NCBI GenBank assembly: GCA_019113025.1
Contig: DXIF01000244.1
Coordinates: 1 to 33,889 of the forward strand
DNA length: 33,889 bases
DNA from: Candidatus Anaerobiospirillum stercoravium
GTDB taxonomy: Bacteria > Pseudomonadota > Gammaproteobacteria > Enterobacterales > Succinivibrionaceae
Reading direction: 5' to 3'
The notes beneath the pieces were generated by a model. The model did not search any database and was not told the origin of the DNA. It was given only the letters and a program-made list of their open reading frames with translations. The position numbers were made by a program, and so were the translations under genes. Positions 1-33,889 of this stretch are shown here, piece by piece; positions within the stretch are counted from its first letter, which is position 1, and the number at the start of each line of letters is the position of its first letter.

Positions 1-20
1 CAGTCATAAGCGGGCATAAG

Positions 21-49
21 CGAGTGTTAAAATTTCAAACACTCGTTTT
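21..49. terminator. Inverted repeat CGAGTGTT/AACACTCG followed by TTTT (possible terminator)
   Basis: CGAGTGTT (21-28), 9-nt loop, AACACTCG (38-45), then TTTT. Confidence 0.4.
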
Positions 50-97
50 GTGACAGCTTGCCTGAATGTGTTTAGGACCCTCCTTATTAAGACGGGA

Positions 98-131
98 GGA
101 AGCCATGTGCGTAAGCACATGGAGACTTCAC
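98..131 (+). mobile_element. Possible right-end hairpin of an IS200/IS605 (IS1341-like) element, omegaRNA 3'-end-like
   Basis: GGAAG CCATGTGC-GTAA-GCACATGG AGA CTTCAC: perfect 8-bp stem with GNRA-type loop plus GAAG/CTTC outer pairing across an AGA bulge; layout resembles IS605-family RE/omegaRNA ends. No tnpB ORF in the window. Confidence 0.4.
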
Positions 132-446
132 CTCAAGCCCCCCGATAAATATCAGCGTCCCGCTCCGCGCGCGCCCGCGCCGGATCCACCCGCCCACGCT
201 GAGTATGCCCTCGTGGCTGGAGCTATTGCCTCCCACAGCTTCCCAAATAGGGCGCAATGATAGAGCAACCTCCCTACTGCGCCCGTGACCGCGCTCAGTC
301 CTTTCCTTTAGCGCTTACGTTAGGGACTACGTATTACGTATAATGAGCTGACCTGAGCGCAGAGCGGCGCAGCGCCGGGGTCGTAACTTACCCTAGTTCT
401 TTGTCTTGCCTTTGATTGTTGTTGTCGCACCAGCTACCGGCCTTAT

Positions 447-475
447 TTGACTAGGCTTGGTCAAAATGATAGCAT
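447..475 (+). promoter_or_regulatory. Sigma70-like promoter upstream of the anmK fusion
   Basis: TTGACT (447-452), 17-bp spacer, TAGCAT (470-475); the -35 also lies in the inverted repeat TTGAC...GTCAA. Confidence 0.35.
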
Positions 476-510
476 CATAAAATAGTAAGAAGTTAAATTA
501 AGGGTAAGGT

Positions 511-2235
511 ATGGCACGAGTTAGAGAGTTCAGTTTAGAGGATCTTGGAATCCCTAATTTAGCGGTCAAACGGCATAAATTAGCCAATGGCACCATTAGA
601 TGCTATGTGATTGAGACCAAAACAGTCTGGGATTCTGCTAACAAGCGCGCCAAGCCTGCCTACACGAAGAGTGTCGGTGTGGTTGAAAACAACTCCGAGT
701 TTGGGCGCATCATATTCAAAGAGGAGTTCCTTGAGCGCTACCCACAGCTGCGTGAGGTAACCGTTCTGCGCAAGGAAAACTACAAATACGTCTACCGTAA
801 GGGATCAATTCACCCAAACGTTAACCAAGCCCCGGGCACAACCGCGCCGGTGGGCTATCTCAAGCGCGGCCTTAAGCGCTATGCCCCGCAAGCCGACCAT
901 CAAGCGCAAGCGCCGACCGCGTGTGAATACTACATTGGCCTGATGTCAGGCACCAGTATCGACGGCATGGATGGCGTCTTAGTCGCCCTGACGCCCGATG
1001 AGCACAGCCTAGGCGGCGTCACCTTAAAGACCATTGCCACCGCGTCCTTAGACTGGACCGACGCCGGGCGCCACTTGCTCAATCAGCTCTGTCAGCCCAG
1101 CCACGCAAAGAACAATGTGGTCGCGGTAGCCGCCGCCCGCCAAGTAGTAGCCGCCCAATCAAGCCTAGTGGTGGCTGAGCTCTTAAGTAAGGCAAAGCTT
1201 AGTGCCACCGATATTACCGCCATTGGCTCCCATGGCCAAACCGTGTGGCATGCCCCTACTCCCTCTGCGTCGCAACACTTAACTGCATGCCTCCCGCCTC
1301 AAGACCAGCTGAGCCAAGCCCAGCAGGAACAGTTAAAGCACCTGCACCTTGGGATGAGCCTGCAAATTGATAATGGGCCCCTGCTGGCAGGCAGCACCGG
1401 CATCGATGTGGTCTCAGATCTGCGTTCGGCGGATTTAGCCCAAGGCGGCCAAGGCGCGCCCCTGACCCAAGCTTTTCACCAAATGATCTTTGGGGATCCC
1501 CATAAGGTGCGCATGGTCTTAAACCTAGGGGGCATCGCCAACCTAACCGTGTTAGATCACGGGAGACTGCAAGCAGCTTATGACACGGGTCCGGCCAATA
1601 CCTTGATCGATCTGTGCTGCCAAACCTATGCTGCGCAAAACTTTGATCGCGACGGCTTGCTCGCACGCTCAGGTAAGGTCAATACCGCGCAGCTCCAACT
1701 GTTGCTCAGTGATCCCTACTTTGCCCAGCCCGCCCCTAAATCCACCGGCCGCGAGCTCTTTAATGCGCACTATCTCAAGACCAAACTCGGCTTACAGCTC
1801 AGCGCCGCTGAGTTTACCGCCCAAGAATCAGACAAGGAGCTCAGCCCCGCTGTCACCAATCTCATCGCGACCTTAACCGAGTTTACCGCCCGCACCGTAT
1901 CAGACCAAATCGTAGCCCAAGCCCGTCAGCTGACAGACCCTCAAGACCCCATCGAGCTCATTGTCTGCGGTGGCGGTGCCTTTAATACCTATCTGATGGA
2001 GCGCATCCAGGCCTTAGGTCAGAAGAGTGGCCTCAAGCTTACTCTCCGCAATGCCTCAGATTTAGGGGTAGACGCTAAATTCATTGAGGCCCAGGCCTTT
2101 GCCTACTTTGCCTACTGCATGGTCCACGCGCAGCCGCTCAACCTCGGACAATCTACCGGCGCGCTCCATCCGAGCATCTTAGGCAGCCTGAGCCCCGCGC
2201 TTAATGGCCACTACGCGCGAACCCAACGCTCCTAA
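511..2235 (+). CDS. anmK: Anhydro-N-acetylmuramic acid kinase with a ~135-aa N-terminal transposase-like domain
   Basis: AnmK motif YYIGLMSGTSIDGMDGVLVAL begins near aa 140; GSHGQTVWH, VLNLGGIANLT, YDTGPANTLID and CGGGAFN motifs present; preceded in frame by an unrelated AT-richer N-terminal segment. Confidence 0.93.
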   Translation: MARVREFSLEDLGIPNLAVKRHKLANGTIRCYVIETKTVWDSANKRAKPAYTKSVGVVENNSEFGRIIFKEEFLERYPQLREVTVLRKENYKYVYRKGSIHPNVNQAPGTTAPVGYLKRGLKRYAPQADHQAQAPTACEYYIGLMSGTSIDGMDGVLVALTPDEHSLGGVTLKTIATASLDWTDAGRHLLNQLCQPSHAKNNVVAVAAARQVVAAQSSLVVAELLSKAKLSATDITAIGSHGQTVWHAPTPSASQHLTACLPPQDQLSQAQQEQLKHLHLGMSLQIDNGPLLAGSTGIDVVSDLRSADLAQGGQGAPLTQAFHQMIFGDPHKVRMVLNLGGIANLTVLDHGRLQAAYDTGPANTLIDLCCQTYAAQNFDRDGLLARSGKVNTAQLQLLLSDPYFAQPAPKSTGRELFNAHYLKTKLGLQLSAAEFTAQESDKELSPAVTNLIATLTEFTARTVSDQIVAQARQLTDPQDPIELIVCGGGAFNTYLMERIQALGQKSGLKLTLRNASDLGVDAKFIEAQAFAYFAYCMVHAQPLNLGQSTGALHPSILGSLSPALNGHYARTQRS

Positions 2236-2406
2236 CCTCAGCCCGCGCCTGCTGCACCCACGGGCCACCCCGAAGAGGCGCGCCCGCTGGGCTGCGACCG
2301 AATGGCTATGCCCGAATAGCCACGCCCAACGGGGCGCGTGCGCAGGGGCGCGGCGCAGGGCGGCGCCGCGCAGGCGGGACGAAACTTGCGGGCTTAAGGC
2401 CCGTGC

Positions 2407-2412
2407 TATACT
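2407..2412 (+). promoter_or_regulatory. -10-like TATACT upstream of the structured RNA
   Basis: ACTTGC-17 bp-TATACT; -10 good, -35 weak. Confidence 0.3.
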
Positions 2413-2470
2413 GGCAAAAGTCCGGGCTTTGTCCGGTATCGACATAAGACAACGCTTAAGATAGGCACGG

Positions 2471-2627
2471 CGTACGCTAAGCTCAGGTGCTTAGGAACGC
2501 TCTGCTCCCTAAGACAGGATGTCTGGGAGCCGGATACAAGAGGAGGAAGACCTAAGCGCACAGTTTGGTGAACCCTTGGAGGCAACACCACGGAGGGTGC
2601 TCACTCTGAGGATGGGTTTTAGGTACG
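2471..2627 (+). ncRNA. Candidate structured RNA (5'-UTR element or small RNA), family unknown
   Basis: Nested helices: CGTAC(g)CTAA 2471-2480/TTAGGTACG 2619-2627; CTCAG 2482-2486/CTGAG 2606-2610; GTG-CTTAGG 2487-2495/CCTAAG-cg-CAC 2551-2561; GCTCCC-taa-GACA-gga-TGTC-t-GGGAGC 2504-2530; TGGTG 2566-2570/CACCA 2586-2590. Confidence 0.55.
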
Positions 2628-2643
2628 TTAGTCGAGTTGCTGC

Positions 2644-5076
2644 ATGAGCACATCCACCCTGATCACTTTAGTGGTAATTGCCGTCGTCTTGGTTTTGTTT
2701 GTCCTACCGCTGCGCATGTCGTGGCGCTCCAAGGGCATTATCGCGCTCATCGCTCTCATCGCTCCCAGCAAGAGCTATCTGTACTTGGTAGTAGGAGGCG
2801 ATGCCTTTGACCCCCATATTCCCTACAACCTCACCTTTATCTTAGATTTAGCCCGCACCACCGCCATTTTCTTAGCACTCTTGGTCTTGCTGCGCCTAAT
2901 CATCAATGTGGGCTATCGCCTCTTGCACTTAAACTGGCATTGTGAGCTGTTCCCGACCTCCTCGCTGTTCCATGCCCAGCTCATGGTGATCGCGTCCTTG
3001 CTTTTAGCCTGCTATGGCACATCCTGCGCCTACAGCACGCCTGAGCTCAAGCGCTATGAGTTTACCTTAGAGCGCTTAGATCCGCGCCTTGAGGGCATGA
3101 AGATCATCATGCTCTCCGATCTTCATATCTCAACTCCCACTGATGCAAGCTACATCTACCAGCTGGTTGAGCGGGTTAATGCCAGCAAGCCCGATCTGAT
3201 CTTACTCAATGGCGACATAGTTGATGGCACCTTGGCGCAGCGCCGCCCCTTAACCGACCTACTCTTTGCGCTCAAGGCCAAATACGGCGTCTTTATCACC
3301 AGCGGCAACCACGAGTACTACTCCAACTACCCAAAGTGGCGTCAATACTTTGAGCAAGGCGGCTTCATCAGCCTCGACAATAAGGTTGTAGCCTTACAAG
3401 ACCAAGCAGGTAAGCTACTGCTCAACCTAGGCGGTCTAACCGACCCCCGCGCGGCGCGCTATAACTTGCCCACCCCTGATGTCACTGGAGTCGTGCAAGC
3501 CTTAGATGACCGCGCGCCAAGCCTGATTATGTCCCACCGCCCGCAATACGCGGTCGATTTAGCGCTCACTGCCCACCAAATCAACGCGCAACGCGCCCAA
3601 GCTGCCGCAAAGATAGCAGCTCAGAACGCAGCGGTGCACCCAGCTGCCCCTCAAGCTAACGCCCCTGCGGACGCCCCAACGGAGGCCAAAGCGGACGTCC
3701 AAGCAGCAGAGACCAAGGCCCCCGCCCCTAACTTTATCCCCAAGCATGTGGATTTAGTGCTCTCAGGCCACACTCATGGCGGGCTGGCCTATGGCTGGCG
3801 CGAGCTGATTGCTCAAGCTAATGGCGGCTTTGTCTCTGGGCACTATCAGCTCAATCACACCCACTTGGTAGTGGGCAACGGCATCATGGTCTGGATGGGC
3901 TTTCCGTTGCGCTTGGGCGTCCCTAACCAAATTGTTGAGCTGACCTTACATAGCAAGCTGCCCCAAGGCAAAATGCCGCTGCCACTCAGCGCGCGCTTAA
4001 CCGCCGCCGCCGAGCTCAAGTATGAAGCCGCGCAAAAGGCTAAAGCCCAGCAAGACGCATCCAAACCAGCTCTGGCCGCCCGCGCGCAGCTCACCATGCC
4101 CGCTGCGCAAGAGAGCGTTAACCCAGCAGCGGCCCCACTCAGCCCTGAGCACATCATTGCCCCGCACAGCGATGACGGCATCATTGATAGCTTTAGCCTA
4201 GCGCAGAGCGATGAGATTAAGCCTAGCGGCAGCGTACTCCATATTCCAAGAGAGCTGTCCAACCTCGAGCTCATCTTACCGATGGTCGATGCAGAGACCG
4301 GAGCGGTCTCAAGTGCCATCACCAAGCTGGCAGTGCTGCCCGAGCGCATCTCCCACGACCAACTGCGCCGCATCAACGCGATTTTGGCCGAAGACCCAAC
4401 CCGCGCTGCGCAGCCCGCCCAGCAAGAAGCTTCCAGTGACAAGCAGGAAAGCCTGAGCACCGATCCTAAGAGCGGCGTAAGCGTCATCTTGCTCAAGGAT
4501 GCCCCACTCAAGACGCAGCCGACACAGCAGAATACCAAGCAAGCGGCACCACAAGCCGCGGCGAACAAGCCTGCAGCTCAGGGGCAAGCACCCGCGCAGC
4601 CCACAGCTCAGCCTGCCACCAACCAGCAGGCGCCCGCCCCGCAAAGCGCCGCACCGCATCCTACTGAGCCCGAGCCTGCTGAGCCTGCACCGACTGAACC
4701 TGCGCCCGCCGAACGGGGACAATTGCACCTGACCGCAGTCGCTCCAAATGCCGCGCCGCAGGTGAGCACCAACCGGCCCACTGCCGCCCAAGGCGCCGTG
4801 AATGCCGCTGATGTCAGCGCGGCGCTCAGTCCTGAGGAGCAAGCCGATCACATGACCGCGCTGGAGGATAATGCCCTCTACAACCTAGGACCGGTCTCGG
4901 CGGCCACTTCTTACACGCTGGAGCTGCAAACGGAGTACGCAATCTCCCTTGACCCGAACAATCAAGCGCGCAGCGACAGCACCGTGTCAGACCTCCTGAG
5001 CACCCCGGACAAGGACAACAACGCGGACGCCAACGCGGGCGCGAACCCAGGCACTGAGTCGGCCGCAGCGCCATAA
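2644..5076 (+). CDS. Membrane-anchored calcineurin-like metallophosphoesterase (YaeI/YkuE-like) with low-complexity insert and long Ala/Pro/Gln-rich C-terminal extension
   Basis: N-terminal TM segments; IIMLSDLHIS, LNGDIVDG, TSGNHEYYSN, SGHTHGG metallophosphoesterase motifs. Confidence 0.85.
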   Translation: MSTSTLITLVVIAVVLVLFVLPLRMSWRSKGIIALIALIAPSKSYLYLVVGGDAFDPHIPYNLTFILDLARTTAIFLALLVLLRLIINVGYRLLHLNWHCELFPTSSLFHAQLMVIASLLLACYGTSCAYSTPELKRYEFTLERLDPRLEGMKIIMLSDLHISTPTDASYIYQLVERVNASKPDLILLNGDIVDGTLAQRRPLTDLLFALKAKYGVFITSGNHEYYSNYPKWRQYFEQGGFISLDNKVVALQDQAGKLLLNLGGLTDPRAARYNLPTPDVTGVVQALDDRAPSLIMSHRPQYAVDLALTAHQINAQRAQAAAKIAAQNAAVHPAAPQANAPADAPTEAKADVQAAETKAPAPNFIPKHVDLVLSGHTHGGLAYGWRELIAQANGGFVSGHYQLNHTHLVVGNGIMVWMGFPLRLGVPNQIVELTLHSKLPQGKMPLPLSARLTAAAELKYEAAQKAKAQQDASKPALAARAQLTMPAAQESVNPAAAPLSPEHIIAPHSDDGIIDSFSLAQSDEIKPSGSVLHIPRELSNLELILPMVDAETGAVSSAITKLAVLPERISHDQLRRINAILAEDPTRAAQPAQQEASSDKQESLSTDPKSGVSVILLKDAPLKTQPTQQNTKQAAPQAAANKPAAQGQAPAQPTAQPATNQQAPAPQSAAPHPTEPEPAEPAPTEPAPAERGQLHLTAVAPNAAPQVSTNRPTAAQGAVNAADVSAALSPEEQADHMTALEDNALYNLGPVSAATSYTLELQTEYAISLDPNNQARSDSTVSDLLSTPDKDNNADANAGANPGTESAAAP

Positions 5077-5138
5077 TCAGGGCGTGCGGGGCCAACTCTG
5101 TTACACTAAGCGCAATATGAGCTAACAGTGAGGATATT

Positions 5139-5655
5139 ATGGCCCCACAATCAGCGAGCGCTACTCCCAGCGCTAACGAAAACGACAAACTGGCATACCT
5201 GCCCCACATCCCCACCCGTGACGAATACCAAGCGCTTTTGGCCACTTACCGCCAAGAAATGCAGCATATGATCAAGGGTGATGACGCAACGGCAATCACG
5301 GCGCGCACCGAAATTAAGGACTACTGCCAAAGTTGCCTTAAGAAGTTTGACCTCTTAGTACAGACCCCGGTCTATAGCACCATCATGATGGGGCAAAATT
5401 TTCGCTGGATGTAACGCCTCGAGCGTTACTGGCCGCCGGTTTCGTTCACCGTCGAGCAACTGGTTGGGATCACCCTCCGGCTCAAGCTGCGCGGCTATGA
5501 GTCCATCGCCGCTCTCCCAGATGCGCATCTTAATCCCACAACATTTAGGCCTCCCTCCGATCCCAAACCTAACGGTGCTGAAGTCTCACCTCGAGCACAT
5601 CCCATTCTTCCTCATCTACAATGAGCTCGTCGAGGCTAGCGCCTATGTGCCCTAA
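5139..5655 (+). pseudogene. Decayed, truncated paralogue of the downstream 545-aa ISAs1-like protein
   Basis: IPTRDEYQALLATYRQEM...CLKKFDLLVQ parallels ITREEFQQVLQSHQDYM...CLKIYDHAVE downstream; homology continues past the in-frame TAA (5412-5414) as FTVEQLVGITLRLKLRGYESIAAL versus LTVDQLIWVAVLTKLHGAEDVDDI; later frame disruption. Confidence 0.6.
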
Positions 5656-5785
5656 ATCCTCTAAGCGCACCTGAAGCTTGTTTGAGCTACAAGCTCTTAT
5701 CCTCAATTTGCATCGCACGCCGCACCTTGAAGCGGCGTTTGCGGTTATAGTGACGGTACGATTGGCCCACATAAGGAGAACATCT

Positions 5786-7315
5786 ATGTCCCGCTCCCGA
5801 GCTTCTCAACGCAAGGCTCCCACTACCAGCAAGGCTCCCACTACCAATAGCAGCGAGCCAACGCCCGACATCGCCATGACGCTCAATGAAGGCGAGCTGC
5901 TGGGCGAGTCATCCGGTGAGTCTGTGCAATTTTCCTTTAGCCCGATTACGCGCGAGGAGTTCCAACAGGTCTTGCAGTCACACCAAGACTATATGCGCAA
6001 GAACAATCCTGAGCATGACGATGCTGAGTTCATAGAGGCCCTCGCCACATATCATGACCAGTGTCTTAAGATCTACGATCATGCCGTCGAAAACAACTTT
6101 GTGATCGTACAAGCCCTCAATGCATGCCTAAAGCAGCTCGTGCGCCTCAATGCCGATGACTCGCGTATCCCTCAGAAGCATGCGCACTTAACCGTCGATC
6201 AACTGATATGGGTGGCGGTGCTGACCAAGCTCCATGGCGCTGAAGATGTTGACGATATCGTCAGTCAGTACTACATACACTATCCCGAGCTCTATTTGGC
6301 GATCCCAGAGCTGCCGCCCCTAGAACAGGGGCCTGAGGCATCGGAGGTCATGGCCGCACTGTACTTATTAGATGAGCCTGAGCTCAATTGCTTGATCTTG
6401 CGCCACTTACGGCTGCTCGCCACCCTCTTGAAGCAATTAGAACGAGAGGGCATCCCCGTCAGCACCAAAGAGCTGTTCTTAGACACCCTGACTCAGCTGA
6501 TTCCGCCGCGCACTCACACGGAGCTGGTGGCGCTAAGCGCCGGCGATCTGGAGGTATGCGGCGATATCTTGTTAGGCGAGATCATGGTCCCCGAGCTCCT
6601 TTATGCCAAGTGCGGTGGCAGCAACCAAGCCAATGTGGTGCTCAAAGTACCTGAAAACGAGCTGTTCTCCCAGCTCTTTATGGCGGTCGAGCAGCTCTTT
6701 GACCAGTATGATCAGGATCAAGCCCACGGCTTTAAGGCCGAGGCTTACCAAGGCCTTGATGAGTGGGGCGTGGCGCATCTTGATCCTGATAGCTACTTTG
6801 AGGCTAGCAGCACCGACACCAAAGATGGGACGGAGCTTAGCTATAAGCTTGAGCTGTTTGACGTGCCGGAGCTGTTGCCTTTGGGCTTAAACTCCTTGCC
6901 GTGGATCCAAAATATCGTGCGCCTGACCACTACCACCAAGCCGCTGGGCAAGAGCAAAGCGCGAGCGCACACTGAGGTCAGCTACTATGTCAGCTCGCTT
7001 ATCGAATATTGCACCGACCCAGACATCATCTTGAGTATCATCTTAGGCGAGCGCCACTATCTCTTAGGTGACACCTATGATTTCGACATCGACCATCTGG
7101 TGGACGTGCAGCACAAGGAGTGCCCGCTCAACAAGCTGTGCCGGAAGTTGCTCAACAACTTCATTGAGATCAACAATAACATGGGCATCAAGCCCAAGCT
7201 CAAGAGCAAAAAGGCTGCCCGTGAGCTGATGGAGCAAATGCCGATGAGCATGATCTTCGAGCGCCTCTTAGCCTACGAGCTCAAGCACATTAAGGCGCAC
7301 CACAGCGAAGATTAG
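5786..7315 (+). CDS. Divergent ISAs1-family transposase-like protein, probably catalytically inactive
   Basis: RBS AAGGAG then ATG at 5786 (track start 5678 is upstream). HLTVDQLIWVAVLTKLHGAEDVDDI resembles the ISAs1 N-terminal HpL.DiL...L.GAe...dI block; EVSYYVSSLI...ERHYLLGDTYDFDIDHLVDV resembles the RYYISSL...iR.HW.IEN.LHW.LDV block. Confidence 0.55.
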   Translation: MSRSRASQRKAPTTSKAPTTNSSEPTPDIAMTLNEGELLGESSGESVQFSFSPITREEFQQVLQSHQDYMRKNNPEHDDAEFIEALATYHDQCLKIYDHAVENNFVIVQALNACLKQLVRLNADDSRIPQKHAHLTVDQLIWVAVLTKLHGAEDVDDIVSQYYIHYPELYLAIPELPPLEQGPEASEVMAALYLLDEPELNCLILRHLRLLATLLKQLEREGIPVSTKELFLDTLTQLIPPRTHTELVALSAGDLEVCGDILLGEIMVPELLYAKCGGSNQANVVLKVPENELFSQLFMAVEQLFDQYDQDQAHGFKAEAYQGLDEWGVAHLDPDSYFEASSTDTKDGTELSYKLELFDVPELLPLGLNSLPWIQNIVRLTTTTKPLGKSKARAHTEVSYYVSSLIEYCTDPDIILSIILGERHYLLGDTYDFDIDHLVDVQHKECPLNKLCRKLLNNFIEINNNMGIKPKLKSKKAARELMEQMPMSMIFERLLAYELKHIKAHHSED

Positions 7316-7385
7316 CGACCTGCCGTACGGCACTTAAGCGGCAAGACTACAATGCAGCGCAACACTGCCGCTTGCTGCCTGATAC

Positions 7386-7416
7386 AAGATATGGGGCCTG
7401 TGGCCCCCTATCTTTT
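7386..7416. terminator. Bidirectional intrinsic terminator between convergent genes
   Basis: AAGATAtGGGGCC-TGT-GGCCCCcTATCTTTT. Confidence 0.8.
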
Positions 7417-7417
7417 A

Positions 7418-10400
7418 TTAGCGGCGAATGCCGTAGGCATTGCGCGCTTGGTAGCTGGCGTAATGCTGCGAGCGCGGCGGCTCGGGCGCAGGCGCGGCCA
7501 GACCTGATTGGAGCTGATTTAAGGTATCAAGCTGCTCTTGGGTCAACGGTGCCACCGAGTTTAAGCCATTATTGACCACCTCGTTTAAGACCGCGGACGG
7601 GTCATCATCTTCATAACTCCCCGCCCCATAGCCGCCATAAGGCCCGTCAATCGTGCCCATGCCCATTGGCGCGCCCAGCATGTCGGCCATCCCAGGGTTC
7701 ATCGCGGTACCGGCGGAGAAATTAAGCCCCGGATTGGCGCTAGCGCGCGCCAAATCCTTTGCCTTAACGCCCGTAGCGCCACGCCCTGAGGCCAGCTCGC
7801 CCATTTGCGCCAGCGCTTGCGACAGCTTGCTGTCAACCGGCGCCCCCAGAGCGTCCCCTTGCCCCATAGCGTCCGCCTGGGCCAAACCGGCCATGGTCGG
7901 ATTAGGACTTAACATGGCATTAAGTCCACGCCCCGAGCTTTGCGGGCCGCGCGCGAGCAAGGACGCGGCGCTTGGCGCCGCGCCCTGACTTGCGCCCGCG
8001 CCCGGCCGCACCGCAGGTCCCCCCATGGTCCCGGCCATAGGCGCCCCCAGCGGAGCGCCCATCGTGGGCACCGCCCCAAAGCCCTCAGGTACCCCGGAAA
8101 CCGCGCCCATACCCTCGGCCCCATAGGAGCCCACCGCTTCCACCGCACCAATTGGTGCCGGATTAAGCGCTTGCTTGGCGCTGCGCCGTCTAAACGGCAT
8201 CATCGGTGCACGCGGCGCCCCACTTGGGGTGACCTCAGTCTGAGGCTGCGCGGAGCTGGCCACCGCTTGAGCCTGAATTGAGCGCAAGTCGACTTGGTCG
8301 TCTTGCGTTTCAGCAGCTAAAGCGGCTGCGATATCGCGCGCTAAGTCCTGCTGATACTCAGCATTGTTTTTAAGCTGCTCCTTTTCCTCGGCGCTTAAGG
8401 CCGAGACAATGGCTTGCGCGACCGCGGCTACATTGACGGCGCCTCCCAGTTCCGGCTGGGTCGCGGCGGCGCGCTCCGTCTCAGCAATCAGCGCCGCGCT
8501 GAGCGCATCAAGCTCAACATCGCCGGTAGACGGCGCGGCGGCCGCTTGTTCCTGCGCGCGTGCCGCCTTGGCGCGGCTGCCAGAGATAATGCTCTGGGCT
8601 AGACGCTCAACCTCGGTCGGCTCTTCCGGCGCCGCCGCACTGGCCGCCTCAGGCGCAGCCGGTACAGCCGCACGCTCAGCGGGAACCTCCGGCTGCGCGC
8701 GCCGCCCCGCTTTGAGCTTGCGCTCTAAAGCGGTGTGCTCGTCTTCATCCTCAGCGGCGTCCGCACTCAGCGCAACGGACCTCGGCGCGCTAGGCTCAGG
8801 CGCGGGCCCAATTTGCTCCGCAGCGGCGGGCTTAGTTGTTTGCTCCCGCGTTGCTTGGGCTTGGCGGCGTTTGCGGCGCTGCTCTTTGTTTTGCGCCAGC
8901 TTTTGCACCAACGCTTCTTTTTCATCAAGCTCGTCGTCAGAGACCGCGGCGGCTGGAGCCTCAGGCTCAGCGGCTGGCGCGGCCGCGACCGGCGCAAACG
9001 GATCGGGCTGATCCTGCATCATGGTGGCGATGGTCGCGCGCTCAGCTTGATCCAACGCGGACTGGGGGGTGCGCTCGGCTGCGCGCGGTGAGCTCGCGCG
9101 CGGACCTGCGCCTTGATCGTTTAGGGCTAAGGAGCCCGCGGCATCTTGGGCTTGCACCGCATCAAGGCTATCACCGGATGGCTCACCGAGGCTTTGGCGC
9201 CAGAGCTTAACCTCGGGCTCGGCAAAAGAGGCTTGCGCTTGCTGCGAGTGCCCCGAGAGCTCTTCATCGCTTAAGCCGGCCGCGCCTGCGACACTAAGAC
9301 CACTGTTAGCGGCAAAGTCGGCCGATTCCTTGATATGGCCCTCGGCATCGACGTCATAGAGCAGGCGCAGCTCTTCCTCGCTCAGACCGGTCTTAGCCGA
9401 AAGCTCGCTTAAAGAGATGCCCGCGACGATAAATTCATGGGCCTTATTTAAGGTCTCGACATTGATGCCAAACGGCTTTTCGGCTTGGTACTTGCGCACA
9501 TAGTCCGGGTCATAAATCATGTCGACTACAGGCGCGCTCTTGCCCGGCGCGCTCTTGCCCGGTGCGCTCTTGCCAGACGCACCGTGGACGGGCGCAGCGA
9601 CCGCGAGGTCACTGGCATCAGGCTTAATCGCACTGCCTGAGACCGTAATCTTGAGGTCAGAGCCGCCATCAATCGCGTTGCTGGGCTCAAAGTCGATGGT
9701 GAGCGTACTGGCCGCCGCTTGCGCGTCTGCGGGCGGGGTGCGCTCCGCGTTTTTGCGCGCAATACGCGTGGTTAAGCTCGAGAGCGCATCAAAGCGCAGC
9801 TCGTCCGTGGCCTTATCAAATTCCTCTTCGCTGGGCTCTTGCGCCTGAAATTCTGGGCTCAACTCCACATCGAGCGCGGAATCAAGGGCGCTGAGCTCGG
9901 CGCTGCCCTCCGGCATATAGATACCGCTGTCCTCAGAGCTGGGCACATCCGCCGACAGCGCACCTAAATCCAGATCTGAGGTAAAGTCCGCGCCATCGGC
10001 AAGCTTTGCTTCAGCGGGCGCATCAAAGCTTGAGGCCAGCGCCGCTTCACTGAGCGGATTGGTAAATTCCACCCCCAAATCGTAGGCATGGGGCATGACC
10101 GCGGCGACACTATCCTCCGCGCCCAGCGGGGCTAAATCGTCATCGGAGAGCTCCTCTGCAAGTTCCGCGGCGCGCTCGGTGTCTGCGACCTCATCTAAGG
10201 CCGCCGCCACTTCAACGTCGGCTAGCACGCGGTCAGCTAACAGCTCGTCGGCCAGCGCGCTATCGGCCTCGACGCCCACCATAGCGTCAGCGCCAACATC
10301 GGCACCGGTGTCGTCAGCACCAGCGCCTGCGTCGGCGTCAGCACCGGCCAGCGCGTCCGCATCCGGCGCTAGGGCCGCGCCGTTTAGCGCGGACGATTGT

Positions 10401-11269
10401 GATACTGCTGATACGGGGTCACGGGTTGAGTCCGAATGGTCGGCGGTCCCTGACGCTTGCGCACTGCCGGAGCCGGGCTCGGCCGTCCCGGACGAGGCAC
10501 GCTGCGCGGACGATGGGTTGGCTGCGGCGGAATCTGCCCCCGCGGCATCTGTCCCAGCGGATTGTGTCCCGTCCGGCCTGGGAAAGCTCCGTGCTGCGGC
10601 CGCTCCCTCAGGAGCCCCCATGCCCAGCGGATTCATCGGGTCACGGCCGGGCGCTGCCGACAGCGGCACTGGCGCGCTGCCCGCGGCCGCTAGCGAGCGC
10701 GTGAGCGAGGATAAACCGGTGGTGATGTCTTCGGCCGATAACGCGGCCGGGGCGTCCTCATCTAAGTAAGCGACGCCCTCTGCGTACTGCGACGCCTCAG
10801 GCTGAGCGGCAGGTCGGGATGACGGACGCGCGGGCTTGCCGCCTGAGCTTAGCATCTGCTTAATTTCGCCTAATGAGTCCTTAAGCCCCTGCTGCTCGGA
10901 GATGATATTGGCGTAAGCCTTTTCTTGCTCGTCAGCGCTCTCCCCTAACTTGTAGTACAGCTCGGAGATGGCATCGCCCAGCGTCGTGCTGGTGCCGTCG
11001 GCCTTTTTAATTTCGGTGGCGAGCGTTTGCTCCTCGCTGTTAGGTAAATTGAGCTCACCGCGCTTGCGCCGCCCATACAAGTCGTCTAAGGACTTGGCGG
11101 TGTCGTCTAATTGCGCATTGGCCCGCGTCAGCTGCGCCTGCAGCTCATCTAAGGTGTTCTCCAGCCGCGAGGCGCGCCGGGCATTTAAGATAAAGGACAC
11201 CAAGAGCAAGATGAGGACGGCTACTAAACCGCCAATGAAATAGATCAAACGCAGGTCGATGCTATCCAC
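7418..11269 (-). CDS. DUF2802-like membrane/coiled-coil protein encoded after cheW, expanded to 1283 aa
   Basis: N-terminal TM plus coiled coil (FIGGLVAVLILLLVSFILNARRASRLENTLDELQAQL); HTH-like LNKAHEFIVAGISLSELSAKTGLSEEELRLLYDV; syntenic position after cheW. Confidence 0.6.
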   Translation of the reverse strand: MDSIDLRLIYFIGGLVAVLILLLVSFILNARRASRLENTLDELQAQLTRANAQLDDTAKSLDDLYGRRKRGELNLPNSEEQTLATEIKKADGTSTTLGDAISELYYKLGESADEQEKAYANIISEQQGLKDSLGEIKQMLSSGGKPARPSSRPAAQPEASQYAEGVAYLDEDAPAALSAEDITTGLSSLTRSLAAAGSAPVPLSAAPGRDPMNPLGMGAPEGAAAARSFPRPDGTQSAGTDAAGADSAAANPSSAQRASSGTAEPGSGSAQASGTADHSDSTRDPVSAVSQSSALNGAALAPDADALAGADADAGAGADDTGADVGADAMVGVEADSALADELLADRVLADVEVAAALDEVADTERAAELAEELSDDDLAPLGAEDSVAAVMPHAYDLGVEFTNPLSEAALASSFDAPAEAKLADGADFTSDLDLGALSADVPSSEDSGIYMPEGSAELSALDSALDVELSPEFQAQEPSEEEFDKATDELRFDALSSLTTRIARKNAERTPPADAQAAASTLTIDFEPSNAIDGGSDLKITVSGSAIKPDASDLAVAAPVHGASGKSAPGKSAPGKSAPVVDMIYDPDYVRKYQAEKPFGINVETLNKAHEFIVAGISLSELSAKTGLSEEELRLLYDVDAEGHIKESADFAANSGLSVAGAAGLSDEELSGHSQQAQASFAEPEVKLWRQSLGEPSGDSLDAVQAQDAAGSLALNDQGAGPRASSPRAAERTPQSALDQAERATIATMMQDQPDPFAPVAAAPAAEPEAPAAAVSDDELDEKEALVQKLAQNKEQRRKRRQAQATREQTTKPAAAEQIGPAPEPSAPRSVALSADAAEDEDEHTALERKLKAGRRAQPEVPAERAAVPAAPEAASAAAPEEPTEVERLAQSIISGSRAKAARAQEQAAAAPSTGDVELDALSAALIAETERAAATQPELGGAVNVAAVAQAIVSALSAEEKEQLKNNAEYQQDLARDIAAALAAETQDDQVDLRSIQAQAVASSAQPQTEVTPSGAPRAPMMPFRRRSAKQALNPAPIGAVEAVGSYGAEGMGAVSGVPEGFGAVPTMGAPLGAPMAGTMGGPAVRPGAGASQGAAPSAASLLARGPQSSGRGLNAMLSPNPTMAGLAQADAMGQGDALGAPVDSKLSQALAQMGELASGRGATGVKAKDLARASANPGLNFSAGTAMNPGMADMLGAPMGMGTIDGPYGGYGAGSYEDDDPSAVLNEVVNNGLNSVAPLTQEQLDTLNQLQSGLAAPAPEPPRSQHYASYQARNAYGIRR
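9531..9575 (-). repeat. 15-bp tandem repeat x3 encoding the (G)KSAP pentapeptide
   Basis: GGCGCGCTCTTGCCC / GGCGCGCTCTTGCCC / GGTGCGCTCTTGCCA. Confidence 0.9.
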
Positions 11270-11446
11270 AGATGTTCCTCACACCAGAGCCCAGTTAGGC
11301 GCGGCTCCAGCACCAAGTCAAAAAATTCCACGGTCTAAAGGCGCTCGCGCCAACACGCTTGAAGCTTAAGCCCCGCTTCAAGCGCAATTTTAAGCCAAAG
11401 GCCAAGTATAGCATGAATGCCTTGACCCCACGGCTAGGCGCCAACA

Positions 11447-11470
11447 TAACAAAGCCCTGCATGGCAGGGC
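11447..11470 (-). terminator. Intrinsic terminator downstream of cheW
   Basis: Minus strand GCCCTGC-CAT-GCAGGGC-TTTGTT. Confidence 0.8.
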
Positions 11471-11544
11471 CTTGGAATCAAGCGAGGCGGCCGCAGGCTG
11501 CGGCAGCGCACTTTGCTTTTGCTTTTTGCTTTTTGCTGTTGCTC

Positions 11545-12054
11545 TTAGTTCGAGAGGTTGGCGATATCTTGCCACTCTTCTTCGGATAAGAGCTTGTACA
11601 GGTCGATTAAGATCAAGAGATCATCGGAGCGGTTGCAGACGCCGCAAATAAACTTAGCGCTCTCCTCGGTACCGACGTTTGGCGTATCGTCGATGTCCTT
11701 GGTGTTGAGGTCAACCACTTCAGCAACCGAATCAACCAAGATACCGACGACCTGACGCTCGGACTCGATGATCATAATACGGGTATTATCGGTGACCTCT
11801 GATGGCGGCAGGCCAAAGCGCATTCTGGTGTCGATTACCGAGACGACGTTACCACGTAAGTTAATGATGCCTAAAACGTAGGCCGGAGCACCTGGAACCG
11901 GGGCGATATCGGAGTAACGCAAGACCTCGCGCACCTGCATGACGTTGACGCCATACATTTCCTTATCGAGCTGGAAGGTAACCCAACGTAAGACTTGGTC
12001 CTTTTTGTCGCTATCCGGATCGTAGATTGAGGTTGAAGAAGTTTCGTTAGCCAT
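11545..12054 (-). CDS. cheW: Chemotaxis coupling protein CheW
   Basis: LRWVTFQLDKEMYGVNVMQVREVLRYSDIAPVPGAPAYVLGIINLRGNVVSVIDTR; start MANETSS at 12054 preferred over 12081 because GAGG lies just upstream. Confidence 0.95.
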   Translation of the reverse strand: MANETSSTSIYDPDSDKKDQVLRWVTFQLDKEMYGVNVMQVREVLRYSDIAPVPGAPAYVLGIINLRGNVVSVIDTRMRFGLPPSEVTDNTRIMIIESERQVVGILVDSVAEVVDLNTKDIDDTPNVGTEESAKFICGVCNRSDDLLILIDLYKLLSEEEWQDIANLSN

Positions 12055-12148
12055 TGCAAAATCCTCAAAAACGCGCTCCAACCACCTGACAAACCGTTGG
12101 AGACCCTAGACCGCAAGGGGCAGGCCCTTTAAAGTCCACTATTGTGCC

Positions 12149-12154
12149 ATTATA
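12149..12154 (-). promoter_or_regulatory. TATAAT -10 element upstream of cheW
   Basis: Perfect TATAAT on the minus strand ~95 bp upstream of the cheW start; -35 weak. Confidence 0.35.
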
Positions 12155-12326
12155 TCGTGCTCAGCTGCTGGTGACAGCGCCAAATGCGCAAAGCGCCACC
12201 GCGCGCACCCTTTCACCACGTACTCTCAGCCCGATGCACAAACGCGGCCAACCACGTCCCCCGCGGAGCGTCACGGGCATCATGGAGCGTCACAAGGCGG
12301 CATGGGGCGTCACGGGACGTCAGGCG

Positions 12327-13757
12327 CTAACGCTGCTTATGCTTGCTGGAGGCCTCGGCCTCGCGATTTAAGTCATCGATATCGGCTCCGGCCTCAAAGA
12401 GCGCAATTAAGGCGCTGACATGCAGTAGCGCGCACTTTTCGGAGGTCACGATGCCCGCAAGCCAAGGGCGGTTACCCGGAATCTCGCGCCACTTAACCTG
12501 GGAGCTGGTTAAGGTGCGGTTGCCCTCGAGCACATCGCAGCCAATCGACCACTGCGACTTGCCCAGCGCAATCAAGTAAGGGTACTTATCAGGGCTGTCG
12601 CCAATCTCAGGCATGACCCAGCGCAGGGTATCGACGATATTGATCTTAGAGCCGCGGATATCGGTGATGCCCATAAACCACGACGGCTTACCAAAGAGCT
12701 GAGTAATCTTGTCGCACTCGAAGATACCGCCTAAATCGATGAGCGGCACCGCAAAGCGTACGCCCTGCACCAAGAAAAAGAGCACTTGGAACTGCTCGCC
12801 TAAGTCGACATTCTTCCACTCAGCCGAGATGGCGCGCAGCTTCTCGCGCATGCGCTCTTGTGCCAACTCTTGCGGGGTCAGAATCTTCTGCTTGGTCGTA
12901 GTGACCACTGGGGCAACCACGGGCGCGACCTCTGGTTGCACCGCCACCATCGGTTCAGCTGCCGCGACTGCGACCTCAGGCTCGGCTTCAGCCACCGCGA
13001 CCGCAACCTCAGGCTCAGCCTCCGCCACTGCGACCTCAGGTTCGGCCTCCGCCTCTGCGACCTCTGGTGTCGCCTCTTCAGTCTTAACCGCGGTACTGGT
13101 ATCGATCTTGTCTAACAGATGCTGCAGCTGCTCATCAGGCTGGGCAAAGTCACGGCCGGGCTCCGACTCAGGCGCGCTCTCAGGTAGAGTCTGCACTTGA
13201 GGCTCAGGCTCATAGTCCGGGGTGTGATATGACGGCTCCGCCTCGGGCTCATAGCGCGGGCTATAGGATTCGCTTGCGCGCGAGGTATGCAGCGTTTGAG
13301 GCTCAGACGGTGCGGCCACCTCAATCGTGGACGGCTGCTCCTCGGGCTCTTCGAGCATGACCATTTCTTGCGCTAACAGCTCTTGGGTGGTCAGCCGCGG
13401 CATACCCGCAAATGGATTGTCGCTATCGGGCTCAGGCTGTGCCTGCGGCGGCACCACTTGCGCCACCCCTACCACCTGAGGTGGCACTGCCACCTGCGGC
13501 TGCGGCGCGGCAGGCAGCGGTGGGGTAACTTGCGCCACCGGCTGCGGCTTAAAGTGCTGGCTCTGGGCGATGGCAGCGTTAGCGGCCGCGAGCACCGATT
13601 GGGTCGAGGTAAGCGGCATGGGCGCGGGAGCCGGAGCCGCAAGGCCCGTCGTGGCCTGAATCTCTCCATCAAATTCTTGGTCATCGACCTCAGCGAGCAT
13701 TTGCTGGAAGTAGGAGATAAGAGTCTCCTCTTCGCGATCGTGATGACTTGCCGCCAT
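12327..13757 (-). CDS. parP: ParP-like CheW-domain protein (polar chemotaxis array positioning)
   Basis: C-terminal CheW-like domain (EQFQVLFFLVQGVRFAVPLIDLGGIFECDKITQLFGKPSWFMGITDIRGSKINIVDT); Pro/Glu/Ala-rich N-terminal region; located between parC and cheW. Confidence 0.8.
   Translation of the reverse strand: MAASHHDREEETLISYFQQMLAEVDDQEFDGEIQATTGLAAPAPAPMPLTSTQSVLAAANAAIAQSQHFKPQPVAQVTPPLPAAPQPQVAVPPQVVGVAQVVPPQAQPEPDSDNPFAGMPRLTTQELLAQEMVMLEEPEEQPSTIEVAAPSEPQTLHTSRASESYSPRYEPEAEPSYHTPDYEPEPQVQTLPESAPESEPGRDFAQPDEQLQHLLDKIDTSTAVKTEEATPEVAEAEAEPEVAVAEAEPEVAVAVAEAEPEVAVAAAEPMVAVQPEVAPVVAPVVTTTKQKILTPQELAQERMREKLRAISAEWKNVDLGEQFQVLFFLVQGVRFAVPLIDLGGIFECDKITQLFGKPSWFMGITDIRGSKINIVDTLRWVMPEIGDSPDKYPYLIALGKSQWSIGCDVLEGNRTLTSSQVKWREIPGNRPWLAGIVTSEKCALLHVSALIALFEAGADIDDLNREAEASSKHKQR
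12961..13071 (-). repeat. In-frame coding repeat (AEAEPEVAV type)
   Basis: AEAEPEVAVAEAEPEVAVAVAEAEPEVAVAAAEP, ~27-33 bp units. Confidence 0.85.
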
Positions 13758-13902
13758 GACAAACTCTCCTTGATTGAGGGATTAGGGGCCACTTGACCTG
13801 GGTCAAGCCCTCGTACCTAGCCCGGCGCGGGCTCTAACAGCTAAATCAGCTTTAACAGCTGAACAGCTCTAACAAATGGGGATTAAGGCACTAGGCCTGC
13901 AA

Positions 13903-14754
13903 TTACGGGCGCACCTGCGTTTGCGTTTGCGCCAGCGCCATGAGCTCGGGGCTGACGCGCTCAGGATTGCGCGTGAGCTCACGCTCAACTAAAAATGACA
14001 GCAAGTGGTGGTAAGCCACCGCGCCATAGCAGCCCGGGTCCATCAACGGCAGGGGCAAGCGCTTGGCCGAGGACTCGCGAAATTGCACATCAAGCGGAAT
14101 GCACTCAGACCACACATGATCGAGATAGTGCGTTTGCAGATAAGCCAGGCTCTGCACCGAGGCCTTAGTGCGGCGATCGTACATGGTCGGCACGATGAGG
14201 TACTCAAAGTGAACCGAGGCGTTCGCGCGCTGCATCACGGTGAACGTGCGCACCATGCCTTCAAGACCCTTTAAGGCTAAGAACTCAGTTTGGGTTGGCA
14301 CGATGATAGTGGTAGCAGCCACTAAGGCATTGACCATTAAGGCGCCCAACACCGGTGGGCAGTCGATCAAGACCACATCGTAGCAGTCTTCGATGAGCTT
14401 TAAGGAGCGCAGCAAGATGCGACCAACGCCTTGGCGCCCTGAGAGCTGACGGTCAATCGTGGCCAAGGTCATGGAGGCAGCGATTAAGTCTAAGCCCTCA
14501 TGCGGGGTGTGGGTGATGCAGCGCAGCACGCCCTCGCGGGAGAGATTCTTCATGGCGTACAAGTCAAAGAGATTGTTCTGCTCTAACTTGTCATCCTCAT
14601 AGCCCAAATACGAAGTAAGAGAGGCATGTGGATCGGTATCCACCACGAGCACGCGGAGATTTTCTTTTTGTAACCAGCCTGCAAGGGACGCAACGGAGGT
14701 CGTCTTACCTACGCCACCCTTCTGGCTTGCAACAGCCCAAACTAACACTGCCAA
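13903..14754 (-). CDS. parC: ParA-family ATPase ParC (chemotaxis array positioning)
   Basis: VWAVASQKGGVGKTTSVASLAGWL deviant Walker A; DTDPHASLTSYLGY; VVLIDCPPVLGALMVNAL; locus position. Confidence 0.85.
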   Translation of the reverse strand: MAVLVWAVASQKGGVGKTTSVASLAGWLQKENLRVLVVDTDPHASLTSYLGYEDDKLEQNNLFDLYAMKNLSREGVLRCITHTPHEGLDLIAASMTLATIDRQLSGRQGVGRILLRSLKLIEDCYDVVLIDCPPVLGALMVNALVAATTIIVPTQTEFLALKGLEGMVRTFTVMQRANASVHFEYLIVPTMYDRRTKASVQSLAYLQTHYLDHVWSECIPLDVQFRESSAKRLPLPLMDPGCYGAVAYHHLLSFLVERELTRNPERVSPELMALAQTQTQVRP

Positions 14755-14898
14755 CTCCTGCTTGCATTGAGATCAAAGCGCACGCACGAACGTCCGTACG
14801 GCCCAGGCGGCGCCGCCGCCGAAGTTAATTCATTTTACCATTAGGGCCCCGCGCGTGCGCAGCAACGTGGCCGCCAGGCCCGCCCCCGCGCTCTGCCG

Positions 14899-14918
14899 CC
14901 GCGCCCGGACGGGCGCGG
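14899..14918. repeat. Perfect 9-bp GC-only inverted repeat
   Basis: CCGCGCCCG-GA-CGGGCGCGG. Confidence 0.8.
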
Positions 14919-14976
14919 CCGTCCCGCGCGGGCGGCCCGGCGCGCCGCCGCGGCGTACGTGTAGGCCACAGACAAC

Positions 14977-15017
14977 AAGGCCCTCGCCTCAGAGCTGCTG
15001 GGGCGCGGGCCTTTAAG
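14977..15017 (-). terminator. Intrinsic terminator downstream of motB
   Basis: AAGGCCC/GGGCCTT plus inner CGCC helix, followed by TTGTTGT on the minus strand. Confidence 0.6.
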
Positions 15018-15058
15018 GTCAGCGCCCACGCTAAGGGGCTGACCGCAAGTGATAGTGC

Positions 15059-16243
15059 TTACTCTTGCGGAGCGCGCGGCGCATTGAGCGGCTCAGCACT
15101 AAAGCGCACCGAACCATCTGCGGCCGGCTCAAAGCTAAAGCCACCTTGACCGGCACGGCGGGTCGGCAGTATCCGCTCGGAGTTGCCCGGCAAAATGGCA
15201 AGGCTTTCGCTGGCCAGAGCCTCACGCGAAATGGCGATCACCACGCGGCGGTTCTGGGCCCGACCGGCGCGGGTGGCATTGGAGTAGAACGGCGAGTATT
15301 GGCCGTAAGCTTCCGCTGCTAAGCGCTGTGGGGCAATGCCATTGGCCTCGAGCTCTTGGAGCACGTTGATAGCACGGCGGGCGGACAACTCCCAGTTGTT
15401 GCCATAGATGGCGCTTGGCGTAAAGGTGTTATCGGTGTAACCGCGTACGCGTACGTAATTGTTGACGTTACGTAAGGCGTTAGCAATCGTCGCGATGACC
15501 GGACGCGAGCGCGTCAGAATCGAAGCGGAGTTGCTGGCAAAGAGCAAGGACGACGAAATGTTGATGGTAATCCAGTTCGGATCGTGCTCCACTACGATGT
15601 CGTTGTCTAAGCCGGTCTCGGCAATGGTCTCGGAAATCGAGCGCATTAAGCTATCAAATGGCTGACCATTAGGGTTAGCACCATCGTACTCGGACTCGGC
15701 CGGTCCAATACCGCCCTCATGCTCTTGGTCTAACTCACCACCTGGGGTTAAGCCTTGGCTTTGGGTGGCCTCATCATCTGGGGTCTCTTGGGTCATCGAA
15801 CCATTGGTGGCTTCTTCGACCTCAGTTGCGTCGAGGTTGCCCTGAGTGATGGCCTCAGCGTTCTCATCGGAGTTAGCCGTCTGCTCATCAGCGCCGCTGT
15901 CGGTGATGCTTTGGATATTGATGCCAAAGTCCATGACACCGCCGCCACCTTGCGACTGATTTTGCACTTTCTGCTGGGCGGCCGTAGCCGAGGCCAAGGA
16001 GGCATCAGCCATGAGGTTGGCAACCGGCCCCGGCAATGCAATCACGCCGGGCACCGAGGAAATCATGCCCATCTCGTTGAAGGAGGCCATCAGGCCCTTG
16101 ATCATCGACTCTGCGTCCACTGACTTGGACATGGCAAAGGAGTAGAGCACGACGAACACCGCAAACAACAGCGTCAGGAAGTCAGCGTATGACACCATCC
16201 AGCGCTCGAGGTTCTCGTGCGGAACGCTCTTTTTCTTTTTCAT
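15059..16243 (-). CDS. motB: Flagellar stator protein MotB/MotD with acidic linker insertion
   Basis: WMVSYADFLTLLFAVFVVLYSFAMSK plug/TM; OmpA-like VRVRGYTDNTF...NWELSARRAINVLQEL. Confidence 0.93.
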   Translation of the reverse strand: MKKKKSVPHENLERWMVSYADFLTLLFAVFVVLYSFAMSKSVDAESMIKGLMASFNEMGMISSVPGVIALPGPVANLMADASLASATAAQQKVQNQSQGGGGVMDFGINIQSITDSGADEQTANSDENAEAITQGNLDATEVEEATNGSMTQETPDDEATQSQGLTPGGELDQEHEGGIGPAESEYDGANPNGQPFDSLMRSISETIAETGLDNDIVVEHDPNWITINISSSLLFASNSASILTRSRPVIATIANALRNVNNYVRVRGYTDNTFTPSAIYGNNWELSARRAINVLQELEANGIAPQRLAAEAYGQYSPFYSNATRAGRAQNRRVVIAISREALASESLAILPGNSERILPTRRAGQGGFSFEPAADGSVRFSAEPLNAPRAPQE

Positions 16244-16346
16244 CCTAGGCCCCTTTAGCCGCGCCCTCAGTTAGGACGCGCCGCATAATCCGAGCTTAAT
16301 CTAAGCTGCTAGCGCAAAATTCCTGGCCTCACGGCCGCAAGCTCCG

Positions 16347-16408
16347 CCTTAATTACGCCTTAATTACGCCTTAATCTTAATTACGCCTTAATTAGGCCTT
16401 AATTAGGC
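16347..16408. repeat. 11-bp AT-rich tandem repeat (CCTTAATTACG) between motA and motB
   Basis: CCTTAATTACG CCTTAATTACG CCTTAATCTTAATTACG CCTTAATTAGG CCTTAATTAGG. Confidence 0.85.
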
Positions 16409-16492
16409 TGAGCACCCGCGTAAGCTGCAACTAGGCAGACGCCTTACGTCCGCCTCAACGCGCACCGCCCACCAAGGTGGGCGGCTTGAGCC

Positions 16493-17251
16493 TTAGTCAC
16501 CGTTCATATTGCCGGTGTAAACGCCGATGCGGCGCTTTAACATTAAGGTGTTCTCAGCAGAAGCGATCGAGACCAAGCCCTCTAAGGTCATGTACTTGAA
16601 CATGGCGCCTTCGGCTAACGCGGTACGAATACGGTTACCGGTTGGAATCAGGATGATATTGGCACCGACCAGACCGTAAATAGTGGCCACGAACGCAACC
16701 GCAATCGATGGACCTAACAGGTCAGGACGATCTAAGAGCGACATGGCGTGAATCAGACCTAAAACCGCACCGATAATGCCCATAGTTGGTAAGTAACCGC
16801 CCATCGACTCATAGAAGCGGACGCATGGCTCCATGCGCTCTTGCTCCAGCTCAATGGCGTTTTGCAGCAGACTGTACAGCGCGTCCTTATCCACGCCGTC
16901 CACGATCATCTGAATACCGGTGCGGGTGAAATCGTCGCTTGCGGAAGCCACCGAGTTTTCCAAAGCTAATGGACCTTGCTGACGGGCAATGGTGGACATA
17001 CCCGCTAACAGCTCAGCTTGGGATTGGAAGTTATAGCGTGGGGGCGAGATTAACCAGAAGAAGTGCTTTAATGCCTTGAGCAGGTCACTTAATGGGAACT
17101 GAACGAAGCAGGCAAAGAAACCAGCACCGAACACAACTAAGAACGCAGGTAAGTTGATCAGTGCGGTTGGGTGGGTTCCCTCAAGCACCATGGTTGCGAC
17201 GATACAACCGATCGCAAGAAAAATACCGAGAAAGTTCATGCCAAAAATCAC
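16493..17251 (-). CDS. motA: Flagellar stator protein MotA/MotC
   Basis: TGNRIRTALAEG, GGYLPTMGIIGAVLGLIHAM, VAFVATIYGLVGANIILIPTGNR; GTG at 17251 or ATG at 17239 as start. Confidence 0.93.
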   Translation of the reverse strand: MIFGMNFLGIFLAIGCIVATMVLEGTHPTALINLPAFLVVFGAGFFACFVQFPLSDLLKALKHFFWLISPPRYNFQSQAELLAGMSTIARQQGPLALENSVASASDDFTRTGIQMIVDGVDKDALYSLLQNAIELEQERMEPCVRFYESMGGYLPTMGIIGAVLGLIHAMSLLDRPDLLGPSIAVAFVATIYGLVGANIILIPTGNRIRTALAEGAMFKYMTLEGLVSIASAENTLMLKRRIGVYTGNMNGD

Positions 17252-17802
17252 TAAGCCGTACGCTCAACCAGGAAGGCTGGAAATAAGCCAATCCTGCCTG
17301 CTCTCACATGATGAGCGCTCGAAGCTTTCGTGTCTCCTTCCTGAGGTCAACTACGACGACTGTGAGCCCAAATGTACTAGGTCATGACCGAGCAACTCAG
17401 TCCTCACTAGCCCTTGGCTCCAAGGCATCACACCAAGTGCGGAGGTACCGCGCAATCCGTGCCACGCCATCTGTGCTACGCACTTTGTGCTGAGCAATCA
17501 GTGCTGCGCCACCCAAAACAGGCCGCACGCAACCGCTTGCTTTAACGCAGATGCTTGCTTTAACACCAATGCGAGCTTAATGCCGCTGATTGCGGTTGTG
17601 CCCACGCTTGCGCTCATCGCTTGAGGATACTTGAGGCTGCTCGAGAATGCTTGAGGATCTCTCAACCTAAGCAAAAACCTAACCGACCAAACTTCAAGGC
17701 CCTGACAAGACCTTAAAGGCACGCCGCAAACGGCGTATTATCAGGCGATAAGCCGCAATACACGGGGCTACTTTGCTAAAAATATGCCAAGGAACTCAAG
17801 CC

Positions 17803-17872
17803 AAAAAACCGCCGCCCAAAGCGCTTAAACACGCCCCATGGGGCCCATTGCAGCGCTTCAAGCAGCGGTTTT
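17803..17872 (-). terminator. Large terminator/cruciform downstream of cheB
   Basis: AAAACCGC...GCGGTTTT, inner AAGCGCT/AGCGCTT, apical palindrome GCCCCATGGGGC; T6 run on the minus strand. Confidence 0.75.
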
Positions 17873-17993
17873 CCTGTGCCTTGATTCGGCCTTGATCGTG
17901 CCCTGATCGTGCCCTGATCAAGCGCCTGCGGTAGGCGTAAACGCTTGCAAAAGCACGCTACGCCCCAGCTTAGAGCAAAACCCTGATATTCAG

Positions 17994-19391
17994 TTACGAA
18001 TTGCGCATCTCTTGGACGATGCAGTCAGCAAACTTCTCCAAAGGCAGAATTTGCTCGGCGATACCAGCGTTCACGATGGCTTGCGGCATACCGTAAACAA
18101 CGCAGGTATCTTCATTTTGCGCCCAGATGACCGAGCCCTTGCTCTTTAACATGCGGCAGCCCTCGCAGCCATCCGAGCCCATGCCGGTCAAGACCATCGC
18201 CAGAACGTTACCGCCGTAGATATTGGCGAGCGATGCGAAGGTGACATCAACGCAAGGGTGATAGACCACCCGGGGGTCAGCCGGGAGAATGCGCACCTTG
18301 GTCTTGCCCGCGCCGCGCTCGAAGATCATCTGCTGCCCACCCGGGGCGATATAGACATGGCCGGGCTCTAAGATCATATTGTCCTGAGCCTCAACTACCT
18401 CATTTTTGGAAAGGTTGTTAAGACGCTGGGCAAAGGTGGTAGTGAACGAGGCTGGCATGTGCTGGACGATGACAATCGGCACGTTCATGCGCGGCAGCTT
18501 CGGAATAATGTTTTGCAGCGCAATCGGGCCACCGGTTGAGGAGCCAATTGCGATCAACTCATGGCGCTTGCCCGAGACCTTAAAGTTAGTCGAAACGCCC
18601 TTAGCCTCACCAAAGGTAAAGCGCATGGCGGCGGCCGGACGGCCTTGGTTGACCCCGCCTAAGCTGGAGTAAATCTTATCAAAGTCTTGGCGCACCGTGG
18701 TCGACGTAGCAGTAGGACGCGTCGAGCCAAAACGCGCGGCCAACGAAGAGCCGGCCGAAGCGCTCGGGGCAGTACTTGCAGTGGTAGCAGCGCTCGGCGT
18801 GCTCCGGCTCAAGGACGAAGTAGTGGTGCGGCTGAGCGATGCCCCCGTACCAAAGCTGGTGCGCGTCCCGACCGAGGCAGGGCGTGCACTTGAGGATAAG
18901 GACGAAGGGCGCGTGCTTAAGCTTGAAGTGGCACTGGACGCACCGGCGCTGCTCGGAGCACTGCTCGTAGTGCGCAGCGGAGCGCGGCGGATATGCGAGC
19001 GGGCAACCGCCTTAATCGAGGAACGCAGCGCATTTAACGCATCCTCGCGCTTGTGGGCGATGTCGTCGAAGTTCTTAGGCATGAAGTCCACCGCACCGGC
19101 CTCTAAGGCCTTAAAGGTGGAATTGGCGCCTTCGAAGGTTAACGACGAGAACATTAAAATAGGCGTTGGGCACTTTGCCATGATCTCTTGGACGGCGGTG
19201 ATGCCGTCCATTACCGGCATTTCGACGTCCATCGTGATGACATCAGGCTTTAAAGACATAGTCTTTTCTACGCCTTCCTTACCGTCTTTAGCTTCACCCA
19301 CTACCTCAAGTGAGGAATCGCCCTTGATGATCTCAGTCAGTCTTTTTCTAAAGAAGGTAGAGTCATCGACGATCAGTACCTTAATTGCCAT
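17994..19391 (-). CDS. cheB: Chemotaxis response regulator protein-glutamate methylesterase CheB with Ser/Ala-rich linker
   Basis: IKVLIVDDSTFFRKRLTEII...VITMDVEMPVMDGITAV receiver; IGSSTGGPIAL...VQHMPASFT...LTGMGSDG esterase motifs. Confidence 0.97.
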   Translation of the reverse strand: MAIKVLIVDDSTFFRKRLTEIIKGDSSLEVVGEAKDGKEGVEKTMSLKPDVITMDVEMPVMDGITAVQEIMAKCPTPILMFSSLTFEGANSTFKALEAGAVDFMPKNFDDIAHKREDALNALRSSIKAVARSHIRRAPLRTTSSAPSSAGASSATSSLSTRPSSLSSSARPASVGTRTSFGTGASLSRTTTSSLSRSTPSAATTASTAPSASAGSSLAARFGSTRPTATSTTVRQDFDKIYSSLGGVNQGRPAAAMRFTFGEAKGVSTNFKVSGKRHELIAIGSSTGGPIALQNIIPKLPRMNVPIVIVQHMPASFTTTFAQRLNNLSKNEVVEAQDNMILEPGHVYIAPGGQQMIFERGAGKTKVRILPADPRVVYHPCVDVTFASLANIYGGNVLAMVLTGMGSDGCEGCRMLKSKGSVIWAQNEDTCVVYGMPQAIVNAGIAEQILPLEKFADCIVQEMRNS

Positions 19392-19543
19392 AACGAACCT
19401 CTAAAAATCTCTGACCCACACACGGGCGATAGTAGCCATGGTGCTTTAACTCAAGCGCGTTGCTGGCACTCAAGCCCCGGTACCACAATCAGCCCCTGCC
19501 CCAACCGGTTCCTGAGCTTACGACGCCCTGCCAGAGCCCTACT

Positions 19544-19597
19544 TGCTCTGCCAGCCTAGCAAGCTCTGCCAGCCTAGCAAGCTCTGCCAGCATGGCC
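19544..19597. repeat. 18-bp tandem repeat (GCTCTGCCAGCCTAGCAA), ~2.9 copies
   Basis: Direct reading between cheB and cheA. Confidence 0.85.
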
Positions 19598-20059
19598 TGC
19601 AACCATGCACGGCTTGCACCCACGCACGGCCTGCCAGCCCCAACCAGTTTTCAGTGCCCCCCACCCCGCGGTTAGCGCACGGGCGCTAACTAAAGAGCGC
19701 GCCGCTCACGCTGGGAGGCGCGGCACTGCAAGGCTTTGCCTAGATATCCATAATGCAACCAAACGCCGCGAATTGCAAGAACGTCACCGCGTGCGCCGCA
19801 CCGCCCCAAGGCACAACGGGCACCCAAAAGCCTGTCCAGTACACTTGGGCGGCACGATGCACCATGTAGAGCCGCACTCAGGCGCGGCGGCGAAGCCCAA
19901 ACAAGGCCCACGGGGCACGTTGTGCAAATATTACGCCCTATTGCTCTCACCTCAGCCGTCCCTTAGCGTACCCTATTTGCAGCTTGGCGCCATAGCTTCT
20001 GCGCAAAATTGCTCACTGGGCACGAGCACGATCACACTAGGTGTCTGACGCGGGGCCTT

Positions 20060-20099
20060 GCGCCACGTGGCGCGGCGCTGCCGCCGCGCCACGCGGCGC
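20060..20099. repeat. Long GC-rich hairpin, 17 bp with one mismatch
   Basis: GCGCC-a-CGTGGCGCGGCG-CTGC-CGCCGCGCCACG-c-GGCGC. Confidence 0.85.
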
Positions 20100-20130
20100 G
20101 CGGCGTTGCTGCGACGCGCTGCGTATAAAA

Positions 20131-20168
20131 CAAAAGAGAGGTGATGCCAACGCATCGTCCTCTCTTTT
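20131..20168 (-). terminator. Intrinsic terminator downstream of cheA
   Basis: AAAAGAGAGG...CCTCTCTTTT with inner GATGC/GCATC, TTTTGTTTT on the minus strand. Confidence 0.85.
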
Positions 20169-20213
20169 CTAGCAAGGCCTGAAGCCTTGCCAATTTGCAG
20201 TTAAGTCTATGCC

Positions 20214-22451
20214 TTAGAAGCGGTTGCCCCCCTTGCGGGCGTAAGCACGAATCAGGCTTGGGATATCCAAAATCAGAGCGATACCGCCATCGGAGGTGAT
20301 GGTAGCGCCTGACATGCCTGGGGTATGCCGCAATAAGCTATCCAGCGGCTTGATCACGACTTCTTCTTGGCCTACCAGCTCGTCGACGACAAATCCGACT
20401 AAGTTGGAGGCTGGAACCTGAACCAAGACGATGTGAGCCTTGCCCTGCAAGTACTCGTCAATTGGGGTGTTCTCAAACCACTGCTTTAAGAAGAAGAGTG
20501 GCACCGCCTTGTCGCGGATGACGATGGTGTTTTGGCCATCGACATTGCGCATCGAGCTTAAGTCTAAGTAGAAAATCTCGGAAACCGAAGTTAACGGCAG
20601 CGCGAAGGTGTGACCAGAGACCTGAATCATCAGGGTCGGCAGAATCGCTAAGGTTAATGGCACCTTGATCTCGATGGTGGTGCCCTTGTTAACCTCAGAG
20701 ATGACCCGGACCGAGCCGTTTAACTTCGAGATATTGGTCTTAACCACGTCCATGCCCACACCGCGGCCGGAAATATCGGTGATCACGGTGTTGGTCGAAA
20801 AGCCTGGAGCAAAGATTAAGTTGTAGGCTTCCTCATCGGAGATGCGCGCGGCAGCTTCCTCATCCATGAGGCCCTTGCGCACTGCGACTTGACGCAGCTT
20901 GTTGGGGTCCATACCGGCACCATCATCGATGATGCGCAGCAGAATGTGGTCACCTTGTTGGGCGGCCGATAAAGTTACGGTACCAACCTCATTCTTGCCT
21001 ATGGCCGCACGCTCGGTTGGGAGCTCAATACCATGGTCGCAGCAATTGCGCACCATGTGGATCATAGGATCAGCTAAGGCGTCCACTAAGTTCTTATCGA
21101 GCTCAGTGTCTTCACCTTCCATCACCAAGTTGATCTTCTTATTGAGCTTGCGCGCTAAGTCACGCACCAAACGTGGGAAGCGGCCAAAGACCTTCTTGAT
21201 CGGCTGCAAGCGGGTCTTCATGACCGAGCCTTGCAAGTCCGCGGTTACGACGTCAAGGTTAGAAATCACCTTGTTCATCTCTTGGTCGGAGCGATGGGCG
21301 GCAATCGAAACCAAGCGGTTACGAACCAGCACTAACTCACCGACCATACGCATGATGTCATCGAGCACCTTGCTGTCAACACGCATGGTGGTCTCAACAT
21401 CAGCGGCGGCACTGGCCGCAGGCTTAGCCGCAGCTTGGCTCTTAGGCGCCGCAGCGCTCGCGGCGGCACTGGTGGAACCGGTGTTAGTTGCCGCCACGGC
21501 GGCAGCAACCTTAGCGCTGACCGCAGCTTGGCCTTGCGCGGCGGCCGCCTGAGCCTGCGCCTGAACTTCCTCGACCTTCTTTAAGGTCTCTTGAGCCTGA
21601 GCCTTAGCGGCCGCCTCTTGGGCCTTTTGGTATTCGGCCTCGGAGGCTTGGCGCAGCTCCGGGCTGACCGGAGCATTGACCTGAGCGCCCTTGTTGATCC
21701 CTGCATCCGACAGCATCTGATCAAAATCAGCGTCAGTGGCATCAGCAGGCGCCCCGGTGGCCGAACCACTGGCGTTGCCTCCTTGTAAGGCCAAGTCATT
21801 GGCCATACCTGGAGCGTGCCCCTTACCGTGAAGCTGGTCTAATAAGGCCTCAAACTCTTCCTCGGTAATGTCATCAATGCTGTGACCACTCTCGCTTGCA
21901 GCAGGAGCGGACGCAGGCGCTGCCGCCGGAGCTGGTGTTGGGGCCGGAGCAGGCGCAGGCTGAGGAGCCGGGGTAGGCGAAGGGGCAGGAGCAGGCTTGG
22001 GAGCTGGAGCGACCGGCGCAGCAGCGGGGGCCGCTGGGGCTGCGGACGCAGCAGCGGGCGCGGCGGCGCCAATCTTGCCATCGGCAATATCATGCAAGCG
22101 CGAAAGGAGCTCAGGGGGAACCGCGGTCAAAGGCTCGCGGTTTTGCACCTCACCGAACAGACGAGTAATCTCATCGTAGGCCTGCAAAACGGCATCCATG
22201 GCATCGCTGCTCATCGCAATCTTGCCATTACGCAGCATGTCAAAGACGTTTTCTGCAGCATGGCAGATGTCGACTAACTCGGTGAGCTCCAAGAAGCCGG
22301 CACCGCCTTTGACGGTGTGGAAGCCACGGAAGATGGCGTTAAGCAGATCTTTGTCGTCTGGGGTCTTCTCGATCTGAACTAATTGCTCGTTCAGGTTTTC
22401 GATAATCTCGCCAGCTTCGACTAAGAAATCCTGTAAAATTTCCTCGTCCAT
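20214..22451 (-). CDS. cheA: Chemotaxis histidine kinase CheA
   Basis: HTVKGGAGFLEL (P1), MVRNCCDHGIE, DDGAGMDPNKLR, SGRGVGMDVV, C-terminal CheW-like P5; Ala/Pro linker containing SIDDITEEEFEALLDQLHGKG. Confidence 0.98.
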   Translation of the reverse strand: MDEEILQDFLVEAGEIIENLNEQLVQIEKTPDDKDLLNAIFRGFHTVKGGAGFLELTELVDICHAAENVFDMLRNGKIAMSSDAMDAVLQAYDEITRLFGEVQNREPLTAVPPELLSRLHDIADGKIGAAAPAAASAAPAAPAAAPVAPAPKPAPAPSPTPAPQPAPAPAPTPAPAAAPASAPAASESGHSIDDITEEEFEALLDQLHGKGHAPGMANDLALQGGNASGSATGAPADATDADFDQMLSDAGINKGAQVNAPVSPELRQASEAEYQKAQEAAAKAQAQETLKKVEEVQAQAQAAAAQGQAAVSAKVAAAVAATNTGSTSAAASAAAPKSQAAAKPAASAAADVETTMRVDSKVLDDIMRMVGELVLVRNRLVSIAAHRSDQEMNKVISNLDVVTADLQGSVMKTRLQPIKKVFGRFPRLVRDLARKLNKKINLVMEGEDTELDKNLVDALADPMIHMVRNCCDHGIELPTERAAIGKNEVGTVTLSAAQQGDHILLRIIDDGAGMDPNKLRQVAVRKGLMDEEAAARISDEEAYNLIFAPGFSTNTVITDISGRGVGMDVVKTNISKLNGSVRVISEVNKGTTIEIKVPLTLAILPTLMIQVSGHTFALPLTSVSEIFYLDLSSMRNVDGQNTIVIRDKAVPLFFLKQWFENTPIDEYLQGKAHIVLVQVPASNLVGFVVDELVGQEEVVIKPLDSLLRHTPGMSGATITSDGGIALILDIPSLIRAYARKGGNRF

Positions 22452-22462
22452 TCTTTAACTCC

Positions 22463-23233
22463 CTAGAAGCCGAGACTTGCCAGTAAGTCGTCCACCTCAT
22501 CTTGTGAGGCAGCGGCAGTATTAGCCTCAATCTGGCTATCAAGAGCTGGACCTTGGGCTTCGATCGCCTTCTCTTTCATCCGTTCTTGATCTTGCTCTGG
22601 CGTGTACTGGCCAAAGTAGCGCAAGAAGTCGACCAGCTTATCCTCAACCTCGGTAATTAAACTTACCACGCGCTGAATCATCTGACCGGTCAAGTCTTGG
22701 AAGTCTTGCGCCATCAGAATCTCATTGAGTTGCTTGGATAAGTCCGATGCGTCGTCGGCCGTCTTCTTGAGTAAGTCATCGATGCGATGGCACAAGAAGA
22801 CGAACTCGAAACGGTCGATGCGACCGTTCATCAAATGCTTCCAAATTGGCATTAAGTCATCGATTGATGACTTTAAGGCATTAGCAATTGGGGTGCACTT
22901 GTCGACGGCATCTAAGGTACGAGTGGCCGCCTTGTCGGTTACCGAAATGATGTAACGCAGACGCTCTGAGGCATTAGGGATCTCTTCGTCAGTGATCTCG
23001 CGTAATCTTGGGTCGTAGGCAAAGTTTTGCACCGCGGTGTGTAAATCGCGGGTCAAAACACCCACCTGCTGATAGAAGCTCTCCTCACGCTGCTGCGTTA
23101 AGGCTAGGAGCTTACTATCGGCTTCCTTTTGCATACCGGCTTCAAGCAACATGACGATTTCACGCGCGGTCTCTAAGGTAATTAGAGGCTGGTCGTTGGT
23201 CATTTGCTCGATGATGGTGTTTTGTTCGGACAT
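22463..23233 (-). CDS. cheZ: CheY-P phosphatase CheZ
   Basis: MAQDFQDLTGQMIQRVV catalytic motif; C-terminal DDLLASLGF. Confidence 0.97.
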   Translation of the reverse strand: MSEQNTIIEQMTNDQPLITLETAREIVMLLEAGMQKEADSKLLALTQQREESFYQQVGVLTRDLHTAVQNFAYDPRLREITDEEIPNASERLRYIISVTDKAATRTLDAVDKCTPIANALKSSIDDLMPIWKHLMNGRIDRFEFVFLCHRIDDLLKKTADDASDLSKQLNEILMAQDFQDLTGQMIQRVVSLITEVEDKLVDFLRYFGQYTPEQDQERMKEKAIEAQGPALDSQIEANTAAASQDEVDDLLASLGF

Positions 23234-23257
23234 CGGCGCCTCTCCCAGTGAGCGTGA

Positions 23258-23653
23258 TTATGAACCGCTAGACTCGATACGCTCGAAGATCTTATCGATC
23301 TTGTCCTTTAAGGTATCAGCGGTAAATGGCTTGACGATGTAGCCATTGACGCCCGCTTGCGCCGCGACCACGATTTGCTCGCGCTTGGCCTCAGCCGTAA
23401 CCATTAAGAACGGCAGGGACTTGAGCTTAGGATCGGCACGCATCTTACGCAGCAGGTCGATGCCCTGCATGATTGGCATGTTCCAGTCGGAGATGACAAA
23501 GTCGAAGTCGCCGGTCTCAAGCATCGGCCATGCAGTCGAGCCGTCATCAGCCTCGAACGTGTTGTTGTAGCCAAGATCACGCAACAGATTCTTGATGATG
23601 CGTCTCATGGTCGAGAAATCATCAACAATCAAAATCTTGATATTTTTATCCAA
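23258..23653 (-). CDS. cheY: Chemotaxis response regulator CheY
   Basis: [58 protein letters not shown]. Confidence 0.98.
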
Positions 23654-24214
23654 GATTCTCTCCTTAACTGCAAAAAGTCATCAAGCAAGAGGCTTAATGT
23701 CAGAGGCCGACTCTTCCTCAAGTCGGCAAACTCACAGCAGATGCACTGCACAGACACTGCACAAACACTGCACCGGCGCTGCAAGTTAGCCCACCTTAAG
23801 GAAAAGAGAAGGGAACCAAAAGCACCTTCTTACCTTACAGCCTAAAATCCACGCATGCTCAAGTAATGCCAACTTCACAACCAAAAAGGCATTACCTAGG
23901 CTACGGGGCGATGGGACGCACTCAAGCTCGCACTGATGCTTACCCTCAAGTTCGCACTCAAGCTGCACTCAAGCACCGCCATCGACAATCATGATTGACC
24001 CCACCTACTGCCAGCGTGACGGCAGAGATTAAGGCCAAGCGCGCCTAACTAAAAACGTCCTGAGCCCAGCAAACCACAGTGCGTTTGCGCAGACACCACG
24101 GCCCAGCGAGCCCAATCCATTCTTATGGATCTTAACGCCAAACCCTACATAGAGCAAATAACGCGCCTTGACAGATCAGCGCCCTCGTCCTGCCCAATAG
24201 ACCCAATAGGCCCG

Positions 24215-24296
24215 CAGAACCTGTGCCCCAGAACCTGTGACGCAGCACCTGAGACATCGTACCTGTGACGCAGCACCAGTAACGCATAACCTGCCA
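24215..24296. repeat. Imperfect short tandem repeats (ACCTGTGACGCAGC type)
   Basis: Repeated (CAGAA/CGCAGC)ACCTGTG units by direct reading. Confidence 0.6.
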
Positions 24297-24318
24297 CCCG
24301 GCCCGTCCTAAACTCCAT

Positions 24319-24385
24319 GAGAAAAGGGCCTCGCCCTAAGTGAGAGCGGGACTGCGCATAAGCGCTTGCTCCTGCTCTCCCTTAG
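24319..24385 (-). ncRNA. Candidate minus-strand structured RNA: long hairpin followed by an intrinsic terminator
   Basis: CTAAGTGAGAGCGGGA (24336-24351)/TCCTGCTCTCCCTTAG (24370-24385), one mismatch and one GU, inner GCGC-ATAA-GCGC; then minus-strand AGGGC-gag-GCCCT-TTTCTC. Confidence 0.45.
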
Positions 24386-24775
24386 CGGCATCGAACCTGT
24401 TTGAGCAAACTAAGTATCTAAAAAGTCAGGTCTAAGCCTTAAGCCAAGGCCCAAATCGATTGCAGCGCACGCCTCAGCTCAGAACTTTAACCAGCGCTCT
24501 GACCAGCGCTGACCCCAAGCATGGTGCGCTCAACCCCCTAAAGTTGAGAAGCCCCAGCGGCGACCTGATTGCTAGATACCAAGCAAGTATCCCCGATTAT
24601 AGCGCTTTGCTCCACTTTAAGGCATAAATCCGAGCTTATTGCAAGCGCCGCAGGCACTTACCCCAAGCCCCTCCGACGTTTGCAAAGAGTATTCCACTCT
24701 TGCCCCGTATTGTGCCTAACGTGACAGCCAGGTGACAGCACATTAGCCTCACGCTCAGCAAGAACCACGCGCTAT

Positions 24776-24805
24776 GAGCATGTGCGCTCGGAGCATGTGC
24801 GCTCA
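24776..24805. repeat. 15-bp direct repeat x2 (GAGCATGTGCGCTC)
   Basis: GAGCATGTGCGCTCG GAGCATGTGCGCTCA. Confidence 0.8.
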
Positions 24806-24849
24806 GAGCAGCTATGCTCACAGCTCGGGCGCCTCTTGCCGGTTCGCCG

Positions 24850-26502
24850 CTAGGAATCAGACTCGGGCGCAGACGCATCTTTGCTTGCGGCCACGCTGCG
24901 GCGCCGCCGAGGCACCTTGACCACGGTGAGCTCAACCGAGCTCGGCTCAGGCTTTGACTCTTCAGTTACGTTTTTGCGCGGCGTGCTCTTGGTGCCACGC
25001 GGGCGAACAGCGCGCTTAGGCTTAACCTCAGGCTCATCGGCCTGTTCTTGCAGCTGGGCATAGGCCTGATCGACCAAATCCGACTCTAAGGCCTTAAAGG
25101 CAGTGTTGACCTGATGCAGATACTCAAGGTAGTCGGCCGTAACCTGCTGCAAGGCATCGGATAATTCCTGCAAGCCCTTACGCGAGGTGCTCGGCAGCGC
25201 GTCGGCGTCCTCGGCCATGAGGGCATCGTCGCAGCGCAGCTCGACGTTTTCGGTGAGCTGACGCAGCTTCGAGAGGCTCTCTTGGAGCAGTAAGTTGAGC
25301 TGAATCAGCTGCTTGGCTTGCGCTACCGACGGCTCGGCCTTGACTAAGTTCTTAATCGAGGTGCGGGTATAGCTCTTACGCAGCTGCGCAAGATAGCTCT
25401 TGCTGTTGTGAATAAATAAAAAGAGCTCTTGATCTTGCTTGGAGCTGGCGGTCATGCCGTTGCTTTGTGACGCCGTGGCCTCACTCTTGGTGCTGCGCTT
25501 CTTACGTCCCACGCTAAGTTTAGACGCATTCCTGAGCTCGGCTTCTGCTTGCTGCGCCTCCTTTTGCTCCCGTTCGCGCTCATCTAAGGCGGCCCGGCCT
25601 TGCGGCGTGCGCATCACGATCTCATCGTTCTCATTGAAGAGTAAGCTGGAGCGCTTCTTAGTCGTAGGCTGCGGCAAGCTGCCCGGCGCAATAATGCTCT
25701 CCTTAGGCAGCGGCGCATGCTTTTGCGTCTGCGGGGGATTGGCCCAATCCTCCAGCGAGGCCCGCAAGCGCACCACGGCCTGCGACAAAATCTGACAGGT
25801 ACGCGACTCGGAGATGCCCTTGATCAAACCAATTTCACGCAAGTTCATCTCTTGGTCGTAGTAGAAGGTCAGGATTTCGCGCTCACGCTGGGGCAGCTGG
25901 GAGATGGCATGGGCCAGCGCCTTTTTAAATTGCGCGCCATTGATCGACTCAAAGAGCTTGTCATCGGGCATTTGCCCCACGATTTCGCTGAGCGGCTGAT
26001 CGCCGATCACATCGTCGGTCAGTCCCGTGTCTTCAATGCCCATCACCTGCGAGGTATTGCTATCAAGCAGCATCTGGTGATAGCGATTGATGTCGACTTT
26101 GAGATAGGCCGCAATCTCGGCGTCGGTCGCCGGGCGTCCCTTTTCGTGCGATAAGCGCAGCATGGCCTCGCGAATGGCGCGGGTGTTTTGGTGCACCGAG
26201 CGGGGCGTCCAGTCGCTTTGGCGCAATTGGTCGATAATGGCACCACGGATGCGAATCGAGGCATAGGTCTCAAAGGTCGCACCTTGCCCCTCTTTGTAAT
26301 TTTGCAGCGACTCAATCAGACCGATCATGCCTGATTGCACGAGATCGTTGACGTCAACCGAGGCAGGCAGACGGGCCTTAAGATGCATGGCCACTCGCTT
26401 TACCAGCGGCGCATACTTCACTACCAGCTCATTGCGATCAACCACATTTTGACCTTGGTAAGCTCTAGCGCCTTTTAACAAACTTTGACTCAAGTTGGCC
26501 AT
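24850..26502 (-). CDS. fliA: Flagellar sigma-28 factor FliA with a ~295-aa C-terminal extension
   Basis: VDRNELVVKYAPLVKRVAMHLKARLP, VDVNDLVQSGMIGLIESL, FETYASIRIRGAIIDQLRQSDW, LPQREREILTFYYDQEMNLREIG; sigma region 4 ends near aa 250 but the ORF runs to aa 550. Confidence 0.95.
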   Translation of the reverse strand: MANLSQSLLKGARAYQGQNVVDRNELVVKYAPLVKRVAMHLKARLPASVDVNDLVQSGMIGLIESLQNYKEGQGATFETYASIRIRGAIIDQLRQSDWTPRSVHQNTRAIREAMLRLSHEKGRPATDAEIAAYLKVDINRYHQMLLDSNTSQVMGIEDTGLTDDVIGDQPLSEIVGQMPDDKLFESINGAQFKKALAHAISQLPQREREILTFYYDQEMNLREIGLIKGISESRTCQILSQAVVRLRASLEDWANPPQTQKHAPLPKESIIAPGSLPQPTTKKRSSLLFNENDEIVMRTPQGRAALDEREREQKEAQQAEAELRNASKLSVGRKKRSTKSEATASQSNGMTASSKQDQELFLFIHNSKSYLAQLRKSYTRTSIKNLVKAEPSVAQAKQLIQLNLLLQESLSKLRQLTENVELRCDDALMAEDADALPSTSRKGLQELSDALQQVTADYLEYLHQVNTAFKALESDLVDQAYAQLQEQADEPEVKPKRAVRPRGTKSTPRKNVTEESKPEPSSVELTVVKVPRRRRSVAASKDASAPESDS

Positions 26503-26672
26503 GTGCCGCGTTCCTACATCGACCTACGCCGCCGCCCTAAGCTTAAACGCTTAAGACTGCACGCACCCTCACCTCGTCTTGACTCTAAGAGCTGCCCGCA
26601 AGACGCGCCGCCTGGGCGTGCGCTGTTCACCTCTATTTGAGCCAAGTTTTTGGCAACAATCACACAATTTGT

Positions 26673-26687
26673 GCTAATAACATGCCA
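26673..26687 (-). promoter_or_regulatory. Candidate sigma54 (-24/-12) promoter upstream of fliA
   Basis: Minus strand TGGCATGTTATTAGC, 2 differences from TGGCACGNNNNTTGC, with exact GG-N10-GC spacing. Confidence 0.5.
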
Positions 26688-26879
26688 CGCGCGGCCGCCG
26701 CGCCCCAATTGACGTGATTTCAGCCTAAAATCAGGCCCCGGACACACCCAAAGCCCACCTAGTTTCGTCCCTCGGGGCCAAGCCACCTCAGCCCACACCA
26801 TGAGCCTTGCGCCCAGGTGAGAGCCCATTGGGCCCGTTTGGGGACGTATCCCACTTGGCCGCGCTCTGCTCGAACGCCG

Positions 26880-26985
26880 CCGGCTCAGCTGCGTTCTGGT
26901 CGGCTGCGTTCGGGGCGGCTGCGTTTGGGGCGGCTACATTTGGGCCGACCGCGTTTGGGGCAGCTACGTTCCGTTAAGCCGCGTT
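26880..26985. repeat. 15-bp degenerate tandem repeat (GCTGCGTTYGGGGCG), ~7 copies
   Basis: gctgcgttctggtcg/gctgcgttcggggcg/gctgcgtttggggcg/gctacatttgggccg/accgcgtttggggca/gctacgttccgttaa/gccgcgttttagcac. Confidence 0.9.
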
Positions 26986-26997
26986 TTAGCACGCGCC

Positions 26998-27033
26998 CAA
27001 AAAAGCAAAGGGCCATAGAGCCCCTTTACTTTG
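26998..27033 (-). terminator. Intrinsic terminator downstream of flhG
   Basis: Minus strand AAAGTAAAGGGGC-tctat-GGCCCTTTGCTTTTTT. Confidence 0.8.
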
Positions 27034-27118
27034 TCCTTTGGTTCAGCCTCCCAACGCCTTCAGCGCGCGCTGCGTGTCGCTGGTGCGCTCCTAGGCCCTA
27101 GGTGGCGTTATGGGGCGC

Positions 27119-28141
27119 TTAGCTCCCCTTGCTTGACTCATCAAAGTCTGAGTCAATCAGCTTGCGCGAAGCCTCGATCTCCTGTTGGAGATCGAGCAGC
27201 TGTGCCTCAGACAGCACCGAGGTATCCATGCCCAAGATCTTGCCAATGGGCTGCGGCGGCGCATCAAAGCGCGACCCCAAGGCCCTATCAGAGGTGCCAT
27301 CACCTGAGTCCTCATAGCTGTCGGGACGAATTAAGTTCTCGACAAAGAACTCAAGATAGCCCCCCGGAATATCCGGAATCGGCCAATTGAGCACGCGGCG
27401 GGCAAAGCTCTTAAAGGCGCGCGCAGCTGGTGCTTGCGGGAAAGCATCGACCACGCAGGTGCGTTGGCGAATGGCTTTGCGCATATTGATATCAATCGGG
27501 ATGCAAGCGCACAGCTCTAAGGCGACGTCCAAGAACTTGTCGGTCAAGGTGACCAACTTCTTGAACATGAACTTGCCCTCTTCCAGGGAATGGACTTGGT
27601 TGGCAACGATCCGGAACTTCGTGACGCCATAATCGTTGGAGAGCACCTTCATCTGGGCGTAGGCATCAGCTACCGAGGTGGACTCATTGCACACCACCAT
27701 GATCACGTCTTGGGCGGCGCGGCAAAACGAGAGCACCATGTCCGAAATGCCCGCGGCGGTATCCACGATTAAGAAATCGATCGGCTCTTCAATGGTGGAA
27801 AAGGCGCGAATAAGGCCGGCGTGCTGATCGACGGAGAGGCCCGCCATTTCCTTTAAGCCCGAAGCGGCCGGAACAATGCGCAGACCTTGCGGGCCATCTT
27901 GGATAATCTCTTGGAGCGAGCACTCACCCTTGAGGACATGGGCTAAATTCTTGCGGACCTTTAAACCCAGCATCACGTCGATATTGGCAAGACCTAAGTC
28001 GGCATCAAACAGCATCACGTGCTTGCCCATCTGACATAAGGCTACGGCTAAGTTTAAAGAGACCGAGGACTTACCCACACCGCCCTTACCGCCGGTTACG
28101 GTGATGACCTTGACTCTTCTCCACTTAAAATTCGAAACCAT
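27119..28141 (-). CDS. flhG: MinD/ParA-like flagellar number regulator FlhG (FleN), lacking the N-terminal DQA motif
   Basis: VITVTGGKGGVGKSSVSLNLAVAL, LFDADLGLANIDVMLGL, FLIVDTAAGISDMVLSF; located between fliA and flhF. Confidence 0.93.
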   Translation of the reverse strand: MVSNFKWRRVKVITVTGGKGGVGKSSVSLNLAVALCQMGKHVMLFDADLGLANIDVMLGLKVRKNLAHVLKGECSLQEIIQDGPQGLRIVPAASGLKEMAGLSVDQHAGLIRAFSTIEEPIDFLIVDTAAGISDMVLSFCRAAQDVIMVVCNESTSVADAYAQMKVLSNDYGVTKFRIVANQVHSLEEGKFMFKKLVTLTDKFLDVALELCACIPIDINMRKAIRQRTCVVDAFPQAPAARAFKSFARRVLNWPIPDIPGGYLEFFVENLIRPDSYEDSGDGTSDRALGSRFDAPPQPIGKILGMDTSVLSEAQLLDLQQEIEASRKLIDSDFDESSKGS

Positions 28142-29016
28142 ACTAGTCGTACCCTACCACCAAGCACCCTTACAAGTGCAACCCCTTGAGTGCAACCAAC
28201 AACGCTCTGACGACAAACCCATGTTCCAGAGCCAGTCATTGGCATGAGGGACAATAGCTTTACCACACATCCTCGGCCCAACTAGGTTCAGATCCCAAGT
28301 CAAGCCTCAATCTCTTACCTCAGCTTAGCTGCCCTCCGGCACATGTATCCCAGCTAAAACCTCGCGCATCCTGGGAGCTGAGAACCCAAAAATCTCTGAG
28401 CACCCGGCTCATCTTAAGTCCCAGCACGCACCTGTGATGCTCTGAGCCCCAACTTGCGGTTCTACCAAGCGCCCCGCAATTGCTGCTTAAAAGGGACAAG
28501 TGAGCTTCATCCATCAGTTCCAGTCAGCACACGTACCGTGTTTGTTATATCTATATCGGCGCCCACGGGCCGAAACTGATACAACATAGCATGAAAACGT
28601 TGGTTTTATCACAGAAAAGACGGCACGGCACACCCTAAGCCAGCTTAAGCAAACCTAGGCCCACTGCGCCCCAATCTGAGATCCGGCCACAGCCTGCAGC
28701 AATGGTGCAAACTTTAGACCGCATAGCCCGCGCGGCACATTACGCCGCGTTTGCTATATCTAGCTTGTATCTAGTTTGTACTTTCTCTCCCCTAGAACCG
28801 CCTGTAGCGGTCAAGGATGCCCCCTCTTTATGCAAATGACAAGCCGACTCAAAACTTTTCCCAGCGCTAATCCCCAACAAGCACCACACTGCTACCGTGC
28901 TGAGCTAATACTGTGCTGCTACCGTACTGCTACCTCGCGGCTCCCATGCGGCTAACGGACTTAGCCCGCGCCGCCAAGCGCGCTGCCATCAACGGCGCCA
29001 GCAAAGGCGCGAAGGC

Positions 29017-29067
29017 TGGGGCTCGGCCCGCGCGGGCTGAGCCCAGCTAAGCTAAGCTGAGCTTAGC
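29017..29067 (-). repeat. Two adjacent hairpin-forming palindromes downstream of flhF
   Basis: CTGGGGCTC-g-GCCCGCGCGGGC-t-GAGCCCAG, then GCTAAGCT-g-AGCTTAGC. Confidence 0.7.
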
Positions 29068-29087
29068 TCAAGCAGCTGACCGCAGGC

Positions 29088-31031
29088 CTACAGGCCGCGG
29101 GGCAGCAGGCCCTGTGCCGCATCATCCTCCACTGCGGCGAGGGCGCGCCGTGCCAAACTGCTAGGGTTAGGGATATCGAGGTCTTCGGGGACACGCTGAC
29201 CATCAGTAATGTAGCTGATGGGCAGCTTCATCTCAATGCATAAGGACAAGGCATCACCGAGGTTTTGGCACTCATCGATCTTGGTTAAGATAAGCCCGGT
29301 TAAGCCCACCATCGCAAAATGCTCATAGGCGTGCTGGAGCACCTTGCGCTGGGTGGTGCACGGCAGCACTAAGTAGTGCTTAAGCTGCAAGCTCGCTTGC
29401 TGCTTGAGTTGGGTTAACTGCACGTTAAAGCGCTCGTCCTTAAAGCCTACGCCTGCGGTATCAACCAAGATCAAGCTCTTGTCGGAGAGGGTATAGAGCA
29501 GCTGCGGCAGCTCTGAGAGATTCTTAACTGCAAAGGTAGCGCAGCCCATGATGCGGCCGTAGGTTTTGATCTGCTCAACGGCGCCGATACGATAGTGATC
29601 GGCGGTGACAATGGCCACGCGTTGCGGGCCATAGCGCATCACAAAACGCGCGGCCAACTTGGCCAGCGTAGTCGTTTTACCGACACCGGCTGGACCAATC
29701 AAGGTAACAATACCGCCCTTGGACACGATATCATCATCACCTACCAAGATCGCGCGCTCTAATAAAGACACGATCTCGCGCCACGCATCGTTAAAGGAGA
29801 TCTCAGCGGACAAGCGGTTAACCAAGGAGTCCGCGACCTTGTCTGAAAAGCCTACGCTGTGCAACAGCTTAAAGACCATGGCCTTTACCGGCTCATTGCG
29901 GGAGCGATTGTCTTGCAGCAGGCCCGCCAGCTCAAATTGTAAGAGCTTACGGATGTTCTCAACCTCGGCGCGCATTTTCTCAAGATCTTGGCGCACCACG
30001 GTATCAGACTCAGCGCCGCGGTAAGAATCAATTCCGGCGCGACTGACGTACTCGTCCTTTTCTTGCTTAACCTTGGACTTAACAAAGAAATTCTTAAATT
30101 CCCGCTGCTGCGATAACGGCAGCGGCGGAGTATTAAAAAGATCGGCATCCTCATCTAACGATGGATCAATTCTAGATGGGCCTGCCTTCTTCATGGAATC
30201 GTTGGCCATATCCTCATTTCCATCATTGACAGGGTTAATAATACGGGGCGAAGCCAGGTCGCGCGCTGCGTCGCTGCCTAAATCGCGCTCGGAATTACGG
30301 GCGCGAACTAGGTCGCCGCCTTGCGCTGTCCCCGTGGGCACCGGGCGCTCGGGCATGATGTGCGCTGGGGTGAAATCAACCTCGGAGGCTGCGGCGACCT
30401 TGGCGCTGGGCACCGCTGCCGCCACGCCCAAGTGACGGCCTAATTCCTCTGGCGTGGGGGCGCTCTTGAGGGCACCTTGCCCCCGCCCCTGTTGCGTCTC
30501 AGGCAGCGCGCCTAAGCCTAAGGGACCGCCTAAGGGAGCACTGGGCTCTTTGTCGGTGTAAGCTGACGTTTTGTGCGCGGCGAGATTGGCGATATCGCCG
30601 CTGAGCTTAGCGCCCTGCTCATGGCTCATCGCATGCTGGCGCTCTAAAATCTCAATTAAGCTCTTGGCGTAGGCTTGGTTTTTGGTGGGCGCGGTATTGT
30701 TGCCAGCGCCGCCCCCGGCCGCGTTCCCGGCTGCACTGCCGGCGTCATTGCCTGAGGCAGTGGCTCTCGCGCCTGGGCCTTGGCCATAGGTAAGGGCAGC
30801 GGCACCCCGCGAGCCGGACAAATCGACTTGATCATCGCTCAGGGCCCGCCCACCCAAGGCTTGGCCTAAAGCCTGAGGCGTAAGGGGCACCTTGCTTTCG
30901 ATACCTGCCACGATCTCAACGCCGGCGGCTACACGCTTATTGGACATGATGATAGCGTCTTCGCCCAGCTCGTCTTTGACCATGGTCAGAGCTTCACGCA
31001 TGTCTTTAGCTACAAAGCGTTTTAACTTCAT
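29088..31031 (-). CDS. flhF: SRP-like GTPase FlhF with long low-complexity linker
   Basis: MKLKRFVAKDMREALTMVKDELGEDAIIMSNKRV; GPAGVGKTTTLAKLAAR; TADHYRIGAVEQIKTYGRIMG; LVDTAGVGFKD; LTKIDEC. Confidence 0.97.
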   Translation of the reverse strand: MKLKRFVAKDMREALTMVKDELGEDAIIMSNKRVAAGVEIVAGIESKVPLTPQALGQALGGRALSDDQVDLSGSRGAAALTYGQGPGARATASGNDAGSAAGNAAGGGAGNNTAPTKNQAYAKSLIEILERQHAMSHEQGAKLSGDIANLAAHKTSAYTDKEPSAPLGGPLGLGALPETQQGRGQGALKSAPTPEELGRHLGVAAAVPSAKVAAASEVDFTPAHIMPERPVPTGTAQGGDLVRARNSERDLGSDAARDLASPRIINPVNDGNEDMANDSMKKAGPSRIDPSLDEDADLFNTPPLPLSQQREFKNFFVKSKVKQEKDEYVSRAGIDSYRGAESDTVVRQDLEKMRAEVENIRKLLQFELAGLLQDNRSRNEPVKAMVFKLLHSVGFSDKVADSLVNRLSAEISFNDAWREIVSLLERAILVGDDDIVSKGGIVTLIGPAGVGKTTTLAKLAARFVMRYGPQRVAIVTADHYRIGAVEQIKTYGRIMGCATFAVKNLSELPQLLYTLSDKSLILVDTAGVGFKDERFNVQLTQLKQQASLQLKHYLVLPCTTQRKVLQHAYEHFAMVGLTGLILTKIDECQNLGDALSLCIEMKLPISYITDGQRVPEDLDIPNPSSLARRALAAVEDDAAQGLLPRGL

Positions 31032-31141
31032 ACCCGCCCTTTCTCGACCCGACGCCCGAAAACCACCTATTACGGCGAGCCCTCCAGCGCCCTGTATCCA
31101 ACCAGCCCCAAGGTTCTGATCAACTCTGTGTTGTCATTATC

Positions 31142-31156
31142 GCAAAAACAGTGCGC
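31142..31156 (-). promoter_or_regulatory. Weak sigma54-like site upstream of flhF
   Basis: Minus strand GCGCACTGTTTTTGC: CAC-N5-TTGC spacing matches but -24 GG is CG. Confidence 0.2.
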
Positions 31157-31544
31157 GCCCATCTCAGCGCAGAGCGCAGAGCGCCCCGCACCGCGGCAAT
31201 TTAGCGCGCCAAGCTAGCGCACCAAGCTGCCACACCGATCTACCGCACCAAGCAGCCACACCAAGCTGCCGCGTCCAACGCTCAGCCCCGCGTCGCTGGG
31301 GCCGTGCTCATGCACGATGACTGACGCTATGCCTTAATTAAGCCTATGCCCCCAACGGCCTAGCTCACAACGCAATGAGGCAACACAAAGCAAATATGGT
31401 GCCCGGGCCTAGGTAGATGCTGCTGATAGATGCGGCGGCACTGGCGCCTAGCGCCCCGCCGCTTGCGGCATATGCTCGGGCGCAACAGCGCCCGCAGCTG
31501 CCGCTACGCTGCTAGCTTAGCGCAAATGAAGCGCGCGCAAAAGC

Positions 31545-31570
31545 ATAAAACCCTGCACAAGGCAGGGCTT
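31545..31570 (-). terminator. Intrinsic terminator downstream of flhA
   Basis: Minus strand GCCCTGC-cttgt-GCAGGGTTTTATG. Confidence 0.8.
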
Positions 31571-31656
31571 TGCCCCAAAATCAGATCGGGCCCGCAAGTG
31601 CAAGGCAAGGCAGGGCCGGGGCACGGGCGCGCGGCCTGCCCGCCTGCATCCCGCGC

Positions 31657-33858
31657 TTAGCCGCGCAACTGCGGTTGTGGGCTGGAGTTACCCACCACCG
31701 AGACGATCTTGATTTGCTTGTCGTCTGGGATTTCCTGATAGGACAGCACGCGCAGACCCGGGATAGTGTTCTTAACAAAGCGCGACAGGGTCGAGCGTAA
31801 GATACCCGAGGTCAAAAGAATCGCAGGCTCACCGGCCATTTCTTGGTTGGCGGTCGCCTCATACAAGCTCTTTTGCATGCGGTCGGCCAGACCAGGCTCG
31901 ATGCCAACGCCCTCGGCACCACCGGTCTCCAAGGACTTGTGCAAGACCTTCTCCAAATCGGGCGAGAGCGTAATCACTGGGATGATGAGATCACCACCCA
32001 CAATATCCTGAATGATAAGACGGCGCAGGCCGATGCGGCACGCGGCAGTTAAAACTTCAGGATCCTGACTCTTAGGGGCGTATTCAACCAAGGTCTCCAA
32101 GATGGTACGCATATCGCGCACCGGCACACCCTCGTGCAGTAAATTCTGCAAGAGCTTGGTGAGCAGACCGAGGTTGACGATGTTCGGGACTAAACCGGCC
32201 ACCAACTTCGGCTGGGTCTTGGACACGATGTCCAGAATGTTCTGAACTTCTTCTTGGCCGATTAAGGAGGCGCAGTTATTGGCCAAAATCTGCGATAAGT
32301 GGGTGGCAACCACGGTCGAGCAATCAACCACGGTGTAGCCTAAACCTAAGGCGCGGTCGTTATCTTGTTTAGTAATCCAGACCGCCTCTAAGCCGAAGGC
32401 AGGATCCTTAGTGGGAATGCCCGGCACGCGCCCGAAAACCTGACCTGGGTTAATCGCCATGTCGCGATCGGGCTGAATCTCGGCCTCACCAAAGGTTACG
32501 CCCATCAAGGTAATACGGTAGCTATTAGGACCGAGGTCGAGGTTATCGCGGATATGCACTGGCGGAATTAAGAAGCCCAGATCTTGGGAGAGCTTCTTAC
32601 GCACGCCCTTAACACGATTGAGCAGCTCACCACCTTGCGCCTTATCGACCATTGGAATCAAGCGATAGCCCACCTCGAGGCCGATCATATCGACCTCAGA
32701 GACGTCATCCCACGACAGCTCGCGTTGATCGGGCGCGGGCTCCTGCGGCTCCGGTGGTGGGGCCAAAGCTGCTTGGGCCTCTGCCTTTTGCTTGTGCTTG
32801 ATCATAAGGCCAATCAAGGCGCTGATCGCAGCTAACGATAAGAACGCCACGTGCGGCATGCCCGGCACGATGCCCATGACAAACAGCACCATGGCCACGA
32901 TGAACATGGTCTTAGCGTTACTAAAGAGCTCGCTGACCACCTGCTGCCCCATTTCCTTTTCCGAGGCATTTTGGCGGGTCACGATGATCGCGGCGGCGAC
33001 CGATAACAGCAGCGATGGAAGCTGTGCGACCAAGCCGTCACCGATGGAGAGCAAGACATAAACGGTGGCAGCTTCGCTAAAGGACATCGAGTGGAAGATG
33101 GTACCGATGACGATACCGCCGATGATATTGATGAACAGAATCAAGATACCGGCAATCGCGTCGCCCTTAACGAACTTCGAGGCACCGTCCATCGAACCGT
33201 AGAAGTCAGCTTCGCGGGCCACTTCCGCGCGGCGCTCACGCGCTTGCTCTTGGTTGATGAGGCCAGCGTTTAAGTCCGCGTCGATCGCCATTTGCTTACC
33301 GGGCATGGCGTCCAAGGTGAAGCGGGCCGACACTTCAGAGATACGACCAGCGCCCTTGGTAACGACCACGAAGTTGATGATAACTAAGATGGCGAACACG
33401 ATGAGACCGACGGTATAGGAGCCACCCATCACGACGTAGCCGAAGGCTTCAATTACCTTACCGGCCGCGGCCGTACCGTCTTGACCATGGAGCAAGATGA
33501 CGCGGGTCGACGCCACGTTCAACGCGAGGCGCAAAATCGTGGTTAAGAGCAAGACCGTTGGGAACGAGCCGAAATCTAACGGCTTGCGGGAGTAAATCGC
33601 AACTAACAGCACCACCATCGACAAGGAGATGTTAAACGAGAACAGGATGTCGAGGAGGAACGGCGGGATCGGCAAGGTCACCATCGCCAGGCACGCTAAT
33701 ACCAGCAATGGGGTACCGATCTTAATCATACGGACTTTTTTAACGGCTGAGTCGCCCAAAGCCAGACCACGCGCCACCGTAGGGTTTGCGCGAGCTCGGT
33801 CTAACGCGCCGTTAACCGGCGTGGCTACCTTACTACCAAGATTAGATAAAAAGCCCAT
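31657..33858 (-). CDS. flhA: Flagellar type III export protein FlhA
   Basis: PPFLLDILFSFNISLSMVVLLVAIYSRKPLDFGSFPTVLLLTTILRLALNVASTR; FVVVTKGAGRISEVSARFTLDAMPGKQMAIDADLNAGLI. Confidence 0.98.
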   Translation of the reverse strand: MGFLSNLGSKVATPVNGALDRARANPTVARGLALGDSAVKKVRMIKIGTPLLVLACLAMVTLPIPPFLLDILFSFNISLSMVVLLVAIYSRKPLDFGSFPTVLLLTTILRLALNVASTRVILLHGQDGTAAAGKVIEAFGYVVMGGSYTVGLIVFAILVIINFVVVTKGAGRISEVSARFTLDAMPGKQMAIDADLNAGLINQEQARERRAEVAREADFYGSMDGASKFVKGDAIAGILILFINIIGGIVIGTIFHSMSFSEAATVYVLLSIGDGLVAQLPSLLLSVAAAIIVTRQNASEKEMGQQVVSELFSNAKTMFIVAMVLFVMGIVPGMPHVAFLSLAAISALIGLMIKHKQKAEAQAALAPPPEPQEPAPDQRELSWDDVSEVDMIGLEVGYRLIPMVDKAQGGELLNRVKGVRKKLSQDLGFLIPPVHIRDNLDLGPNSYRITLMGVTFGEAEIQPDRDMAINPGQVFGRVPGIPTKDPAFGLEAVWITKQDNDRALGLGYTVVDCSTVVATHLSQILANNCASLIGQEEVQNILDIVSKTQPKLVAGLVPNIVNLGLLTKLLQNLLHEGVPVRDMRTILETLVEYAPKSQDPEVLTAACRIGLRRLIIQDIVGGDLIIPVITLSPDLEKVLHKSLETGGAEGVGIEPGLADRMQKSLYEATANQEMAGEPAILLTSGILRSTLSRFVKNTIPGLRVLSYQEIPDDKQIKIVSVVGNSSPQPQLRG

Positions 33859-33889
33859 TAGTCATTTTTCCGTAGTTACGAAACAGGGA

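Follow-up and report, generated by a model that had tools for sequence, protein, structure and literature searches.

The window analysed here is a stretch of 33,889 nt, contig C209 of a 3.3 Mb assembly (86% complete) of Candidatus Anaerobiospirillum stercoravium. It carries a long open frame, called Q below, which a first-pass annotation made from the sequence alone regarded as a possible exapted, catalytically dead ISAs1-type transposase. The frame raises three questions: whether its product descends from an ISAs1 transposase, whether it could still cut DNA, and whether it is still kept as a protein.

Reading frame and coding signal

The frame and the signals around it are as follows.

5786..7315, + strand: Q, an ISAs1-derived protein of 509 aa with a degenerate catalytic core (profile, hhalign and codon analysis)
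5773..5779, + strand: Shine-Dalgarno-like AAGGAGA upstream of ATG 5786, read from the sequence
7393..7407, no strand assigned: hairpin terminator that separates Q from the FimV-like gene running towards it (scores on both strands)

Q runs from ATG 5786 to the stop at 7315 and encodes 509 aa. The frame had been described as an ORF of 545 aa; the frame is present, but that length needs a start at TTG 5678. The ribosome-binding site ascribed to Q was found, with AAGGAG about 7 nt 5' of ATG 5786. The terminator ascribed to it exists as a hairpin at 7393-7407, but the two genes beside this hairpin converge on it, and it scores on either strand.

The codon log-odds of Q was 0.336 bits per codon, within the range of 0.26–0.49 in 15 neighbouring genes, and its third-position GC was 0.70, as in the host. 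This agreed with the earlier description of a long intact frame with host-like codons. The five other frames over Q all had negative codon scores and contained 16–37 stops. The chance of a stop-free frame, estimated from shuffled sequences, was about 1.6e-9. The coding signal was even in every segment scored and host-like up to the last codon. A compensated frameshift in the core was ruled out by the frame 0 coding signal throughout. Near the start of Q, window positions 5811-5846 hold a perfect 18-bp in-frame tandem duplication, which gives the repeated KAPTTS/KAPTTN.

Descent from an ISAs1 transposase

Sequence searches of Pfam, NCBIfam, PADLOC, PHROGs and PDB gave no credible match to Q, and the curated models NF033564, PF01609 and PF13808 gave none even with E allowed up to 10. 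Genomes from its own bacterial family gave weak matches to the N-terminal part of Q, and these led to proteins of 490–540 aa with PF13808 and PF01609. The ISAs1 model NF033564, with a cut-off of 70 bits, scored one of these relatives at 125 bits. On this score the same-family relatives are classed as true ISAs1 transposases. A weak PF13808 match at L065 was rejected as chance, being antisense to an Era-like GTPase gene.

The first profile was built from six ISAs1 relatives, one of them a truncated N-domain, with Q left out, and it scored Q at 45 bits. A 17-member profile scored Q at 52 bits, with a best score of 5.2 among 3000 shuffles and 1.3 bits for the best other gene of the window. Across these scores of 45–52 bits, 3000 shuffles reached at most 8.4. 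The C-terminal half of Q by itself gave 19.0 bits, against at most 7.8 for shuffles. In hhalign, Q and ISAs1 aligned with a probability of 97.5% (E 8e-12), colinear over residues 118-500. These profile, C-terminal-half and hhalign scores extend the ISAs1 origin beyond the N terminus to the whole length of Q.

The best-preserved part of Q had a profile score of 38 bits, and residues 51-200 were modelled with pLDDT mostly of 66–94.

5939..6415, + strand: N-terminal helical part, aa ~52-210, related to the ISAs1 N-domain (DDE_Tnp_1_assoc, PF13808)

Both parts of the ISAs1 outline recognised earlier, the N-terminal block and the SYYVSSL block, aligned to ISAs1. Identity to intact ISAs1 members was 14–21%, and Q formed a long branch in the N-domain tree. 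Sequence comparison thus makes it almost certain that Q descends from an ISAs1 transposase.

Loss of the catalytic core

Three segments of Q correspond to the catalytic core.

6449..6550, + strand: aa 222-255, from which the beta1-beta3 and first-Asp region of intact ISAs1 is absent (alignment and model)
6566..6589, + strand: second-Asp strand ILLGEIMV, with Asp changed to Glu265 (alignments)
6977..7081, + strand: SYYVSSL strand and shortened Glu helix, aa 398-432 (alignments and models)

When ISAs1-type ORFs were surveyed across the bacterial family, nearly all full-length members proved to keep D, D and E. The first-Asp segment of Q was deleted or unalignable. The DGQ/DGK strand had no counterpart in the alignment of Q, as had been stated for the DGK segment, and residues 222-255 had pLDDT under 50, with frame 0 still coding there. 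The reading of the second Asp region as ILLGEIMV was also correct, with Glu265 at the Asp site in the alignments. The reported replacement of the IEN Glu was borne out in part: the triad Glu fell in a gap, but Glu422 (GERHY) lay 1–2 residues off, so this result is alignment-dependent. The helix of the triad Glu shrank from 25 residues in the model of an intact control to 8 in the model of Q. Q kept 18/41 family-conserved columns and most intact full-length relatives 34–40; the divergent ISAs1 members L106 (21/41) and L077 (27/41) were also below the usual count. The other 23/41 conserved positions were lost in Q with zero stops.

The structure of an intact relative was predicted with AlphaFold as a control (pLDDT 87). 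It matched Tn5 transposase at E 2.9e-7, and the Tn5 inhibitor 1b7e was among its structural matches. Its elements were beta1 (199-206), beta2 (224-230), beta3 (235-242), beta4 (265-268) and the Glu helix (394-418). The model of Q had a pLDDT of 67, with low confidence in the core. From beta4 on, its elements followed the order of the control, with the Glu helix at 412-419 and without beta1-beta3; because ISAs1 members are among the sequences aligned for this model, the resemblance outside the core partly follows from that alignment. Foldseek, run with the Q model on PDB and viral models, returned chance matches only and no solved DDE structure. This null result can be interpreted because the intact control does match Tn5, and it fits the absence of the first half of the RNase H core.

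The DDE-fold check that had been proposed therefore gave a divided answer: sequence profiles reached ISAs1, but the folded model of Q matched no DDE structure. An intact triad, named beforehand as evidence against the claim, was looked for in Q and was absent, and the survey and alignments indicated a broken one. Profiles with shuffle controls, the catalytic-residue survey and the control structure all agreed with the proposed ISAs1 origin and catalytic loss. From the alignments and models, Q is very probably catalytically dead.

Locus, copy number and mobility

Q lies between genes for a phosphoesterase and a FimV-like protein, next to a partial tandem copy.

5077..7417, no strand assigned: stretch from the phosphoesterase to the FimV-like gene, which holds Q
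5139..5650, + strand: truncated, decayed paralogue of the N-terminal part of Q (tblastn 24% identity, E 6e-6)

The decayed paralogue consists of an ORF at 5139-5414 followed by an in-frame stop, beyond which the coding signal fades. Throughout the genus this stretch is bordered by the phosphoesterase gene on one side and the FimV-like gene on the other. The gap between them is only 100–360 bp in G003, G004 and G006, and G008/G002 have a glycosyltransferase-like ORF there. In G009 the site holds a long ORF (L054:3527-4630, - strand) that by eye resembles a degraded IS1634-type transposase gene and has no Pfam match. Since the site is empty or otherwise occupied in sister Anaerobiospirillum genomes, Q is most simply an insertion in its own lineage. 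When a target-site duplication was sought, the empty sites were too diverged from the window for the junctions to be aligned.

Q is a single copy in the source assembly (86% complete). Terminal inverted repeats would have spoken against exaptation; no flanking repeat pair was found around Q beyond imperfect chance-level matches. Elsewhere in the window, a frame for AnmK (anhydro-N-acetylmuramic acid kinase) at 511-2235 on the + strand begins with about 138 extra residues that the AnmK match does not cover; by eye these resemble a transposase N terminus.

Orthologues and constraint on Q

Neither 57 genomes of the family nor a sample of 395 genomes of the order yielded an orthologue of Q, and nothing came from searches of GTDB genome contigs, IMG/VR, phages or plasmids. 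Neither conserved synteny nor a recognised DNA-binding domain was found for Q. With no orthologue and the sisters' site empty, vertical inheritance at a fixed locus was not seen. An intact frame without catalysis in single copy, as looked for in a domesticated transposase, was found.

The probability that an unconstrained Q would have acquired no stop was estimated with an assumed kappa of 4 and assumed rates. At 0.05 substitutions per site it was 0.09; at 0.2 it fell to 6e-5, and counting indels lowered it further. A protein would have to pass 0.2 substitutions per site before over half of its conserved positions were gone. Given the low probability of no stop at that divergence, the motifs were most likely lost under continuing constraint on the frame, and the loss of 23/41 conserved positions with no stop argues against simple pseudogene decay. 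Constraint may have ended recently; the adjoining paralogue is a pseudogene and shows that such loss happens, so Q could be on its way out.

A parallel ISAs1-derived gene and other ISAs1-like frames

A second ISAs1-derived gene, read as catalytically dead, was found in the genome that carries Q (G000:C23, L118:38-1384, + strand). This L118 type occurs in 8/10 Anaerobiospirillum genomes, the source genome and seven others, including A. succiniciproducens DSM 6400; the members (L134-L138, L117, L119-L122) are ~40–87% identical. The gene lies near cinA-like and glycosyltransferase-like genes in several genomes. It matched ISAs1 in hhalign at 98.5% and had a shortened core in an intact frame, with no aligned triad in the profile search. 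The closest pair, G000 and L134, gave a dN of 0.08–0.10, a dS of 1.2–1.9 and a dN/dS of ~0.04–0.08; the estimate rests on this pair, most other pairs being dS-saturated. This ratio shows that selection maintains dead genes of ISAs1 origin in Anaerobiospirillum and that ISAs1 exaptation occurs in this genus.

The similar shortening of the core raised the question of a common origin of Q and the L118 type. A direct profile comparison of Q and L118 was null, and Q was not the sister of the L118 type in the N-domain tree (weak support).

Other unusual ISAs1-like frames were seen in the bacterial family. L170:867-6926 (- strand, G007:C5) is a single 2020-aa frame: an ISAs1-like N-domain and a degraded DDE half (ADALN changed to SAAGM) form its two ends, with ~1500 aa of Ala/Ser-rich low complexity between them. 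In the genome of the window, L002:1273-2031 (- strand, G000:C139) has an ISAs1 N-domain and a Pro/Glu-rich tail without a DDE half. Three tandem ORFs of 197–241 aa at L099:510-2892 (- strand, G002:C216), 37–48% identical, gave ISAs1 N-domain matches only. In another genus, a 416-aa ISAs1-type ORF (L086:589-1836, - strand, G033) has P, E and A at the catalytic positions.

Proposed explanation and alternatives

The explanation preferred, with somewhat better than even confidence, is that Q is a lineage-specific, non-catalytic ISAs1 descendant that is still made and selected and would act by binding DNA and oligomerising without cutting. The ancestor was almost certainly an ISAs1-family DDE transposase with relatives in the same bacterial family. 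Its descendant lies between the phosphoesterase and FimV-like genes, with a partial tandem paralogue. Catalysis was very probably lost as the beta1-beta3/first-Asp segment disappeared, the second Asp became Glu and the Glu helix was truncated. Q would then bind DNA and oligomerise through its preserved N-terminal domain and scaffold, at host sites or at the ends of the resident ISAs1 of the genome. That Q is still made and selected is inferred. Its maintenance as a protein is moderately favoured by the intact frame despite the motif loss and by the parallel L118 case in the same genome. Exaptation of Q is thus likely but unproved, and its DNA-binding role is tentative.

The main competing explanation, appreciably less probable, is a recently released transposase pseudogene, which diverged while useful to a mobile element, lost its function late and has yet to acquire stops. 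Such a history would suit an orphan on a long branch, at a site empty in sister genomes and beside a truncated paralogue in decay. However, intact ISAs1 members mostly keep at least 34/41 columns, very distant ones included, and Q keeps 18; unconstrained loss on this scale should bring stops or frameshifts, and the codon signal of Q is host-like to the last codon. Continued activity as a strongly divergent DDE transposase with relocated acidic residues is very improbable. In some alignments Glu222, Glu265 and Glu422 do fall close to where the three residues would be expected, but the first three core strands and inverted repeats are absent, Q is a single copy, and no mobile relatives were found.

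A trans-acting repressor of the resident ISAs1, following the logic of the Tn5 inhibitor, would block cutting by binding the ends or forming mixed multimers. A catalytically intact-looking ISAs1 is present in the genome at a contig edge (C266), the model of Q keeps the N-domain and C-terminal helices, and the intact relative had 1b7e among its structural matches. This is the most concrete version of the mechanism, but identities of 14–21% make mixed multimers or shared end recognition doubtful, and the repressor is considered unlikely. The wider proposal is speculative: Anaerobiospirillum would repeatedly convert ISAs1 transposases to sequence-specific, non-cutting DNA-binders, with Q and L118 as independent cases that lost the first half of the RNase H core and kept the N-domain and scaffold.

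Comparison with known systems

Anaerobiospirillum seems to have reused ISAs1-type enzymes more than once. If the pattern is real, one genus would hold several independent cases, one with clear purifying selection. A cutting enzyme would have lost the half that carries its active site and kept its scaffold, which would make the role of the scaffold directly testable. Searches of the open-access literature turned up no paper on bacteria that retain catalytically dead proteins of ISAs1 origin.

Eukaryotes have well-documented cases of domesticated DDE transposases. In bacteria, RAYT proteins are transposase genes kept as single-copy host genes and are a precedent for a single-copy domesticated bacterial transposase such as Q. 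Unlike Q, they use HUH/Y1 rather than DDE chemistry, keep their catalytic residues and are associated with REP repeats.

The Tn5 transposase inhibitor (PDB 1b7e) is also transposase-derived and non-transposing and is structural kin of the ISAs1 fold. It is an N-terminally truncated product of the transposase's own gene, whereas Q has a gene of its own and its core is broken. With ISAs1 transposases (NF033564; PF13808 and PF01609) Q shares colinearity over 118-500, the N-terminal helical domain, the SYYVSSL strand and the C-terminal helices. It differs from them in having no family-model match, a broken triad, a truncated Glu helix, a single copy and no terminal repeats. The L118 type is like Q in its genus and genome, ISAs1 derivation, shortened core without an aligned triad and intact frame; unlike Q, it is conserved in 8/10 genomes of the genus and is under purifying selection.

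Follow-up and report, generated by a model that had tools for sequence, protein, structure and literature searches.

Sigma factors of the FliA (sigma-28) family usually consist of around 240 to 250 amino acids and stop soon after region 4. Work on FliA has made use of an E. coli fliA mutant (PMC4598750). Additional C-terminal parts are known from the ECF41 and ECF42 sigma factors, whose extensions are regulatory (PMC3426412, PMC8999054). DNA binding next to region 4 has been described for mycobacteria, in which WhiB7 docks onto region 4 of the sigma factor and uses its AT-hook to bind an AT-rich site just upstream of the -35 element, which adds specificity (PMC3905903, PMC10245118). In contrast to the usual sigma-28 factors, the FliA protein of Candidatus Anaerobiospirillum stercoravium described here has a length of 550 amino acids, more than half of which follow region 4.

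The gene was found in the window, i.e., the whole stretch of DNA that was analysed (33,889 nucleotides). It makes up one contig in a genome of 3.34 Mb and 86% completeness, whose closest named relatives are uncultured Anaerobiospirillum MAGs in the family Succinivibrionaceae. fliA is surrounded by flagellar and chemotaxis genes in the order flhA-flhF-flhG-fliA-cheY-cheZ-cheA, some of which were named by reading their sequence. The NCBIfam FliA model (NF005413, TIGR02479) spans residues 12 to 254 of the protein (E 6e-83; 278 bits with a cut-off of 201), and residues 1 to 253 form an ordinary sigma core with complete regions 2, 3 and 4 as defined by Pfam (Table 1). The original prediction of a sigma core up to about residue 250, followed by an extension of around 295 residues, was borne out, the extension measuring 297 residues. 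The 550-aa protein belongs to the FliA family by descent; length is a typical and not a defining trait of this family. Sequence searches with the extension against Pfam, NCBIfam and the PDB gave no credible match. Two other proteins encoded in the window are conspicuous: FlhG exceeds its length in most sister genera by about 50 to 70 residues, apparently through a longer C-terminal end, and an Ala/Glu/Asp-rich protein of 1283 aa (window positions 7421-11269) has no Pfam match, resembles FimV/HubP by eye and could be a polar organiser.

Table 1. Position of fliA, its parts and two neighbouring genes in the window.
Feature	Residues	Position	Strand	Remarks
fliA, sigma-28 with C-terminal extension	550 aa	24850..26502	-	stop codon included; ATG start
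Sigma region 2	26-99	26206..26427	-	Pfam PF04542
Sigma region 3	107-168	25999..26184	-	Pfam PF04539
Sigma region 4	199-248	25759..25908	-	Pfam PF04545
C-terminal extension	254-550 (297 aa)	24853..25743	-	
SLLF motif, KKRSSLLFNENDEIVMRTPQGRAALDERERE	282-312	25567..25659	-	genus-conserved, FliA-only
Predicted helical bundle	353-489	25036..25446	-	AF2; subclade G000/G005/G006/L065 only
Basic, probably disordered tail, KPKRAVRPRGTK and PRRRR patches	490-550	24853..25035	-	
flhG, neighbour upstream of fliA		27119..28141	-	
flhF, flagellar GTPase, neighbour of fliA		29088..31031	-	

Extended FliA proteins are a property of the genus. A fliA gene is present in nine of the ten Anaerobiospirillum genomes, and all nine encode an extended protein, with open frames of 442 to 895 aa and extensions of 184 to 636 aa; L065, a further Anaerobiospirillum MAG, also encodes an extended FliA. 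In the remaining genome, the fragmented assembly G007, fliA was not found and FlgM is present. Outside the genus, the FliA proteins of the family comprise 242 to 247 aa at the loci that were read, and the other open frames have 229 to 279 aa. A 516-aa frame of G050 was considered as a second extended case and rejected, as it owes its length to upstream read-through and stops shortly after region 4. For the 109 genomes of a class sample that had a FliA match, all frames of at least 310 aa and several shorter ones were read; none of the long frames continues for more than about 35 aa past region 4, and their length is due to read-through upstream of the start and not to C-terminal additions. A maximum-likelihood tree built from the sigma cores places the ten extended proteins on one side of a 100/99 branch, and in this tree the extension has a single, genus-wide origin. 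The sigma core itself is fast-evolving in the genus, since the internal branches are long (G009, G001/G008). Among the ways in which the original prediction could fail, it had named that the extension might be missing from close relatives and that a sequencing frameshift might have fused two genes. Neither of these two is the case, as all nine fliA-positive genus members are extended, the reading frame is intact in four assemblies obtained independently within the window's subclade, and dN/dS is low for the close pair among them.

The promoters of putative FliA targets differ between Anaerobiospirillum and its sister genera. Canonical sigma-28 sites (TAAA-N15-GCCGATAA) beyond the 5% shuffle level were found upstream of 12 of 29 flagellin genes in the sister genera versus 3 of 71 in Anaerobiospirillum (Fisher p 1e-5), a p value which overstates the significance because paralogous flagellin genes are not independent of each other and scoring relied on a hand-made matrix, so that the contrast is an association and not a proof. 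Eleven of the twelve sites of the sister genera are located 45 to 124 bp before the start codon; the three of Anaerobiospirillum are at chance level and scattered in position. Since many flagellin genes of the sister genera have sigma-54 sites, the contrast in sigma-28 sites depends on a subset of them. Upstream of flgM, a score reached by at most one in 50 shuffles was obtained for 9 of 12 loci in the sister genera versus 2 of 8 in the genus, and both sites in the genus are far from the gene and at odd distances. In G003, strong sigma-54 sites (TGGCAC-N5-TTGC) precede 15 of the 20 flagellin genes sampled (L180-L199), and flagellin control therefore looks sigma-54-driven in this genome. Flagellin upstream regions of the window's subclade contain neither sigma-28 nor sigma-54 sites above chance, and a de novo motif search, which recovered the sigma-54 sites of G003, gave nothing convincing in this subclade. 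Whole-genome counts of the exact sigma-28 pattern are similar to those of a reversed-pattern control and too close to be used alone. A further change is found in the sigma core: residue 92 is Glu in 23 of 24 FliA proteins of the family and in 12 of 12 class outgroups, and Gln, Asp or Gly in nine of ten rows from the genus. This residue presumably adjoins the segment with which sigma-28 reads the -10 element. Taken together, the late flagellar gene programme has probably been rewired in Anaerobiospirillum.

Several flagellin genes have conspicuous upstream regions. In the sister genome G011, C-runs of varying length fill the spacer between the -35 and -10 elements of sigma-28 flagellin promoters (L237, L238 and L239), an arrangement that looks like phase variation via spacer length. 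Tetranucleotide repeats (GATA, CAGA/CAGG and GATT) are located around 200 to 260 bp upstream of several flagellin genes of G000, G005 and G006 (L217, L218, L222, L223, L224, L226 and L132) and could possibly mediate phase variation as well. The flagellin leaders of G000 and G005 (L215-L230) share short self-complementary stretches, e.g., GTTGCAAG...CTTGCAAC, which are possibly part of a structured RNA.

In most species, the FliA extension ends in a basic and probably disordered tail. Canonical AT-hooks (RGRP) are present in the tails of four relatives, namely three in G003, two in G004 and one each in G002 and G009 (shuffle p <0.005 each). No canonical RGRP was found in the FliA tails of the window protein, G001, G005, G006 and G008, and the last 60 residues of the G001 tail are net acidic. 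G003, G004 and G009 have the terminal peptide RGRPxxxPxVxSxEEFxAM in common, which, in the family searched, has a full match only in FliA. The suggestion that the extension tethers FliA to DNA, which the original prediction offered besides an intrinsic regulator and an FlgM-docking module, gains support from the shuffle-significant AT-hooks of the four relatives, but the window protein itself lacks the RGRP core. The tails may bind DNA. Flagellin families are very large in some of these genomes, with at least 150 matches in G003, 105 in G009 and 48 in G004; 39 to 44 matches were counted in the sister genus g2 (genomes G010 and G011) and 3 to 18 in most others. An association of AT-hooks with flagellin number, suggested by the fact that G003, G009 and G004 have the most flagellins, was dropped because g2 combines its many flagellins with a FliA of normal length.

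As a leading, albeit tentative, explanation, we propose that the extension is an on-board module for promoter selectivity and protein interaction, which acts in a WhiB7-like manner and is tied to the rewired FliA regulon. The extension would exit region 4 where this domain faces the DNA upstream of the -35 element, and its basic end, which bears AT-hooks in some species, would grip this DNA like the AT-hook of WhiB7. The conserved SLLF motif would dock a partner, either RNA polymerase or a flagellar regulator, and the helical bundle would supply an extra interaction surface in the window's subclade. The extended FliA could then work at promoters without the canonical sigma-28 site, and the late flagellar regulon would be rewired as a consequence. 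An AT-hook tail on region 4 would make sense of the coincidence of the extension with the loss of the usual promoters; the link between the two would be a causal one. However, the window protein has basic patches only, the tail end of G001 is acidic, and an alternative FliA promoter motif was not found in the window's subclade. Going further, it is conceivable, if rather doubtful, that sigma-28 has absorbed an upstream-DNA-binding activator in the form of an AT-hook tail on region 4 and that its regulon has moved to a new promoter class. If true, sigma-28 promoter specificity would partly be set by a fused non-sigma module. A sigma-28 factor that has doubled in size and whose canonical promoters are gone at flagellin genes and flgM offers a natural experiment on the specificity of sigma factors. 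Should promoter choice be set by the tail, this would show that an alternative sigma factor is able to take over the job of an activator.

The most conserved part of the extension is a short linear motif and not the helices. The SLLF motif (consensus SLLF-D/N-E-x-G/D-EI-x-MRT-x-x-GR) starts around 30 to 90 residues past region 4. It is complete in seven of nine genomes, with 8 of 31 positions invariant across these seven, and partial in two, G003 and G004, which retain only its first half. Within the genomes of the genus, the motif is present in FliA and in no other protein, and five of 395 genomes of the order matched in a motif search, all of them Anaerobiospirillum. AF2 predicts short strands with low to moderate confidence at the motif; PDB matches to it, LFNEKGE repeats in Outer Surface Protein A chains, were taken as chance. 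The helical segment expected by the original prediction was recovered by AF2 as a predicted bundle with a pLDDT of mostly 80 to 90, even with an alignment of three or four sequences, and contains a conserved LExLHQVN helix. One weak PHROG match to an entry without an assigned function (E 0.0025) was rejected as evidence for a domain known elsewhere, as it is likely due to coiled-coil chance, and Foldseek found no significant fold match to the predicted bundle (best E 0.08). Most members of the genus lack the bundle, so that a function shared by all of them cannot depend on it.

These features also fit another possible role, in which the motif and the bundle would bind a protein and control the activity, stability or location of FliA, any contact with DNA being incidental. 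FlgM, FlhF/FlhG, a polar or export component and RNA polymerase are candidates for the partner. The feature with the widest conservation is the SLLF motif and not the AT-hook, the bundle with its conserved helix is confidently predicted, and regulatory C-terminal extensions have a precedent in ECF41 and ECF42 (PMC3426412, PMC8999054); retention of FlgM would make a second layer of control possible. However, none of the candidates can be named as the partner, and the extension resembles no known regulator, the fold search with the bundle included. A docking or regulatory role via the SLLF motif may be entertained as an explanation nearly as good as promoter selectivity, with which it is compatible.

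Selection differs along the extension. Among the assemblies of the subclade, the amino acid identity of the bundle is around 40% and synonymous divergence is near-saturated. In the close pair G006/L065 (dS of the bundle around 0.9), dN/dS is 0.06 for the bundle, 0.05 for the motif and 0.13 for the tail. Wider unsaturated pairs have a dN/dS of around 0.2 in the bundle, and values of up to 0.4-0.6 were obtained for the linkers and the tail in several pairs. By these ratios, the SLLF motif and the bundle are under purifying selection, and the extension is a maintained coding sequence, part of which is constrained and part of which is loose. The fast evolution of linkers and tail would be expected if proteins were inflated in this lineage, the tail being largely tolerated drift with few conserved residues and long disordered additions and intergenic gaps occurring genus-wide. 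Indeed, FlhG comprises 327 to 356 aa in the genus versus 274 to 307 aa in most sister genera (one of 355), the gap between flhG and fliA is larger than in the sister genera, and a metallophosphoesterase (window positions 2644-5073) carries an Ala/Pro/Gln-rich tail of around 430 residues after its domain. Nevertheless, inflation is an unlikely explanation for the extension as a whole, since the invariant motif residues, a predicted bundle under purifying selection and recurrent AT-hooks are unexpected from drift.

FlgM is encoded by a separate gene (G000:C42:9995-10156; 41.3 bits versus a Pfam cut-off of 25) and exceeds this cut-off in each of the ten Anaerobiospirillum genomes, and the FlgM profile of Pfam gave no match in the extension. 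A fused anti-sigma factor was rejected on these grounds, and since FlgM is separate and found genus-wide, the extension did not replace it. It is very improbable that the extension instead serves as a built-in inhibitor, which folds onto the core and keeps it blocked in the absence of a signal, a mechanism proposed for ECF41-type factors: its size and position resemble the regulatory domains fused to ECF sigma factors (PMC8999054), but FlgM is intact in the genus, the bundle is missing from most of its members, and AF2 gives no confident arrangement of core and extension for full-length FliA (pTM 0.30, which is weak evidence given the shallow alignment).

With the promoter-selectivity reading in mind, the extended FliA can be compared with the known systems. 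Like other sigma-28 factors, it has regions 2 to 4, a flagellar neighbourhood and a separate FlgM in the genome; it differs by the 297-aa extension, the genus-specific residue 92 and the missing canonical sites at flagellin genes and flgM. As missing canonical promoters are a property of the targets, its sigma-28 membership by descent stands. With ECF41 and ECF42, it shares an added C-terminal part, which may regulate the sigma factor. The extensions of these proteins are SnoaL-like or TPR domains, neither of which was matched by the window extension in Pfam, whereas sigma-28 belongs to group 3 and retains its anti-sigma partner; as region 3 is present, the window FliA is not an ECF factor. 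CarD of Myxococcus is, by description, likewise RNA-polymerase-associated and DNA-binding, but it is a separate protein and not a sigma factor. Compared with the mycobacterial pair of WhiB7 and sigma-A, the AT-hook would here be part of the sigma factor itself and comes without an Fe-S domain, and the window protein has basic patches in its place; in G002, G003, G004 and G009, however, the likeness extends to an AT-hook beside region 4, in a position suited to gripping AT-rich DNA upstream of the -35 element.
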